64,000 nucleotides of DNA. Source: Rhizobium sp. Q54 (GTDB lineage: Bacteria > Pseudomonadota > Alphaproteobacteria > Micropepsales > Micropepsaceae). The notes below the pieces were generated by a model. It had not been told where the DNA came from and made no database searches. It worked only from the letters and a program-made list of their open reading frames with translations. Numbering within the stretch: position 1 is the first letter of the stretch; every line of letters begins with the position of its first letter. Below, one piece after another: positions 1 to 64,000 of this stretch. Both the position numbers and the translations under genes were made by a program. The stretch is from positions 1 to 64,000 of the forward strand of contig CAMAPL010000005.1 of assembly GCA_945860165.1 (NCBI GenBank), written 5' to 3'.

Positions 1-335
1 CCGCGATTGTACAGCGACTCGAAATGATCGGGCTGGATCGCCAGCACGCGGTCATACGCCGCCAGCGCCGCTTCAACGCGCTGCGCCGCCAGCAGGGCAT
101 GGGCGTAGTGGATCAGGATCGTGAGGTCGCCCGGTTTCTGCTTTACCGCATTGTGCAGCAGGGTGATGGCATCGTCGTAATCGCCCTGCTGCGCCCGGAC
201 GAACCCCAGCATGTGCAGCGCCGGAACGTTCACGGCATCGGCGCGCAGGACCTGGCGGAAAAGACTCTCGGCCCTGGCCAGCTGGCCAGCGCGATGCGCC
301 GCCGCGCCCTGTTCGAACAATTGCTGCAATTCCAT
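1..335 (-). CDS. TPR-repeat protein, N-terminal part (runs off window)
   Basis: The minus strand encodes a protein starting MELQQLFEQGAAAHRAGQ that runs out of the left edge of the window. The visible 111 residues are tandem tetratricopeptide repeats, with the typical pattern of a small/large/aromatic residue every few positions (for example residues 14-44, then 45-80, then 81-111). An in-frame TGA lies five codons upstream of the ATG, so the start is firm apart from an adjacent CTG. TPR arrays like this are often fused to glycosyltransferase or sulfotransferase domains, but the C-terminal part is not visible and I do not assign a function. A candidate operator (409-421) sits 74 bases upstream and matches one in the sugar-acid divergent promoter at 5120, which hints at co-regulation. 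Confidence 0.75.
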   Translation of the reverse strand, partial: MELQQLFEQGAAAHRAGQLARAESLFRQVLRADAVNVPALHMLGFVRAQQGDYDDAITLLHNAVKQKPGDLTILIHYAHALLAAQRVEAALAAYDRVLAIQPDHFESLYNR

Positions 336-401
336 CAGGTGCGGCTCTCAGGTCTTTCAGCAGAACATCGGGGCTTTTGCCCTGCGCCATGGCGGCCACC
401 A

Positions 402-421
402 ATATACTGTATATAAAATAC
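402..421. promoter_or_regulatory. candidate operator, copy 1 (GTAT-N5-ATAC)
   Basis: The AT-rich island in this GC-rich gap contains ATATAC-T-GTATAT, a perfect palindrome at 402-414, overlapping GTATATAAAATACAGG. The latter differs by one base from GTATACAAAATACAGG at 5120-5135 in the SDR/MFS divergent promoter. The inverted repeat GTAT-N5-ATAC has the size of a GntR-family half-site pair. It lies upstream of the TPR gene (minus) and of the PQQ-dehydrogenase remnant (plus). The regulator is not identified. Confidence 0.45.
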
Positions 422-499
422 AGGGCGGGGCAGGGGGCCAGAATAGTCTCCGGGCAAAAAGCAGGATAGGGCAAGGTGCCGAAACCGGAAATCGTGGCC

Positions 500-903
500 G
501 ATGGTGCCCGGCGCTGGCGCTATGCGCCATGGCGGCCTGTGACGATGCCAAGCGCCGTGGCCCCAGGGGCGGCGTGGTCGATGGCTGGCCGGTTTGGGCC
601 ACACCCAATCGGGCCAGCGCCATTCCACCAATACCCAGATCACGCCCGAAAAATGTCAAAGACCTGAAGGTCGCCTGACCTTTATCGGTGCCACCACCGA
701 CCGGCGTTTCCGCGCCTTTGGAACCGTGACCGGCAAGTCGCTCTGGACGGTCCGGCTGCCCGCTTCGGCCCAGGCCACGCCCTCGACCCATTTTGGGATC
801 GGACGGCCGCCAGTCCGTCGTGCTCACCGCCACGGGCGGGGGCATTGTCGGGGCGGCGCTGGAAAGCGACCAAGTCGTGGCTTTCGCCCTGCCCAAGCCC
901 TGA
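500..903 (+). pseudogene. PQQ-dependent quinoprotein dehydrogenase, collapsed remnant
   Basis: Pieces of a membrane/periplasmic PQQ dehydrogenase can be read only by changing frame. A lipoprotein-like segment LALCAMAAC (514-540) is followed by a W-P-V-W motif, then in the next frame GHTQSGQRHSTNTQITPE, then back to NVKDLKVA. These are the usual N-terminal motifs of the family. The sequence then jumps directly to the C-terminal motif FIGATTDRRFRAFG.TGKSLW..RLPASAQATP, and after another frame change to RQSVVLTATGGGIVGAALES, ending VVAFALPKP with TGA at 901-903. About 500 or more internal codons are missing and there are at least three frame changes. The adjacent cytochrome c may once have accepted its electrons. 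The family assignment rests on remembered C-terminal motifs and is fairly secure; the substrate is unknown. Confidence 0.8.
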
Positions 904-1031
904 AAACGGGCCAGTTTCGTGCATCCGGGTTCCCCGGCCCCAAATGGGGGTTCCGATAGCCGAAAATTTGTGGCAATCACCGCCTACGGTGGAGCCACCG
1001 ATCATGTGTTTCAGACATTAAGGAGTTTTCT

Positions 1032-1307
1032 TTGCGTCCTGTTTTGATCGCTCTTCTGCTCGCTTCCATATCCGCCCCCGCTTTCGCGCAGGACGATTTC
1101 AAGGCGCTGCCGGCAGGCGCCGGCCGCGCTGAAGCCGTGAAGGTCTGCTCCCAGTGCCATTCGCCCGAACTGGTCGCCAACCAGCGCCTAGACGAGCCGG
1201 GCTGGCGGGCCATGGTCAATCAGATGGCCAACAACGGCGCCCAGGGTACCGATGCGGAATTCGAGACCATCATCAAGTATCTCACCCAGAGTTTCCCGCC
1301 CAACTAG
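1032..1307 (+). CDS. small periplasmic cytochrome c
   Basis: This 91-residue protein has a cleavable signal peptide (residues 1-19, cut after APAFA) and one heme-binding CSQCH motif near residue 41. Two methionines about 20 residues later (VNQMANN) could provide the sixth ligand. It starts at TTG, chosen because AGGAG lies 7 bases upstream at 1021-1025 and the signal peptide begins there. Cytochromes of this size serve as soluble electron carriers or as subunits beside periplasmic dehydrogenases. The quinoprotein dehydrogenase remnant 130 bases upstream is the obvious former partner. It is followed 19 bases later by the FAH-family gene, so the two are probably cotranscribed. Confidence 0.85.
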   Translation: MRPVLIALLLASISAPAFAQDDFKALPAGAGRAEAVKVCSQCHSPELVANQRLDEPGWRAMVNQMANNGAQGTDAEFETIIKYLTQSFPPN

Positions 1308-1326
1308 CCTTTCAAGGACAAGAAGA

Positions 1327-2181
1327 ATGAAGCTTTTGCGCTATGGCCCCAAGGGCCAGGAGAAGCCCGGTATCCTGGACAAGGACGGTCAGATCCGCGA
1401 CCTGTCCGGCGTGGTCAAGGACATTGATGGCAAGGTGCTGACGGATCTTTCCGCCATCCGCGCCGCCAATCTCGAAAGCCTGCCGCTGGTCGGTTCATTT
1501 AAGGCCGGGGGTGTGCGCATCGCCGAGCCGGTCGCCAGGGTCGGCAAGTTTCTCTGCATCGGCCTCAACTATTCCGATCATGCCAAGGAATCGGGCATGC
1601 CCGAACCCGCCGAGCCCATCATCTTCATGAAGGCGATCTCGGCCATCATCGGCCCCAATGACGATGTCTACCTTCCGCCCACCGCCAAGAAGGGCGACTG
1701 GGAAGTCGAGCTGGGCATCGTGATCGGCAAGGAAGCCCGGTACGTCACCAAGGAAACGGCGTTGGATTATGTCGCGGGCGCCTGCGTGGTGAACGACTTG
1801 TCGGAGCGCGAATACCAGCTGGAGCGCCTGGGTACTTGGGACAAGGGCAAGGGCTGCGACACGTTTGGCCCATTCGGCCCCTATCTGGTGACGCTGGATG
1901 AAGTGGGCGACCTCAACAATCTCGGCCTGTGGCTGGATGTGAACGGCAAGCGCATGCAAACCGGCTCCACCGCTTCGCTGATCTTCGATGTGCCGACTAT
2001 CGTCTCCTACGTCAGCCAGTTCATGAGTCTGCAGCCGGGCGACATCATCTCCACCGGCACGCCGCCGGGTGTTGGCCTGGGCATGAAGCCGCCGGTCTTC
2101 CTGAAAGAAGGCGATGTCATTGAGCTGGGCATCGACAAGCTCGGCTCGCAGAGGCAGAGCGTGAAGCGCACCAAGATCTGA
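1327..2181 (+). CDS. fumarylacetoacetate hydrolase-family protein (2,4-diketo-3-deoxy sugar-acid hydrolase candidate)
   Basis: The 284-residue protein has the FAH fold. The metal-binding residues are visible as WEVELG (E126 and E128) and VVNDLSER (D157), and the family signature GLNYSDHA is at 79-86. Its length matches the short clade containing 2,4-diketo-3-deoxy-L-fuconate/L-rhamnonate hydrolases and ureidoglycolate-lyase-like proteins, not the longer 2-keto-3-deoxyxylonate dehydratase XylX. Next to a sugar-acid dehydratase and an SDR, the likely reaction is hydrolytic cleavage of a 2,4-diketo-3-deoxy aldonate to pyruvate plus a hydroxy acid in the cytosol. The ATG at 1327 follows AAGGACAAGAAG. 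The exact substrate is inferred only. Confidence 0.85.
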   Translation: MKLLRYGPKGQEKPGILDKDGQIRDLSGVVKDIDGKVLTDLSAIRAANLESLPLVGSFKAGGVRIAEPVARVGKFLCIGLNYSDHAKESGMPEPAEPIIFMKAISAIIGPNDDVYLPPTAKKGDWEVELGIVIGKEARYVTKETALDYVAGACVVNDLSEREYQLERLGTWDKGKGCDTFGPFGPYLVTLDEVGDLNNLGLWLDVNGKRMQTGSTASLIFDVPTIVSYVSQFMSLQPGDIISTGTPPGVGLGMKPPVFLKEGDVIELGIDKLGSQRQSVKRTKI

Positions 2182-2204
2182 TCTTCGCTTTGAGCACATA
2201 AAAA

Positions 2205-2228
2205 CGGCGCCGGAGTGATCCGGCGCCG
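2205..2228 (+). terminator. intrinsic terminator after the FAH-family gene
   Basis: CGGCGCCGG, loop AGTGAT, CCGGCGCCG forms a perfect 9-bp GC stem 23 bases after the hydrolase stop, followed by CTTTTCGTT. It is preceded by AAAA, so it may also work for the convergent dehydratase gene on the minus strand. Confidence 0.8.
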
Positions 2229-2332
2229 CTTTTCGTTCTATTTACCTCTCCATGGCCGGGCTTGACCGGCCATCCAGCTCTTTGGGGCTTCGCGCACTGG
2301 GTGGCCGGCTCAAGGCCGCCCATGGAGACGAG

Positions 2333-4138
2333 TTAGTGATTATCGCGCGGGATGCCCTTGGTCTTGTCGATGTCCTGATACTTGACGGCATTCTCCAGCA
2401 CCATGCCGGCGCCCATCTGGCCGACCACGCCGCGCTGGATTTCCTGCCACGGCGTCTGCGAGGCCGGGTAGGCAAAGCCGCCCTTGGCGTCCAGCTCCTT
2501 GCGGCGCTTGGCCAGCTCTTCGTCCGAGATCAGCATATTGGCGGTGCCCTTGCGCAGGTCGATGCGCACCCGGTCGCCGCTCCTGATCAGCGCCAGACCG
2601 CCGCCCGCGGCGGCTTCCGGCGAGGCGTTCAGGATCGAGGGCGAGCCCGAAGTGCCCGACTGGCGGCCATCGCCGATGCAGGGCAGGGCGTTGATGCCGC
2701 GCTTCAAGAGGGCTGCCGGCGGATGCATGTTGACCACTTCGGCGGCGCCGGGATAGCCGATCGGCCCCACGCCGCGCATGAACAGCATGCTGTGTTCGTC
2801 GATGTTGGAGGCGGGATCGTCCAGGCGCTTGTGATAATCCTCCGGTCCGTCGAACACCACGGCGTTGCCTTCAAAGGCCTCCGGGTCCTTGGGGTTGGAG
2901 AGATAGCGGTCGGCGAATTCCTTGCTGATGACGCTGGTCTTCATGATGGCGTTGTCGAACAGGTTACCGGACAGCACGATAAAGCCGGCATCCTTCTTCA
3001 GCGGTTTGTCGAAGGGCCAGATCACTTCGGCCAGCATCACCTTCTTGCCCTTGCAATTCTCGCCGATGGTCTTGCCGTTGGCGGTCAGGGCCTTTTCCTT
3101 GATGAGGCCCTTTTCCATCAGCACATTGACCACGGCGGGAACGCCGCCGGCATGATGGAAGTCTTCGCTGAGATATTCGCCGGCCGGTTGCAGGTTGACG
3201 ATCAGCGGTACTTTGTGACCCACCGTCTGCCATTCCTGCAGCGGCACATCCACGCCCATATGGCGGGCGATGGCGGTGATGTGGATGGGCGCGTTGGTCG
3301 AGCCGCCGATGGCGGAGTTGACCACGATGGCGTTGTGGAACGCCTCCTTGGTCATGATCTTCGAGGGGCGCAGGTCTTCATGCACCATGTCCACGATGCG
3401 CTTGCCGGTCAGGTACGCCATCTGGCCGCGTTCGCGGTACGGCGCGGGGATCGAGGCCGAACCCGGCAGCTGCATGCCGAGCGCTTCGGCCAGGGAGTTC
3501 ATGGTGCTGGCGGTGCCCATGGTGTTGCAATAGCCGACCGACGGCGCGCTGGAAGACACCAGTTCCATGAAGCCGTTATAATCCAGTTCGCCGCGCGCCA
3601 TCATTTCGCGCGCCTTCCAGACGATGGTGCCCGAGCCGGTGCGCTCGCCTTCATGCCAGCCGTTCAGCATCGGGCCGACCGATAAGGCGATGGCGGGAAT
3701 GTTCACAGTCGCCGCCGCCATCAGGCAGGCGGGGGTGGTCTTGTCGCAGCCGATGGTCAGCACGACGCCGTCCAGCGGATAGCCATAGAGAAGCTCCACC
3801 AGTCCCAGATAGGCGAAGTTGCGGTCCAGCGCCGCGGTGGGGCGCTTGCCGGTTTCCTGGATGGGATGGACGGGGAATTCCATCACGATGCCGCCGGCTT
3901 CGCGGATGCCTTCGCGGATGCGCTTGGCCAGTTCGATGTGATGGCGGTTGCAGGGCGACAGGTCGCTGCCGGTCTGGGCGATGCCGATGATCGGCTTGCC
4001 CGACTGCAATTCTTCGCGCGTCAGCCCGTAATTCAGATAGCGCTCCAGATACAGCGCCGTCATGTCGGGATTGTCGGGATTGTCGAACCAGGCGCGGCTG
4101 CGCAGCTTGTTGGTCTTGCTGTCGGAGGATTTGGACAT
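2333..4138 (-). CDS. IlvD/Edd-family sugar-acid dehydratase (D-xylonate/L-arabinonate dehydratase-like)
   Basis: The 601-residue protein is full length for the IlvD/Edd family. Three cysteines expected to ligate the iron-sulfur cluster are present: C63 (DLSPCNR), C131 ([10 protein letters not shown]) and C204 ([13 protein letters not shown]). The N-terminal motif [20 protein letters not shown] and the C-terminal ending in NH closely recall Caulobacter XylD, the D-xylonate dehydratase, though I cannot align them here. The reaction would be dehydration of an aldonate to a 2-keto-3-deoxy acid. It is followed on the same strand by nothing and preceded 36 bases upstream by an SDR gene, so SDR and dehydratase form a minus-strand operon from the promoter region at 5003-5253. 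Substrate choice (xylonate, arabinonate, fuconate or others) cannot be settled from sequence. Confidence 0.88.
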
Positions 4139-4174
4139 TGTTGTTCCCTGAAGCGATTGGACTGTTGAAAAAAA

Positions 4175-5002
4175 TCAGGCGGCGAAAAGCGTCATGCCGC
4201 CATCCACCCGCAGCACCTGGCCGCTGATGAATCCGGACTGGTCGCTGGCAAGAAAGGCGACGACGTTGGTGATCTCGGCCGGCGTGGCGTAACGCTCCAG
4301 CGATACGCCGTCCATCTTGTCCGGATCGGTCTTGCGGGTGGCCAGGAAGCGCGCCGTGGTGGTGGGGCCGGGGCTGATGGCGTTGACGCGCACGCCATGG
4401 GTGCGCATCTCCAGCGCCAGGCAGCGCGTATAGTGGATGACGGCCGCCTTGGCGCAGCCATAGACCACTTCCGGCGATACGCCGACATGGCCGTTGAGCG
4501 AACCGAAATTGACCACCGTGCCCTTGTTGCGTGCGGCCATGCTGGGCACCACGGCACGGCACACCAGCATGGTGCCGATGAAGTTGCGGTTCAGCACCGT
4601 CATCGCATCTTCCAGGCTGATATCGAGCGCACCGTTGGGACTGGGCTTGCCGCCCGCGGCCCCGATATCTCCGCCGGCGCAATTGACCAAAATGGAAATG
4701 GGTCCGAGCGTGCCCTCGATTTTTTTGACCATCGCCGCGATGTCGGCTTCTTTGGTGATGTCGCCGGTCACCGCCACGCTTTTCCCGCCGCGGCGGGAAA
4801 ATTCTCTGGCCAACGCCGTCAGGCTGGCGCTTTCGCCATACTGGGCCGGCGCCTCTTCATTGATGTCGTGCAGCGCCACGGCCGCGCCGCCGGCCAGCAG
4901 CGCTTCGGCAATCATGCGCCCCAGCCCACGCCCTGACCCCGTCACCAGTGCCACCGCGCCTTTGAAATCGTGGCTCAAATTTGCGCTACTCCCACTGACC
5001 AT
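4175..5002 (-). CDS. short-chain dehydrogenase/reductase (sugar-acid operon)
   Basis: This 275-residue classical SDR has the cofactor loop TGSGRGLG (residues 21-28), NCAG, the catalytic Ser in NFGSLNG, and YGCAK as the catalytic Tyr-Lys pair. The C-terminus VDGGMTLFAA is typical. It is the first gene of the minus-strand operon with the dehydratase. By analogy with 2-keto-3-deoxy-L-fuconate or 2-keto-3-deoxypentonate 4-dehydrogenases, it may oxidise the dehydratase product to a 2,4-diketo acid, which the FAH-family protein would then cleave. That role is inference from neighbours; the fold and oxidoreductase class are clear. Confidence 0.85.
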   Translation of the reverse strand: MVSGSSANLSHDFKGAVALVTGSGRGLGRMIAEALLAGGAAVALHDINEEAPAQYGESASLTALAREFSRRGGKSVAVTGDITKEADIAAMVKKIEGTLGPISILVNCAGGDIGAAGGKPSPNGALDISLEDAMTVLNRNFIGTMLVCRAVVPSMAARNKGTVVNFGSLNGHVGVSPEVVYGCAKAAVIHYTRCLALEMRTHGVRVNAISPGPTTTARFLATRKTDPDKMDGVSLERYATPAEITNVVAFLASDQSGFISGQVLRVDGGMTLFAA

Positions 5003-5095
5003 GCGACTGGAATTCCCTGAAGCGGTGGGGCTGCCCTAAGCCCTTGTTTTTTATCGGTCCGCCCGGCGGTTGGACCCGAAAAACACCCGGCTGCA

Positions 5096-5132
5096 TTGAC
5101 TTACCGCTGCCTGAATTTAGTATACAAAATAC
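5096..5132 (+). promoter_or_regulatory. promoter with overlapping operator candidate, copy 2
   Basis: TTGACT (5096-5101) and TAGTAT/TATACA (5117-5126) form a plausible sigma-70 promoter for the transporter gene, at spacing 16 or 19. The -10 region is embedded in GTAT-ACAAA-ATAC (5120-5132), an inverted repeat that matches the island at 409-421 (15 of 16 bases over GTATAyAAAATACAGG). An operator overlapping the -10 suggests repression, probably relieved by a sugar-acid intermediate. The site lies between the divergent SDR and MFS genes, so it could control both. Confidence 0.5.
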
Positions 5133-5253
5133 AGGCCGATGTGAAGCCCGGTCCCTCTTGCGGACTGGCGGAAAAGGCTGTGCGACGCCCCTAACTTTAT
5201 GCCTGAAACGGGGGGCAATAACGGGTCAAGAAACAGCAGGGGCGAAACGCGCA

Positions 5254-6477
5254 ATGAAAGCAACGAACGCACGCTATTGGGTCGTCGTTTTCGCGCTGGC
5301 CCTGGCGATGATCATGTACATCCAGCGCGTGGCGATCAGCCAGGCAATAGTGCCGATTTCCGTCGAGCTGAATCTGAGCAAGGCCGAGCAGGGCATGATC
5401 CTGGGTGCCTTCGGTCTGTCCTATGCATTGTTTGAAATCCCCATGGGCCTGCTCGGCGACAAGCTGGGCGTGCGCTGGGTGCTCAGCCAGCTGGTGCTGG
5501 CTTGGTCGCTGTTCCTGGCGCTGACCGGCGCGGTGTGGAACGTGACCTCGCTATGGATCATGCGCTTCCTGTTCGGCGCGGGCGAAGCGGGCTGCTTTCC
5601 CAATCTCACCCGCATGCTGTCGGTCTGGCTGCCGGTCAGCGAGCGCGTCAAGGCGCAGGCCGTGATGTGGGCGTTCGGCCGCTGGGGCGGGGCGCTGGCG
5701 CCGCCGGTGGCCTACTTCGCCATCTATCACCTCGGTTGGCGCTGGGGTTTTGTCGCGCTGGCGTTGCTGGGCGTGGTCTGGGTGGCCTGCTTCCTGCCCT
5801 GGTTCCGCAACGATCCGGCGGAGCACAAGTCGGTCAATGCCGTCGAGCTCGAACTGCTGGAAAGCTCGCGCAAGCTCGTGCTGCACGATCACGGCATGCC
5901 CTGGTACAGGCTTCTGATGCAGCGGGACATCGCCTTCCTGGGGCTGCAGTATTTCTTCTTTTCCTACACCTGGTATTTCTATGTCACCTGGCTGCCGACC
6001 TGGCTGCAGCAGGCGCGCGGTCTCACGGCGCTGGAATCCGCAGTTTATGCCATGCTGCCGCTGGCGGCGGGTGGTTGCGGCTCCATCGTTTCGGGCTTCC
6101 TGCCGCTCTCCGTCCCGCGCAAATGGGTTGCGATCGGCGGCTTCTTGGGCAGTGCGCTTCTGATCTGTTTCATTCCGAATGTGCCGGGCGTGGTGCTGCC
6201 GATGATGCTGATGGCGGCAGCCAGCTTCTGCGGCGATCTCACCATGCCGATTTCCTGGAACACCTGCGTGGAGATCGGCAAGCAGTATACCGCCACCGTC
6301 TCCTCCACCATGAACATGCTGGGCAACTTCGCCGGCTTCGTCGCCCCGGTGGTGTTCGGCTTCATTCTCCAGAACACCGGCAACAACTGGAGCATCGTGA
6401 TGTATACCATGGCCGCCGCTGCGTTGGGCTCTGCCATTTGCTGGTTTTTCATCGATCCAGACAGAGATCGCGCCTGA
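5254..6477 (+). CDS. MFS transporter, anion:cation symporter type (sugar-acid uptake)
   Basis: The 407-residue membrane protein has about 12 hydrophobic segments and the MFS loop 2-3 motif GLLGDKLGVRW. The N-terminal pattern (YIQRVAISQAIVPISVELNLS) is typical of the ACS family that imports hexuronates, galactonate or glucarate. I chose the ATG at 5254 because the first transmembrane helix begins there; the upstream in-frame extension is not protein-like and spans the promoter. It is divergent from the SDR-dehydratase operon and followed 26 bases downstream by a second SDR, so uptake and catabolism appear to be co-regulated. The transported substrate is not known. Confidence 0.88.
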   Translation: MKATNARYWVVVFALALAMIMYIQRVAISQAIVPISVELNLSKAEQGMILGAFGLSYALFEIPMGLLGDKLGVRWVLSQLVLAWSLFLALTGAVWNVTSLWIMRFLFGAGEAGCFPNLTRMLSVWLPVSERVKAQAVMWAFGRWGGALAPPVAYFAIYHLGWRWGFVALALLGVVWVACFLPWFRNDPAEHKSVNAVELELLESSRKLVLHDHGMPWYRLLMQRDIAFLGLQYFFFSYTWYFYVTWLPTWLQQARGLTALESAVYAMLPLAAGGCGSIVSGFLPLSVPRKWVAIGGFLGSALLICFIPNVPGVVLPMMLMAAASFCGDLTMPISWNTCVEIGKQYTATVSSTMNMLGNFAGFVAPVVFGFILQNTGNNWSIVMYTMAAAALGSAICWFFIDPDRDRA

Positions 6478-6502
6478 TTTTTTCTCAAGAAAGTTTTGCA
6501 TA

Positions 6503-7258
6503 GTGAAAATTGATCTGAGTGGCAGGGCGGCTGTTATCGTGGGCGCCAGCGGCGGGCTGGGCGAAGCCATGGCGCATACCTTGTCGGGCGCCGGCGCGAA
6601 ACTTGCGCTTGTCGGCCGCAACCAGGACAAGCTGGATAAGCTCGCCGCCGCTGTGAAGGCCAAGGGCGGTACGGCGGAAACATTCACCGCAGACGTCACC
6701 GTTGAGGCCGACGTCGCGCGGTTGACCGACCAGGTGAATGCCAAATTCGGCAAGCCGCAGATCCTGATCAACAGCGCCGGCATCAACATCCGCAAACCCG
6801 TGACCGACTACACCGTTGCCGAATTCCAGAGCGTGATGGATTCCAGCGTCCTCAGCACCTTCCTGGCCTGCCGCGCCTTCGTGCCGGGCATGAAGGGCAC
6901 CGGCTATGGCCGCATCATCAACCTGTCTTCGATGATGGCCCATATCTCGCTGCCCAACCGCACGCCCTATTCGACGGCGAAGGCGGGGCTGCTGGGTTTC
7001 ACCAAGTCCCTGGCGCTGGAACTGGCGCTGTACGGCATCACCGTGAACGCGATCTCGCCCGGGCCTTTCGCCACCGAGATGAACCTGCCGGTGATCAACG
7101 ATCCGGACGCTAACAAGCTGTTCCTCTCCAAGCTGCCGGTGGGCCGCTGGGGCCATGTCGAAGAGATCGGGGCGCTGGCCTGTTACCTGTGCAGCGACCT
7201 GGCCGGCTTCGTCACCGGCACCGACGTTCTGATCGATGGCGGCTGGACCGCCGCCTGA
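6503..7258 (+). CDS. SDR-family oxidoreductase (gluconate 5-dehydrogenase/KduD-like)
   Basis: This is a 251-residue classical SDR: GASGGLG cofactor loop (residues 14-20), NSAG, the catalytic Ser in NLSSMM, YSTAK catalytic pair, and a VDGG-like C-terminal IDGGWTAA. It starts with GTG after a CAAGAAAG ribosome-binding stretch. The sequence style resembles gluconate 5-dehydrogenase (IdnO) and 2-dehydro-3-deoxygluconate 5-dehydrogenase (KduD). With gluconokinase and KdgT nearby, a step in ketogluconate or uronate metabolism is plausible. The substrate is unproven. Confidence 0.83.
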   Translation: MKIDLSGRAAVIVGASGGLGEAMAHTLSGAGAKLALVGRNQDKLDKLAAAVKAKGGTAETFTADVTVEADVARLTDQVNAKFGKPQILINSAGINIRKPVTDYTVAEFQSVMDSSVLSTFLACRAFVPGMKGTGYGRIINLSSMMAHISLPNRTPYSTAKAGLLGFTKSLALELALYGITVNAISPGPFATEMNLPVINDPDANKLFLSKLPVGRWGHVEEIGALACYLCSDLAGFVTGTDVLIDGGWTAA

Positions 7259-7526
7259 TCCAAGGATGCGTCCGCCACCGTCCTGGTTCCCTTTCTGATG
7301 GGCCATCAGCGACCCGGATCGGGGTCCAAAACCGTACTTTCCCCAGCTTTATAAGGGTCTTCCGGTTTGGCTGTGGCCTTGGGGGGCGGGTCTATAGTAT
7401 CCAAGGCGCGGGGTTGGAGCCGTAAGGGCTGACAGGGCAGGGCTGCCGCGAACGTGGCCGTATTTTCGCATATCGGATGGCCGCGCAGCCGGACACAACA
7501 CGATGTCAGGGTTTTTCGAGGAACGC

Positions 7527-8054
7527 ATGCTTTCGACCAACAACAAGAACGATGTGCCGCTGATCGTGGTGATGGGCGTTGCCGGTTCCGGCAAGTCCAC
7601 CATTGCGGCGGGACTGGCCGAAAAGCTGGGTGTGGATTTCATCGAGGGCGATGGGCTGCATCCCCAGGCCAATATCAACAAGATGGCGAGCGGCCTGCCG
7701 CTGACCGACGACGACCGCTGGCCTTGGCTGGAAGCGATCGGGGAACGCATCGATGCCGAGCGTGTTGCCGGCATGGGCGTGGTGGTGTCGTGTTCTGCGC
7801 TCAGGCAGGTCTATCGCGAATGCCTGCGCAAGAAAGTGAACGGCCGGGTGCAGTTCATCCTGCTGGACGGCCCGCGCGATCTGATCTCCAAGCGCATGCT
7901 GGGCCGCAAGGGTCATTTCATGCCGCAGTCGCTGCTGGACAGCCAGCTCGCCACCTTGGAAAAGCCCGGCCCGGGCGAGGACGCGGTGATACTGGATATT
8001 TCGCACAATGTGCCGACCTTGCTGGTCGAAGCGGTGCAGTCGGTCGGGCGTTAA
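7527..8054 (+). CDS. gntK: gluconokinase
   Basis: The 175-residue kinase has a Walker A loop GVAGSGKST and the gluconokinase signature that follows it (EGDGLHPQANINKMASGLPLTD, in part). The later CSALRQVYRECLR and GRKGHFMP motifs are also characteristic. It phosphorylates D-gluconate to 6-phosphogluconate in the cytosol, feeding the Entner-Doudoroff or pentose phosphate route. An in-frame ATG exists at 7503, but the ATG at 7527 has GAGGAA six bases upstream and is preferred. It is separated from the SDR gene by about 270 bases and followed 20 bases later by the esterase gene. Confidence 0.93.
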   Translation: MLSTNNKNDVPLIVVMGVAGSGKSTIAAGLAEKLGVDFIEGDGLHPQANINKMASGLPLTDDDRWPWLEAIGERIDAERVAGMGVVVSCSALRQVYRECLRKKVNGRVQFILLDGPRDLISKRMLGRKGHFMPQSLLDSQLATLEKPGPGEDAVILDISHNVPTLLVEAVQSVGR

Positions 8055-8074
8055 TTTTTCAAAAGGGGGATAGC

Positions 8075-9154
8075 ATGACGCGGTTCAGGATACTTGGCCT
8101 GCTGATGGCGGCTGCGATGGCGGCCACACTTTCGGCTTCGGCGCAGCAGGTTGATACGTCCAAGCTTCTCAAATTTCCTACCCCGCCGCCGGCAGTGACG
8201 GTTGAAAACAGCATCATCAAGCCGCCTTATGCCGACGCGCCGGAGACGGTGGCCAATCCAGCTGTGCCGCAAGGCGATGTGCGCGAATTCATCCTCTATT
8301 CCTATGACAGCAAGATCTATCCCGGCATCGTGCGGGTCGAGAGCGAGAAGACCGCCAGGCGCGACACCTATGGTAATCGCCTGGCCTGGCCTGCGGAGGA
8401 AATTTCCGCACCCGCGCCGTACATGCGCCATGTCTGGGTCTATATCCCGGCCGGTTACAAGTCCGGCACGGCCGCACCCTTCATGGTGGTACAGGATGGC
8501 CGCGGTTACATCAAGCGGCTCGCGCCTGTGCTCGACAACATGATCGCCGCCAAGCGTCTTCCGGCAATGATCATCGTGGCGGCGGATTCCGGCGGCAGCG
8601 ATGCCCAGGGTTCGCAGCGCGGCCTCGAATACGACACCATGTCCGACCGCTATTATCAGTTTGTGGAACAGGAACTGCTGCCGGCGGTGTCGAAGAATTA
8701 CGGCATCACGTTTACGAAGGACCCCGAAGGCCGCGCCGCAATGGGCGGCAGCTCGGGCGCAATCTGCGCTTGGACCATGGCGTGGTTCCACCCGGAGAGC
8801 TATCGCAAGATTCTCTCCTACTCCGGCACTTTCGTGAACCAGGCGTCACCGATGGATCCCAAGACGCCGCGCGGCGGCTGGGAGTATCACGCCACTTTAA
8901 TTTTCAAAGCGGCGAAGAAGCCGATCCGCATGTGGATGCATGTCAGTGCCCAGGACAATCATTTCGACGATCCGGACAGCACCTGGCACAACTGGCCGCG
9001 GGCCAACAACCTGATGGCGGCGACGCTGAAGCGCAAAGGCTATGACCACAAGTATGTCTGGTCGGAAGAATCCCGCCACGTCGATCCCCGCGTGGTGATG
9101 CAGACACTGCCATCAGCGCTGGAATGGCTGTGGCGGGATTACCCTAAGCCCTGA
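8075..9154 (+). CDS. secreted esterase, enterochelin-esterase/EsteraseD-like alpha/beta hydrolase
   Basis: The 359-residue protein begins with a signal peptide (residues 1-24, cut after LSASA). A beta-sandwich-like N-terminal region precedes an alpha/beta-hydrolase domain. The nucleophile elbow is GGSSGAI, and the C-terminal ESRHVDP probably carries the catalytic His. This architecture is shared by enterochelin esterases and feruloyl or acetyl xylan esterases. Its position between gluconokinase and KdgT suggests a role in deacylating plant oligosaccharides in the periplasm. The last 11 bases overlap the convergent kdgT gene. The start has the strong ribosome-binding site AAAAGGGGGA. Confidence 0.83.
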
Positions 9155-10097
9155 CGACGCCAACCCGTTTCGCCCACCAGGCCGTAATCAGCGGCACGCA
9201 CAGCATGGTGACCACCACGCTGGCAGCCACCAGCACGGCGGCGAAGGGCGCAGCTTCCGCATAGACGGGATTGGCGCTAGCGACGAGGGCGGGCACCGCC
9301 GCCGCATTGCCGGCGGTCGCTGACGCCGCAAGACCGGCAACGCCATTGCCGCGGCTGATGCGATCGGCCAGGAACATCACCATGCAGGAGACGGCCAGGA
9401 TCGCAAAGCCCAGCGCGATCCCCAGAAGTCCCGCGCGCCACACCATCGTCAGGTTCAGCGATGCTCCGATGGCAAAGGCAAAGAACGGGATCAGCGCAGG
9501 CGCGGCTTTTCCGAGAAATTCGCGCATGTCCTTATCGAGATTGCCGATGATCACGCCTACCAGCATCGGCAGGATTGCGCCCAGCAATGTTTGCCAGGGA
9601 AACATGAAGAGGCCGCCCAGGGTCATCATGGTGATGAAGGGGCCGGACTCCAGCGACATCACCGAATAGGCGGCGACATCCTGCGGCCGGCCATAGCGGC
9701 CCATCAGCGCCATGTAGAGCCCGCCATTGGTATCGTTGATGGCGGCGACCACCGCCAGGGTGGATATCCCAGCGAACCATCCCGCCTTGACCGGCTCCAC
9801 GCCCAGGAAGTGTCCCAGGATCATCGCGGCGGCCACGCCCATCCCCACCTTGGCGGCCAGCAGCACGCCGCCCTTGCCCGCGACATGCGGCAGGCTCTCG
9901 AACGGAATGGTGGCGCCCATGCAGACATAGAAGACCGCCAGGATGGGCAGGGCGCCGGTGAACAGCGCCCCGGTGAAGGAGCCGAAAAAGCTGCCCGCCC
10001 CGGGGGCGAAGGTGGCGATGGTGGCCCCCAGCGCCAGGGGCGCGATCACCATGCCGCCGGGTATGCGTTCAATGCCCCGTTTGATCGGCAACTGCAT
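9144..10097 (-). CDS. kdgT: 2-keto-3-deoxygluconate permease
   Basis: The 317-residue, very hydrophobic protein starts [21 protein letters not shown] and contains [16 protein letters not shown] and [14 protein letters not shown]. These are hallmark segments of the KdgT family (E. coli KdgT is about 327 residues). It imports 2-keto-3-deoxygluconate across the inner membrane, using proton symport in the characterised family members. It converges on the esterase gene and overlaps it by 11 bases. The 480-base upstream gap probably contains its promoter and other structured sequence (see 10320-10577). Confidence 0.93.
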
Positions 10098-10325
10098 GGC
10101 CTGGCCCCCATTTTTCCCAGCTTTACCGCGATTTCGGGACGCTGCACAGGGCTGTCCCCAGCCAACAGATTGTTGGCGCGTTAACGCTCTTCAAAGGGCT
10201 GAAGTCTTAGATTTTGGGGGTTCTCACAGGACGACCCCAATTGCCAAGCCCGGCCACCTCACGCGCGCACGCAAAGCGCCAGGAAGGTCTTTAGAATCAT
10301 TGGAAAGAGCGGAGCTGAAAAACAT

Positions 10326-10360
10326 GAGGCGGCCGGCACATTTCGCGCCGTAGCCGCCTC
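10326..10360 (-). terminator. minus-strand intrinsic terminator
   Basis: Read on the minus strand, GAGGCGGC-TA-CGGC, loop, GCCG-GCCGCCTC gives a 12-bp GC stem with a small bulge. It is followed within three bases by TTTTTC. It lies 218 bases downstream of the dCTP deaminase stop and would end either that transcript or a separate small RNA. Confidence 0.6.
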
Positions 10361-10577
10361 ACTCTGCCCCCTTCAAATCGGACATTTGGTTTCAAAGCCG
10401 AAGCCCGGAACCAACTGCTGCAGGGTTTCCCCAAACCGTCCATCTGCAGCACTCTAAATGTGCTGGAGACACACCCTGGTGCAACGGTTTTGCGAAGGCT
10501 TCCGGTGCTTTGCGCAAGGCGTGTGAGCTTTTCGCAACAATTGTTACGAACGGTTCCCGAAAGCGGCGCCCAATCCA
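10361..10577 (-). other. structured non-coding gap, possible 3' UTR or small RNA
   Basis: No convincing ORF is present between kdgT and the dCTP deaminase gene. The stretch contains a near-perfect 20-base palindrome TTCGCAACAATTGTTACGAA (10531-10550, 18 of 20 positions symmetric). It also has a nested hairpin at 10417-10450 (GCTGCAG/CTGCAGC enclosing GGTTT-CCCC-AAACC) and leads into the terminator at 10326-10360. I did not recognise 6S, tmRNA, SRP or RNase P signatures. It could be a dcd 3' UTR, an independent sRNA, or kdgT regulatory DNA. Confidence 0.35.
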
Positions 10578-11759
10578 CTAGGACTGCGCCTTGAAGTGCT
10601 TTGAAAGCTTCAGGCCCTGGCCCTGATAATTGGAACCCAGGCCCGCGCCATATCCCTCGGGTGGGGGATCTGTCAGCCGCTCGAACACCAGCCGGCCGAT
10701 GATCTGGCCATGCTCCAGGATGAAGGGCACTTCGCGCGACCGCACCTCCAGCACGCCGCGGGCGCTGGGCGGCTGGCCCGGGCTATAGCCGAAACCCGGA
10801 TCGAAGAAGCCGGCATAATGGACGCGGAACTCGCCCACTAGCGGATTGAACGGCACCATCTCGGCGGCATGGTCGGGGGGGATCGCCACCTGTTCGCGGC
10901 TGACCAGGATGTAGAATTCGTCGGGGTCCAGTACCATGTCACCGCGGGCATTGGCCTCGATCGGCTCCCAGTAATCACGCGGGTCCAGCAGGCCGACCTT
11001 GTCCACATCGATCAGCCCGGTGTGTTTCTTGGCGCGAAAGCCGATGCGCCGCCTTCCATTTTTGAAGTCGGCATCGGCATTGCCATGCAGGTCGATGGAA
11101 AGCGCCAGGCCGTTGTCGATATTGGGTTCGCCCCCAATACCATCCAAAGAGACCAGGGGAGATTGGTCGTGCAGGCGGCGCAGCGCCGTGTCGCTGGATT
11201 GCGGCGAGCCGTGGCGGATGCGCAGCTGATTCAGCCTGCTGCCCTTGCGCACCAGAACCGGGAAGGTCTGCGGGCAGATCTCGGCATAGAGCGGTCCGCG
11301 ATAGCCCGGCTCGATCCGGTCGAACGAGGGCGCGTAATCAGAGATCAGCCGGGTGAAGACATCGATGCGGCCGGTGGAGCTTTTGGGATTGGCGCCGCCG
11401 GAAATGCGCGACGAAAATTCCGCCCGTTCCAGCAGCGGCACGATATAGACGCTGCCCGCTTCCAGCACCGCGCCGCCCGTCAGGTCGACCTCATGCATGA
11501 AGACCGACTGCATGCGTTCCGCCACGGTGGCGGCGGGACCGGGCAGGAAGCTGGCGCGGACGCGATAGGCCACAGGCCCCAGCCGAAGGTCGATGCTGGC
11601 GGGCTGGATCTGTCCCGGCGCGAAGGGCTCCGAGGCGGTGATCTCGCGCCCTTGGTCCAGCAGCCGCTTCAGCACATTGCTGGGCAGGATGCCGGTCGAG
11701 AATCGGCCGTAACTTTCGTCGCCGGTCGCAGGATGAAGGGTTTCAATTGTGGCAGCCAT
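10578..11759 (-). CDS. dcd: 2'-deoxycytidine 5'-triphosphate deaminase, long alphaproteobacterial type
   Basis: The 393-residue protein is about twice the length of E. coli Dcd and consists of two dcd/dUTPase-like halves. The N-terminal half has QIQPASIDLRLG, and the C-terminal half repeats the pattern with NPLVGEFRVHYAGFFDPGFG and a closing EVRSREVPFILEHGQ. This long form is the usual one in Alphaproteobacteria. It deaminates dCTP to dUTP for thymidylate synthesis. I start at the ATG at 11759; the 87-codon upstream extension looks non-coding. It lies 107 bases downstream of the helicase gene on the same strand. Confidence 0.88.
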   Translation of the reverse strand: MAATIETLHPATGDESYGRFSTGILPSNVLKRLLDQGREITASEPFAPGQIQPASIDLRLGPVAYRVRASFLPGPAATVAERMQSVFMHEVDLTGGAVLEAGSVYIVPLLERAEFSSRISGGANPKSSTGRIDVFTRLISDYAPSFDRIEPGYRGPLYAEICPQTFPVLVRKGSRLNQLRIRHGSPQSSDTALRRLHDQSPLVSLDGIGGEPNIDNGLALSIDLHGNADADFKNGRRRIGFRAKKHTGLIDVDKVGLLDPRDYWEPIEANARGDMVLDPDEFYILVSREQVAIPPDHAAEMVPFNPLVGEFRVHYAGFFDPGFGYSPGQPPSARGVLEVRSREVPFILEHGQIIGRLVFERLTDPPPEGYGAGLGSNYQGQGLKLSKHFKAQS

Positions 11760-11866
11760 TATCCGGTTATAAGCGGCGGGTGGCCTTGGGTCACGATTCG
11801 GGGGCGAAATCTGTGTGGATTTCGCCCCGTTTATTTTTGGTCGCGCGCTCTGCGCCGAAGCCGGCC

Positions 11867-14659
11867 TTATTGGCCGTCTTCGTTGGTTCGACGCTTCTGA
11901 CCCAGGAATGCGCGGATATCCCCAATCGCTTCGGCCAATCCGCAGCGTTTGACGGGCGCATCTGGCGGAAAGGCGGGCAGCAGGCGGCTGGGGGTGGCGC
12001 CTTCCAGGATCACGAAACACCCCTTGTCCTCAGGCCCCCGGATCAGCCGCCCGAAGGCCTGCTTCAGCCGGAAGCGGGTGATCAGGTCGTCATAGCCCTT
12101 GCCGAACCGCACCCGGCGCGCCTTGTGCAGGATGGTGGGCTTGGGCCAGGGCACCTTGTCGAACACCACCAGTCTCAGGGAGCGCCCCGGCACATCGACG
12201 CCATCCCGCAGCGCGTCGGTGCCCAAAAGGCAGGCATTCTCCTCGGCGCGGAACAGGTCGACCAGCGAGCCGGTGTCGAGGTGGTCCATATGCTGGGCGT
12301 AGAGCGCCAGTCCCGCCTGGGCCAGCGGCGCGGCGATGCGGGTACCCACGTCTTTCAGCGCGCGCACGGCGGTGAACAGGCCCAGCGCGCCGCCGCCTGC
12401 CGCCAGGAACAATTCGCGATAGGCGGCCGCCATCGCCTCGCCGTCGCGGCGGGGAACGTCAGTGACGATGAATATGCGCGACTGGTTTTCGTAGCGGAAG
12501 GGCGAGCCGAAATGGGCGCGGCGGGCGGGCAGCGGCAGATGACCGGCGCCGGTGCGCACTTCTGCGCTGGCCCAGTGGTCGTCATTGTCGCCGCCACTGT
12601 CGCGCAAGGTGGCCGATGTGATCAGCACGCCATGCGCCGGCTCCAGCACTTCGCCCGCCAGCGGCACGGTGGGATCGACCCAGTGGCGCGCCAGTCCGAC
12701 GTTGGCATCGCGCCCATTTTCGCGGGACAGTTCGAACCAGTCGACGAATTCGTCCGCGATCTCGTCGGTCTCTAAGGTGTTCAGCATTCCGATCCAGGCC
12801 GGCAGGATGATCTTGGCGCGGCGGTCGACGCCGCGCGCCGCCGCCCCCAGCCGCGCCTTGGTGTAGGGCTCCAGCGTGGCGGTCTTGTCGTCCATCTTTT
12901 TGCGCAGCAGCCGCGAAAGATTGGCCAGGGGATCGGCGATGCGCTTGAGCCCGCGCGACAGATCACGCACCGCTTGCAAAAGATTCTCGCCCATCGGGTG
13001 TGGCTCAGCTTCCAATGTGTAGAAAGCGTTGGCGTCGCTGCTGTTGGCGCGCACATGTTGGTAAGCATGGCTGAGGAAAACCTCGCCGGGTCCGCGCGGC
13101 CCGCTTCCCAATCTTTGCGTCCAGCCTTCGCCCGCCAATGCGCTGGCCGCCTGCACCGCTTCTTCCAGCGCGTGCTGGGCGCTTTCATCGTCGGCGATCA
13201 GGTCCTTTAATCGTTCGTCCAGTCCGCGCATACGGGTGCGGGCGCGGCCCTCGGGGCCGCGAATCCAGCGCCGCAGTTCGGCCATCTCCCGTCCCGACAG
13301 CCTGGCGGAAAAGCCGCTATCGGCGGCGTCGAACAGGTGATGGCCCTCGTCGAAGACGTAACGCAGGCGGCGTCCGTCTTCCTCGGGCGGCGTGTCGGTG
13401 GTCTCGTCCACACCCAGCCAGTCCTGCGACGCCTGCGCTATGACCAGGGCGTGATTGGCGACCACGATATGGGCATGGCGGGCTCTGCGGATGGCACGCT
13501 CGATGAAACAGATGCGGTAGTGCGGGCAGGCGGCATAGATGCACTCGCCGCGCCGGTCGGTGACGGTGGACAGCGGCATGGAGGCGGCGAGGAAGGCGGG
13601 AAAGCCCACCCCCGAAAGATCGCCGTCGGTGTGGGAGGAAATCCAGCGCGCGATCAGCCCCAGCGCGATGCTGCGCTGTCCTGGCGCCAGCGCCGTGCGC
13701 TTGGCGGCCTCTTCAAAATTCAGAAGACAGAGATAATTTTCACGGCCCTTGCGCACCACCGCTTTTTGCGCGCGCTCCACCGGGTCGGGCCACAGATGCG
13801 CGATCTCCTGCACGATCTGGCGTTGCAGGTTTCTTGTGTAGGTGGAAATCCAAAGGCCGGGGCCGTTTTTCTCGGCCCACACGCTGGCGGGCGCTAGATA
13901 GCCCAGGGTCTTGCCGGTGCCGGTGCCCGCTTCCACCAGGGCGATGCGCGGCGTCCCCGCCTGTTCGCGCGGTCCGAAGGCATAGGTGGCGGCATCGCTA
14001 TAGGCGGCCTGTTCGGGGCGCATCACGCCGACCATCTGCGACAGGCGGGCGCGCGCCTCTGCCGGTTCGACCGGCTGCGATCCCGGCTGGCCCACTGGGG
14101 CTTCGTCTTCCCATTGCGGCAGGGTGCGCCAGGCTTCCAGCCCCGCGATGGGCGAGCCATGCGGTGCTTCGCCGACACGTTCCTTCAGCAACGGCGCCCA
14201 GCGCCATCCGGCGCGGTCCATTGTGCCGACCAGCGGCGCCAGTGCGGCGCGGACATCGTCCGGCCAGCCCGCCACCTCGTGCAAAAGCGCGGCGGCGATG
14301 GGGTGAAGGGCGGCCGCGGACTCTTCGGGTGTGTGTGGCAGCGTGAGGCCCAGCGCCCGCGCCAGGCCCAGCGCGCTGGGCACCAGCGGCATGCCGGGGC
14401 GCACGAACGCGAACAGTTCCAGCACATCGAACAAAAGCGTGTCGGCGCGCGTACCCAGCCTTCCGGCGACAAAGCCGGCATGGACAACCAGCACGTCGCC
14501 GATTTCCAGCAAGGCGCGCGCATCGCGCAATTCGATCCGCTCGGCATTGCCTTGGAGACGCGCAATCGCCGCTCTGTCTTTTTGACGGTCGCGGCGATAA
14601 ATCGCCGCTCCGGGTGGCGCGGGAACCAGTGCAATCAGGGTGGAAAGAGAGTCGGCCAT
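11867..14659 (-). CDS. DinG/Rad3-type ATP-dependent DNA helicase
   Basis: The 930-residue superfamily 2 helicase has a Walker A motif VEAGTGTGKTLGYLAPA, a DEAH-type Walker B VFDEGHH, and C-terminal motif VI QAFGRLIRG. Four cysteines are placed like the iron-sulfur cluster ligands of XPD/DinG helicases: one in YLCLLN, then ECIYAACPHYRIC. The N-terminal 200 residues are a variable region common in alphaproteobacterial homologues. It unwinds 5'-3' DNA or R-loop substrates in repair, by analogy. The ATG at 14659 (MADSLSTLIAL) is preferred over one 11 codons upstream. Confidence 0.88.
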   Translation of the reverse strand: MADSLSTLIALVPAPPGAAIYRRDRQKDRAAIARLQGNAERIELRDARALLEIGDVLVVHAGFVAGRLGTRADTLLFDVLELFAFVRPGMPLVPSALGLARALGLTLPHTPEESAAALHPIAAALLHEVAGWPDDVRAALAPLVGTMDRAGWRWAPLLKERVGEAPHGSPIAGLEAWRTLPQWEDEAPVGQPGSQPVEPAEARARLSQMVGVMRPEQAAYSDAATYAFGPREQAGTPRIALVEAGTGTGKTLGYLAPASVWAEKNGPGLWISTYTRNLQRQIVQEIAHLWPDPVERAQKAVVRKGRENYLCLLNFEEAAKRTALAPGQRSIALGLIARWISSHTDGDLSGVGFPAFLAASMPLSTVTDRRGECIYAACPHYRICFIERAIRRARHAHIVVANHALVIAQASQDWLGVDETTDTPPEEDGRRLRYVFDEGHHLFDAADSGFSARLSGREMAELRRWIRGPEGRARTRMRGLDERLKDLIADDESAQHALEEAVQAASALAGEGWTQRLGSGPRGPGEVFLSHAYQHVRANSSDANAFYTLEAEPHPMGENLLQAVRDLSRGLKRIADPLANLSRLLRKKMDDKTATLEPYTKARLGAAARGVDRRAKIILPAWIGMLNTLETDEIADEFVDWFELSRENGRDANVGLARHWVDPTVPLAGEVLEPAHGVLITSATLRDSGGDNDDHWASAEVRTGAGHLPLPARRAHFGSPFRYENQSRIFIVTDVPRRDGEAMAAAYRELFLAAGGGALGLFTAVRALKDVGTRIAAPLAQAGLALYAQHMDHLDTGSLVDLFRAEENACLLGTDALRDGVDVPGRSLRLVVFDKVPWPKPTILHKARRVRFGKGYDDLITRFRLKQAFGRLIRGPEDKGCFVILEGATPSRLLPAFPPDAPVKRCGLAEAIGDIRAFLGQKRRTNEDGQ

Positions 14660-14708
14660 GGGCGCACGATAATGCGGCGCGGCCCTGCGCAAGCGCTAGT
14701 GAATAATG

Positions 14709-16822
14709 CTAGGCGACATCCGGATATAGGTGAATGAGCGCCTGCCGTGCCCGCACATGTTCGCCCACCACCAGCTGGGCGGCATTGCATAGTTCGTGGC
14801 GGTTCTCGCCGGTGCGGGCGGCATTGGCGAAGTTGCGCGCCGCCTGGGTGATGGCCATGAGCCCCAACCCGCCGGCCACGCCGACAATGTCGTGTGCCAG
14901 CCGCCCCGCATCGTCCCATTTTTCTTCGCTACAGGCTTCCGATAGCGCATTGGTGAGCTGTTCGGCGGTGACGATGTAGCATTGCAGGATTTCAACCAGT
15001 GTCTTTACGCCCACCGATTTTTCCAGTGTGCTGAAGGCCACCGGATCGATGGCGGCGGCGATCTCGGTCCCGTTCTCGTTCAACAGGGCCGGATGCGGCG
15101 CGCAGACCTGATCCAGTGCCTGGTAGAACTGGTCGGCTTCCACCGGCCAGCGCAACACCGTGTCGGTGGCGGCGGGGGCGCGGTCGCCACGCAGCAGGAC
15201 GGTGATCAGCGGCGCCTTGACGCCCGGCGCGGCGGCCAGCATGTCGGCATCGCCGGCGCCGGTGATGATGGCGTCGAAATGTTCCTTGCTGGCGCGCTCC
15301 ACCGCATTGGCGATGCTGGTGGCGCGTGCCACGTTGTTGCCGAACGGCTCCACCAGATGCACCAGCGCCTCGCCCACCGACGCGGTGCGCAGGAAAAACA
15401 GCAGCGACAGGTTTCCGGGCGCGGTCTGCAGGCTTTCGACGTCGCTGCGCGCGGCGGCGGCGCTGGGCGCCACGCCGGATACGGGTAAGGTGAAGAAGAA
15501 CTGCGCGCCCTCGCCGGGTTTGGATTCAAAACCGATGGTGCCGCCGGCCTGCTCGATCACGCGCTTGGCAACGGCCAGGCCCAGCCCGGCGCCCTGCTCC
15601 TTGCGGGTATAGGACACGTCGCCGGGCGAGAAGGGGCTGAACAGATGATGCGCCACGTTTGGTGCCACGCCCTGGCCGGTGTCGGAGACGCAGAAGCGCA
15701 CGCCCTGGCCGTCCTCGCTGACGTCGAGGCGGATATCCACCAGCCCGCGGTCGGTGAATTTGAACGCATTGTCGGTGAGCTTGAGCAGCGCCTGGCGCAC
15801 CTTGCGCGGGTCTGCCGCCACGCGCGGCAGGGCGCTGGCGGCGGACAGGGTCAGGTGCAGGCGCTTTTCCCAGGCGCGCGGTTGCAGCAGCCGCGCCACG
15901 GCGCGCGCCGCCTGCAGGGGATCGCAATCCTCGTCTTCCAGCTGGCCGTCATCGTCGCGGGTCAGCGCGATCACATCGTCGATCAGGGTCTGAAGGCCGC
16001 GGCCGGCCTGGAGCATCACTTTCACATGATCGCTCTGCTGCTTGGGCAGCTCGGCGCGTTCCAGAAGCTGCGCCATGCCCAGCAGCGCGTTCAGCGGCGT
16101 GCGAAATTCATGGGAGATGTTGGCGATGAAGGAAGACTTGGCCATGGCGCTGGCTTGCGCGCTGTCGCGCGCCTGGATGGCCTGGATCTTCTCGCTTTGA
16201 GCCGGACGATCAGCATGTCGTTTTCGTTGCGCAGGTGGACGCTTTCATCCAGCAGCCGCGCCATGCCGTGGCAATAGCTGGTCAACACGGCGGCGAACAG
16301 CACGATCAGGACAGCCGCCATCGTGGCGTACAATCCGCCCTGCCACAGCAGCAGGCCGAGCAGCGGCCCGAGCGCGAAAACGGTATGGGCGACATAGGCG
16401 GGGCGATGGGCGGAGCGGGCGATGAACTCCGTCGCCGCCATGCCCAGAAAGGCCATGCAGAGATAGGCCTGGGCCGGGAAGGAGCCCCAGACGAACCAGA
16501 ACAGCGAAGCGACGCCCCAGGTGGCGCCGGAAATGGCCGATACAAAAGTGTAACGCCGCGCCCAGAATTGCGGATCGCTGCCGGGCGGGCGGTTCTTGTA
16601 GGCGGTGGTGAGCTGCTCGGCGGCGATCACCACCACAATCTGCAGCAGCAGCGGCATCAGCGGCAGCACGCCCGGGGAATTGCCCGCGAACAGGGTGGCG
16701 GGCACGCACAGGACCGCGAAGGGCAGGGAGAGGTAATGGCGGCCGAGCGCGTACAGGATATCGATACGCTCGGCAAAGACCGCGTAGGCACTTTTCTCCT
16801 GTTTTGGCTGGTCCACGGTCAT
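14709..16822 (-). pseudogene. membrane sensor histidine kinase with HPt domain, split by a one-base frameshift
   Basis: One frame (start 16822) gives about 210 residues with several transmembrane helices ending NENDMLIVRLKA. The continuation lies in another frame: QSEKIQAIQARDSAQASAMAKSS, then HisKA (ISHEFRTP), HATPase (KLTDNAFKFTD, DTGQGVA, GAGLGLA), a receiver-like domain without a clear phospho-acceptor Asp, and a C-terminal HPt domain (LAHDIVGVAGGLG). The switch falls at about 16195-16200 (minus-strand CTCAAAGCGAG) and one missing base would restore a single 700-residue protein. Without it, the kinase part could start only at an internal ATG (16145) lacking the membrane sensor. Sequencing error, recent inactivation or -1 frameshifting are possible. 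No cognate regulator is adjacent. Confidence 0.75.
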
Positions 16823-16911
16823 TGCGAAAATCCCTGAGCCAGCCTAGCTTTCGCGCCCTTTCAAAACGCTTAAACGCCTCTAAATGAAGAGTGAATGTGT
16901 CCGTGAAAAAC

Positions 16912-18498
16912 ATGGCTGATCAGGCGCTTGCTGCCAAAGCTTGGCCCTTTGAGGAGGCCCGCAAGCTGTTGGCCCGGGTCGAGCGCGTGCGCAAAAGCGG
17001 AAAAACCGTGGACGGCGTGCTGTTTGAGACCGGTTACGGCCCCTCGGGCCTGCCGCATATCGGCACCTTCGGCGAGGTCGCCCGCACCAGCTGGGTGCGC
17101 CATGCCTTCGAGACCATGTCGGACATCCCGACCCACCTGATCGCCTTTTCCGACGACATGGACGGGCTTCGCAAAGTGCCCGACAATCTGCCCCAGCCTG
17201 AGATGCTGGCGGCCAATCTGGGCAAGCCGCTCACCTCGGTCCCCGATCCCTTCGGCACCCATGAAAGCTTCGGCCATCACATGAATGCGCGGCTGCGCGC
17301 CTTCCTGGACCATTTCGGCTTTCGCTATGAATTCTATTCCTCGACCCAGACCTACAAGTCCGGCCGCTTCGACGAAGCCTTGCTGCGCGTCCTGGCCAGT
17401 TACGACAAGGTGATGGCGGTGATGCTGCCCACCCTGGGCGAGGAGCGGCAGGAAACCTATTCACCGTTTCTTCCTGTCAGCCCGTGCTCGGGCAAGGTGC
17501 TGCTTGCCAAGGTCGTGTCACACGATGTTGCCAAGGGTACGATCACCTATGTCGAGGAAGACGGCAGCCATGAAACCGTTCCGGTGACGGGCGGCCACTG
17601 CAAGCTGCAATGGAAGCCCGACATGGGCATGCGCTGGGCGGCGCTGGGCGTGGATTACGAGATGTACGGCAAGGACCATCTCACCAGCGCCAAGCTGTAC
17701 GATGCCATCTGCAAGATCGCCGGCGGCACCCCACCCGAACAATACATGTTCGAGCTGTTCCTGGACGACACCGGCCAGAAGATTTCCAAGTCCAGGGGCA
17801 ATGGCATCACCATCGAGCAATGGCTGAGCTACGGCTCGCCCGAAAGCCTGGCCCTGTTCATGTTCCAGAAGCCGCGCACCGCCAAGCGCCTGTATTTCGA
17901 CGTCATCCCCAAGGCGGTGGACGAGTATATCGCCTATCTCGACGCCTATCATTCCAACGAGACGACGGAAGAACAGAGGCTGGAAAATCCCGTCTGGCAC
18001 ATTCACGGCGGTATCGTGCCCGACGAGCGTTATCCCGTTAGCTTCGCGCTACTGCTCAATCTAGTATCGGCGTCGAACGCCAACACCCGCGACGTGCTGT
18101 GGGGCAATATCCGCGCCTATGCGCCGGGCGCCTTGCCGCAAGCCAATCCGGGGCTGGAGAAACTGGTCGGTTTCGCGCTGCGTTATTACGAGGATTTCGT
18201 GAAGCCCACGAAAATTTTCCGCGCGCCCAGCGATCAGGAACGCGCCGCCCTGACCGACCTGGCGGCGCGGCTCGACGCGCTGGGCGATGAGCGCGACAGC
18301 ACCACGGTGCAGAATCTCGTCTACGAAGTCGGCAAGGCGCATAACTTTGAGCCCCTGCGCGCCTGGTTCGGGGCGCTCTACGAAGTGCTGCTGGGCCAGA
18401 CCCAGGGGCCGCGCTTTGGGTCTTTCGCGGCGCTGTTCGGATGCGCCAAGACGGCGGCGATGATCCGCAGTGCCTTGGCCGGCGACTTCTTGAAATGA
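16912..18498 (+). CDS. lysK: lysyl-tRNA synthetase, class I
   Basis: The roughly 530-residue enzyme carries the class I signatures: a HIGH-like motif in [14 protein letters not shown] (about residue 49) and a KMSKS-like KISKSRGNG (about residue 290). Class I LysRS replaces the class II enzyme in most Alphaproteobacteria and in archaea. It charges tRNA-Lys in the cytosol. The N-terminal motif [13 protein letters not shown] is typical. In-frame GTG codons at 16891 and 16903 could also serve as starts; there is no decisive ribosome-binding site. The stop overlaps the next gene's ATG (ATGA at 18495), so the two are translationally coupled. Confidence 0.95.
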
Positions 18499-19265
18499 AA
18501 GCCGCGCTGCTCGCTCTCCTGCTGCTGTTTCCGGTTGCCGCCCATGGCGCGACCACGGAAGAGATTTTCGCCCTCTATGCGCGCGGCGATTACGAGCAGG
18601 CGGTCAAGGCCGGCGAGGCGGCGCGCACCGCGCCCGGCTATGCCATCGCGGCCCGCGCCGTGCTGGCCGATAAAGTGCTGCGCGACAAGCCCTGCCTGGA
18701 ATGCCTGACGCGCGCCGAGAAACTGGCCCGCCAGGCCGTGGCCGCCGATCCGCGCCATGCCTTCGGCCAGATCTGGCTGGCGGTGTCGCTGGGCTATCAG
18801 TCGCGCATCACCGGCGTGGTCAAGGCGCGGCTGCGCGATGCGCCCGGCCAGTCGAAAATTGCGCTGGATGCGGCGATTGCAGCCGACCCGAAAAATTCCT
18901 TTGCGATTTCGGCGCTGGGTGGCTGGCATATCGAGATCGTGCGCGGCGGCGGCGCTTATCTCGCCCGGCTGCTTTACGGTGCGGCCGAGGCTGAGGCGCT
19001 GGTTCTGTTTGACCGCGCCGTGAAGCTGGCGCCCGCCAATGTCGCGGTGCACTACCAGATTGCCTTGTCGCTGCTGGGCTTTGATGCCGACAAGTATCGC
19101 GCCCGCATCCTGGCGGAACTGCGCGCCGCCATCGCCGGCGAGGCAGCCACCTCTTACGAAACAGCCATGCAGGGCCGTACCAATGAACTTCTAGGCTTGG
19201 TCACCAGCGGCGCGCCGGATGTGCTGGATGCCAAAGTGCGGACCTTTCAGGGCTACACCGACTAG
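18495..19265 (+). CDS. exported TPR-like protein
   Basis: The 256-residue protein begins with a signal peptide ([18 protein letters not shown]) and is otherwise helical with TPR-like repeats: [19 protein letters not shown] near residue 28, a unit around [16 protein letters not shown], and one around [15 protein letters not shown]. Two cysteines (CLEC) lie near residue 75. Start and lysK stop share ATGA, which indicates coupled translation. It is probably a periplasmic scaffold of unknown partner; I do not recognise a named family. Confidence 0.8.
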
Positions 19266-19275
19266 GAGAGAGACA

Positions 19276-19656
19276 TTGCGCAAAACCCCTGCCGTTCTGG
19301 CGCTCTGCATTCTGGTTGCGGGTTGCTGGCAGTCCAAAGGCTCGCTGTATGGCAATGCGCCGACGGTCCAGCCCTTGCGCACCGACAAGGTTTCCTCCAC
19401 CAGCCCCGACAATCCCAAGGAGGTCAGCCATGCTGTGCTGACCAAGGATGCGGGCGGCGCCTATCGCCTGACCAAAACCGGCGCCGAAGTCACCGGCCCC
19501 GACTGCGACAATGCCAGCGCCGTGGCCAGGCTGCCCGGCGTGACGGTGGCGGATTACAGCACCTGCAATTTCACCAGCCGCGCCGCACTGGAAGCCGCGC
19601 TCAAGGCGCAGTCGACGCAAGGCTGGAAGATCAACCTGACGTATAAATACGAGTAG
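19276..19656 (+). CDS. small lipoprotein of unknown function
   Basis: The 126-residue product starts at TTG with AGGAGAG (19264-19270) six bases upstream. Residues 1-18 form a lipoprotein signal ending in the lipobox LVAGC, so Cys18 would be lipidated. The mature part contains two further cysteines (GPDC and YSTC) that could form a disulfide, and no recognised domain. It follows the TPR gene by 10 bases, probably in the lysK operon. It converges on the broken S24 repressor gene, whose stop codon is directly adjacent. Confidence 0.75.
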   Translation: MRKTPAVLALCILVAGCWQSKGSLYGNAPTVQPLRTDKVSSTSPDNPKEVSHAVLTKDAGGAYRLTKTGAEVTGPDCDNASAVARLPGVTVADYSTCNFTSRAALEAALKAQSTQGWKINLTYKYE

Positions 19657-20286
19657 TTACTGGCTCGCCAAGATGATGCGATGGATTAAGGCGATCTCGC
19701 TCAGTGGGAAGCCGCGATCCTCGAAGGCGAGATTGAAACTCTTGAGTTCGATGCGCTGCGCCGTCATGCGGCCCAGCAGCTTGGCCATCACTTCTCCCCC
19801 ATGGGTCTTTACCACCACCCGGTCGCCGCGTCGCGCGGTCGCCTAGGGCGAAACCAGGATGCGGTCGCCGTCGCGATAGACCGGCAGCATGGATTCGCCG
19901 GCGATCTCCAGCGCATAGAAATTTTCGGCGGTGATTTCGGGAAAGGTGATGTCTTCCCAGCCCGATCCGGCGGGAAACCCGGAATCGTCGAAAAAGCCCG
20001 CCGCGCCCGCCTGGGCCATGCCGATCAGGGGCACCATGCGGGTGCGCACTGCGCCGCTGTCGCTGACCAGGGCGACGAAATCCTCCAGGCTGGCGCCGGT
20101 GGCCGTCAGGACCTTGGCCAGATTTTCGGTGGAGGGCCAGCGCAGCTTGCCATTGCCGCCGCCGCGCTTGGACTTGTTGAAGGTGGTGGGGTCCATCCCG
20201 GCCAGCTTGGCCAGTCCCGATGGCGACGTGCCATGGTGGGCGGCGAGGGCGTCGAGGGCGCGCCAGATCTGGGGATGGGTCAGCAT
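19657..20286 (-). pseudogene. S24-family (LexA/CI-like) transcriptional repressor with in-frame TAG
   Basis: The frame encodes an N-terminal helix-turn-helix region (PSGLAKLAGMDPTTFNKSKR) and an S24 peptidase domain with nucleophile Ser132 in IAGESMLPVYRDGDRIL. A TAG at 19843-19845 (codon 148) interrupts it. Beyond the stop, the same frame continues for 61 codons with RRGDRVVVKTHGGEVMAKLL and a natural TAA at 19657. The catalytic Lys (K169, 37 residues after the Ser) lies beyond the TAG, so the truncated product could not self-cleave. A single C-to-T change (CAG to TAG) would explain it. Start at ATG 20286, divergent from pyrD. This may be sequencing error, recent loss or amber readthrough. 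Confidence 0.8.
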
Positions 20287-20383
20287 GGCTAGGAATAAAA
20301 ACGGATTTTGCGGCTAATATTCCTATTATAGAAAGATGCCGTCCGCCCGTCTAGAGATGGGCGCAGCTCACAGGGAAACCAGC

Positions 20384-21445
20384 TTGTCCGTTTTCGATTT
20401 CGGCGCCCGACTGCTGCGGCAACTGCCCGCCGAATCCGCCCATCAGGCGACCTTGGTGCTGGCGGGGTGCATCGGCCCGCTGCTGCCCGCACCAAAGCCC
20501 GACGATGCCCGGCTTGGTGTTAAAGCCTTTGGCCTGAATTTCCCCAACGCAATCGGGCTGGCCGCCGGCTTCGACAAGAATGCCGACGTGCCGGACGCGA
20601 TGGCGAAATTCGGTTTCGGCTTTGTCGAATGCGGCACTGTCACGCCCCGTCCGCAGACCGGAAATCCACGCCCGCGCCTGTTCCGGCTAACGGAGGACCG
20701 GGCGGTCATCAACCGCATGGGTTTCAACAATGGCGGCATGGAGGCGGCGGCCCGAAATCTGAAAGCGCGCCCGAGTTTTTTAAGAGGAAAAGCGCGCGGG
20801 ATCGTCGGTATCAATATCGGCGCCAACAAGGACAGTGAAGACCGCATTGCCGACTATGCCGTGTGCTTTGCCCAACTTGCGCCGCTGGCCGACTACGTCA
20901 CCGTCAACGTCTCCTCGCCCAACACGCCGGGCCTGCGCAGCTTGCAGAACAAGGATGAACTGACGCGGCTGCTAGCAACGCTGGTGGAGGCGCGCACCCG
21001 GCACCGCTTCAAGCCGCTGCTGCTCAAGATCGCGCCTGATCTCGACGGTCACGCGCTGGATGAGATTGCCGGTGTGGTGCGTGCCAGCGGCATCGAGGGG
21101 CTGATCGTCTCCAACACCACCATTGCCCGTCCCGCCCTGAACTCACCGCATGCCGGTGAGAGCGGCGGGCTTTCCGGCAAGCCGCTGCTGGCGCCGTCCA
21201 CGCTGGTTCTGGCCCAGATGCATCAGCGGCTTGGCGATGCGGTGACATTGGTGGGCGTTGGCGGCGTCGCTTGCGGCGAAGACGCCTATGCCAAGATCCG
21301 CGCCGGGGCATCGCTGGTGCAGCTCTACAGCGCCCTGGCCTTTCAGGGACCGGGCCTGGTGGCGCGCATCAAGCGCGATCTTCTGGCCTGTCTGGCGCGC
21401 GATGGTCTGACGAATGTGACGGAGGCAGTTGGGCGCGGAAATTGA
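20384..21445 (+). CDS. pyrD: quinone-dependent dihydroorotate dehydrogenase (class 2)
   Basis: The protein of about 353 residues has the class 2 features: an N-terminal membrane-associating helical extension (FDFGARLLRQLPAESAHQATL), FGLNFPNAIGLAAGFDKN, GTVTPRPQ, and VNVSSPNTPGL with the catalytic serine. The C-terminal FMN-binding part includes GVGGV and GASLVQLYSA. It oxidises dihydroorotate to orotate and passes electrons to quinone at the inner membrane in pyrimidine synthesis. A TTG at 20384 with AGGGA seven bases upstream is the best start; ATGs at 20336 and 20357 are alternatives. The gene is divergent from the repressor pseudogene. Confidence 0.93.
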   Translation: MSVFDFGARLLRQLPAESAHQATLVLAGCIGPLLPAPKPDDARLGVKAFGLNFPNAIGLAAGFDKNADVPDAMAKFGFGFVECGTVTPRPQTGNPRPRLFRLTEDRAVINRMGFNNGGMEAAARNLKARPSFLRGKARGIVGINIGANKDSEDRIADYAVCFAQLAPLADYVTVNVSSPNTPGLRSLQNKDELTRLLATLVEARTRHRFKPLLLKIAPDLDGHALDEIAGVVRASGIEGLIVSNTTIARPALNSPHAGESGGLSGKPLLAPSTLVLAQMHQRLGDAVTLVGVGGVACGEDAYAKIRAGASLVQLYSALAFQGPGLVARIKRDLLACLARDGLTNVTEAVGRGN

Positions 21446-21476
21446 CGCAGCGTCATTTTCCACTAGAGTTCCTTGG

Positions 21477-22067
21477 ATGGACGAGCACAAAGCCTCCCGC
21501 CGGGACGTGACCAAGGCGCAGAACCGCGAAGTCATTCTTGCGGCGGCACGGCTGGTTTTCGCCCAGATGGGCTTCGCCAAGGCCACGGTGCGCGATGTGA
21601 TCCGGGCCACGCCGCTGGCCTCGGGCACCTTCTACAATTACTTCAAGTCAAAGGAAGAAGTGTATCAGGCGCTGCGCGACGACATGGCGCTGGCGATGCG
21701 GCCCGCGCTGCGCGAAGCGCGCCTGGGATCGGACACGGTGGAAGAATTTCTGGCCTCCGGCTTTCGCACTTTTTTTGCCTTTACCGTCACTCAGCGGAGC
21801 GAGACGGCGGCAGTGGAGACCAGCCGCTTCCGGATGGATTCCCCCAAAGTGCTGGCGGGTTTTGCCGAGCTGCGTGAAGATATCGAAGCCGCCATGGCGC
21901 ACGGCCTTCTGCCGGCGGTGGATTCAACCCTGCTGATGGGGAGCATCGCCGGGGTGGCGTTTGAGCTGGGCGAGCAGGTGAAATCCGGCGCGGATGTCGA
22001 ACAGGCCTGCCGCTTTGCCACCGCTTTGTTCCTGGGCGGCCTGGGCGCGCTGCCGCCGAAAGCCTAG
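21477..22067 (+). CDS. TetR/AcrR-family transcriptional regulator
   Basis: The 196-residue protein has the classic N-terminal TetR helix-turn-helix (residues 14-60): ILAAARLVFAQMGFAKATV, then RDVIRATPLASGTFYNYFKSKEE. The C-terminal ligand domain is variable and gives no hint of the inducer. I prefer the ATG at 21477 (MDEHKASRRD) because the extra 16 residues from 21429 overlap the pyrD end and are not conserved-looking. It lies 31 bases after pyrD and converges on the DUF971 gene, sharing a CTAG at their stops. The target genes are unknown. Confidence 0.87.
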   Translation: MDEHKASRRDVTKAQNREVILAAARLVFAQMGFAKATVRDVIRATPLASGTFYNYFKSKEEVYQALRDDMALAMRPALREARLGSDTVEEFLASGFRTFFAFTVTQRSETAAVETSRFRMDSPKVLAGFAELREDIEAAMAHGLLPAVDSTLLMGSIAGVAFELGEQVKSGADVEQACRFATALFLGGLGALPPKA

Positions 22068-22396
22068 CGCTTCGCCGCCGCCTTGTACTCCGCCCAGATT
22101 TTCGTTTCTTCCTGGCCGAGCTTGTACAGATAGTCCCAGCTGAACAGCCCGCTGTCATGGCCGTCGTCAAAGCCGATGCGCAGGGCATAGTTGCCGACCG
22201 GCTCCAGCCCCGCGATCTTCACATCCTCCTTGCCCAGCACGATCTGCCGTGGTCCGCCGCCATGGCCGCGCACTTCGGCGCTGGGCGATTCCACCCGCAG
22301 ATACTCGGCGCGCAGGTCAAATTTTTCGCCGCTGTCGAAAGCAACCGCCAGGACATCGCGACCCGGATTGAGGCGCACTTCCGTTGGCCAAGGCAT
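22064..22396 (-). CDS. DUF971 (GBBH-like N-terminal domain) protein
   Basis: The 110-residue protein matches the DUF971 pattern: EVRLNPGRDVLAVAFDSGEKF, then LRAEYLRVESPSAEVRGHG, and the C-terminal YALRIGFDDGHDSGLFSWD. The family is named for its similarity to the N-terminus of gamma-butyrobetaine hydroxylase and often occurs near iron-sulfur assembly genes. The ATG at 22396 overlaps the stop of the Trm112-like gene (TGATG). It ends four bases into the convergent tetR stop. Confidence 0.85.
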   Translation of the reverse strand: MPWPTEVRLNPGRDVLAVAFDSGEKFDLRAEYLRVESPSAEVRGHGGGPRQIVLGKEDVKIAGLEPVGNYALRIGFDDGHDSGLFSWDYLYKLGQEETKIWAEYKAAAKR

Positions 22397-22581
22397 CAAC
22401 GGCGCTCCTCATCTGTCAACTGCCGCGCTTCGTCCGCCAGCATGATCGGCACGCCGCCGCGGATGGGATAGGCCAGGCCGGCGGCGCGGGACACAAGCTC
22501 CTGCTTTTCGCGGTCGTAATGCAGGGTGGTCCTGGTGCGCGGGCAGACCAGGATTTCCAGCAGCTTGGGGTCCGTATCCAT
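22396..22581 (-). CDS. Trm112-family small protein
   Basis: The 61-residue protein [20 protein letters not shown]... has the Trm112/UPF0434 signature: an N-terminal LLEILVCP, an internal hydrophobic [20 protein letters not shown] and an acidic tail [10 protein letters not shown]. Only one of the usual zinc-like cysteines is present, as is common in proteobacterial members. Its function in bacteria is not settled; eukaryotic Trm112 activates methyltransferases. The stop overlaps the DUF971 start. I use the ATG at 22581 rather than one 12 codons upstream. Confidence 0.85.
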
Positions 22582-22673
22582 CAGTTCACCCTTCGACAAG
22601 CTCGCAGGTGAGGGCAAGCGAAATCTTCATGCTGGTCGCGCGGCGCTGGCGCTAGCGACTGTCGAAGCATGGA

Positions 22674-23321
22674 TTAGTTCAACGTCGTGGGGCCGGCTTC
22701 ACCGCCCATTTCCAGCAGCGCCATCAGGGTCGAGGCGCGGTCCTGGAAGCTCTGCGCTTCCAGCAGCGCCTGTTTCTCCGCCGGATCGAAGGGGCACATC
22801 ATCGCCAAAGCATTGACCAGCGCTTCGCCGGGTGCGGTCATCACGCTTTTCCAGTCCGCCTTCATGTCGCGGCTGGACAGATAGGTCTTCAGCGCCGACA
22901 GTAAACGGTCGCGCGGGAAATCCTCGTCGCTGGTCTGGGCCAGGTCGCCGCCAAAGGGCGCGAAGTCGCAGAAGCCGGCACGCCAGGGCGTGGCGGTGTC
23001 CATCTCGCTGGTCAGGCGGAAACGGCAGATGCCCGACAGGGTGATCAGGTAGCGATTGTCGTCGGTCTCGCGGAACGAGACGATCTTTCCAGCGCAGCCG
23101 ACCTGGGACAGTTTGGGTTTCAGCGTCGCGTCTTCATGCTTGGTGGGCTGGATCATGCCGATCAGCCGATCGCCCGTCAGGGCATAGTCCATCATCTCCA
23201 GATAGCGCGGCTCGAAGATGTTGAGCGGCAGCGCGCCGCGCGGCAGCAGCACCGCGCCGGTCAGCGGAAACAGCGGCAACGACTTGGGCAAGTCGGAATA
23301 GGAATGATAGCGCCTTTGCAT
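22674..23321 (-). CDS. LON substrate-binding-domain protein
   Basis: The 215-residue protein consists of the N-terminal domain of Lon protease without the ATPase and protease domains. Typical strands are LPLFPLTGAVLLPRGALPLN, IFEPRYLEMM and the GCAGKIVSF segment. Stand-alone versions are common in Alphaproteobacteria, usually beside a thioredoxin gene as here, and their role is not established. It starts 15 bases after the thioredoxin-TPR gene and is probably in the same operon. Confidence 0.88.
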   Translation of the reverse strand: MQRRYHSYSDLPKSLPLFPLTGAVLLPRGALPLNIFEPRYLEMMDYALTGDRLIGMIQPTKHEDATLKPKLSQVGCAGKIVSFRETDDNRYLITLSGICRFRLTSEMDTATPWRAGFCDFAPFGGDLAQTSDEDFPRDRLLSALKTYLSSRDMKADWKSVMTAPGEALVNALAMMCPFDPAEKQALLEAQSFQDRASTLMALLEMGGEAGPTTLN

Positions 23322-23335
23322 CTAGAAGAACCGCA

Positions 23336-24343
23336 TTACGAGAAGAGGATCCCCGACAGTTTGCGCCGTCCCTCGATGGCGCGCGGATCGGTGAAGCCCA
23401 GCGCCTCGAACAGGACGACCAACTGCTTGCGCGCCGCTTCCTCGTTCCATTTGCGGTCGCGCTTCACCAGATCCAGCAATTCGTTCATCGCGCCTTCACG
23501 GTCGCCGCTGGCGTCCAGCGCCATGGCCAGGTCGTAGCGCGCCTGGTGATCCTTCGGATCGGCCGCCAGTCTGGCGCGCAGCGCAGCGGTCTCGGCCGCT
23601 TCCGGCGCGGGGAATTCGCGCAGCTTGATTTCGGCTTCCACCGCCCGGATGGCGTCGTCCTGAACGGCATCGGGGCGCACCATCTGCAAGGTGGCCTTGG
23701 CGCGCTCGATATCGCCGCCCTGAAGATAGGCGCGGGCCAGGCCCGCCACCGCCTGCGGATGGCCAGGTTCATCCTGCAGCACATGGCCGTAAGCCTGCGC
23801 CGCCATGGCAAAGTCGCTAGCCGCCAGCGCTTCGTCGCCCACCGTCAGCACCTCGACGGTGTGCTCAGGCCCGCCATGCCCATGACCATGATCGTGGTCA
23901 TGCCCGTGATCGTCTCTATGGTCATGGCCACTACCGCCGCCACCAGCGGCCAGGTTGGCGACAAAAGTCTTGATCTGGCTTTCCGGGATCGCGCCCATGA
24001 AACCATCCACAGGCTGGCCGTCGCGGAAGGCATAGACGGTCGGGATGGACTGGACGCGCAGCTGCTGGGCGATCTCGGGATTCTCGTCGATGTTCACCTT
24101 GACCATCTTCACCGCGCCGCCGGCGGCGATCACCGCGGCTTCCAGCTGCGGGCCGAGCGTCTTGCAGGGGCCGCACCAGGGCGCCCAGAAATCCACGATC
24201 ACCGGCACTTCGCGGCTGGCGACCAGCACGTCGGCGGCAAAGGTGGCCAGGCCCGTATCCTTGATGTGGGGACTGTTGCCGCTCGCCGCGTTTTGCACGG
24301 GCTGAGAGGTAATGGGGCGCCCGCCGGGGCCGATCAGTGCCAT
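23336..24343 (-). CDS. thioredoxin-TPR co-chaperone (CnoX/YbbN-like) with His-rich linker
   Basis: The 335-residue protein has an N-terminal thioredoxin domain (residues about 30-130) with the active site WCGPC at 56-60, and a C-terminal TPR domain of about 170 residues. This is the CnoX architecture; CnoX holds oxidised or unfolded clients for transfer to GroEL and DnaK. Between the domains, residues 140-161 are almost only His, Asp and Gly, as in metal-binding tails of nickel chaperones. That insertion is unusual for CnoX and suggests zinc or nickel binding. It heads the operon with the LON-domain gene. Confidence 0.88.
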   Translation of the reverse strand: MALIGPGGRPITSQPVQNAASGNSPHIKDTGLATFAADVLVASREVPVIVDFWAPWCGPCKTLGPQLEAAVIAAGGAVKMVKVNIDENPEIAQQLRVQSIPTVYAFRDGQPVDGFMGAIPESQIKTFVANLAAGGGGSGHDHRDDHGHDHDHGHGHGGPEHTVEVLTVGDEALAASDFAMAAQAYGHVLQDEPGHPQAVAGLARAYLQGGDIERAKATLQMVRPDAVQDDAIRAVEAEIKLREFPAPEAAETAALRARLAADPKDHQARYDLAMALDASGDREGAMNELLDLVKRDRKWNEEAARKQLVVLFEALGFTDPRAIEGRRKLSGILFS

Positions 24344-24419
24344 GTGATGAGTATTTCCGGAGTTTCTGTCCGGAAGATGGTCATTCAGGGGCCAAAAGGA
24401 AAGACCTCGCCACGCGGCG

Positions 24420-24548
24420 CTGCCAAAGGCAGAGGTTACCTCTCCCTTGCGCGTAGCGCGCAGAAGGGGGAGGTGGCCGTAGCAGACCCTAAGGGCTGCG
24501 AAGGCCGGTGGGGGTCAAACGAGAAACTCTTCTCTGCCAAAGGCAGAG
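24420..24548. repeat. palindromic repeat insertion flanked by 15-bp direct repeats
   Basis: CTGCCAAAGGCAGAG occurs at 24420-24434 and again at 24534-24548. Between them lies a GC-rich palindromic unit (CTCTCCCTTGCGCGTAGCGCG followed by CAGAAGGGGGAGG) resembling dispersed intergenic repeats. The second copy is in the 3' end of the DUF4345 gene, where it encodes LCLWQRRV. The downstream copy encodes the same LCLWQRRV followed by ARSFLLAPE and a stop, in the original C-terminus. This shows that the unit inserted into the gene and duplicated its target. The same copy extends into a 12-bp perfect hairpin at 24527-24553. Confidence 0.65.
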
Positions 24549-24863
24549 AAGAGGCGTGACGCCCAGTTCCATCACCAGCGGGAAACTTACCGACAGGCTC
24601 CAGACGCCCAGCCGCAGCGCCAGGATGAGCCGCGCCAGCCCACCCAGCACCACGATGGCGGTCAGCAGGGCTATGGTGCGGCTTTGACGCTCGATGGTGG
24701 GAACCAGCGACCAGAAGACCAGGCCGATTCCCAGCAGCAACCCGCTGAGATAGCTCAGATGGGTGAGGGCGGAAGCCGGGCCGCCCAGGCGCATATACTC
24801 CGGCGCGAAGGCACCCAGCGCACCCGCCGTCACCCGCACCAGACCGGCCAGGGCCGAGGGCAA
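24489..24863 (-). CDS. DUF4345 membrane protein, with damaged ends
   Basis: The 124-residue protein has four hydrophobic segments and the DUF4345 pattern (LAGLVRVTAGALGAFAPEYM, SGLLLGIGLVFWSL, LLTAIVVLGGLARLILAL). As read, it starts at TTG 24863 with no good ribosome-binding site. A better N-terminus exists in another frame: TTG at 24888, overlapping the speE stop, gives NQRRLLQIAL. Deleting one G near 24855 would fuse it to ALAGLVRV. The C-terminus was replaced by a palindromic repeat insertion (24420-24548). The gene is probably decaying; its function is unknown. Confidence 0.65.
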   Translation of the reverse strand: MPSALAGLVRVTAGALGAFAPEYMRLGGPASALTHLSYLSGLLLGIGLVFWSLVPTIERQSRTIALLTAIVVLGGLARLILALRLGVWSLSVSFPLVMELGVTPLLCLWQRRVSRLTPTGLRSP

Positions 24864-24884
24864 TCTGGAGCAGCCGCCTCTGGT

Positions 24885-25793
24885 TCAAGGAACGAGTTTC
24901 CGGATCCAGTTGGGCAAGGCAAACGCCGCAGCGTGGATGGCCGGGTTGTAATAGTCGGTTTTCAGCTTGGTCTTCTTGTAGGCCGCCGCTGCTTTCTTGA
25001 TGCCCGCCGGTGTGCCCAGCGGCTTGCCGCCCTTGCTGGCCCAACTGAGCGCCATGAAGCCGCCGATATAGGTCGGCACCACGCTGAGATAGAGACCGCA
25101 GCTTGGGAAGAATCGCGCCAGCTCCTGCAGCGCCTCGGTGATCTCCCAGGGCTGATAGAAGGGCACGCCGGTCTGGAAGGTGGCGTAGCCGCCGGGCTTC
25201 AGGGCGCCCTTGACGCGGTCATAGAAGGTTTCGCCGAACAGCGCCTTGCCCGGGCCGACCGGATCGGGACGGTCGGCGATGATCAGATCGAAGCGGTTTT
25301 TGCTGGCTTTGCGGCCCAGATATTCGAAGGCGTCCGCCGCCTCGATCACCATGCGCTTGTCCTTGAAGGCCTTGGCGTTGATCTCGCCGAAATGCTTCTT
25401 GCACAGCGCGATCACCCGCTCGTCGATATCGACCAGCACGACTTCCTTGACGCCCTTATGCTTTAGGGCCTCGTCGGCGATCGACAGGTCGCCGCCGCCC
25501 ACGATCATGACCCGCTCGACCTTGCCATGCTCCAGGATCGGCAGGTGGGTGAGCATGTCGGCATAGGCGCTCTCGTCGCGGCTGGTGATCTGGACGATGT
25601 CGTCCAGAGTCATCACGCGGCCGTTGGCAACTGTGTCGAAAATGCGGATGTGCTGGAACTTGCTCTTCTCGTCCGCCAGGACCTTGGTGACTTCCATTGA
25701 CTGGGCGTAACCCTGGTGCAGGCGCTCCACCTGCTGGTCGTCGGAAGCCTTGTGAGTCTTGCTCTTGGTCGGCTGGGGCTGGGAACGGGCCAT
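24885..25793 (-). CDS. speE: polyamine aminopropyltransferase (spermidine synthase)
   Basis: The 302-residue enzyme has the SpeE fold: IFDTVANGRVMTLDDIVQ, the nucleotide-binding VMIVGGGD, VVLVDIDERVI and ADRPDPVGPGKALF. The last corresponds to the usual D-S-T-D-P-x-G-P loop with substitutions (R-P for S-T). It transfers an aminopropyl group from decarboxylated AdoMet to putrescine in the cytosol. The partner speD, which makes that cofactor, is divergent and 383 bases away. A 20-residue basic extension precedes the conserved domain. The stop codon overlaps a TTG that is the probable original start of the DUF4345 gene. Confidence 0.92.
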   Translation of the reverse strand: MARSQPQPTKSKTHKASDDQQVERLHQGYAQSMEVTKVLADEKSKFQHIRIFDTVANGRVMTLDDIVQITSRDESAYADMLTHLPILEHGKVERVMIVGGGDLSIADEALKHKGVKEVVLVDIDERVIALCKKHFGEINAKAFKDKRMVIEAADAFEYLGRKASKNRFDLIIADRPDPVGPGKALFGETFYDRVKGALKPGGYATFQTGVPFYQPWEITEALQELARFFPSCGLYLSVVPTYIGGFMALSWASKGGKPLGTPAGIKKAAAAYKKTKLKTDYYNPAIHAAAFALPNWIRKLVP

Positions 25794-26010
25794 AACGTTT
25801 CCTTAAGAGATGTGACAGCGCCCGCCGTATAAGACTGCTTCGCGCCGCTGTCTACCATACGCGCTGTTGTGCAATTTGTGCCCGTTTCATCTGGCTTTCT
25901 TGCGCAACGCGCGGCGCCTTGACATGCCTGTGGATAGTGTCGCCGCGCTGCTGGCACAGAGGCGTTAGGACACGCTGGGGAAAATAATTGCCCCGGGGGA
26001 AAATTTTTTC

Positions 26011-26039
26011 TTGCATAGGGGGTGGTATGGCCCTATTTG
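26011..26039 (+). promoter_or_regulatory. candidate speD promoter
   Basis: TTGCAT (26011-26016) and TATTTG (26034-26039) are separated by 17 bases in an AT-rich part of the gap between speE and speD. Transcription from here would give a leader of about 130 bases containing the hairpins at 26049-26105. The match to consensus is moderate. Confidence 0.4.
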
Positions 26040-26071
26040 CACTCACGACCCCGCGAGAAAAAAAGCGGGAC

Positions 26072-26105
26072 AAAGCGGCGACCGGGTGACCCCGTGCGTC
26101 GCTTT
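26072..26105 (+). terminator. hairpin in the speD leader, attenuator-like
   Basis: AAAGCGGCG pairs with CGTCGCTTT (9 bp with one G-U) around an inner CGGG/CCCG stem, and is followed by ATTCTTTAG. A smaller CCCGC/GCGGG hairpin (26050-26068) precedes it. A terminator between the candidate promoter and speD suggests attenuation or metabolite control. The 383-base gap otherwise has two direct copies of GTAGGTGTC (26144-26152, 26166-26174) just before the speD ATG, and no ORF I trust. Confidence 0.45.
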
Positions 26106-26176
26106 ATTCTTTAGGCGCGTCCGGAAGTCCGTAAGGCCAAGGCGTAGGTGTCAACTCCAAGACGGGTAGGTGTCTA

Positions 26177-26653
26177 ATGGCTCGACTGAATCTGGTGGCG
26201 GCGAACAAAGAAGCAAGGGCGCCTCGCGTCCGCGCGACTGCGAGGTCCGTTCCGGTCATCGTTCCCCCCTCGAACGACGACCACAAGGATCATTTTATCA
26301 ATCGCAATGGCCTGGTTTATGCTGGCAGCCATGTGATCATCGACCTTTGGGAAGCCAAGGGCCTGGATGATCGCGACCGTATCGAAACCGCGTTGATCGA
26401 CGCGGTGCAGGCGGCCGGCGCGACCCTGCTGCACATCCATCTTCACAAGTTCGAGGATGGCGGCGGCATTTCCGGCGTGGCGGTGCTGGCCGAAAGCCAC
26501 ATCTCCGTCCACACTTGGCCGGAAAAGGGCTATGCGGCGTTCGACGTGTTCATGTGCGGCGATGCGGAACCCCGCAAGGCGCTGGACGTCTTCAAGAAGG
26601 CGTTCGAGCCGGGCCGCGTCGTGGTCGGCGAACACAAGCGCGGCGTTCTGTAA
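26177..26653 (+). CDS. speD: S-adenosylmethionine decarboxylase proenzyme
   Basis: The 158-residue protein has the prokaryotic SpeD signature LAESHISVHTWPEKGYAAFDV. Cleavage between Glu106 and Ser107 generates the catalytic pyruvoyl group, and His112 is the expected processing residue. Other conserved parts are HVIIDLWEAKGLDD and the C-terminal FMCGDAEP. It decarboxylates AdoMet to supply aminopropyl groups to SpeE. The 30-residue basic N-terminal extension is longer than in many homologues. It is followed by a strong terminator at 26675. Confidence 0.94.
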   Translation: MARLNLVAANKEARAPRVRATARSVPVIVPPSNDDHKDHFINRNGLVYAGSHVIIDLWEAKGLDDRDRIETALIDAVQAAGATLLHIHLHKFEDGGGISGVAVLAESHISVHTWPEKGYAAFDVFMCGDAEPRKALDVFKKAFEPGRVVVGEHKRGVL

Positions 26654-26674
26654 GAACACCGTCCTTCAAGAATT

Positions 26675-26707
26675 AGGGCCGGAGCATCGCTCCGGCCCTT
26701 TTTCTTT
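26675..26707 (+). terminator. speD intrinsic terminator
   Basis: AGGGCCGGAGC, loop ATC, GCTCCGGCCCT is a perfect 11-bp stem followed by TTTTTCTTT, 22 bases after the speD stop. A near copy of its distal part occurs at 26935-26965. Confidence 0.9.
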
Positions 26708-26965
26708 CGACCAACCCTCCCCTTGAGGGAGGGTCGAAAAACCCGCGAGGATTTTTCGGGGAGGGGTCCCGTTGAAGCGTTTGACCCCTCCCCGAAATTC
26801 GCTGCGCAAATTTCAACCCTCCCTCAAGGGGGGGTGAGATCGGAATTGGTTTGTCATTCCCGCGTAAGCGGGAATCCATCTATCCGGTGGCGCGATGGAT
26901 GCCCGCTTTCGCGGGCATGACAACTAGTGGTTTATGCCGGAGTGATGCTCCGGCCCTTTTTCTTT
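26708..26965. repeat. mosaic of palindromic intergenic repeats flanked by 19-bp direct repeats
   Basis: GCTCCGGCCCTTTTTCTTT is present at 26689-26707 and 26947-26965. Between the copies are two palindromic repeat types. The first (about 26712-26836) has ACCCTCCCCTTGAGGGAGGGT and its inverted counterpart near 26815. The second (26853-26921) has TTCCCGC-GTAA-GCGGGAA and GCCCGC-TTTC-GCGGGC, the widespread GTCATTCCCGC intergenic repeat. The arrangement looks like repeat insertion into the speD terminator with duplication of the target. No gene is present in this 415-base gap before the transposase. Confidence 0.65.
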
Positions 26966-26992
26966 GGCGATCTTGTCTTTGACAAACCCAGG

Positions 26993-27842
26993 CTAGGATC
27001 AGGACCTATTAAAGTTCTTGCGGAGATGGTGGGCATCTGATTCATTGGAGGCACTGGGAGGTGCTTCGATGAGTGATCTGTATTGGCTTTCGCAGGCGCA
27101 GATGCGGCGAATCGAGCCTTATTTTCCGCTGTCGCATGGAGTTCCTCGGGTTGATGACCGCAAAGTGCTCAGCGGTATCGTCTTTGTGATCAGGAATGGT
27201 GTGCGCTGGCGCGATGCGCCGAAGGCGTATGGCCCGCACAAGACCATCTACAACCGCTTTATCCGCTGGAGCCGTCTGGGCGTGTTCAATCGGATATTTG
27301 CCGCGCTGGCGGCGAAGGGCGGCAAGCCCGACCGATTGATGATTGATGCTACCCACCTCAAGGCGCACCGCACAGCGGCCAGCCTGCTCAAAAAGGGGAT
27401 GTTCCCCGACGTATCGGGCGCACGAAGGGCGGCCTGAACTCCAAGCTTCACGCGGTTTGCGATGGCCACGGACGCCTGCTCGTCCTACTGCTCAGTGAAG
27501 GTCAGATGAGCGACTACAAGGGCGCCGCCCTCATGCTTGACGCTTTGCCACCTGCAAAAGCCCTGCTCGGAGATAGAGGCTATGACGCCAACTGGTTCCG
27601 AAACGCCCTGATCGCACGGGGCATCACCCCCTGCATCCCGTAAAAGGCGAACCGGAAGCTACATATCCCTCATGATCGTACCCTCTACCGTCAGCGCCAC
27701 AAGATTGAGAACATGTTCGGGCGGCTGAAAGGCTGGCGACGCATACACACATGATACGACCGCTGCGCACACACCTTCTTCTCCGCCATCTGCATCGCTG
27801 CAACAGTCATCTATTGGATCAATCAATGAGTCCTGACCCTAG
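26993..27842 (+). mobile_element. IS5-family (IS427-like) insertion sequence, degenerate
   Basis: The element is about 850 bp with inverted ends CTAGGATCAGGAC on the left and, on the right, the complement of CTAGGGTCAGGACTCA. It contains a single transposase reading that is split and broken. Size, the DDE layout and the two-frame organisation fit the IS427 group of the IS5 family. It sits next to the repeat mosaic, between speD and pepN. The target duplication, if any, is too short to be certain. Confidence 0.75.
27069..27829 (+). pseudogene. IS5/IS427-type transposase, frameshifted with two stops
   Basis: The first frame (MSDLYWLSQAQMRRIEPYFP...) has the IS5 N-terminal domain and the first catalytic Asp in MIDATH. 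It ends at 27437. The second half continues in the -1 frame with KGGLNSKLHAVCDG, the second Asp in LLGDRGYD and the Glu in KIENMFGRLKGWRR. The frame change by itself could be the programmed frameshift used by IS427 relatives. However, TAA (CIP*KANRKL) and TGA (RRIHT*YDRC) interrupt the second half, so the element is inactive. Confidence 0.8.
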
Positions 27843-27858
27843 TTATTAAAGCGTCGAA

Positions 27859-30477
27859 TCAGCCCAGCATCTTGCCGGTGATCTCAAAAAGGTTGGGCGA
27901 GACGCCCTTCAGCCCATGAATGGCCTCAAGTTCGGCTTTCATCAACGCCTGGCGCGCCGGATCGTAGCGCCGCCAGCTTTCGAACGCGCCCGCCAGCCTG
28001 GCCGCCACCTGCGGGTTGATCGGATCGAGGGTGCGGATCACTTCCCCCACCAGCCGGTAGCCATCGCCACTGGCGGCATAGAAACGCAGATGATTGCCGC
28101 CGAAGGCGCCGATTAACGCGCGCACCCGGTTGGGATTCTTGATGTCGAAGGCGGGATGCTTCATCAGCGCGCGCACCGAGGCGGCGGTGTCGGGCAGCGG
28201 CGAGCCGGCCTGCAGGCCCATCCATTTGTCCAGCACCAGCGGGTCCGCCTTGAAGCGGTCGTGGAAATGGGTGAAGGCGGTATCGCGCAGCGGCGACTCC
28301 ATCCGGGTCAGCGCCGCCAGCCCCGCGATCATGTCGGTCATGTTGGTGGCGGAGCGGTAATGCGCTTCGGCCAGGCCCGCGGCGGCTTCGTCATCGCCCG
28401 CCGTCAGGTAACGCAAACAGGCATTGCGCAGGGCGCGCCGTCCCGCTGATTGGGAATCCGGGCTGAAATCGCCCTCATCGCGCATATGCTCGTAAAGCTG
28501 CGCCAGCCGCGGGCGATAGGCCAGCGCGATGGCGCGCACCAGCGCCAGCCGCGCAGTGTGGATGCCTTCGGGGTCGACCGGCGTCTTCCTGGCCGCCAGT
28601 TCATTCTCGGTGGGCGGCATCAGCATCTGGGCGGCGAAAGCGGGATCGGCTTCCGCCTTGCCCAGCACGGTGCCGATGGCGGAAATGTAATGGCTGTTGG
28701 CGTCGGCGCGCGCTTTGCCGGCCACTTCCAGCATGATCTCCGCCGCCAGGATCTGTCCGGCTTCCCAGCGGTTGAAATCGTCATGATCGCAGCCCATCAG
28801 GATGGCGCGTTCGGCGCGCCCATAGGGCGTGCGGAAGATGACGGGTGCGGAAAAATCGCGACCCAGCGACAGCAGCGGCTCCTGCGCCACATCGACAAAG
28901 ACGAAGCGCTGGAAATTCTCACGCAACTCCAGCACCCGGCTGTCCGGACCGGCGCGGTTCTCGCCTTCCAGGGTGGCGGGCAGGGCGGCGCCCTTGTGCC
29001 CCACCAGGCCGATGCGCACCGGGATGTGCATCGGCTGCTTGTCCGGCTGGCCCGGCGTGGGGCTGAGGCTTTGCGTCAGGTCCAGCGTGTAGGTGCGCGC
29101 GCCCACATCATAGGCGCCGCGTGCCTCGATCACCGGCGTGCCCGCCTGGCGATACCACAGCCGGAACTGCGACAGGTCGCGGCCCGACGAGTCTTCAAAG
29201 CATCTGACCCAGTCTTCCACCGTCGCGGCATGGCCGTCATGACGTTCGAAATACAGGTCGGTCGCCTTGCGATAGCCGTCATCGCCGACCAGCGTCCTGA
29301 GCATGCCGATCACCTCGGCGCCCTTGTCGTAGATGGTGGCGGTGTAGAAATTGTTGATCTCGATATAGCTCTGCGGCTGCACCGGATGCGCCAGCGGACC
29401 GGCGTCTTCGGGAAACTGGCGGCCACGCAGGGCGCGCACATCCTGGATGCGCTGCACGCCATGGCTGCGCATGTCGCCGGAGAATTTCTGGTCGCGGAAG
29501 ACGGTGAGGCCTTCCTTCAGCGACAGCTGGAACCAGTCGCGGCAGGTGATGCGGTCGCCGGTCCAGTTGTGGAAGTATTCATGCGCCACCACGCTTTCGA
29601 TGCGGGCGTAATCATCGTCGGTGGCGGTTTCGCCGCTGGCCAGCAGCACCTTGTCGTTGAAGATGTTGAGGCCCTTGTTTTCCATCGCGCCCATGTTGAA
29701 GGCGCTGACCGCCACGATCATGAAGATGTCCAGGTCATATTCCCGGCCATAGGCTTCTTCGTCCCATTTCATCGAGCGCTTCAGCGCCCCCATGGCATAG
29801 GTGGCGCGCAGTTCATTGCCATGCTCGACATACAGCGCCAGTTCGATCCGCCGTCCCGTCATGGTGATGAAATGATCGTGGATAGAGCCCAGGTCGCCCG
29901 CCACCAGCGCGAACAGATACGATGGCTTGGGGAAGGGGTCGTGCCAGACGGCAAAGTGATGGCCATCGGGAAGCTCGCCGGTCTCCATGCGGTTGCCGTT
30001 GGACAGAAGCACCGGATACTGCTCCTTCGCCGCCTCGATCCGCACCGTGAAGACCGACAGATTGTCGGGCCGGTCGAGGAAATAGGTGATGCGGCGGAAG
30101 CCTTCCGGCTCGCACTGGGTGCAGAACATACCGCTGGACAGGAACAGGCCTTCCAGCGCGGTGTTGGCGGCGGGATTGATCTCGGAAACGATCTCCAGCG
30201 TGAATTTCGCCGGGATTTTGCCGATGCTCAGGCTCTTGTCGTCCAGCAGGTAATCGCTCGCGCTCAAGACGCGCCCGTCCAGCGTCACCGACAACAGTTT
30301 CTGGTCTTCGCCCTGCAACACCAATGGGCCATTGCCGGATTGGCGCTCGATCTCCAGTCGCGATGTGACGCGCGTCGCCTCCGGCTCCAGCACGAAATCC
30401 AGATGCACGGTATGGATGCGGAATTCCGGCGCCTGGTAATCGGCAAGATGAATGGCGCGGGGTTCTTCGGTACGCAT
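27859..30477 (-). CDS. pepN: aminopeptidase N (M1 family)
   Basis: The 872-residue protein has the M1 zinc motif HEYFHNWTGDR with the downstream Glu, and the exopeptidase motif GAMENKGLN. It also has the N-terminal beta-domain and the C-terminal helical domain typical of E. coli PepN (about 870 residues). It removes N-terminal residues from peptides in the cytosol. The start at ATG 30477 gives MRTEEPRAIHLADYQAPEF, the usual N-terminus in this clade. It is not linked to an operon; the IS element lies 17 bases beyond its stop. Confidence 0.95.
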   Translation of the reverse strand: MRTEEPRAIHLADYQAPEFRIHTVHLDFVLEPEATRVTSRLEIERQSGNGPLVLQGEDQKLLSVTLDGRVLSASDYLLDDKSLSIGKIPAKFTLEIVSEINPAANTALEGLFLSSGMFCTQCEPEGFRRITYFLDRPDNLSVFTVRIEAAKEQYPVLLSNGNRMETGELPDGHHFAVWHDPFPKPSYLFALVAGDLGSIHDHFITMTGRRIELALYVEHGNELRATYAMGALKRSMKWDEEAYGREYDLDIFMIVAVSAFNMGAMENKGLNIFNDKVLLASGETATDDDYARIESVVAHEYFHNWTGDRITCRDWFQLSLKEGLTVFRDQKFSGDMRSHGVQRIQDVRALRGRQFPEDAGPLAHPVQPQSYIEINNFYTATIYDKGAEVIGMLRTLVGDDGYRKATDLYFERHDGHAATVEDWVRCFEDSSGRDLSQFRLWYRQAGTPVIEARGAYDVGARTYTLDLTQSLSPTPGQPDKQPMHIPVRIGLVGHKGAALPATLEGENRAGPDSRVLELRENFQRFVFVDVAQEPLLSLGRDFSAPVIFRTPYGRAERAILMGCDHDDFNRWEAGQILAAEIMLEVAGKARADANSHYISAIGTVLGKAEADPAFAAQMLMPPTENELAARKTPVDPEGIHTARLALVRAIALAYRPRLAQLYEHMRDEGDFSPDSQSAGRRALRNACLRYLTAGDDEAAAGLAEAHYRSATNMTDMIAGLAALTRMESPLRDTAFTHFHDRFKADPLVLDKWMGLQAGSPLPDTAASVRALMKHPAFDIKNPNRVRALIGAFGGNHLRFYAASGDGYRLVGEVIRTLDPINPQVAARLAGAFESWRRYDPARQALMKAELEAIHGLKGVSPNLFEITGKMLG

Positions 30478-30533
30478 GACGGGACTCAGGTAAGGAGGCG
30501 GGCTTTATAGCCCGCGCACCGCTCCCGTCACAA

Positions 30534-31064
30534 TCAGGCCGGCCGCTTGACCTCGGTCAGCAGGTCCTGCGCCTGGTGCGCCAGTTCGACCAGCGCATTG
30601 AGCATGTCCTCGCCGGATTTGCGCGCCCAGTCCACCAGAGAAACGGCGAAGGCGGCAAATTGCGGCGCGCTGGCGATCAGGCGCGCCTGCTCCTCGGTCT
30701 TGGCGGGATCCAGGTCGTATTCGGCGCCCGGCACGCGCCAGCCGCCCCAATCCGCTTCGCCGGTGATGACGACGGGATAGGTGCCCGGCACGGGATGGTG
30801 GGCGCAATCCTCGTTGGGCTGCCATTTGTTGCGGGCTCGCACGACGCGCCAGCTTTGCGCCGTGGCGGGCGTCTTGTCGCCCAGCGGTTCCTCGCTGAGC
30901 AGTTCGTCGGCGGCGAATTCGCGGCCCAGTCCTACATCGTAATGCACGCGGATCGGCTCATCGATGCCCTTGGCCCAATGCGGCACGACATGCTCGATCA
31001 GCGCCCAGGTGCCGACCGGCTTGACGTAAACCCGCTAGTTCTTGTGGAACTGCGCCTTGGCCAT
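30534..31064 (-). pseudogene. conserved alphaproteobacterial-type protein with TAG at codon 10
   Basis: From ATG 31064 the frame reads MAKAQFHKN, then TAG (31035-31037), then RVYVKPVGTWALIEHVVPHW and continues uninterrupted to 30534. The total is 176 codons plus a stop. The sequence on both sides of the TAG is protein-like and joins naturally if the TAG was CAG (Gln). An internal GTG at 30986 could begin a shorter 150-residue product, but it would lose the strand RVYVKPVGTWALIEHV. I do not recognise the family. The protein is acidic in the middle and helical at the end (LNALVELAHQAQDLLTEVKR). It precedes pepN on the same strand. Confidence 0.6.
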
Positions 31065-31166
31065 GACAGGACTTTCGAAACTGCCGGGCAAGCCTAGGGA
31101 AGCGCTGTTAAACCCCTGTTAAGGCCATTGTCCGGTTTGTAGGAAAAGCCGTAGTTTCCTTGGCAA

Positions 31167-31343
31167 ATGGATTCTCCCTGCATCAAAATCTGCACCTACG
31201 AACCGGGCAGCGGTCTGTGTTCCGGCTGCGGCCGCACCTTGGAGGAAATCAGCGCCTGGTTTTCCATGAGCGACGAACAGCGCCGCGCGGTGATGGAACA
31301 ATTGCTGGAACGTCTCAGGTCTTTGTCTTCGCCAGCCAGTTGA
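31167..31343 (+). CDS. DUF1289 family small protein
   Basis: The 58-residue protein MDSPCIKICTYEPGSGLCSG... carries the DUF1289 arrangement of four cysteines (C5, C9, C18, C21) followed by a GRTLEEISAWFSMSDEQRR helix. These residues probably bind a metal or iron-sulfur centre; the function is unknown. Its last 29 bases overlap the 3' end of the convergent cobA. The gene is short but very characteristic. Confidence 0.85.
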   Translation: MDSPCIKICTYEPGSGLCSGCGRTLEEISAWFSMSDEQRRAVMEQLLERLRSLSSPAS

Positions 31344-32097
31344 GCTCTTCCGCGAGGCGAACATTCTCGCCGATCACCATGATGGCCAGCGACGGTGCAT
31401 TTTCCGCTGCCGCGCCCAGTCCGCCGAGGGTGGTGACGATCACCTGCTGATCGGCGCGCGCCGCATTGGCGACGATGGCGGCCGGCTCATCCGCGCTGCG
31501 TCCCGCCGCGATGAGTGCGGCGGAAATTTCGCCGGCGAATTTTCGCGCCATGTACAGGACCAAAGTGGGCGCGCCGCGCGACACCGCCGCCCAGTCCATC
31601 TTGGTCAGCTTGCCGTCAATGCCATGACCGGTGATGAAGGTGACGGCGTGGTTGGTGTCGCGATGGGTGACGGGAATGCCGGCATAGGCCAGCCCGCCGA
31701 TCCCTGCTGTCACGCCGGGCACGATGCGGAACGGCACCCCGGCGCGCGCCAGCGCTTGGGCTTCCTCGCCGCCGCGCCCGAATACGAAGGGATCGCCGCC
31801 CTTCAGCCGCAGCACGCGGCGGCCTTCCCGGGCCAGCTTGATCAGAAGATCGGAAATCTCGTCCTGCTTGCAGGATCGCACCCCGGCGCGCTTGCCGGCA
31901 TAGATCTTCTCCGCTGTGGACAGCGTCAGCAGGGTTTCGTCCACCAGCGCGTCATAGAGAATGAAATCGGCCTGGGCGAGTGCTTGCAGCCCCAGCGCGG
32001 TGATCAAGCCGGGATCGCCGGGGCCAGCGCCCACCAGCCATACCCAGCCTTTTTCCAATGGCGGCAGCTTCAGCGCCGTGGCGATGTCTTCGTGCAT
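31315..32097 (-). CDS. cobA: uroporphyrinogen-III C-methyltransferase
   Basis: The 260-residue SUMT has VWLVGAGPGDPGLITALG, the sequence DALVDETLL, LKGGDPFVFGRGGEEAQAL, and VPGVTAGIGG...AGIPVTHR. These are the defining motifs of the tetrapyrrole methylase family's CobA/CysG branch. It methylates uroporphyrinogen III at C2 and C7 using AdoMet, giving precorrin-2 for siroheme or cobalamin. No siroheme dehydrogenase/ferrochelatase domain is fused. It is a lone gene here. HpnJ in this window is a B12-domain radical SAM protein, which would use cobalamin. Confidence 0.93.
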   Translation of the reverse strand: MHEDIATALKLPPLEKGWVWLVGAGPGDPGLITALGLQALAQADFILYDALVDETLLTLSTAEKIYAGKRAGVRSCKQDEISDLLIKLAREGRRVLRLKGGDPFVFGRGGEEAQALARAGVPFRIVPGVTAGIGGLAYAGIPVTHRDTNHAVTFITGHGIDGKLTKMDWAAVSRGAPTLVLYMARKFAGEISAALIAAGRSADEPAAIVANAARADQQVIVTTLGGLGAAAENAPSLAIMVIGENVRLAEELNWLAKTKT

Positions 32098-32190
32098 TTG
32101 CGCACTATATCACGCGGAACATTTCAAAAAACAGGATGGCATCGGAACGCAGCCGCGCCTCCCCGCGTTGGCTATGGGCACAGGGAGGTC

Positions 32191-32385
32191 GTGCTGAGCG
32201 AGAAAGTCGGCGAAATAGTGCGCGAATCGTCGGATTACCGCTGCGAACAGTGTCATCAGGTGACGCGTTTCGCGCAGGGCGATCTGATCCCGGCCTGTCC
32301 GCATTGCGGCTTCAGCACCTATGACATTTCCAACCCGCGTTTCGAGCGCAAGGACGGCACTTTGGGGCCGGGCGAATCCGGTTAA
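32191..32385 (+). CDS. small zinc-ribbon protein
   Basis: The 64-residue product starts with GTG after GGGAGG (32183-32188). It contains YRCEQCHQ and PACPHCGF, two CxxC pairs 17 residues apart that form a zinc ribbon. The C-terminal sequence NPRFERKDGTLGPGESG is flexible. It resembles small zinc-ribbon proteins of unknown function. It is divergent from cobA and upstream of the phosphomannomutase gene by 76 bases. Confidence 0.72.
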   Translation: MLSEKVGEIVRESSDYRCEQCHQVTRFAQGDLIPACPHCGFSTYDISNPRFERKDGTLGPGESG

Positions 32386-32461
32386 TCGTTCGGGCGATTA
32401 CCGGTTGAGGTAGTGGGACTGGACCGCTAAAACCCTCCAGCATTTCATTTCCCGGACCAAG

Positions 32462-33961
32462 ATGATCAAGCCCCGCTCTGACCTCGTCCTCAACACGGCC
32501 GATTACGAGAATCTGCCGCTGGTGACCGCCAACGGCTTTCGCGAATATGACGCGCGCTGGCTGTTCGGCAAGGAGATCAACCTGCTTGGCATCCAGGCGC
32601 TGGGTCTGGGGCTGGGCACCTATCTGCATGATATCGGCGTGACGCCGAAAGTCGTCACCGGCCACGACTACCGCTCCTATTCCCAGTCCATCAAGCAGTC
32701 GCTGATCCTGGGTCTGCTGCAGGCGGGCTGTGAAGTGCATGACATCGGCCTGGCGCTGTCGCCGGTCGCCTATTTCGCGCAATTCGCGCTGGACTGTCCG
32801 GCGGTGGCGATGGTCACCGCCAGCCACAATGAAAATGGCTGGACCGGCGTGAAGATGGGCGCGGCGCGGCCGCTGACCTTCGGCCCCGACGAGATCAACG
32901 CCATCAAGGACATTGTGCTGAACGGCAAGGGGCGCGAACGCGACGGCGGCAAATACATTGCCGTGCCGAACATGCGCGAAAACTATCTGGACGCGGTGAC
33001 CAAGGGCCGCAATCTGTCGCGCCCCATCAAGGTGATCGCGGCCTGCGGCAACGGCACGGCGGGCGCTTTCGCCCCCGAAGCGCTGCGCCGCATCGGTGCC
33101 GAAGTGATCGGCATGGATACCGAGCTGGACTTCACCTTCCCCAAATACAATCCCAATCCTGAAGACATGGAAATGCTGCATGCCATGGGCGTGGCGGTGA
33201 AGGCGCAAGGCGCCGATCTTTGCCTGGGCTTTGACGGCGACGGCGACCGCTGCGGCGTGGTGGACGACACGGGGCGCGAAATCTTCGCCGACAAGATCGG
33301 CGTGATGCTGGCGCGCGGTCTTTCCGCCCAACACAAGGACGCGCAGTTCGTGGTCGATGTGAAATCCACCGGCCTTTATCTGACCGACCCGGTGCTGAAG
33401 GCCAATGGCGCCAAGACTGACTACTGGAAGACTGGCCACAGTTACATCAAGCGCCGCACGTCGGAATTGAAGGCGCTGGCCGGCTTCGAAAAGTCCGGCC
33501 ATTTCTTCTTCAATCCGCCCATCGGGCTTGGCTATGACGATGGCATCGTCGCCGGCATCCAGGTGCTGGAAATGCTGGACAAGGCGGGCCCGGGCGCCAA
33601 GCTGTCGTCGCTCTATGACGGGTTGCCGCAAAGCTGGGGCTCGCCCACCATGGCGCCCTTCTGCCCCGACGAGAAAAAATACGCCGTGGTCGAGGCGATG
33701 GTGAAGGAATATTCCGATCTTGCCGCCAGGGGCGAAACCCTCCTGGGCCAGAAGATCATCTCCGTCGTCACGGTGAACGGCGTGCGCGTCACCCTGGAAG
33801 ACGGCACCTGGGGCCTGGTACGGGCCTCGTCCAACAAGCCGTCCCTGGTGGTGGTGGTGGAAAGCCCCGCCTCCGAAGCCAATATGCGCGCCATGTTCAA
33901 GGATGTGGATACGCGTCTGGGCAAACGTCCGGAAGTTGGCGAATACGACCAGAAAATCTAA
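32462..33961 (+). CDS. phosphomannomutase/phosphoglucomutase
   Basis: The 499-residue alpha-D-phosphohexomutase has the phosphoserine loop TASHNENGWTG, the metal loop FDGDGDRCGVVD, and the sugar-binding motif GFEKSGHFFF near residue 340. The C-terminal phosphate-binding loop VRASSNKPSLVVVVES is also present. It interconverts mannose-1-P/6-P or glucose-1-P/6-P, supplying nucleotide sugars for envelope polysaccharides. Length and motif spacing fit the bacterial PMM/PGM (ManB/AlgC) branch. The next gene begins 29 bases later. Confidence 0.9.
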   Translation: MIKPRSDLVLNTADYENLPLVTANGFREYDARWLFGKEINLLGIQALGLGLGTYLHDIGVTPKVVTGHDYRSYSQSIKQSLILGLLQAGCEVHDIGLALSPVAYFAQFALDCPAVAMVTASHNENGWTGVKMGAARPLTFGPDEINAIKDIVLNGKGRERDGGKYIAVPNMRENYLDAVTKGRNLSRPIKVIAACGNGTAGAFAPEALRRIGAEVIGMDTELDFTFPKYNPNPEDMEMLHAMGVAVKAQGADLCLGFDGDGDRCGVVDDTGREIFADKIGVMLARGLSAQHKDAQFVVDVKSTGLYLTDPVLKANGAKTDYWKTGHSYIKRRTSELKALAGFEKSGHFFFNPPIGLGYDDGIVAGIQVLEMLDKAGPGAKLSSLYDGLPQSWGSPTMAPFCPDEKKYAVVEAMVKEYSDLAARGETLLGQKIISVVTVNGVRVTLEDGTWGLVRASSNKPSLVVVVESPASEANMRAMFKDVDTRLGKRPEVGEYDQKI

Positions 33962-33990
33962 GTTTGTCCCCGAAGTATTGGGAGGGATGC

Positions 33991-34971
33991 ATGGACCGGC
34001 GGCACGCAATCGGCCTGGGTGTGATGACGGCGCTGATGTCGCGCACCGCGCTGGCCCAGACCATGGGGCCGGATGGCTATCTGCCCGGCGATTCCACAGA
34101 GTTCGTCAAACTATGGCCCGGCACACCGCCGGGCGGCGAGGGTGTCAATCACACCCTGAAAGTCACCGATACGGTGCAGCCAGACGGCTTTCATGTTCGC
34201 GCCATCAGCCAGATCGAGGCGCCGGGCTTTTTCGTCTATCGCCCGGCGCAGCCCAATGGCCTAGGCCTGCTGATCATTCCGGGCGGCGGCTATGCGGCGG
34301 AAGGCGGCGACCGCGGCGGACGCGAGATTGCCCAGCATTTCTCCGCCTTGGGCATCACCTGTTTTGTCCTGCGCTACCGCCTACCAGGCGAGGGCTGGGC
34401 CAATCGCAGCGAAGTGCCGCTGCAGGATGCCCAGCGCGCCATGCGCCTGATCAAGAGCCAGCCCGCGAAATACGGCATAGAGTCGGCGCGGCTGGCGGCG
34501 ATTGGTTTTTCCGCCGGCGGGCATCTTTCGGCGATGCTGGCCATCCGCCATGCCGACAGAACCTATCCGGCGGTGGACGCGGCCGATACGCTGGACGCCA
34601 AGCCACTAGTTACCGTGCACATGTATCCTGTCATCACCATGGGCGGTGGGGCGCATCCCGGTTCGCGCGACAAGCTGTTGGGCGATGCGCCGTCTGCCGA
34701 GGCGGTGGCGCGTTATTCGCTCGACAAGCACATCACCGCCGATACCGCACCATCCTTTATCGCGCTCCCCGCCGATGACGAGATCGTGCCGCCTTTTCCG
34801 AACGGCATCGCCTTCTATGAAGCGTTGCAGGTGGCAAAAGTCCCGTCACAGCTGCATGTGTTTGAAGTGGGCGGCCACGGTTTCAGCCTGCGCTGGACCA
34901 TCGGCAAACCGGCAGCGGCCTGGCCCAGCCTGTTTCTGGCCTGGGCCGCGACGCATGGCTTCAAGGCTTAG
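33991..34971 (+). CDS. exported alpha/beta hydrolase (acetylxylan-esterase-like), paralogue A
   Basis: The 326-residue protein begins with an export signal (MDRRHAIGLG...SRTALAQ). It has IIPGGGY with the oxyanion hole, the nucleophile elbow IGFSAGGHL, and a C-terminal GGHGF supplying the catalytic His. This is the BD-FAE/acetyl xylan esterase family. The motif LWPGTPPGGEG near residue 40 is shared with the gene at 36044, and the two are clearly paralogues. The ATG at 33991 follows GGGAGGG. It probably deacetylates plant polysaccharides in the periplasm. Confidence 0.85.
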   Translation: MDRRHAIGLGVMTALMSRTALAQTMGPDGYLPGDSTEFVKLWPGTPPGGEGVNHTLKVTDTVQPDGFHVRAISQIEAPGFFVYRPAQPNGLGLLIIPGGGYAAEGGDRGGREIAQHFSALGITCFVLRYRLPGEGWANRSEVPLQDAQRAMRLIKSQPAKYGIESARLAAIGFSAGGHLSAMLAIRHADRTYPAVDAADTLDAKPLVTVHMYPVITMGGGAHPGSRDKLLGDAPSAEAVARYSLDKHITADTAPSFIALPADDEIVPPFPNGIAFYEALQVAKVPSQLHVFEVGGHGFSLRWTIGKPAAAWPSLFLAWAATHGFKA

Positions 34972-34974
34972 ATT

Positions 34975-35970
34975 TTAAGGGTGGGCGAGGCCGTCCAACA
35001 ATGCCGCATGAAAGCGCGCCGGGTCCTGGATCTGCGGTGAATGACCCGTATCGGCGAAGCGCACCAGCTTCGCGGTCGGAATGCGTGCCTTGGCGGCTTC
35101 ACTCATGGCGGGGAAATTGCCCAGCGTCGGTTGCACATCCTTTGGGGCGCGGTTGCTGCGCCCCGTCGTGTCCTTGTCGCCGATCAGGAACAGCACCGGC
35201 ATCTTCAGCCGTTCCAGTTCATGGGCCACCGGCTGGGTGAATATCATCTCCGAAGTCAGTGCGCTGTTCCACGCCACGACATCCTTGCCGGCGCCGCGAA
35301 ACATTCCGACCTGCATTTGCAACCATTTCTCATATTCCGGTTTCCAGATCCCGGCGTAATAGACGGTGCGCTGATATTCGCGGGCGCTGTCGGCGGTGGT
35401 GTTCTGCGCGGCACGATAATTCTCGTCCACGCTACTCCACGGCACGCCCTTGGCGCGGCCATCTTCCAGTCCCAGCGGATTGACCGACACAAGCTGCTGC
35501 GTCATTTGCGGAAAGGTCAGCGCGAAGCGCATCGCCAGCATCCCGCCCATCGAATGACCCAGGATGGTGACGCGACTGATGCCCAAGGAGTCCAATAGCG
35601 CCTTGGTATTCCCCGCCAGCTGCTCGAAGGAATATTGGTAATGCGCCGGCTTGCTGGATTTGCAGAAACCGACCTGGTCGGGCGCGATCACGCGATAGCC
35701 CGCGCCGGTCAGGGCCGCGATGGTGCCTTCCCAGGTGGCGGCGCAGAAATTCTTGCCGTGCAGTACCGCCACCGTTCGCCCGTTCGGGCGCGCCGGTTTC
35801 ACATCCATGTACGCCATTTCCATCGCCGTATTCTGGCTGGTGAAACGGAAGATCTGCACGGGATGGGGATAGTCAAAACCTTCCAGCCGCGCGCCATAGA
35901 CCGCCGCATCCTGTGCTGCCGCGGGCAATGCCAGAAGAAGGACAAACAGGAAGAGGGCGCGGTGGATCAT
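34975..35970 (-). CDS. secreted alpha/beta hydrolase
   Basis: The 331-residue protein starts with a signal peptide (MIHRALFLFVLLLALPAAAQ). An alpha/beta-hydrolase domain follows, with VAVLHGKNFCAATWEG, the nucleophile elbow GHSMGGMLA, an acidic residue in IGDKD and a His in DTGHSPQ. It resembles haloperoxidase/epoxide-hydrolase-type esterases. It lies between the two acetylxylan-esterase-like paralogues in opposite orientation and ends three bases from the first. An upstream in-frame extension to 36225 overlaps the divergent paralogue and is not used. Confidence 0.83.
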   Translation of the reverse strand: MIHRALFLFVLLLALPAAAQDAAVYGARLEGFDYPHPVQIFRFTSQNTAMEMAYMDVKPARPNGRTVAVLHGKNFCAATWEGTIAALTGAGYRVIAPDQVGFCKSSKPAHYQYSFEQLAGNTKALLDSLGISRVTILGHSMGGMLAMRFALTFPQMTQQLVSVNPLGLEDGRAKGVPWSSVDENYRAAQNTTADSAREYQRTVYYAGIWKPEYEKWLQMQVGMFRGAGKDVVAWNSALTSEMIFTQPVAHELERLKMPVLFLIGDKDTTGRSNRAPKDVQPTLGNFPAMSEAAKARIPTAKLVRFADTGHSPQIQDPARFHAALLDGLAHP

Positions 35971-36043
35971 GGGAGGCGCACAATACGCCTTGCCCGAAAA
36001 AGGGAAAGAGTGTGATCCTTGCGTCCATAAAAAGGAGCATGGG

Positions 36044-37039
36044 ATGGACCGCCGCACCGCCATCGGGCTGGGACTGGCCGCCGCTGTTGCAAGACCGGCG
36101 CTGGCCGACACGCTGGTCACCGGCGATGGCGTGCTGCCTAGCGACCCGAAGGAAAATATCGCGTTGTGGCCGGGCACGCCGCCGGGCGGCGAGGGGGTCA
36201 GCCTGCCGCCGATCCGGGTCCGCAATCACGAGCCGCCCTTCCTGATGCCCCATGACCGCGCCATCGACCGGGTCGGCGTTCCGGTGATGAACGTGTTCCG
36301 TCCTGACAAGCCCGACGGCTCGGCCATGATCATCGCGCCGGGCGGCGGCTATGCCCGCGAGATGCTGGATTTCGAAGGCACGGATATCGCCCGCCGCTTC
36401 AACCGCGCCGGCATCACCTGCTTTGTGCTGCGCTACCGCCTGCCCGGCGAAGGCTGGGCCAATAGCGCCGACGTGCCGCTGCAGGACGCCCAGCGCGCCA
36501 TGCGGTTGGTGCGCGGCAATGCTGGAAAATACGGGCTGGACGAAGCGCAGATCGGCTTCATGGGATTTTCGGCGGGCGGCCATCTGGCCGCCTCCATCGC
36601 CACCCGCTTCGACGACACCGTCTACCGGCCGGTGGACGCCATCGACAGGCTGGACGCGCGCCCGTCCTTCTCGGTACCGATGTATCCGGTGATCACCCTG
36701 GGGCACGGTACGCATGTGGGATCGCGCGACAATCTGCTGGGTGCCAATGCGTCCAATGAACTGATCGACGCCTATTCCTGCCAGCGGCTGGTGATCGCCG
36801 CCACGCCGCCCACCTTCATCGTCGCCGCGGCCGACGACACAGTGGTGCCGACGGTGCCCAATGGGCTGGCCTATTATGCCGCGTTACAGGGTTCGCGGGT
36901 GCCGTCCGAAATTCACATTTTCGAGGCGGGCGGCCACGGCTTCGGCATTGCGCGCACCGTGGGGCGGCCGACGGTGGTCTGGCCGGAGCTATTGCTACGC
37001 TGGGGCGCGGCGCAGGGCTTTTTCAAGCACCCGGTCTAG
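36044..37039 (+). CDS. exported alpha/beta hydrolase (acetylxylan-esterase-like), paralogue B
   Basis: The 331-residue protein has the same plan as the gene at 33991: export signal MDRRTAIGLGLAAAVARPALA, LWPGTPPGGEG, IIAPGGGYAREM, the nucleophile elbow MGFSAGGHL, and AGGHGF. Between the shared blocks the two differ, so the duplication is not recent. AAGGAG precedes the start. The last four bases overlap the convergent yitT-like gene. Confidence 0.86.
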   Translation: MDRRTAIGLGLAAAVARPALADTLVTGDGVLPSDPKENIALWPGTPPGGEGVSLPPIRVRNHEPPFLMPHDRAIDRVGVPVMNVFRPDKPDGSAMIIAPGGGYAREMLDFEGTDIARRFNRAGITCFVLRYRLPGEGWANSADVPLQDAQRAMRLVRGNAGKYGLDEAQIGFMGFSAGGHLAASIATRFDDTVYRPVDAIDRLDARPSFSVPMYPVITLGHGTHVGSRDNLLGANASNELIDAYSCQRLVIAATPPTFIVAAADDTVVPTVPNGLAYYAALQGSRVPSEIHIFEAGGHGFGIARTVGRPTVVWPELLLRWGAAQGFFKHPV

Positions 37040-37647
37040 TAGCCCGAATAACGGCCCTTCTTGTGATAGGCGAATAGCACCAGGCTCAGGGCGACAGCGC
37101 TCAGCACCGATAGCAGCAGATGGCGGAAATCCACGGCGACAAACGCCAGGGCGATGATCAGCGTGTCGGCAACGCCCTGCAACTTGCCCGCATTGATGCC
37201 GCGCTTCTCATAGAGATACAGCGCCAGCACCCCCGCGCCGCCGACGCTGCTCTTGTGCCGCGCTAGCGACAAAATCCCCAGCCCGATCACAGTGCCTCCA
37301 AAGATGGCCGCGAACCAGGGATCGATGCTGATGCCCACAAGCCAGCGCGGCATCAGGATGGCAAAAACGGATAGCAGCGCGACGGCGACCGCCGACTTGA
37401 TGGCGAAGGGCCAGCCCATGGTGCGCTGGGCAAGGATCAGGAACGGCAGGTTGATCGCAAAGAACAATGTGCCGACGGAAAGACCGGTGAGATAAGAGCC
37501 GATCAGCGCCAGCCCTGCCACGCCGCCGGTCACCAGCCCCGCCATATGCAACAGGGTCACGCCGAACGCCGCCAGGGACGAGCCGATCAGGATGGCATAG
37601 ATGTCTTCGGCAAGCGTGTGGCGGGGGTCGGGCGCTTGCGTCGGCAT
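37036..37647 (-). CDS. YitT-family membrane protein
   Basis: The 203-residue protein has five or six hydrophobic helices and the YitT signature GLVTGGVAGLALIGSYLTG near residue 37. FAIKSAVAVALLS and GGTVIGLGI also fit the family. The C-terminal DUF2179 domain of many YitT proteins is absent, so this is the short form. Its function is unknown. It begins four bases from dusA on the same strand, so the two genes are probably cotranscribed. Confidence 0.85.
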   Translation of the reverse strand: MPTQAPDPRHTLAEDIYAILIGSSLAAFGVTLLHMAGLVTGGVAGLALIGSYLTGLSVGTLFFAINLPFLILAQRTMGWPFAIKSAVAVALLSVFAILMPRWLVGISIDPWFAAIFGGTVIGLGILSLARHKSSVGGAGVLALYLYEKRGINAGKLQGVADTLIIALAFVAVDFRHLLLSVLSAVALSLVLFAYHKKGRYSGY

Positions 37648-37651
37648 CCGG

Positions 37652-38641
37652 TCAGGTCACGCAGGCCGGTTCGCGGTTGAGTAAGGCTAGTGCCTCTCGC
37701 AACACCGCTATTCCCGCGCCATCACGCGCCGCACTCTCGCTCAGGTGGCGGCGGAACAGCCGCGCCCCGGGCTGGCCGTTGTAAAGGCCTAGCATCGGCT
37801 TGATCAGTCCATGCAGCCGCGCGCCCTGGCTGAGCCGGCGCTCGACATAGGTGAAATAGTCTTCCACCGCCGCTTTGACATCGCGCGGGGCGCCGCCGAA
37901 GTAACGCGCATCAACCTGCGCCAGCAGACCAGGATTGTGATAGGCAGCCCGGCCCAGCATCACGCCGTCGACATGGTTCAAATGCGCATCGGCCTGTTCC
38001 AGGGTCTCGATGCCGCCATTGACCAGGATGATGAGATCGGGCCGTTCGCGCTTGACGCGATAGACCAAATCGTAATCCAGCGGCGGCACGTCACGATTTT
38101 CCTTCGGCGACAATCCTTCCAGCCAGGCCTTGCGGGCATGCACCGCGAACACCGTGACGCCGGCCTGGGCGCAGCCGTCGATCAGCGCACGCAAGGCGGC
38201 TTCCGGGTCCTGGTCGTCCACCCCTATACGGCACTTGACCGTGATCGAAATTTTCACGGCGGCGCGCATGGTGGCGACACACTCGGCTACCAGGGCAGGC
38301 TCCCGCATAAGACAGGCGCCGAACCGCCCCGACTGCACCCGGTCGGACGGGCAGCCGACATTGAGATTGACTTCGTCATAGCCGAAATCGGCGGCGATCC
38401 TGGTTGCCTGCGCCAGCCGCTGCGGGTCCGAGCCGCCCAGCTGCAGCGCCAGCGGATGCTCCGATGCGTCAAAGCCGAGCAGCCGCGCGCGGTCGCCGTG
38501 CAGCACCGCTTCCGCCGTCACCATCTCGGTATAAAGCAGCGCGCTTTTGCTCAGGCAGCGATGCAGCACCCGGCAGGGACTGTTGGTCCAGTCCATCATC
38601 GGTGCGACGGAAAAACGGTGGCGCCCAAAGTCCTGCGTCAT
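37652..38641 (-). CDS. dusA: tRNA-dihydrouridine synthase A
   Basis: The 329-residue flavoprotein has APMMDWTNSPCR at the N-terminus, the family core NLNVGCPSDRVQSGRFGACLM with the catalytic Cys, ITVKCRIGVDD, and the FMN phosphate site VNGGIET. The DusA-specific segment HARKAWLEGLSPKENRDVP is present. It reduces U20/U20a in tRNA. A second Dus gene, dusB, lies 6 kb away. Confidence 0.94.
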   Translation of the reverse strand: MTQDFGRHRFSVAPMMDWTNSPCRVLHRCLSKSALLYTEMVTAEAVLHGDRARLLGFDASEHPLALQLGGSDPQRLAQATRIAADFGYDEVNLNVGCPSDRVQSGRFGACLMREPALVAECVATMRAAVKISITVKCRIGVDDQDPEAALRALIDGCAQAGVTVFAVHARKAWLEGLSPKENRDVPPLDYDLVYRVKRERPDLIILVNGGIETLEQADAHLNHVDGVMLGRAAYHNPGLLAQVDARYFGGAPRDVKAAVEDYFTYVERRLSQGARLHGLIKPMLGLYNGQPGARLFRRHLSESAARDGAGIAVLREALALLNREPACVT

Positions 38642-38717
38642 GGGCGGCTTTTACCGTCCCACCGGCTTTAACGCTACCGGGGAAAGCCCATCTTCAGCAT
38701 GGCATTGGACTGGCCGT

Positions 38718-39578
38718 TCACCGTGCCTTTTCCAGCCATTCCAGCGAGGCCGCAAACAGCAGCAGATGGTCTTTCTCCCACATCGCATTATGCGAGGCGC
38801 AGCCCAGTTCGACATAGACTTTCTGGGGTACCCCGAGATCGGTATAATAATCCTTCACCCGTTCGGTGGTCCAGCCGAAGGTGGTGGCGACCGGCGCGCG
38901 GCGCACCGCAGGAGTCCAGCGGGCCCCGACCGGATCGGATTTGAGCATCTCTGACCAGACCGAAGCAGCTGCGGCGGGATCGATCTGTTTTTCTAACGGC
39001 GCTTGGTGCGTCCAGTTGGTCGTGAAAATCTCAAAGCTCTGGATGTTGAACGCCGGTCCCGGCACCGGCAGGGGCGCCAGCAGGATCAGCTTGTTGACCT
39101 GCGAGGGGTTCAGCGCGGTCCAGCCGCCGGCGCGCGGTCCGCCCTGCGACCAGCCGATCAGGTTGACCTTGTCCACCTTGCGCAGCTTCTTGATGTATTC
39201 CACCGCCGCCGAAATATCGTTCCAGTCCGATCCCATGTTGGTCAGGGCGCCGGGATATGATTGCGGGCAGCTGACGCCGACAATCTTCTGCTGGTCGGGC
39301 GGCAGGTTGCACTTGTCGTTCATCTGCGGCGGACGTGCCGAGCGGCCATAGCCGGTCATGTCCACCGAGAAGGTGTCGTATCCGGCCTTGGCCAGATATC
39401 CCATCCAGCGGGAATCTTGGTACGGCACGTCGAAGCTGACTTCTGCCGGGGTGCCCGCGCCGTGCAGGAACAGCACCACCTTGTCGCCCGCCCCGCGCCG
39501 CAAGACCCGCGGCAGGGCCCGCTCGCGCAGGTAGAGTTTGACCGTCTGCCCGGCAATGGCGGTCACGGTGGACGTCAC
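38718..39578 (-). CDS. alpha/beta hydrolase whose signal peptide is cut by an in-frame TAG
   Basis: The intact part (287 codons) is an alpha/beta hydrolase: VVLFLHGAGTP, the nucleophile elbow IGWSQGGPRAG, and a His near LGCASHNAMWE. Reading upstream in the same frame gives ATG at 39668 followed by KRWALGLLAALAAGTA, TAG (39615-39617, codon 18), then AQETRIREHSVSVTS. This is a normal signal peptide interrupted at a position where Gln or Trp would be natural. As it stands, only a cytosolic form could be made, from the ATG or GTG at 39578 and beyond. The substrate is unknown. Confidence 0.75.
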   Translation of the reverse strand: MTSTVTAIAGQTVKLYLRERALPRVLRRGAGDKVVLFLHGAGTPAEVSFDVPYQDSRWMGYLAKAGYDTFSVDMTGYGRSARPPQMNDKCNLPPDQQKIVGVSCPQSYPGALTNMGSDWNDISAAVEYIKKLRKVDKVNLIGWSQGGPRAGGWTALNPSQVNKLILLAPLPVPGPAFNIQSFEIFTTNWTHQAPLEKQIDPAAAASVWSEMLKSDPVGARWTPAVRRAPVATTFGWTTERVKDYYTDLGVPQKVYVELGCASHNAMWEKDHLLLFAASLEWLEKAR

Positions 39579-39730
39579 GGAGACGCTGTGTTCGCGTATG
39601 CGGGTTTCCTGCGCCTACGCGGTGCCTGCGGCCAGCGCGGCCAGCAATCCCAATGCCCAGCGTTTCATGCCCAGCCCCTGTTGTATCACGCATGGGATAC
39701 TATCCCGCTGGGCAGGGGCCGCAAGGATGG

Positions 39731-42700
39731 CTACTTGTGGTGCTGCAACCGCGTATTCACCAGCTGGAAGAATACCGGCACGAAGAAGATCGCCAGGACC
39801 GTGGCGGTGATCATGCCGCCGATCACGCCGGTGCCGATGTCATTCTGGCTGCCCGCGCCGGCACCGGTAGCTAGCGCCAGCGGCGCGACGCCCGCGATGA
39901 AGGCGATTGAGGTCATCAGAATGGGGCGCAGGCGCAGGCGTGCCGCTTCCATCGCGGCATCGAAGGCGGTGGCGCCTTTTTTCTCGGCATCCACTGCGAA
40001 CTCCACGATCAGGATGGCGTTCTTGGCGGAAAGACCGATGGTGGTGAGCAGGCCGACCTGGAAATAGATGTCGTTGAACAACCCGCGGCTCCAGGCGGCC
40101 AGCAACGCGCCCACCACGCCCAGCGGAATGACCAGCATCACCGATAGCGGGATCGCCCAGCTTTCATACAAGGCAGCAAGGCAGAGATAGATGACCAGGA
40201 TGGACAGGCCATAGAGCAGCGGCGCCTGCGCCCCGCTGGCCTGTTCCTGATAGGACAGGCCGGTCACTTCATAGCCGATATCCTTGGGCAGCTGTTTGAA
40301 AATGGCGTCCATCTCCTGCAGCGCCGTGCCCGAGGAGACGCCGGGCGCACCCACGCCCAGAAGTTCAATCGACGGAAAGCCGTTATAGCGGGTCAGCGAG
40401 GCCGGCCCCATCGTCCAGTTCGCGCTGGCGAAGGAGGAGAAGGGCGTCATGTCGCCGGCGGTGTTGCGCACATACCAGCGGTTCAGGTCTTCGGGCTTCA
40501 TGCGATATTGCGCATCGCCCTGCATGTAGACGCGCTTGACGCGGCCCCGGTCCAGGAAGTCGTTGATGTAGGTGCTGCCCCAGGCGGCGCTGAGGGTGGA
40601 ATTGACGTTGGACAACAGCACGCCCAGCGTGTTGGCCTTGGGCTGGTCGATATTGATGTGAAGCTGCGGCGTGTCATCCAGGCTGTTGGGGCGCACGCCC
40701 TGCAGCTTGCGGTTCTGCATCGCCATGCCCAGAACCTGGTTGCGGTACCCCATCAGCGCGGCATGGCCAACATTGCCGCGATCCTGCATCTGGATGTCGA
40801 AACCGGACGACTGGCCCAGCTCCTGCACGCTGGGCGGCACCAGCGCGAACACCTGCGCGTCGGGCAGCTGCATGAACTTCATGAAGGCGCGCTGCGCCAC
40901 CGCCTGGGCGGTGTTCTGCTTGCCTTTGCGCTGGTCCCAGTCCTTCAGCCGGGTGAAGGCGAGGCCGGCATTCTGCCCGGCGCCGGAAAAGCTGAAGCCC
41001 GCGATAACAAACGTGAAGTCCACATTGGCCTTCTCGTCTTCCAGATAGAATTTCGAAACTTCCTTGGCCACCGCCATGGTGCGTTCCTGCACCGCGCCGG
41101 TGGGCAAGGTGATCTGGGTGATGACAAAGCCCTGGTCCTCGTCCGGCAGGAAGCCCGTCGGCAGGCGCAGGAACAGGAAGGTCATGACGGCCACGATCAC
41201 CAGGAACGCGGCCATCACCTTCCAGGTGTTGTGCAGGAACCAGGCGGTGCGCTTGTGATACCAGTCGCGGAAGGCATCGAAGTTGCGGTTGAACCACACG
41301 AAGAACCGCATCTGGGGCTTTTGCTCGATTTCCAGCGGCTTGAGCAGGGTGGCGCAAAGTGACGGCGTCAGGATCAGCGCCACCAGGATGGACAGCGTCA
41401 TGGCCGCGACGATGGTGACGGAGAATTGCCGGTAGATCACGCCGGTCGAGCCGCCGAAGAAGGCCATGGGCAGGAACACCGCCGTCAGCACCAGGCCGAT
41501 GCCGATCAGCGCGCCGGTGATCTCCTGCATGGATTTGAGGGTGGCGTCATAAGGGCTGAGCCGCTCCTCATGCATGATGCGTTCGACATTCTCGACCACC
41601 ACGATGGCATCGTCGACCAACAGGCCAATCACCAGCACCAGCGCGAACAGGGTCAGGGTGTTGATGGTGTAGCCGAACATGGCGAGGATGCCGAAGGTCC
41701 CCAGCAGCACCACCGGCACGGCGATGGCGGGTATCAGGGTGGCGCGCCAGTTCTGCAGGAAGACGTACATCACCAGCACCACCAGGGCGATGGCTTCGAT
41801 CAGGGTGACCACCACGTCATGGATGGAGAGGCGGATGAAGGTGGTGTTGTCCACCGGATAGACCATCTTCATGCCCGGCGGCAGGGTGGCGCGCAGTTCC
41901 TCGGCGCGCTGCTTGACCATGCCCACCGTCTTCAGCGCGTTGGCGCCCGGCGCCAGCATGACCGCGACGCCGGCGGCAGGGTGGCCGTTGAACAGGCTAG
42001 TAATTTCGTAAGACTCTGCACCCAGTTCGATGCGGGCGACATCGCCGAGCCGCACCACGGCGCCGCCGGGCGAGGTCTTGAGCACGATCTCGCGGAACTG
42101 TTCGGGCGTCTGCAGACGGGACTGGGCGGTGACGGTGGCGTTCAGCTGCTGGCCCTTGACGGCGGGCTGCTGGCCGATCTGGCCGGCGGAAACCTGCACG
42201 TTCTGGGCCTGTACGGCGGCACTGACATCGGACGGCATCAGGCTGAAATTCTTCAGCTTGAACGGGTCCAGCCAGATGCGCATGGCATACTGCGCGCCGA
42301 ACACCCGGGTGTTGCCGACGCCGGGCACGCGGCTGATCTGGTCGGACATGCGGCTTGTGATGAAGTCCGACACGTCCACATTGTTGTAGCGGCCGGTATC
42401 GTCATAGACGCCGATGACGATGATGAAGCTGGGCTGGTTCTTGACCACGGTAACGCCGATCTGCTGCACTTGGGAGGGCAGCTTCGGCACGGCGGCCTGC
42501 ACCTTGTTCTGCACCTGCACCTGGGCGGTGTCGGGATCGGTGCCCGGCGCGAAGGTGACGGTGATGCCGACCGAACCATTGGCGTTCGAGGCGGACGAGA
42601 AATAGAGCAGGTTGTCTAGGCCCGTCAGCTGCTGCTCGATCACCTGGGTGACGGAATTCTGCACCGTCTGGGCATCGGCGCCCGGATAGATGGCGTTGAT

Positions 42701-42838
42701 CACAACCGCAGGCGGGGCAATGGTGGGATACTGCTCGATCGGCAGGCTGGTGGCGGCGATGCCGCCCGCCAGCATGGTGACGATCGCGATGACCCAGGCG
42801 AAAACCGGGCGGTCGATGAAGAAGCGCGAGAGCGACAT
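39731..42838 (-). CDS. RND multidrug efflux transporter (HAE1 family)
   Basis: The 1035-residue inner-membrane pump has the HAE1 layout: the first helix FFIDRPVFAWVIAIVTMLAGG, periplasmic loops, and the proton-relay motif GLLVDDAIVVVENVERIM. It also has 12 predicted membrane segments. It is translationally coupled to the adaptor gene: the adaptor's TAA is immediately followed by the pump's ATG at 42838. It would export hydrophobic compounds through an outer-membrane channel, but no TolC-type gene lies in this window. Confidence 0.94.
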   Translation of the reverse strand: MSLSRFFIDRPVFAWVIAIVTMLAGGIAATSLPIEQYPTIAPPAVVINAIYPGADAQTVQNSVTQVIEQQLTGLDNLLYFSSASNANGSVGITVTFAPGTDPDTAQVQVQNKVQAAVPKLPSQVQQIGVTVVKNQPSFIIVIGVYDDTGRYNNVDVSDFITSRMSDQISRVPGVGNTRVFGAQYAMRIWLDPFKLKNFSLMPSDVSAAVQAQNVQVSAGQIGQQPAVKGQQLNATVTAQSRLQTPEQFREIVLKTSPGGAVVRLGDVARIELGAESYEITSLFNGHPAAGVAVMLAPGANALKTVGMVKQRAEELRATLPPGMKMVYPVDNTTFIRLSIHDVVVTLIEAIALVVLVMYVFLQNWRATLIPAIAVPVVLLGTFGILAMFGYTINTLTLFALVLVIGLLVDDAIVVVENVERIMHEERLSPYDATLKSMQEITGALIGIGLVLTAVFLPMAFFGGSTGVIYRQFSVTIVAAMTLSILVALILTPSLCATLLKPLEIEQKPQMRFFVWFNRNFDAFRDWYHKRTAWFLHNTWKVMAAFLVIVAVMTFLFLRLPTGFLPDEDQGFVITQITLPTGAVQERTMAVAKEVSKFYLEDEKANVDFTFVIAGFSFSGAGQNAGLAFTRLKDWDQRKGKQNTAQAVAQRAFMKFMQLPDAQVFALVPPSVQELGQSSGFDIQMQDRGNVGHAALMGYRNQVLGMAMQNRKLQGVRPNSLDDTPQLHINIDQPKANTLGVLLSNVNSTLSAAWGSTYINDFLDRGRVKRVYMQGDAQYRMKPEDLNRWYVRNTAGDMTPFSSFASANWTMGPASLTRYNGFPSIELLGVGAPGVSSGTALQEMDAIFKQLPKDIGYEVTGLSYQEQASGAQAPLLYGLSILVIYLCLAALYESWAIPLSVMLVIPLGVVGALLAAWSRGLFNDIYFQVGLLTTIGLSAKNAILIVEFAVDAEKKGATAFDAAMEAARLRLRPILMTSIAFIAGVAPLALATGAGAGSQNDIGTGVIGGMITATVLAIFFVPVFFQLVNTRLQHHK

Positions 42839-43960
42839 TTAGTGGGCCGCCGGGCTGGGCGCAGCGCCGGGAGCGCCTGCAGGAGCCGCCGGCTTGGCAC
42901 CGGCGGGCCGTGGCACGACCGGCGTGTCGGGCTGCACGCGCTGCAGGCCTTCGACGATCATGCGGTCGCCGACCTTTAGGCCTTCCAGAACTTGCCAGTC
43001 GCCGCCGATGGCGCGTCCCGTCTTGAGCACGCGCAGGCGCGCGAAATTCTTGGCATCTAACACCATCGCAGTGGGCTCGCCCTTGGCATTGCGGCTGACG
43101 CCCTGTTGCGGCGCTAGGATGCCGTGCGGATCGGTGCCCTGGGTGACGGTGGCGCGGACATAAAGGCCGGGCAACAACAGGCCTTCGGGATTGGGGAAGA
43201 TGGCGCGCAAGCGCACCGCGCCGGTGGACGGGTCCACCGTCACGTCGGTGAACTGCAGCTTGCCTTCATGGGCATAGTCGCTGCCGTCTTCCAGTTTCAG
43301 CTTAACGGTGGCGGTGCCGCCTTCGACGTTGCCGGACTGGGCGGCGCGCCGCAGCGCCACCAATTCCGAGCTGGACTGGTCGACATCGACATAGATTGGA
43401 TCGAGGGTCGAGACGGTGGTGAGCGCGGTGGGCTGCTGCGCCGTCACCAGCGCGCCGACCGTCACGCTGGACGCGCCGATGCGCCCGCTGATGGGCGAGG
43501 TGATGCGGGTATAGTTCAGGTTGATGCGCGCAGCATCGGCCTGCGCCTTGGCCTGCAGATAGGTGGCCTTGGCATCATCATTGGTCTGGGGCGCGATGGC
43601 ATTCTCGCCCAGCAGTGTCGCGTAGCGGTCAGCGCGCGTCTTGGCGGCCGCCAAGCTGGCGGCGGCGGCGGCATGGGCCGCCTGATAGGGCGCGGGATCA
43701 ATCTGGTACAGCGCCTGGCCGGCCTTGACGCTGGAGCCTTCCACGAACAGCCGCGCATTCACCAGGCCCGATATCTGCGGCCGGATTTCCGACACCGCAT
43801 ATGGGCTGGTGCGGCCGGGCAGTTCGGAAGTCAGCGCGACCGGCGTTTCCTTGATGGTCACCACGCCGACTTGCGCGGGCGGCATCTGGTGATGCGGAGC
43901 TTCGCCGCAACCGGCCAGGGCAAGGGTTGAGGCTAAGGCGAACAGGAAAAGGCGCGACAT
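42839..43960 (-). CDS. RND efflux periplasmic adaptor (membrane fusion protein)
   Basis: The 373-residue lipoprotein has a signal ending in LALAGC. The adaptor domains follow: lipoyl halves around ISGLVNARLFVEGSSVKAGQ and MSG-like ITSPISGRIGASSVTVGALV, a helical hairpin between them, and beta-barrel motifs such as LQFTDVTVDPSTGAVRLRA. I chose ATG 43960, which gives MSRLFLFALASTLALAGC. It precedes the RND pump gene with an abutting TAA-ATG junction. The C-terminal Ala/Pro-rich tail is unusual but common in this group. Confidence 0.93.
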   Translation of the reverse strand: MSRLFLFALASTLALAGCGEAPHHQMPPAQVGVVTIKETPVALTSELPGRTSPYAVSEIRPQISGLVNARLFVEGSSVKAGQALYQIDPAPYQAAHAAAAASLAAAKTRADRYATLLGENAIAPQTNDDAKATYLQAKAQADAARINLNYTRITSPISGRIGASSVTVGALVTAQQPTALTTVSTLDPIYVDVDQSSSELVALRRAAQSGNVEGGTATVKLKLEDGSDYAHEGKLQFTDVTVDPSTGAVRLRAIFPNPEGLLLPGLYVRATVTQGTDPHGILAPQQGVSRNAKGEPTAMVLDAKNFARLRVLKTGRAIGGDWQVLEGLKVGDRMIVEGLQRVQPDTPVVPRPAGAKPAAPAGAPGAAPSPAAH

Positions 43961-44062
43961 AAAAATTCCCCAATAGCTATTAGTCAGGATGACGAACGCA
44001 AAAACCCGCACCCGACATCCGCCGATACATAACATCCCCCAGCGTAATGCCGCCGGCGGCCC

Positions 44063-45097
44063 TTACGTATGTGCAGATGCGAGAATTGGAAGGGCGGAAT
44101 TGGACCAAAGTGCGGCCAGGGCAGATTCTACGTCGCGCGTGTTGTCAATTTGACACAAACGGGCTTTGTGCGCGCGCCGAACGCCTGCATCTTCTGGCGT
44201 TAATGCCTGTTCGACATACCAGCCCAGATGTTTGCGGAAGACCTTCAATCCAAGCGTGTCGCCATAGAAGCGCAACGTGTCAGAAAAATGATTGAGCGCA
44301 ATGCCCAAACGGGAGGCAATGTCGGGCTCTGACATTTCATCGCCCGTCTCCAGCGCCCGGTCCAGCGCGGCGGCGATCCAGGGCCGGCCATAGGCGCCGC
44401 GTCCGATCATTACCGCATCGGCGCCGGACTGCTCCAGCGCGGCGCGGGTTGACGCGGCGTCAATGATATCGCCATTGACGATGACGGGTAGGCGCGTGGC
44501 CTTTTTCACATCGGCCACCGCGCGCCAGTCGGCGCGGCCGCCATAGAATTGCTGGCGGGTACGGCCATGCACGGTGATGGCTTGCACGCCCAGGCTTTCG
44601 GCCAGCGCCGCGATCTCAGGCGCATTGCGGCTGTTATCGTCCCAGCCAAGCCGCATCTTCAGCGTGACGGGACGCGAGGTGCCATTCACCGCAGCCGCGA
44701 TCAATCGCGCCGCCAGTTCGGGTTCGCGCATCAGGGCCGATCCCGACAGGGCGCCGGTCACTTCCTTGGCGGGGCAGCCCATGTTGAAATCAATGATGTC
44801 GGCGCCGGCCTCTTGCGCCAGCTTCGCGCCCTTGGAAATCCATTCCGGGGTGCGGCCCACCAGCTGAATCACCATAAGCGGCAAGCCGTCACCGATGGCG
44901 GCGCGGCGCACCACATCGGGGCGGCCGCGTGCGAAGCTGTCACAGGCCACCATCTCGGTCGCCACATAGGGCGCACCGCAGGCTGACGCGATGCGGCGGA
45001 ACGGTAGGTCGGACACGCCCGTCATCGGCGCGGTCAGCACGCGGCCGCGAATGGTGACGTCACCGATCTTCAGGATGGCGGACATGGGGCGGGACAT
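44063..45097 (-). CDS. dusB: tRNA-dihydrouridine synthase B
   Basis: The 344-residue enzyme shows APMTGVSDLPFRRIA, MVIQLVGRTPEW, the catalytic FNMGCPAKEV, LKMRLGWDD, TVHGRTRQQFYGG and VNGDI. This pattern is DusB (NifR3-like), distinct from the DusA at 37652. It reduces U17 in tRNA in characterised bacteria. In many Alphaproteobacteria nifR3 precedes the ntrBC genes; here it is next to GIN-domain genes instead. Confidence 0.93.
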   Translation of the reverse strand: MSRPMSAILKIGDVTIRGRVLTAPMTGVSDLPFRRIASACGAPYVATEMVACDSFARGRPDVVRRAAIGDGLPLMVIQLVGRTPEWISKGAKLAQEAGADIIDFNMGCPAKEVTGALSGSALMREPELAARLIAAAVNGTSRPVTLKMRLGWDDNSRNAPEIAALAESLGVQAITVHGRTRQQFYGGRADWRAVADVKKATRLPVIVNGDIIDAASTRAALEQSGADAVMIGRGAYGRPWIAAALDRALETGDEMSEPDIASRLGIALNHFSDTLRFYGDTLGLKVFRKHLGWYVEQALTPEDAGVRRAHKARLCQIDNTRDVESALAALWSNSALPILASAHT

Positions 45098-45109
45098 AGT
45101 CCCGCCGGC

Positions 45110-45790
45110 TCATTTTGTCGAGTTAAAGCCTGGTTTCGTCGCTGATATTGCGGACCCGGCCCGGGCCGGCGATCTCGTTCTTGGCCTCTTCGCTGGGGGG
45201 GCGGCCTTGCTGATGCCGGCGATTTCCACCCGCGCCTCGCGCGACCTTACCTGGCCGAAATCGGCATGGCCGATGCCCGCCATCTCGATCTCGACCTTGT
45301 CGCCTCTGCTATCGGCCTCGACCTTGCCGACGCCGGCCATCTCGATCTTGAGATCGCGCTGATCCAGCTTATCGAGGGTCAGCCAGCCCGTTCCGGCGAG
45401 TTCAAATTTCCGGAAAGTGCGGCCGGGCAGGGTGATCTCCAGGTCTTCGGTGCGGCTGCCCCAACCGGGGCAATCCAGCTCGATATCGCCGTCCTCGACA
45501 CGCAGATGCGCCAGGACCTGCTGATTGCCGGTGACATGCACACGATCGTCGGTGCCGGGCGTGTAGCGGGCATGGCCGCGTAGCGCCAGTCCGGCATGGT
45601 CGCTGCCGTCCCAGTCCAGGATGCGTTGGCGCGCGGTGGCGCCAGCTACCGCCTGGCACCGCGCCAGGTCGCTGAAGGCGAGAAAATACATGTCGGAAAA
45701 ATCCCTGCCGCCGATGGCCGCCGCGGCCCCCATGCATAGGGCGGACCCGGTCAGGCCGACGAAGGCGATGATGGCAAGCTTGTGCACCAT
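45110..45790 (-). CDS. exported GIN-domain (DUF2807-like) protein, C-terminus shifted at a G7 run
   Basis: The 226-residue product has a signal peptide (MVHKLAIIAFVGLTGSALCMGAAAA), then a head-GIN-type beta-helix with repeated IEMAGVGKVE, IEMAGIGHAD and VEIAGISK units. After the run of seven G/C bases at 45195-45201, the frame encodes a basic, unrelated tail (AKRPRTRSPARAG...). With one base fewer, the frame reads SEEAKNEIAGPGRVRNISDETRL and ends at a natural stop, which fits the repeat pattern. It is therefore either a homopolymer sequencing error or slippage. The role of GIN domains is unclear; envelope stress is one proposal. Confidence 0.72.
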   Translation of the reverse strand: MVHKLAIIAFVGLTGSALCMGAAAAIGGRDFSDMYFLAFSDLARCQAVAGATARQRILDWDGSDHAGLALRGHARYTPGTDDRVHVTGNQQVLAHLRVEDGDIELDCPGWGSRTEDLEITLPGRTFRKFELAGTGWLTLDKLDQRDLKIEMAGVGKVEADSRGDKVEIEMAGIGHADFGQVRSREARVEIAGISKAAPPAKRPRTRSPARAGSAISATKPGFNSTK

Positions 45791-45813
45791 GACTGTGTCT
45801 TTCGCTGTCCGGT

Positions 45814-46071
45814 TCAGATGCCGTTGTCGCTGTTGCTGCTGCCGGGGCCGACGTTATGAATGCGACCCGATCCGGCGATATGGGTTTCGACCTTGCGCGG
45901 ATTGGTATGAAGGTTGACGTCGCCTGAGCCAGCAATGTGGATATCGATTTCGTCGCGCGGCGCGACGTCGGCATTGCCGCTGCCCGCGCTCTTTACGGTC
46001 ACGTCTTGCGACGCCACTCCGCCTGCGTCGACATCGCCGGGGCCGGCGATGAAAATCCGCAGTTCTTCCAC
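45814..46071 (-). pseudogene. N-terminally truncated GIN-domain fragment
   Basis: The frame encodes repeats typical of a GIN domain (LRIFIAGPGDVDAG, VKSAGSGNADV, IHIAGSGDVNL, THIAGSGRIHNVGPG) but no signal peptide. A possible GTG start is at 46071. Upstream the same frame runs straight into the TAG stop of the ThDP enzyme gene (46111-46113), with LPSATGNASRTGK between. The N-terminal half present in the paralogue at 45110-45790 is missing. A deletion that fused the two genes at the ThDP-enzyme stop is likely. Confidence 0.55.
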
Positions 46072-46110
46072 CTTGCCGGTGCGCGATGCGTTGCCCGTGG
46101 CGCTGGGCAG

Positions 46111-47763
46111 CTAGGCCTTCATCGCTTTTTTTCGGATGGCTGCCAGCGTTGTCATCGGGGTGATGCCTTCGGCGTCGAACTTCACATGAAGGATGGACGG
46201 CAATCTTGAGGCTTGCGCCGCCAGGAAGGCGGGCGCGAAATCCTCCGTCTTTTCCACCGTGGCGCCGAAGCCGCCAAAGCTTCGCGCCATGGCCGCAAAA
46301 TCGGGGTTGACCAGATCCGTGCCGTAGACCCGACCAGGATATTCGCGCTCCTGATGCATGCGGATGGTACCGTAGCAGCCATTGTCATAGACGATGACGA
46401 TGATGGGCAGGCCGTACTGCACAGCGGTGGCGAACTCCTGTCCCGTCATCAGGAAGTCGCCGTCGCCGGCCAGCGCCACCACCGTGCGCCCCGGGTGCAG
46501 CTGCTGCATCGCCACGGCGGCGGGCACGCCATAACCCATAAAGCCGCAGATCGGCGCCACCTGGGTGGCGAAACGGCGGAAGCGGTAGAAGCGGTGAATC
46601 CAGGCGGCGTAATTGCCCGCGCCATTGCACAGGATGGTGTCGGGCGAGAGGTGGCTGCGTAGCCAGATCATGATCTCGCTGAGATTGACGGCGCCGGGCT
46701 GTGGCACTGGTTGCTCCGACCAGTCCAGATAGCCCTGGTGCGCGGCGGTGAGATCGCGGGCAGGGCCGGGCGGCGACAAGTTATCGAGCGCGGCGGCGAA
46801 GGCCTGCGGCGAGGCGTGAATGGCCAGATGCGGGCGCCAGACGCGGCCGATCTCTTCGGCGCCGGGATAGACATGCACCGTTTTCATCTGCGGATCGGGA
46901 ATGTCGAGCAGGGTATAGCCTTGGGCGGTGAGTTCGTTCAACCGCGCGCCGGCCACGATCACCAGGTCGCTGGCCTTGAACCGCGCCACCAGTTTGGGAT
47001 TGGGACCAAGCCCCAGGTCGCCGGCATAGGCCGGATGCAGGGCATCGGCCAGATGGGCGCGGCGAAAAGACGTGGCGACGGGAATGCCGAATTTTTGCGC
47101 AAAGCGCAGTATCGCGGTGCAGGCCTCGTCGTTCCAGCGCGATCCGCCCAGCAGCAGCATCGGGCGCGCGCTTTGCGCGATCAGCTTTTCCAGTTCCGCC
47201 ATGGCCTGCGCGCCCGGCGCGGTTTCTGGCACGGCGACACGAGCCGCATCCTTTGATGCGGAGGGACGCGACAGCATATCGTGCGGCAGGGCCAGTACCA
47301 CGGGGCCGGGACGCCCCGACATGGCGGCTGTGAAAGCACCGGCGACATATTCCGCCATGCGGTCCGGATCGTCGATCTCGGCGGTGAACTTAGTCATGCT
47401 GCCGAACACGGCGCCAAAATCCATTTCCTGGAACGCGCCGCGGCCGCGATTGCCGGTTTCGACCTGGCCGGCAAACAGGATCATTGGCGTGGAATCCTGC
47501 TGGGCGATATGCACGCCGCCCGAGGCATTGGTGGCGCCCGGACCGCGCGTGACAAAGCAGATGCCGGGGCGACCGGTGACCTTGCCATGGGCTTCCGCCA
47601 TCATCGCTGCGCCGCCCTCGTTGCGGCAGACGGTGACTTTGATGCCGCTATCACGCAGCGCGTCCAGCACGGCGAGATAGGATTCGCCCGGCACGCAGAA
47701 CACGCGGCTAACGCCCTGGATGTGCAACTGGTCCACCAAAACCTGTGCGGCACTGCGTGTCAT
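46111..47763 (-). CDS. thiamine diphosphate-dependent enzyme (acetolactate-synthase-like large subunit)
   Basis: The 550-residue protein shows the ThDP family layout. The N-terminal PYR domain has the activating Glu49 in CRNEGGAAMMAEA and the FVTRGPGATNASGG loop. A central domain follows, then the C-terminal PP domain with the ThDP/Mg motif GDGDFLMTGQEFATAVQYG...YDN. It is closest in style to the IlvB/oxalyl-CoA decarboxylase/glyoxylate carboligase set; no regulatory subunit gene is adjacent, so a catabolic role is more likely than branched-chain synthesis. The ATG at 47763 has AAGGAC upstream. The substrate is not predictable from this alone. Confidence 0.85.
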   Translation of the reverse strand: MTRSAAQVLVDQLHIQGVSRVFCVPGESYLAVLDALRDSGIKVTVCRNEGGAAMMAEAHGKVTGRPGICFVTRGPGATNASGGVHIAQQDSTPMILFAGQVETGNRGRGAFQEMDFGAVFGSMTKFTAEIDDPDRMAEYVAGAFTAAMSGRPGPVVLALPHDMLSRPSASKDAARVAVPETAPGAQAMAELEKLIAQSARPMLLLGGSRWNDEACTAILRFAQKFGIPVATSFRRAHLADALHPAYAGDLGLGPNPKLVARFKASDLVIVAGARLNELTAQGYTLLDIPDPQMKTVHVYPGAEEIGRVWRPHLAIHASPQAFAAALDNLSPPGPARDLTAAHQGYLDWSEQPVPQPGAVNLSEIMIWLRSHLSPDTILCNGAGNYAAWIHRFYRFRRFATQVAPICGFMGYGVPAAVAMQQLHPGRTVVALAGDGDFLMTGQEFATAVQYGLPIIVIVYDNGCYGTIRMHQEREYPGRVYGTDLVNPDFAAMARSFGGFGATVEKTEDFAPAFLAAQASRLPSILHVKFDAEGITPMTTLAAIRKKAMKA

Positions 47764-47896
47764 GCGATGTCCTTGTTGCTGCACCTCCACAATAGCGCGG
47801 CTCTGTCCCAGATTGAAACGGCGAGAAGATGGTTACGTGCACCCCCCGCTTGCTCGCCTATTGCGCCGGTTTTTTGTTAATCCTCCCGCGCTGATC

Positions 47897-48904
47897 ATGC
47901 CGCACGCCTTGGGGTTGGATACGATGAGCCGGGTTGAACATTTTTTGCTGGGCGGCCGCCACAATCGCGCCGCCATCCATGTCGGGCTGGTCAACAATAT
48001 GCCCGATGCGGATCTGCGCGCCACCGAACTGCAATTCGCCAAGTTGCTGAAGGAATCGGCCGGCGCGCTGGATGTGCGGCTCAGGCTCTTTTCCCTGCGC
48101 GGCATCGCACGCGGCGAGCAGGCGCGTTCGCGCATGGATGGCTTCTACGATGACGCCGCTTTTCTGCAGGCCGCCAATATCGATGCCCTGATCGTGACCG
48201 GCGCGGCCTGTGACGGAAGCGACATGCGCCAGCAGCCTTACTGGCCGGAACTGACGCAGATGATCGACTGGGCCGAAACCAGCACGCTCTCCACATTGTT
48301 TTCCGGGCAGGCCGCGCAGGCGGCGGTGCTGCATCTGGACGGCATCGCGCCGCGTCCGCTGGCCCGCAAGATGTCCGGCGTGTTTGGCACCATGCGGGTC
48401 GAGGATGATCCGCTGTTCTTCAGCCTGTCGCTCACCATGCCGGTGCCGCATAGCCGCGCCCATGACATCGCCGAAGCCGAACTTTCGGCAAAGGGCTATC
48501 GGGTCCTGTCGCGGCTGGCCAATGGCCAGGTGGATACTTTCACCCGCGAACCGGCAGGCCATAGCCGCTTTGTCTTCCTGCCGGGCCATCCCGAATATGA
48601 CCGGGGTACCCTGGGCCGCGATGATCTGCGCGACATGGATCTGTTCCTGAGCGGCAAGATCGCGCCGGCCCCCGCCATTCCGGAAAATTATTTTGACCGC
48701 GCCACCGAAAACCGGCTGGCAGAGGCCGGCACCGGCGACAGCGCCGCGCTGGCCCGCGCCACCGAGATCATCGCCGGGGCGCTGACTTTGCAATCCTGGC
48801 GGCTGCATACCGGACGTCTGTTCGCCAACTGGCTGACCCTGGTGGCGGCGGCCAAGGCCCGGCGCACCTCATCTCGCAGCGTTCATACCCGCAAGTGCGC
48901 CTAG
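47897..48904 (+). CDS. homoserine O-succinyltransferase (MetA)-like protein lacking the catalytic Cys
   Basis: The 335-residue protein has the MetA fold: IHVGLVNNMPDADLRATELQF, VTGAACDGSD, SGVFGTMRVEDDPLF and the His-Glu pair in LPGHPEYDRG. In MetA the acyl-carrying Cys lies in a motif of the type TLF-x-C-x-A-x-QAA. Here the segment reads TLFSGQAAQAA, with Gly137 where Cys is expected. The protein may be non-catalytic, use another residue (Cys105 is present), or have a different activity. ATG 47897 is used; 47924 is an alternative start. It ends four bases into the convergent TPR/oxygenase gene. Confidence 0.7.
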   Translation: MPHALGLDTMSRVEHFLLGGRHNRAAIHVGLVNNMPDADLRATELQFAKLLKESAGALDVRLRLFSLRGIARGEQARSRMDGFYDDAAFLQAANIDALIVTGAACDGSDMRQQPYWPELTQMIDWAETSTLSTLFSGQAAQAAVLHLDGIAPRPLARKMSGVFGTMRVEDDPLFFSLSLTMPVPHSRAHDIAEAELSAKGYRVLSRLANGQVDTFTREPAGHSRFVFLPGHPEYDRGTLGRDDLRDMDLFLSGKIAPAPAIPENYFDRATENRLAEAGTGDSAALARATEIIAGALTLQSWRLHTGRLFANWLTLVAAAKARRTSSRSVHTRKCA

Positions 48905-50721
48905 AAAGGCACCACGTCAAAAGCGATTGTCGTCCGCGCCGCCGTGTCGTGGAACGGCACCGTGCCATGCCACATATAAGAGGGAAACAGCACCAGCCTG
49001 CCGGGCACCGGCTGAATGGCGCGGCGGATGGGCGTTTTCAGCACGACATCCAGCGCTGGCTCGCCGAACTTGATCCAGCCCTGGCGCGCCGCCTCGTTTT
49101 TCGTCGCGTCCGGCACGGAGACATAATAGCAGGAACTGATCCAGCCTTCGTGATGGATGTGATTGACGTGAAAGCCGCTGCTACGCAGCCGCGATGACCA
49201 TGAGCCGGCATAGCGAAAATCCTTAGTTCGCCGCGACAGGAGCGGATGTTCTGCGTCCTCGTCCAGTTCGGCAATATAGCGCGCCACCGCCCCGTCGATC
49301 CGCTGTTTCAGCTTTGTGACCGGTGGCAGGGCGGCGGGAAACAGATGATCGGACGTCTGGGTGCCGCCGCGCAGCGACTGGCTGATGAATTCCCCGGTTT
49401 CGGGATGTAGGCGGTCCAGCTCGGTATTGAGTTCGAGGTTGAAGCTTTCCATGTCGGAAAAACCCTCCGGCGGCTCCAGGTCGAAACTGCGCACCAGCGT
49501 GTCATAGCCGTTGAGAGCATCGTCCCGCCCGTCTTCCAGCATGCGTGAAGCGATGCTCAGTATTGCCAGACTGCCGCCGTCCGCCGGCGCAAGCCGCAAT
49601 GCCTGCTCGCACAGCCAAGCCGCCTTCTGCGGATCGCCGCTCAGGATCGCCGGTTCGGCGGCGCGGCGAAAGATATCCGCATCATCGCCATGCCGGGACA
49701 GCAACGCCTCGAACGCAGTAACGGCCTCGTGGTGGCGCTTCATCATGCTCAGTTCATTGGCGGTGCAGAGGGCCGCGACCTTGTCGTCGGGATCGCGCGC
49801 CAGCAGCGCGGCATAAATCGCGTGTGCCTCCTCGTCGCGTTTTTCATGGGCCAGGAAGAAGGCCTTGCCCATCAGCAGTTCGCGGCTTTGGGGACTGCGG
49901 TCATAGGAGCTGAGAAACTTGTCGCTGCGGCCCAGCTGAAAGAGCAGGGCGTTATAGTCGTGATGCAGCGCTGCATTGCCGGGCGTGCGCGCGATCTCGC
50001 TTTCGAAAATCGCCATCGCTTCGTCAAAGCGTTTCAGATTTTGCAGGCTTTCGGCGCGGTGCAGCGCGAGGTTGGGCAGGGTGGGGTCGTTTACCAGGGC
50101 ATTGTCACAGGCCTCCAGTGCTTCGCTGTCCTTGCGCTGGCGGCGCAAGGCTTGGCCGAGCTGGAGATAGAGCTGCGCCTTGAGCCGCGGCTCCGCCGTT
50201 TCGTTCAAGGCCCGGCGCAGCGGCGCTTCGGCTTCATCGGGGCGGCGGGCATCCACCAGCACCGCGCCCAGCGCCAGCTTGGCATGGACGTGGGCCGGCA
50301 TGACCCGCAGCAGATGGCGAAAGAATTTCTCCGCTTCGTCCAGCCGCGCGGTCCGGTGCAGCAAGGCGCCCAGCTCGAAAAGCGCTTCGGTGAAATCGGG
50401 CTTGCGCTTCACCGCGACCCGCAAGGCCGTTTCGGCCTCCGCCGTCTGTCCCAGCCGCGACAGGGTCAGCCCCTGGTTGAAGGCGAAGACCGGATCGCGC
50501 GGCTCGGCCTTTGCCGCCTGGGTGAAGAGGTTGACTGCTTCGGCAAGCTGGCCCTGATTCATCCGCAGAGTGCCCGCGAGGTTCAGCAGGTCGGGATGAG
50601 CCGGCAGGCTGCCGATGAAAAAAGGCGCCAGCGCCATCTCCGCGACAGCCATATTGCCGGCCTGCAGCGCCCGTGTGGCGGTCACCAGGGCTTGCTGAAC
50701 GGCGGGAGAGGGGGCGGTCAT
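48901..50721 (-). CDS. TPR protein with C-terminal 2OG-Fe(II) oxygenase domain
   Basis: The 606-residue protein begins with about 400 residues of tetratricopeptide repeats (for example ALRVAVKRKPDFTEALFELG and LKAQLYLQLGQALRRQRKD). It ends with a 2-oxoglutarate/iron oxygenase domain. Visible there are HVNHIHHEGWISSCYYVSVP, the distal His in PSYMWHGTVPF and the following Arg that would bind 2-oxoglutarate. Such proteins are putative hydroxylases of unknown substrate. It lies directly upstream of and divergent from the hopanoid cluster (200 bases from hpnI). Confidence 0.82.
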   Translation of the reverse strand: MTAPSPAVQQALVTATRALQAGNMAVAEMALAPFFIGSLPAHPDLLNLAGTLRMNQGQLAEAVNLFTQAAKAEPRDPVFAFNQGLTLSRLGQTAEAETALRVAVKRKPDFTEALFELGALLHRTARLDEAEKFFRHLLRVMPAHVHAKLALGAVLVDARRPDEAEAPLRRALNETAEPRLKAQLYLQLGQALRRQRKDSEALEACDNALVNDPTLPNLALHRAESLQNLKRFDEAMAIFESEIARTPGNAALHHDYNALLFQLGRSDKFLSSYDRSPQSRELLMGKAFFLAHEKRDEEAHAIYAALLARDPDDKVAALCTANELSMMKRHHEAVTAFEALLSRHGDDADIFRRAAEPAILSGDPQKAAWLCEQALRLAPADGGSLAILSIASRMLEDGRDDALNGYDTLVRSFDLEPPEGFSDMESFNLELNTELDRLHPETGEFISQSLRGGTQTSDHLFPAALPPVTKLKQRIDGAVARYIAELDEDAEHPLLSRRTKDFRYAGSWSSRLRSSGFHVNHIHHEGWISSCYYVSVPDATKNEAARQGWIKFGEPALDVVLKTPIRRAIQPVPGRLVLFPSYMWHGTVPFHDTAARTTIAFDVVPF

Positions 50722-50922
50722 CTTTCCATACTATAATGACTGGCCATGCCTTTCCCAGCGGTGGGCGGCGATGACAGTTTTTCATACATTACCATTATAT
50801 TACAATATGTTACGGAGTAATTCCAAAATTTCCACCTGTCGCAAAACGTCACCAAATGACCCTCCCCCCTCCCAGGGCGATGATCTAATAAGTATGTGCG
50901 TTGTGGGGGGTGTAACGGGACG

Positions 50923-52074
50923 ATGGATTCGGTTTTTACATTTCTGGGCTGGGCTTTGCTGGCGATCGCGTTGATCGGGACCGGCTATGCGCTGCTGGCT
51001 GCGGTGCTGGCCGGCCGCTTCATGCGTGCCGCGCCCAAAGCCCCGGTCCACCATCCCGCCGTCACCATTCTCAAGCCGCTCCATCAGTGCGAACCGGATC
51101 TGGCGAAAAACCTGGAGACCTTCTTCACCCAAGATTACCCCGCTTCGGTGCAAATCGTGTTCGGCGTGCATGACCAGGCCGATCCCGCCATCGCGGTGGT
51201 AAGAGCGCTGCAGGCGAAATATCCGAGGGCCGACACCATGCTGGTGGTGGACGCGGCGCTGTATGGCGCCAACGCCAAGATTTCCAACCTCATCAACATG
51301 CTGCCATCCGCCAAGCACGACACTTTGGTGCTGTCCGACAGTGACATCGCCGTCGGCCCGGGCTGGCTGGTGCAAGTCACCGCGGCGCTCGGCCGCCCCA
51401 ATGTCGGCGTTGTTACCTGTCTCTATACCGGCGAACCGGCGCGGGATGGGCACTGGCTGTGGTCGGGGCTGGTGGCGATGGGAACGTCCTACAGCTTTCT
51501 GCCCAACGCCGTGTTGGGCACTAGCCTGGGCTTGGCTGCGCCCTGTTTCGGTTCAACTATCGCGCTCACGCGCCAGACCCTGGAAGAGGTCGGCGGTTTT
51601 GCTGTTTTCGCCGACCAACTGGCCGACGATTATGAAATCGGCCGCGCGGTGCAGGCCCGTGGCTATACCTTGGCGATCCCCGCCCTGGGCGTGGTCCACA
51701 CCGCCGCCGAAAACACGCTGGCTGACCTGTTCCGGCATGAGCTGCGCTGGTCCCGCACCATTCGTTTGGTAAAACCCGCCGGCCATGTCGGCAGCATCGT
51801 CACCCATGGCTTCGCCTTTGCCCTGATGGGTGCGGCGCTACTGGGGTTCAACTTCGCCAGCATGATGATCCTGGCTTTGGCACTGACGGCCCGCTTGTTC
51901 CTGAAATCCCGGATTGACGGGCTTTTTCGCACCTATGCCGGCCCTTACTGGCTGATGCCGGTGCGCGATCTGCTCAGTTTTGCGGTGTTTCTGGCATCAC
52001 TGTTCGGCGAAACCGTGCATTGGCGCGGCAGCCACTTTGCGGTAGAGCCATCCGGCGCAATGTCCCAGGTTTGA
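50923..52074 (+). CDS. hpnI: hopanoid glycosyltransferase HpnI
   Basis: The 383-residue protein is a family 2 glycosyltransferase with a membrane segment at the N-terminus (WALLAIALIGTGYALLAAVLA) and three at the C-terminus. The catalytic motifs are VLSDSDIAVGPGWL and the HELRWSRT (Q/R-x-x-R-W-like) box. This is the HpnI/ceramide-glucosyltransferase-like arrangement. In characterised systems HpnI adds N-acetylglucosamine to bacteriohopanetetrol. It begins the plus-strand hopanoid cluster; the start at 50923 follows GGGACG. Confidence 0.9.
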   Translation: MDSVFTFLGWALLAIALIGTGYALLAAVLAGRFMRAAPKAPVHHPAVTILKPLHQCEPDLAKNLETFFTQDYPASVQIVFGVHDQADPAIAVVRALQAKYPRADTMLVVDAALYGANAKISNLINMLPSAKHDTLVLSDSDIAVGPGWLVQVTAALGRPNVGVVTCLYTGEPARDGHWLWSGLVAMGTSYSFLPNAVLGTSLGLAAPCFGSTIALTRQTLEEVGGFAVFADQLADDYEIGRAVQARGYTLAIPALGVVHTAAENTLADLFRHELRWSRTIRLVKPAGHVGSIVTHGFAFALMGAALLGFNFASMMILALALTARLFLKSRIDGLFRTYAGPYWLMPVRDLLSFAVFLASLFGETVHWRGSHFAVEPSGAMSQV

Positions 52075-52098
52075 CGTTCAAAAGTCCCCGAGGTTTCG

Positions 52099-53526
52099 AT
52101 GACGATGAAGACCCTTTTCCTGCAGGCTCCGTCCTATGACGGCTTCGATGGCGGCGCCGGGTCGCGCTACCAGGCCAAGCGCGAGATCAAGAGCTTCTGG
52201 TACCCCACCTGGCTGGCCCAGCCCGCCGCGCTAGTGGAAAATTCCAAGCTGATCGACGCCCCGCCGCACAACACGTCGCTGGCCGATGTCGTGGCGCAGG
52301 CGAAGGACTTCGACCTGGTGGTGGCGCACACCTCGGTGCCGTCCTTCAAGTCGGACGTGAAGGTGATCGAGGCCATGAAGGCCGCCAACCCGAACCTCAA
52401 GGCCGGCATGATCGGCGCCAAGGTCGCGGTCAATGCCGAAGGCTCATTGCGCGAAGGCGCGGCGATCGACTTCGTCGCCCGCAACGAATTCGACTTCACC
52501 ATCAAGGATGTCGCCGACGATCTGCCCTGGGGCGAGATCAAGGGCATTTCCTATCGCAACAAGCACGGCGTCATCACCCACAATGACGACCGCCCGATCA
52601 TCGAGAACATGGATTCGCTGCCCTTCGTCACCCCGGTCTACAAGCGCGACCTGGTGATGGAAAATTACTTCATCGGCTATCTCAAGCACCCCTACATCTC
52701 GATCTATACCGGCCGCGGCTGCAAATCGCGTTGCACCTTCTGCCTCTGGCCGCAGACCGTGGGCGGTCACAACTACCGCACCCGTTCCGTCGGCCACGTG
52801 GTGGAAGAGATCAAATGGGCGATGAAGGCGTTTCCGCAGACCAAGGAATTCTTCTTCGACGACGACACCTTCACCGATGATCTGCCGCGCGCCGAAGCCA
52901 TCGCCAAGGAGCTGGGCAAGCTGGGCATCTACTGGTCGTGCAATGCCAAGGCGAACGTGCCGTATGAATCGCTCAAGAAGCTGAAGGAAGGCGGACTGCG
53001 CCTGCTGCTGGTCGGTTATGAATCCGGCAACCAGCAGATCCTGCACAACATCAAGAAGGGCCTGCGCATCGAGGTGGCCGAGAAGTTCACCCGCGACTGC
53101 CACACGCTGGGCATCAAGATTCACGGCACTTTCATCCTGGGCCTGCCGGGCGAGAGCCTGGAGACGATGCGCGAGACCCGCGAATTCGCCAAGCGCATCA
53201 ATCCGCACACCGTGCAGATTTCGCTGGCCGCGCCCTATCCCGGCACCTTCCTCTACAATCAGGCTTTGCAGAATGGCTGGCTGGACGAGGCCAATGCCGA
53301 ACTGATCGACGACAACGGCATCCAGATCGCGCCGCTGCACTATCCGCATCTGAGCCACAAGGAAATCTTCGATTCTCTGGAGACCTTCTACCGCCAGTTC
53401 TATTTCCGGCCTGGCAAGATCGGCTCCATCGTCAAGGAGATGGTGACCCAGCCCGACATGATGAAGCGTCGCCTGCGCGAGGGCGTGGAATTCTTCCACT
53501 TCCTGAAAGACCGCCGCGCGGCCTGA
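52099..53526 (+). CDS. hpnJ: hopanoid B12-binding radical SAM protein HpnJ
   Basis: The 475-residue protein has an N-terminal cobalamin-binding-type domain and a radical SAM core with the cluster motif GRGCKSRCTFCLWPQ. The family-specific segment FFFDDDTFTDDLPRAEAIAKE follows. HpnJ converts the glucosamine ring toward the cyclitol ether head group of bacteriohopanepolyols. It lies 24 bases after hpnI and 4 bases before hpnK. B12 would have to be made or imported; cobA elsewhere in the window supplies an early step. Confidence 0.95.
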   Translation: MTMKTLFLQAPSYDGFDGGAGSRYQAKREIKSFWYPTWLAQPAALVENSKLIDAPPHNTSLADVVAQAKDFDLVVAHTSVPSFKSDVKVIEAMKAANPNLKAGMIGAKVAVNAEGSLREGAAIDFVARNEFDFTIKDVADDLPWGEIKGISYRNKHGVITHNDDRPIIENMDSLPFVTPVYKRDLVMENYFIGYLKHPYISIYTGRGCKSRCTFCLWPQTVGGHNYRTRSVGHVVEEIKWAMKAFPQTKEFFFDDDTFTDDLPRAEAIAKELGKLGIYWSCNAKANVPYESLKKLKEGGLRLLLVGYESGNQQILHNIKKGLRIEVAEKFTRDCHTLGIKIHGTFILGLPGESLETMRETREFAKRINPHTVQISLAAPYPGTFLYNQALQNGWLDEANAELIDDNGIQIAPLHYPHLSHKEIFDSLETFYRQFYFRPGKIGSIVKEMVTQPDMMKRRLREGVEFFHFLKDRRAA

Positions 53527-53530
53527 CGCC

Positions 53531-54373
53531 TTGAAACGCCTCATCGTCACGGCGGATGACTTCGGTGCGGCACTGGCGGTCAATGAGGCGGTCGAATGCG
53601 CGCATTCAAACGGCATTCTCTCCGCCGCCAGCCTGATGGTGTCGGGCGCGGCAGCCGCCGATGCGGTGTCCCGCGCCCGCAATCTTCCGCGCCTGCGCGT
53701 GGGCCTGCACTTGGTGCTGGTGGGCGGCAAGCCTGTCCTGCCGCCATCCGCCGTTCCCGACCTGGTGGATTCCACCGGCCATTTCCGAACCGACATGGCG
53801 CGCGCCGGCGCCGCCATGTTTTTCCTGCCCAAGGTGCGCCGACAACTGGCCGCCGAGATCGAGGCCCAGTTCGCCGCCTTTGCCGCCACCGGACTGAAGC
53901 TGGACCACGTCAACGCCCACAAGCATTTTCACCTGCACCCGACCATCGCGGGCGAAATCGTGAAGGTCGCCGCCGCGCATGGCGTGAAGGGCGCACGGGT
54001 GCCGCTGGAGCCGCAAGCTGTGCTGGGCAAAATCGAAGATCACAAGGCATCGGGTGTGGTGACGCTGACCACGCCATTCGCAAAGATGCTGCGCGCCCGT
54101 TTCCGCCGCGCCGGGATCGCCGCGCCCGATTCGGTGTTTGGCCTGGCCTGGTCGGGGGCGATGACGGCGGACCGGCTGGCCGGCCTGATCGCGCATCTGC
54201 CGGACGGCTTGTCGGAGATCTACATGCACCCCGCCACCGGCCCCTATCCGGGCTCGGCGCCGGGCTACCAGTATGAAGGCGAACTGGCCGCCCTGACCGA
54301 CCCGCGCATGCCCGCCCTGCTGGCAGCCGGGGGCATCCGCACCGGCGGATTTGCCGACTTTCCGGCCCAATGA
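53531..54373 (+). CDS. hpnK: hopanoid GlcNAc deacetylase HpnK
   Basis: The 280-residue YdjC/ChbG-type deacetylase has TADDFGAALAVNEAV (metal Asp pair), VGLHLVLVGGKPV, and the His cluster DHVNAHKHFHLHP. HpnK removes the N-acetyl group from the sugar added by HpnI to give BHT-glucosamine. It starts with TTG (MKRLIVTADDFG) just after the hpnJ stop; coupling is probable. A 106-base gap follows before the ferritin-like genes, the largest gap in the cluster. Confidence 0.94.
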   Translation: MKRLIVTADDFGAALAVNEAVECAHSNGILSAASLMVSGAAAADAVSRARNLPRLRVGLHLVLVGGKPVLPPSAVPDLVDSTGHFRTDMARAGAAMFFLPKVRRQLAAEIEAQFAAFAATGLKLDHVNAHKHFHLHPTIAGEIVKVAAAHGVKGARVPLEPQAVLGKIEDHKASGVVTLTTPFAKMLRARFRRAGIAAPDSVFGLAWSGAMTADRLAGLIAHLPDGLSEIYMHPATGPYPGSAPGYQYEGELAALTDPRMPALLAAGGIRTGGFADFPAQ

Positions 54374-54479
54374 TATCAGAGACTTAGTATGAAATGGCGG
54401 ACCCGCATTTTGCGGTTCAATTGCCGGTCCCAAAGGGGTATTGCAGGAGCGAATACGGTGTTCGTGAGTAGACTTTTCG

Positions 54480-55385
54480 ATGAGTAGTCCGGCCTTCGCC
54501 ATTCCGCCCGAACTGACCCGCGATACTGGCGCATGGCCGGGCGACGGCCCGATCCGCTTCGGCTCGGACGAACACAAGCGGCTGTACTGCAAGACGCTGC
54601 TGGACACCCACGATCCCTACAAGCCGGCGGTGCTGGACTGGCCCAAGCTGGAAGCCGAAGCTGAGAAGCGCATCACCGCGCTGCCGATCTGGGACATCGC
54701 GGTGCAGACCGAGAACAAGGCCGGCCTGAATGTCTGCACCTATGCCGAAGGCGTTCCCGATCCGCTGCTGCGCAAGGCCATCGAGCTGAACGGCTTTGAA
54801 GAACGCCGTCACCGCCATGTGCTGGCCAATCTGGTTACAGCCTATGGCATCAAGCTGGCACCCGAGCCGGTCTATGAAAAGCCCAAGGACCCGGAATGGT
54901 CCTTCATGGTCACCGGCTATAGCGAGTGTATCGACTCCTTCTTTGCCTTCGGCCTGTTCAAGGCCGCCAAGGACACCGGCTATTTCCCGCCCGAGCTGAT
55001 CCAGACCTTCGATCCGGTGGTGAATGAGGAAGCCCGCCACATCCTGTTCTTCGTGAACTGGATCGCCTGGCATCGCCGAAACATGCCGTTGTGGCGCCGC
55101 CCGTATTTCGAACTGAAGGTGCTCGCGGTCTGGATGTTCTTGGTCTATGAGCGCATCGGCATCGCCTCGGATGTGTCCAACGGCGAGCAGGACAATAATT
55201 TCACCATGAACGGCGCCGAACAGCTGGGCTCCGATGTCAATGTCGGCGAGTTAGTCGCCATCTGCCTGGCGGAGAATGACCGCCGCCTGGCGCCCTATGA
55301 CGTGCGCCTCAAGCGCCCGCGTTTTGTGCCCTTCATGGCGCGGATCGCTTTGAAGTTCATTGGTCCGAAGAAGAAAGCCGCCTGA
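54480..55385 (+). CDS. ferritin-like (putative diiron) protein A in hopanoid cluster
   Basis: The 301-residue protein is mostly helical and contains an E-x-x-H ferritin-like ligand set: E78 (QTENK), E108/H111 (GFEERRH), E149 (YSEC) and E184/H187 (NEEARH). It is preceded by a 106-base gap and followed one base later by its paralogue. No signal peptide or clear membrane helix is present. I do not recognise a named family. Diiron enzymes of this fold include desaturases, hydroxylases and oxygenases, so a modification of hopanoids is plausible but unproven. The paralogue has the same ligands at identical spacing (30, 38, 35 residues). Confidence 0.78.
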   Translation: MSSPAFAIPPELTRDTGAWPGDGPIRFGSDEHKRLYCKTLLDTHDPYKPAVLDWPKLEAEAEKRITALPIWDIAVQTENKAGLNVCTYAEGVPDPLLRKAIELNGFEERRHRHVLANLVTAYGIKLAPEPVYEKPKDPEWSFMVTGYSECIDSFFAFGLFKAAKDTGYFPPELIQTFDPVVNEEARHILFFVNWIAWHRRNMPLWRRPYFELKVLAVWMFLVYERIGIASDVSNGEQDNNFTMNGAEQLGSDVNVGELVAICLAENDRRLAPYDVRLKRPRFVPFMARIALKFIGPKKKAA

Positions 55386-55386
55386 T

Positions 55387-56235
55387 ATGAAAATCGGATC
55401 GCCGGAACATCGCGACACCTTCTGCAAGCATTTCATGCAGACCTATACGGAGTTCGATCCCGATACGCTGCCCTGGCCGGACCTGGATGAAGAGGCGCTG
55501 CGGCGCCTGAAGTCCGTGCCCTTCTGGGAAGAAGTTTTCTATACCGAGCGCCGGGCCGGCGCGATCGTCGCCGAATTCGTCAAGGCCGTGAAAGATCCGG
55601 TGATGAAGGAAGCGGTGGCGCTGCAGGGCTTCGAGGAAGCCCGTCACGCCAAGCTGATCCGGGTGATGATCGAGAAATACGGCATTGATGCCACTGAACG
55701 TCCGGTGGAAGACGTCAGCGACAATGTCGAAACCCGCTTCAAGGATTTCGGCTTCGGCGAATGCATGGATTCTTTCCTGGGCTTCGGCGTCTTCAAGATT
55801 GCCATGCAGTCGCAGTTCCTGCCCAAGGAGATGTTCTCCATCTTCGAAACTCTGATGTACGAGGAAACTCGTCACATCGTCTTCTTCGTCAACTGGATGG
55901 CTTACAATCAGGCGCAGAAGGGGTTCCTGGCGCGCGTGATGCTGCCGCTGACCGATTTTCGCTATTACATGCGCGCCCTGGGCCGCATGGTCGGCACCGC
56001 CAAGCGCGGCAAGGATATGAACGACGGCAAGGAATTCAGCGCCACACAGGCATCAGTATTCCTGGACGGCTTCATCTTCCGCCGCTTCCTGGAAGACTGC
56101 TATTCCGAGAATCGCCGCCGCATGGGCGCCTTCGATCAGGACTTGCTGCGTCCCAGCTTCTTGCCTCAGCTGGCCGAAACCGCGCTGGGTGCCATGCGCC
56201 TGTGGAGCTTCCGCGCCAAGTCGCTTCCTGCCTGA
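55387..56235 (+). CDS. ferritin-like (putative diiron) protein B in hopanoid cluster
   Basis: The 282-residue paralogue of the preceding gene keeps the ligands E54 (YTERR), E84/H87 (GFEEARH), E125 (GFGEC) and E160/H163 (YEETRH), with the helix FFVNWMAYN after the last one, as in protein A (FFVNWIAWH). The N-terminus is shorter, lacking the first 20 residues of A. Together the two genes form a tandem duplication that diverged but kept every presumed metal ligand. It overlaps hpnL's ATG (TGATG at 56233). Function unknown; a role in hopanoid tailoring is inferred from position only. Confidence 0.78.
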   Translation: MKIGSPEHRDTFCKHFMQTYTEFDPDTLPWPDLDEEALRRLKSVPFWEEVFYTERRAGAIVAEFVKAVKDPVMKEAVALQGFEEARHAKLIRVMIEKYGIDATERPVEDVSDNVETRFKDFGFGECMDSFLGFGVFKIAMQSQFLPKEMFSIFETLMYEETRHIVFFVNWMAYNQAQKGFLARVMLPLTDFRYYMRALGRMVGTAKRGKDMNDGKEFSATQASVFLDGFIFRRFLEDCYSENRRRMGAFDQDLLRPSFLPQLAETALGAMRLWSFRAKSLPA

Positions 56236-57215
56236 TGAAGTGGGGAGTTACCCTTGCGCTGTTGGCCGGAGTGATCGCGGCGGTCTATCTGGCTTGGTCG
56301 ATCGGCTTTGACCCGGTGCTTGACGCCGTCGCCCGCGCCGGCTTTGGCGGCCTGGCGCTGCTCTGCATTTATGCCGCGATCGTCTTCATCAGCCTGGCCT
56401 ATGCCTGGTATTTTCTGATACCGCCGGCTGAGCGCGGGCGGTTGTGGAATTTCTACATCGCCCGGCTGGTGCGCGATTCCATCGCCGAAATCTCGCCCTT
56501 CTCGCCGGTGGGCGGTATGGTGGCGGCGGCGCGCCTGATGATTCTCAAACGCATGACGCCCGGCTATGCCGCGGCTTCGGTGGCGGCGGACGCCACCACC
56601 GAAGCCATGGCGCAAGTGGTGTTTCTGGCCTTCGGGCTGGGCATGGGTCTGACCCAGTTCCGCAACATGGAAGGCGCCGGGCCGCTGACTCTGGCCATGA
56701 TCGCCATGCTGCTGCTGGCGGTGCCAGGCATCGCACTACTGATTTTCCTGCAGAAGCGCGGCGCCGGTTTTGCCGAACGCATCGCCCGCCGTTTTTTCCC
56801 CCGGATGAACCAGGGCGTTTCATTCCACCAGGTGATTGTCGAACTCTACAGTTCGCCGTCGCGATTGGCGACATCAGCGGGTTGGCATCTGGTCGCCTGG
56901 ATCGGCGCAGGCGGCGGCACCTTCATCGCCTTCCGCCTGGTGGGCGGTGAGATCAGCCTGCTCAACGCCATCGCGCTGGAAGCCCTGCTGTGCACGCTTC
57001 GAAGCATCGCCGCGCCCGTGCCCGCCGCCATCGGCGTGCAGGAATGGGGTTATGCCATGCTGGCGCCGCTGTTCGGCCTACCCGCCGAGATGGGCCTGGC
57101 GGTGTCGCTGCTCAAGCGGGCGCGCGAAATTGTGCTGGGCGTGCCGGCGCTGCTTTACTGGCAGGGTTTCGAAGGCCGCAAGGCATTTGCCTCCAGCGAG
57201 GGCGGCAATGTCTGA
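56235..57215 (+). CDS. hpnL: hopanoid-associated membrane protein HpnL
   Basis: The 326-residue integral membrane protein has about eight hydrophobic segments and belongs to the lysylphosphatidylglycerol synthase-type transmembrane (UPF0104) family. Characteristic parts are RDSIAEISPFSPVGGM and RSIAAPVPAAIGVQEWGY. HpnL homologues are proposed to move or assist hopanoid intermediates across the membrane; the role is not firm. The start overlaps the upstream stop, and the stop overlaps the hpnA ATG. Confidence 0.88.
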   Translation: MKWGVTLALLAGVIAAVYLAWSIGFDPVLDAVARAGFGGLALLCIYAAIVFISLAYAWYFLIPPAERGRLWNFYIARLVRDSIAEISPFSPVGGMVAAARLMILKRMTPGYAAASVAADATTEAMAQVVFLAFGLGMGLTQFRNMEGAGPLTLAMIAMLLLAVPGIALLIFLQKRGAGFAERIARRFFPRMNQGVSFHQVIVELYSSPSRLATSAGWHLVAWIGAGGGTFIAFRLVGGEISLLNAIALEALLCTLRSIAAPVPAAIGVQEWGYAMLAPLFGLPAEMGLAVSLLKRAREIVLGVPALLYWQGFEGRKAFASSEGGNV

Positions 57216-58212
57216 CATCGCGCTGGTCACCGGGGCGTCCGGTTTTGTCGGCTCCGCCGTGGCCCGCGCCCTGGTGGCGCGCGGGATGCATGTGCGGGTG
57301 TTGATGCGGCCCACGGCTTCCCGAAGCAATATCGCGGGCATGGAGTGCGAGCCGGTGGCCGGCGACATGCGAGACGCGGACTCCATGACGGCGGCGCTGA
57401 AAGGGGCGCGCTATCTCTTTCATGTCGCGGCTGACTATCGCCTCTGGGCGCGCGATCCGGGCGAGATCGAACGCAACAATCTCAAAGGTGCACAGGCCTC
57501 GATGGGCGCGGCGCTGACATGCGGTGTCGAGAAGGTGATCTACACCTCCTCGGTGGCCGCTCTGAAGCCGGGCGATGCGGCGGTGGACGAGAGCTCTCGC
57601 CATACGCCGCAAAGCGTGATTGGCGCTTACAAACGCAGCAAGCTGGTGGCTGAGCGCGAAGTCGAGCGCCTGATTGCCGAGGAAAATCTGCCCGCCGTGA
57701 TCGTGGCGCCGTCCACCCCCATCGGCTCGCGCGACATCAAACCGACGCCTACGGGGCGTATCATCGTCGAAGCCGCCACCGGGCGCATTCCAGCCTTTGT
57801 CGATACCGGCCTCAACCTGGTGCATGTTGACGATGTGGCGCAGGGCCATCTGCTGGCGCTCGACAAGGGCAAGATCGGCGAAAATTACATTCTGGGCGGC
57901 GAAGACGTGTCGCTGGAAGCGATGCTGGCCAACATCGCCGCTTTGTCGGGCCGCAAGGCGCCGACCATCAAGCTGCCGCGCGGACCGTTGTTTCCCCTCG
58001 CCTGGGGCGCCGAGTTCGTCGCCCGCCTCACCGGCAAGGAACCGTTCCTCACCGCCGATGCTTTGAGAATGTCGCGCTATCGCATGTTTTTTTCCTCGGA
58101 AAAGGCGAAACGCGAGCTTGGCTATACCGCGCGCCCCTATCGCGAAGGGCTTGCGGATGCGCTGGGCTGGTTCTCTCAGAATGGCTATCTGTCGAAGGAA
58201 GTCCGGCGATGA
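57208..58212 (+). CDS. hpnA: hopanoid-associated sugar epimerase-like HpnA
   Basis: The 334-residue extended SDR has VTGASGFVGSAVAR, the active-site YKRSK (with YTSSV before it), and the substrate domain typical of dihydroflavonol reductases/NAD-dependent epimerases. HpnA occurs in many hopanoid clusters but its biochemical function is unknown. It overlaps hpnL by 8 bases and hpnB by 4 (ATGA). Confidence 0.92.
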   Translation: MSDIALVTGASGFVGSAVARALVARGMHVRVLMRPTASRSNIAGMECEPVAGDMRDADSMTAALKGARYLFHVAADYRLWARDPGEIERNNLKGAQASMGAALTCGVEKVIYTSSVAALKPGDAAVDESSRHTPQSVIGAYKRSKLVAEREVERLIAEENLPAVIVAPSTPIGSRDIKPTPTGRIIVEAATGRIPAFVDTGLNLVHVDDVAQGHLLALDKGKIGENYILGGEDVSLEAMLANIAALSGRKAPTIKLPRGPLFPLAWGAEFVARLTGKEPFLTADALRMSRYRMFFSSEKAKRELGYTARPYREGLADALGWFSQNGYLSKEVRR

Positions 58213-59357
58213 TCGCGGGTATCCTGTTCGGTTTCGTGCCGTTGGTGGTATGGCTGTACTTGCTGCTGTTCCACAAGGGCTTCTGGCTGCTGCGCGAACG
58301 CGACACCATAGCCGTCCGCGATCCTGACCGCTGGCCGGCGGTTGTCGCGGTGGTGCCGGCGCGCAACGAGGCCGATGTAATCCAGCGTAGCATCGGCAGC
58401 CTGATCGCGCAGGACTATCCGGGCGAATTTCATATCGTGCTGGTGGATGACCAGTCCGATGACGGCACCGGCGATCTGGCCCGCGCCCTGAATTCGCCAC
58501 GCCTGACGGTACTCAGCGGTGCGCCGCGGTCCGGGGGCTGGACCGATAAATTATGGGCGATGAGTCAGGGCAGCGATCACGCGCGCGCGAAGACGGCGGA
58601 ATTCCTCTGGTTCACCGATGCTGACATCACGCACAGCCCGGAGAATCTCAGCCGGCTGGTGGCGCGGGCCCAGGAGGGTGACAAGGTGCTGGTCTCGCTG
58701 ATGGCGCGGCTGTCGTGCAAGACCACGGCCGAGCATTTCCTGATCCCCGCCTTCGTCTTTTTCTTCGACATGCTGTTTCCCTTCGGCGCGGTCAACGATC
58801 CCCAGTCGAAGGTCGCGGCGGCGGCGGGCGGCTGCATGCTGGCGCGCCGCACCGCGCTGGAACAGGCGGGCGGCATCGCCGCCATCCGTCACAACATCAT
58901 CGACGATTGTGCCCTGGCACAGGTGATGAAACGGCAGGGACCGATCTGGCTGGGTCTCACTGACCGCGCTCTCAGCATCCGTCCCTATGAACATCTTGTC
59001 GACATCCGCCAGATGGTGTCGCGTTCGGCTTATGCGCAGCTGGGTTATTCGCCGCTGCTGCTGACAGGAACCCTGCTGGGACTGGTGCTGGTCTATATCG
59101 CGCCGGTGATGACGGCGCTGTTTGCCTGGGGCATTTCCCAGCTTGCCGGATGGTTAGGCTGGCTCATCATGGCGGTGATGTTCCAGCCCATCCTGCGCTT
59201 CTATCGCCTGTCGCCGCTCTGGGGCGCTGCCTTGCCTCTGATCGGCGCTTTCTATGCTGCCTTCACGCTGGAATCGGCGATGCAATGCTGGCTGGGCCGT
59301 GGCGGCATGTGGAAAGGCCGCGTGCAGGCCGATGCCGGAAAGGGGGGCGGCCTATGA
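58209..59357 (+). CDS. hpnB: hopanoid-associated glycosyltransferase HpnB
   Basis: The 382-residue family 2 glycosyltransferase has an N-terminal membrane helix (GILFGFVPLVVWLYLLLFH), VDDQSDDGTG, TDADITHSPENLSRL, and C-terminal membrane helices. In HpnB homologues the acceptor is not established. The gene overlaps both neighbours by four bases (ATGA). Confidence 0.92.
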   Translation: MIAGILFGFVPLVVWLYLLLFHKGFWLLRERDTIAVRDPDRWPAVVAVVPARNEADVIQRSIGSLIAQDYPGEFHIVLVDDQSDDGTGDLARALNSPRLTVLSGAPRSGGWTDKLWAMSQGSDHARAKTAEFLWFTDADITHSPENLSRLVARAQEGDKVLVSLMARLSCKTTAEHFLIPAFVFFFDMLFPFGAVNDPQSKVAAAAGGCMLARRTALEQAGGIAAIRHNIIDDCALAQVMKRQGPIWLGLTDRALSIRPYEHLVDIRQMVSRSAYAQLGYSPLLLTGTLLGLVLVYIAPVMTALFAWGISQLAGWLGWLIMAVMFQPILRFYRLSPLWGAALPLIGAFYAAFTLESAMQCWLGRGGMWKGRVQADAGKGGGL

Positions 59358-60205
59358 ATAAGGTCGCCGAACTCCAGTCGGGCAAGGGCCACAAGGACGA
59401 GAATTTTCCTGTCGCGTCGATCCTGATCGCGCCCAAGTATCGCCAGCCGGTGCTGGCCTTCTATCATTTCGTGCGCGCCGCTGATGATGTCTCCGACAAT
59501 CCGTCCGCCACCGCGGAGGAAAAACTGGCGCTGCTGGAACAGATGCGCGCAAGCCTGACAGGCGAGAGCGACGTGGTGGCCGAAGGCGTGAACTTGCGCA
59601 CGGTACTGGCGGAACGGGGCTTGTCGGCGGTTCATGCGCTGGACCTGCTGGAAGCGTTCCGCCGCGACTGCACAAAGTTGCGCTATCGGGATTGGGACGA
59701 ACTGATCGATTATTGCCGCTACAGCGCCATGCCGGTCGGCCGTTTCGTGCTGGATGTCCATGGCGAATCGCAATGCCTGTGGCCCGCCAATGACGCGCTG
59801 TGCGCCGCTCTGCAGGTCATCAATCACCTGCAGGATTGCGGCAAGGATTATCGCGAGCTGGACCGGGTTTATATTCCCGCGCCATTGCTGGCCGCCGCCG
59901 GTGTCGATGTCACGGCGCTGGGCGAGGACAAGGCCAATCTGGCGCTGGCGGGGGTGATCTCAAACCTGGCCCGCCGCAATGCCGCGCTGCTGTACGCATC
60001 GCGTCCCTTCTCGCGCGCCATCCGCGATGGCCGCCTTGCGCTGGAGGTTGATCTAATCCAAACCCTGGCCGACGATCTGAATACTATGCTGATGAACCGC
60101 GATCCGCTGTCGCAGGCCGTGCACCATTCCAAGATGAATGTGGCGGTGCTGTTCCTGAAACGCTTTCCTTCCTTCGCGCTGATGCGCCTGAGACGTCTCA
60201 AATGA
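59354..60205 (+). CDS. hpnC: hydroxysqualene synthase HpnC
   Basis: The 283-residue trans-prenyltransferase-like protein has ENFPVASILI, the first acidic motif FVRAADDVSDN and the second region INHLQDCGKDYRELDRVYIP. In characterised systems HpnC converts presqualene diphosphate (from HpnD) to hydroxysqualene. The ATG at 59354 overlaps the hpnB stop. Confidence 0.94.
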   Translation: MNKVAELQSGKGHKDENFPVASILIAPKYRQPVLAFYHFVRAADDVSDNPSATAEEKLALLEQMRASLTGESDVVAEGVNLRTVLAERGLSAVHALDLLEAFRRDCTKLRYRDWDELIDYCRYSAMPVGRFVLDVHGESQCLWPANDALCAALQVINHLQDCGKDYRELDRVYIPAPLLAAAGVDVTALGEDKANLALAGVISNLARRNAALLYASRPFSRAIRDGRLALEVDLIQTLADDLNTMLMNRDPLSQAVHHSKMNVAVLFLKRFPSFALMRLRRLK

Positions 60206-61056
60206 CAAACGCAGAAAATCTTAGTGGGGCCGCCGCTGCCGCCGTGCAAAAGAAAGCTGTCGGCAGCTCTTTCTATCTCGCCATGCGGCTGATGCCGCGC
60301 GAGGAACGCGACGCCATGTTCGCCATCTATGCCTTTTGCCGCAAGGTGGACAACATTGCCGATAACGGCATCGGCACTCGTCCCGAGCGGCACGACAGGC
60401 TGGAGAAATGGCGCGCCGATCTCGCCGGACTGTATGCGGGCGCGAACCCGCCCCAGGTGCGTTTCCTGGCGACCGCGGTTGCGCAGTATGGCCTGCGGCT
60501 GGACGATTTCCTGGCCGTGCTGGACGGCATGGACATGGACGTGGCCGAGGACATCGTCGCGCCCGACCTCGCCGCCTTGGACCTGTATTGTGACCGTGTC
60601 GCCAGCGCGGTGGGGCGGCTGTCCATCAAGGTGTTCGGCATGGAGGAGGGACCGGGCTTCGACCTCGCGCATCATCTGGGCCGGGCGCTGCAACTGACCA
60701 ACATCCTGCGCGACATCGACGAAGACGCCGCCATCGGCCGCCTTTATCTGCCGCGCGAATATCTGCAGCAAGCCGGGATTACCGCTCTGGACCTCAAGGC
60801 CATTATCGCCACTCCCTGCATCGACGGCGTCTGCCGCCGCGTCGCCCTGCTGGCGCATCAGCATTATGCACAGGCCCAGCACATCCTGTCGGCGCGTCCC
60901 AAGGGGCGGATCAAGACGCCGCGCCTGATGGGGGCGGTCTATTCCGAGATTCTCAAAGCCAGTGAGACGCAGGGCTTTGCCGCGCCGCGCCGCCGCGTCT
61001 CGCTTCCCAAGCGCCGTCTGTTGTCGCTGGCGCTGCGCCAAGGACTCTTTCCGTGA
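60202..61056 (+). CDS. hpnD: presqualene diphosphate synthase HpnD
   Basis: The 284-residue enzyme is a paralogue of HpnC with FCRKVDNIADN and the second motif LTNILRDIDEDAAIGRLYLP. It condenses two farnesyl diphosphates to presqualene diphosphate. It overlaps hpnC (ATGA) and the hpnE GTG, so translation of the squalene-forming trio is coupled. Confidence 0.95.
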   Translation: MTNAENLSGAAAAAVQKKAVGSSFYLAMRLMPREERDAMFAIYAFCRKVDNIADNGIGTRPERHDRLEKWRADLAGLYAGANPPQVRFLATAVAQYGLRLDDFLAVLDGMDMDVAEDIVAPDLAALDLYCDRVASAVGRLSIKVFGMEEGPGFDLAHHLGRALQLTNILRDIDEDAAIGRLYLPREYLQQAGITALDLKAIIATPCIDGVCRRVALLAHQHYAQAQHILSARPKGRIKTPRLMGAVYSEILKASETQGFAAPRRRVSLPKRRLLSLALRQGLFP

Positions 61057-62333
61057 CAGGGAAGGCGCCCCGCGCGGGGAGCGCGCCGAAAGCTTACGTC
61101 ATCGGCGCCGGTCTTGCCGGCTTGTCCGCCGCCACCATCCTGGCGTCGCGCGGCGTGTCGGTCGAAGTGATCGAGGCGGCGGGGCAGGCGGGCGGGCGCT
61201 GTCGCTCCTATTTTGATGCCGCGCTGGACGGCGTGATCGACAATGGCAACCATCTGGTCCTGTCGGGCAACCGCGCGGTGCAGGATTATCTGCAGCGCAT
61301 CGGCGCGAAGAATGCGCTGGCCGGGCCGCCCCGCGCCGAATTCGCTTTTGTCGATCTCCAGGACGGGGCGCGCTGGATACTGCGTCCCAATGAGGGTTCT
61401 TTGCCTTACTGGATCACGTCGGAAAAGCGCCGCGTACCCGGCACCAAGGCGGTGGACTATCTGCACTACGCACCCTTGATGTGGGCGGGCCACAAGGCCC
61501 GCGTGGGCGGGGTGGTGCATGAGCGAGGGATCCTGTGGCAGCGGCTGATGCGGCCTTTCCTGCTGGCGGCGCTAAACACCGAACCCGAAGAATCCTCGGC
61601 GCATCTTGCCGGCAGGCTGCTGCGCGAGACTTTGGCGAAGGGCGGCCGCTTCTATCGCCCGCGCGTCGCCCATCCGACGCTGGCAGCGGCGTTCGTGACC
61701 CCGGCCCTGAAATATCTGAATGACCGGCAAGGGGTGCAGCGCCTTGGCACAAGATTGCGCGGTCTGGCACTGGGGCCACGCGAAGCTATGATGCTGGAAA
61801 TCGCTGATGCCAGTTTACCGGTGGGGCCGCGCGACGCGGTGGTGCTGGCGGTACCTCCTTGGGCGGCGTCCGACCTGATCCCGGGCCTGACCGTGCCCGA
61901 TGATTTCCGCGCCATCGTCAATGCGCATTTTAAGATGGCCGCGCCGCAGGGCGCGCCGGCCATGCTGGGGGTGATTGGTGGTACGGCGGAATGGATTTTC
62001 GCCTTTGACGACCGTATCTCGGTGACGGTGAGCAGCGCCGATGCCATCGTCGACCAGGATCGTGAAGACCTCGCCTCGCGCATCTGGGCCGATGTCGCCA
62101 AGGCCCTGAACATCACAGAGCCGATGCCCCCTTGGCAGATCGTCAAAGAAAAGCGCGCCACCTTCGCGGTCACGCCGCAACAGGATGCCCGCCGCCCGCA
62201 GCCGAAAACCCGTTGGCGCAACCTGTTCCTGGCCGGCGACTGGACCCAGACCGGCCTGCCGCCGACCATCGAAGGTGCCTTGCGCTCCGGCGAGACGGCG
62301 GCGGCTTTGGCGCTGCGCCACCTCGGCCTATAG
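61053..62333 (+). CDS. hpnE: squalene-forming flavoenzyme HpnE
   Basis: The 426-residue protein is an FAD amine-oxidase/desaturase-type enzyme: AYVIGAGLAGLSAATIL for the dinucleotide fold, EAAGQAGGRCRSY, and a C-terminal LFLAGDWTQTGLPPTIEGA signature. HpnE reduces hydroxysqualene to squalene with FAD. It starts at GTG 61053, overlapping the hpnD stop by four bases (GTGA). shc begins 9 bases after its stop. Confidence 0.94.
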   Translation: MTGKAPRAGSAPKAYVIGAGLAGLSAATILASRGVSVEVIEAAGQAGGRCRSYFDAALDGVIDNGNHLVLSGNRAVQDYLQRIGAKNALAGPPRAEFAFVDLQDGARWILRPNEGSLPYWITSEKRRVPGTKAVDYLHYAPLMWAGHKARVGGVVHERGILWQRLMRPFLLAALNTEPEESSAHLAGRLLRETLAKGGRFYRPRVAHPTLAAAFVTPALKYLNDRQGVQRLGTRLRGLALGPREAMMLEIADASLPVGPRDAVVLAVPPWAASDLIPGLTVPDDFRAIVNAHFKMAAPQGAPAMLGVIGGTAEWIFAFDDRISVTVSSADAIVDQDREDLASRIWADVAKALNITEPMPPWQIVKEKRATFAVTPQQDARRPQPKTRWRNLFLAGDWTQTGLPPTIEGALRSGETAAALALRHLGL

Positions 62334-62342
62334 TTGCCTGCT

Positions 62343-64000
62343 ATGAACCAGCTCAAACCCGGCGAATTTGCCAGTTTGGAAGGCGCGATCCGCGCCGCCA
62401 CCGACGCCATTCTTGCCCAGCAGAAGCCGGACGGACACTGGGTCTATGAGCTGGAGGCCGACGCCACCATCCCGGCCGAATATTTGCTGCTGGTGCATTA
62501 CCTAGCCGAAACGCCGAACCTGGAACTGGAAAAGAAGATCGGCGTCTATCTGCGCCGCACTCAGGGCGCGCATGGCGGCTGGCCGCTCTATCACCAAGGC
62601 GCATTTGATATCAGCGCGACGGTGAAGGCCTATTTCGCGCTCAAGATGATCGGCGACGACATCAACGCGCCGCACATGGCCCGTGCCCGCGAGGCCATTC
62701 GCGAACGGGGCGGCGCCATCAAGGCCAATGTTTTCACCCGCATCCTGCTGTGCCTCTATGGCGAAACGTTGTGGAAAAATGTTCCCACCGTGCCGGTGGA
62801 ACTGATCCTGCTGCCGCGCTGGTTTCCGGTGCACCTGTCCAAGATGAGCTATTGGGCGCGCACCGTGATTGTGCCGCTGTTGGTGCTGTGTGCCCGCCAG
62901 CCGGTCGCGCGCAATCTGCGCGGCATTCATATTTCCGAACTGTTCGTGGACGGCGCGGGTGCGGCGTCTCCGCGCGCGCCGCATCAGAGCGCCGGCTGGT
63001 CTTTCTTCTTCAACGCGCTGGATCGGGTGCTGAAGATCGTGCCCTGGCCCGAACGGCTTCGTGCGCGGGCCATCGAGAAGTGCCGTACCTGGACCACCGA
63101 GCGGCTGAACGGGGAAGGCGGGCTGGGCGCGATTTATCCCGCCATGGCCAACAGCGTGATGATGTATGACGTTCTGGGTTTTCTCGAAAGCCACCCGGAC
63201 CGCGCCATCGCGCGCCTGTCGGTCGAAAAGCTGTTGGTGATCAAGGATGACGAAGCCTATTGTCAGCCCTGCGTCTCGCCTGTCTGGGATACTGCGCTGG
63301 TGGCGCATGCCCTGCTGGAAACCAATGACGCCCGTGCCTTGGATGCGGTGACGCGCGGCCTGAACTGGCTGAAGCCGCTGCAGGTGCTGGACGTGAAAGG
63401 CGACTGGGCCGAGGAAAAGCGCGATGTGCGGCCCGGCGGCTGGGCCTTCCAGTACCGCAACGATTACTATCCCGACCTGGACGACACCGCCGTGGTGGTG
63501 ATGGCGATGGACCGCGCCCGCGAGCGTGCCGAGCACACCGACGGCATCGCGCGAGGCGCGGAATGGGTGGAAGGCCTGCAAAGCCGCGATGGTGGTTGGG
63601 GCGCCTTCGACGCCGACAACAGCTATTATTACCTGAACAATATTCCCTTTGCCGATCATGGCGCGCTGCTGGACCCGCCCACCGAAGACGTTTCGGGCCG
63701 CTGCGTCGGGATGCTGGCGCAGCTCGGCGCCAAGCCCGATCATCCGAAGCTGAAGGCGGGCGTTGACTATCTGATCAAGACGCAGCGCGACGATGGCAGC
63801 TGGTGGGGCCGCTGGGGCGTCAATTACATCTACGGCACCTGGTCGGCGCTGGCGGGTTTGAATGGCGCGGGCCTTGGCCCCGATCATCCCACCATGAAGG
63901 AGGGCGCGGACTGGCTGGCGGCGATCCAGAATTCCGATGGCGGCTGGGGCGAGAATTGCGACAGCTACAAGCTGGATTACAAATTCTATGAGCCCGCGCT
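62343..64000 (+). CDS. shc: squalene-hopene cyclase (3' end beyond window)
   Basis: The first 552 residues of a cyclase of about 650 residues are visible. It has the catalytic acid motif DLDDTAVV (about residue 379-386), several QW repeats such as GGWAFQYRN and DGGWGAFDADN, and the N-terminal QKPDGHWVYELEADATIPAEY. Shc cyclises squalene to hopene at the inner membrane. The gene continues past the right edge. No internal stop is present in the visible part. Confidence 0.96.
   Translation, partial: MNQLKPGEFASLEGAIRAATDAILAQQKPDGHWVYELEADATIPAEYLLLVHYLAETPNLELEKKIGVYLRRTQGAHGGWPLYHQGAFDISATVKAYFALKMIGDDINAPHMARAREAIRERGGAIKANVFTRILLCLYGETLWKNVPTVPVELILLPRWFPVHLSKMSYWARTVIVPLLVLCARQPVARNLRGIHISELFVDGAGAASPRAPHQSAGWSFFFNALDRVLKIVPWPERLRARAIEKCRTWTTERLNGEGGLGAIYPAMANSVMMYDVLGFLESHPDRAIARLSVEKLLVIKDDEAYCQPCVSPVWDTALVAHALLETNDARALDAVTRGLNWLKPLQVLDVKGDWAEEKRDVRPGGWAFQYRNDYYPDLDDTAVVVMAMDRARERAEHTDGIARGAEWVEGLQSRDGGWGAFDADNSYYYLNNIPFADHGALLDPPTEDVSGRCVGMLAQLGAKPDHPKLKAGVDYLIKTQRDDGSWWGRWGVNYIYGTWSALAGLNGAGLGPDHPTMKEGADWLAAIQNSDGGWGENCDSYKLDYKFYEPA

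Follow-up and report, generated by a model that had tools for sequence, protein, structure and literature searches.

A MetA-like protein with glycine at the catalytic cysteine position: a putative pseudoenzyme from a clade in which the cysteine tracks an upstream metY gene

The window analysed here, a stretch of 64,000 nucleotides from Rhizobium sp. Q54 (contig CAMAPL010000005.1), carries on its forward strand a reading frame (47897-48904) of 335 amino acids whose translation contains the motif TLFSGQAAQAA (Table 1). Translation more likely starts at ATG 47924 (MSRVE...) than at ATG 47897, because most orthologues begin at that site, and the residue numbered Gly137 here would then be Gly128. 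The product matched the Pfam family HTS (PF04204, homoserine O-succinyltransferase) over residues 23-315 with 171.5 bits, well above the gathering cut-off of 27, and phmmer comparison with PDB chains matched five solved MetA sequences, the best being 7cbe (E 1.5e-24). In the phmmer alignment Gly137 lies opposite Cys142 of 7cbe, within ...STLFVCWAVQAA (residue number counted in the alignment), and Cys142 is the residue of MetA that forms the acyl-enzyme; His231 pairs with His235 of this chain and Glu233 with Glu237. At the other conserved columns of the MetA active site (chain residues S192, R193, E246 and R249), the window protein retains S186, R187 and R245, while E246 is replaced by Asp242. 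The initial annotation had described a MetA-like protein with glycine at the catalytic cysteine and the His-Glu pair kept, and both parts of this description are borne out by the HTS match and by the alignment of these residues. The remaining cysteines are C105 and C334 only; alignment to MetA proteins, proposed there as a check, put neither Cys105 nor any other cysteine at the nucleophile site, and Cys105, which is not conserved, was rejected as the active-site cysteine by this alignment.

The protein resembles MetA (PF04204; NF003776) in its full-length HTS match, its active-site His and Glu, a PHSR-type Arg and the motif GHPEYD, but differs in having no Cys nucleophile and in scoring 301.6 bits against NCBIfam NF003776 (MetA long form), under the equivalog cut-off of 358. 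Cys-bearing relatives scored 360.0 (L072) and 346.8-353.3 (three other members), and this score alone cannot part Cys-bearing from Cys-less proteins because a member with Asp at the nucleophile column (L074) also reached 347.1. An AlphaFold model computed from ten sequences had a pLDDT of 43.8 and was unusable. In most loci of the clade described below, the site is bordered by HpnI and a DUS gene. The protein with TPR and 2OG-Fe(II) oxygenase-like regions beside hpnI is patchy among relatives, several of which carry at this place a tandem array of at least two copies of a DUF2807 (head-GIN) protein, encoded in the window at 45110-45790. The thiamine-pyrophosphate (TPP) enzyme gene was considered as a partner and rejected, its adjacency being limited to the window subclade.

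Table 1. Features of the MetA-like locus, in window coordinates
Feature	Position	Strand	Remark
Thiamine-pyrophosphate enzyme (NF006052)	46111..47790	-	Divergent; neighbour in the window and the three nearest relatives
Upstream gap	47791..47923	.	Site of metY in Cys-bearing relatives
MetA-like protein, HTS family	47924..48904	+	Nucleophile Cys replaced by Gly; frame also open from ATG 47897
Gly137 codon (ggg)	48305..48307	+	At the catalytic Cys column
His189	48461..48463	+	Asn in 17/17 Cys-bearing long-form homologues, changed in 12/14 Cys-less
His231-Pro-Glu233	48587..48595	+	Active-site His and Glu retained
Asp242	48620..48622	+	Glu in 17/17 Cys-bearing long-form homologues, changed in 7/14 Cys-less
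TPR protein with C-terminal 2OG-Fe(II) oxygenase-like region	48901..50721	-	Convergent; syntenic marker
HpnI glycosyltransferase	50896..52074	+	Syntenic marker

We searched 100 genomes, 33 of which had a homologue, and with four further members added we obtained a single orthologous clade of 21 proteins (support 100/99) with conserved synteny. The nucleophile column of this clade holds Cys in seven members, Gly in ten (the window protein included), Asp in two, Ser in one and Ala in one. The substitution is thus as initially annotated, but it is not peculiar to the window protein, 14 of the 21 members being without the cysteine. Parsimony on the tree, from which residue 137 was left out during construction, requires at least seven changes between Cys and non-Cys and nine changes of residue; one Cys-bearing and one Asp-bearing member are 91% identical. 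Cys was present in all 37 homologues read outside the clade (27, six and four loci, a subset of all search matches). Truncated remnants of the MetA-like gene occur at the conserved site in two close relatives (L058:3542-4126 in G001 and L059:1892-2197 in G017; left out of the tree and of the state counts), and the gene is cleanly absent from the same site in four genomes (G006, G008, G044 and G448), which indicates that it is dispensable in places.

What is new here is that, across the loci compared, the presence of the cysteine tracks the presence of an upstream metY. A gene for a MetY-like O-acylhomoserine sulfhydrylase lies directly upstream in all seven Cys-bearing members and in 10/10 outgroup loci; within the clade it is on the same strand as the MetA-like gene, about 40-140 bases away. 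No upstream metY was found at any of 13 Cys-less loci (1.3 kb of upstream sequence could be read in L054 and at least 4.3 kb in the others), a count that leaves out L057, whose contig starts inside the gene; in the window there was no metY match within 8 kb upstream. When whole genomes were queried with the MetY protein of L051, the operon-type MetY was recovered from 7/7 genomes with a Cys-bearing protein (75-100% identity), and nothing above 51% was found in the 14 Cys-less genomes (completeness 82-100%, some therefore incomplete), including that of the window; one of them, G016, gave no match at 1e-80. The operon-type gene was also absent from the two genomes with remnants and the four with no MetA-like gene. 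In the Ser-bearing member L068, a fossil of metY survives as its first 35 codons, 35 bases upstream of the MetA-like gene. Independent pairs on supported branches were concordant for metY and Cys in 4/4 cases, and the sign test (p 0.125) is not significant because four pairs are too few. At a further locus (L055:7582-8879) the metY match upstream of a Cys-bearing gene falls into two reading frames that part near codon 50; this could reflect an error in sequencing, or else a partner that has only just been disrupted with the cysteine still in place.

The initial annotation had reasoned that O-acyl-homoserine would have to be made in some other way in this organism, and suggested looking for another metA or metX in the genome. 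Such a search found MetX in the window's genome, full-length, with the GGSMGG serine motif and 548.7 bits to NF001209 (cut-off 331), although its score against TIGR01392 (475.4) is under that model's cut-off of 500. MetW follows (236.5 bits, cut-off 189.5), MetZ (553.4, cut-off 510.05) is encoded elsewhere in the genome than MetX-MetW, and there is a second MetY that is not of the operon type (623.6, cut-off 495.1); methionine synthesis would therefore have an alternative route. In this genome MetX and the MetA family share one step of the pathway, the two folds being unrelated, and the intact MetX is likely to be the working homoserine acyltransferase. A paper by Bastard and colleagues reportedly deals with the specificity of MetA and MetX. 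MetX is present in all 21 clade genomes, in G012 as two pieces on two contigs. Six genomes with MetA and without MetX (G019, G023, G029, G195, G295 and G376) keep the cysteine, and no MetY match was found in the MetA flanks examined in them. In our sample, where MetX was scored for only part of the Cys-bearing homologues outside the clade, the cysteine appears to be kept where MetA has either no other homoserine acyltransferase beside it or metY as its pair, and to be lost where MetX is present and the metY-MetA pair is broken. MetW has been suggested to aid homoserine acylation (PMC4239095).

Loss of the cysteine was accompanied by change at other core positions. The core was defined as the 57 columns, residue 137 aside, at which ten long-form outgroup proteins with Cys do not vary, and parsimony was used to count changes within the clade. 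At core columns there were 63 changes on post-loss branches vs 15 on Cys-retaining branches, and at other columns 488 vs 506 (odds ratio 4.35, Fisher p 2.5e-8); post-loss branches were set by tip states, and L053 or L072 may have regained Cys. The excess persisted when the fast-evolving L057 was removed (47:15 core vs 423:485 other, p 5.4e-6), when the window subclade was removed (p 3.3e-6) and when both were (p 1.5e-3). Among individual columns, Asn189 is altered in 12/14 Cys-less vs 0/7 Cys-bearing members, and Glu242, Ser186 and Arg245 are altered in seven, five and four of the 14 Cys-less members, respectively; independent-pair tests of single columns, with four pairs, were underpowered.

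These patterns bear on whether the proteins might still be enzymes, with His231-Glu233 as general base for direct transfer or hydrolysis, possibly of a new substrate in a remodelled pocket. Such a Cys-free enzyme would account for the retention of His231 in 13/14 Cys-less members (L057 has Arg) and of Glu233 and Arg187 (chain R193) in 14/14, as well as for the appearance of His in place of Asn189 three separate times in Cys-less lineages. However, S186, N189, E242, R245 and H141 drift without any single common set of replacements, and, with G, A, S or D at the nucleophile column, the members have no new catalytic group in common. The recurrent changes Asn189-His, Ala39-Asp and His141-Gln were rejected as a common new active site: all are single-base changes in the genetic code, and relaxed constraint therefore suffices for their recurrence. 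We consider a Cys-free enzyme unlikely.

Slightly less likely again is that these genes are functionless, decaying leftovers caught prior to loss. The remnants and clean absences described above would fit such decay, as would L057, which is on a long branch and has also lost His231. Against this, dN/dS among Cys-less pairs (six of the window subclade, three of L118-L120, and L074/L109) was 0.14-0.25 by NG86 and 0.09-0.18 by YN00 at dS of 0.2-1.0, a range similar to that of neighbouring genes (0.11-0.25 and 0.04-0.18), and the frames are full-length in 13/14 Cys-less members, the fourteenth (L057) being cut only by a contig end. Cys-bearing pairs gave 0.27-0.34 (NG86) and 0.12-0.13 (YN00), the YN00 values covering part of the pairs. 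In the window subclade, residues 10-79 are under stronger constraint (0.08) than the remainder (0.21-0.28); over the same residues dN/dS is also 0.08 in the Asp pair, 0.24 in the Cys-bearing trio and 0.22 in L118-L120. Continuing purifying selection implies that the protein still does something, and its persistence despite the loss of the cysteine points to a retired enzyme that is probably kept for another job. The window protein combines the two features by which pseudoenzymes are recognized at the sequence level, namely loss of a catalytic residue and purifying selection.

Two further alternatives carry little weight. Use of another residue as nucleophile, such as Cys105, is very improbable: this residue aligns with chain residue 110, in a TGA loop aligned to chain residues 106-112 and near residue 111, the acyl-specificity residue, but there is no Cys at this position in the three nearest Gly-bearing relatives. 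A sequencing or assembly error is hardly credible, as nothing was found in its favour and the substitution is no sequencing accident given that three relatives, each assembled separately, have the same Gly as the window in a conserved neighbourhood.

We therefore regard it as probable that the window protein is a MetA that has been disarmed repeatedly and independently within its clade, a pseudoenzyme that no longer serves as a homoserine acyltransferase and is kept for a Cys-independent role. This explanation draws on the substitution, its recurrence, the association with metY, the other route to methionine and continuing selection, each of which the sequences show. The protein would be an orthologue of a second, MetX-independent homoserine acyltransferase that in relatives is paired with the MetY encoded directly upstream, the two forming a redundant branch beside MetX-MetZ. 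We infer that metY was lost first: in a genome with MetX, the ester made by MetA would then have had no dedicated consumer, and the acyltransferase would have become useless or wasteful. The nucleophile could subsequently have been replaced by Gly, Asp, Ser or Ala, through drift or selection, after which the acyl-cysteine intermediate would no longer form and acyltransferase activity would be lost. Constraint on other core positions would then have relaxed, with purifying selection still acting on the fold and on the His-Glu-Arg set and with the N-terminal 80 residues most constrained in the window subclade. The retained role would be other than acyl transfer, for example the binding of a partner or ligand. 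The suggestion in the initial annotation that the protein may have changed function agrees with the repeated nucleophile loss, the release of the core and the continued selection; its other suggestion, a regulatory protein, may or may not apply. Near-invariance of His231, Glu233 and Arg187 after the loss exceeds what a purely structural role would require and counts against the pseudoenzyme explanation; these residues are compatible with either ligand binding or a different chemistry.

The same exact loss recurs while the gene stays full-length, and the record is not limited to stops and deletions; this hints that the disarmament was selected. On the other side, clean losses (four genomes) and remnants (two) occur too. 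A bolder version of the pseudoenzyme explanation, which we put forward tentatively and hold to be possible rather than probable, is that MetA here always had a second, Cys-independent job, that loss of MetY made its chemistry harmful, and that the nucleophile was eliminated by selection in at least seven parallel events while the protein was retained for its second job, which would be centred, in the window lineage, on the N-terminal 80 residues. If true, the clade would be a replicated natural experiment in the conversion of a biosynthetic enzyme to a pseudoenzyme.

A possible parallel is mammalian CPS1, whose class I glutamine-amidotransferase-type domain, of the same broad fold, lost its cysteine yet persists in a non-catalytic capacity. 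In CPS1 the domain forms part of a larger fused enzyme, whereas the window protein stands alone, and in its clade the cysteine is lost repeatedly together with a partner gene. Our literature search, mostly of open-access titles and the starts of abstracts, returned nothing on Cys-less or pseudoenzyme MetA. Pseudoenzymes as such are already known, as catalytically deficient relatives kept by selection (PMC5106787); what is added here is a putative MetA-derived clade of them. Automatic annotation would label such proteins homoserine O-succinyltransferase and so assign methionine synthesis to the wrong gene. The clade also offers replicated close pairs in which partner loss, catalytic-residue loss and protein retention can be traced stepwise, and through which the question of how and why enzymes turn into pseudoenzymes becomes testable in bacteria.

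Among the outgroup loci, MetY-like and MetA-like genes sit in a wider cluster: seven (L060-L066, e.g. L066:3671-10283) share the order TPP enzyme (opposite strand), MetY-like, MetA-like, carrier-plus-thioesterase and AMP-ligase, and this conserved arrangement looks like a specialized-metabolite pathway with an O-acylhomoserine-derived unit. In three more outgroup loci the MetY-like gene is again directly upstream of the MetA-like gene. Rfam gave no SAM riboswitch or other element at the gathering score in the window or in L049 (at the gene or at metX); among the seven sources searched, only L067 gave a match, a SAM-I-IV riboswitch that precedes a canonical MetA.
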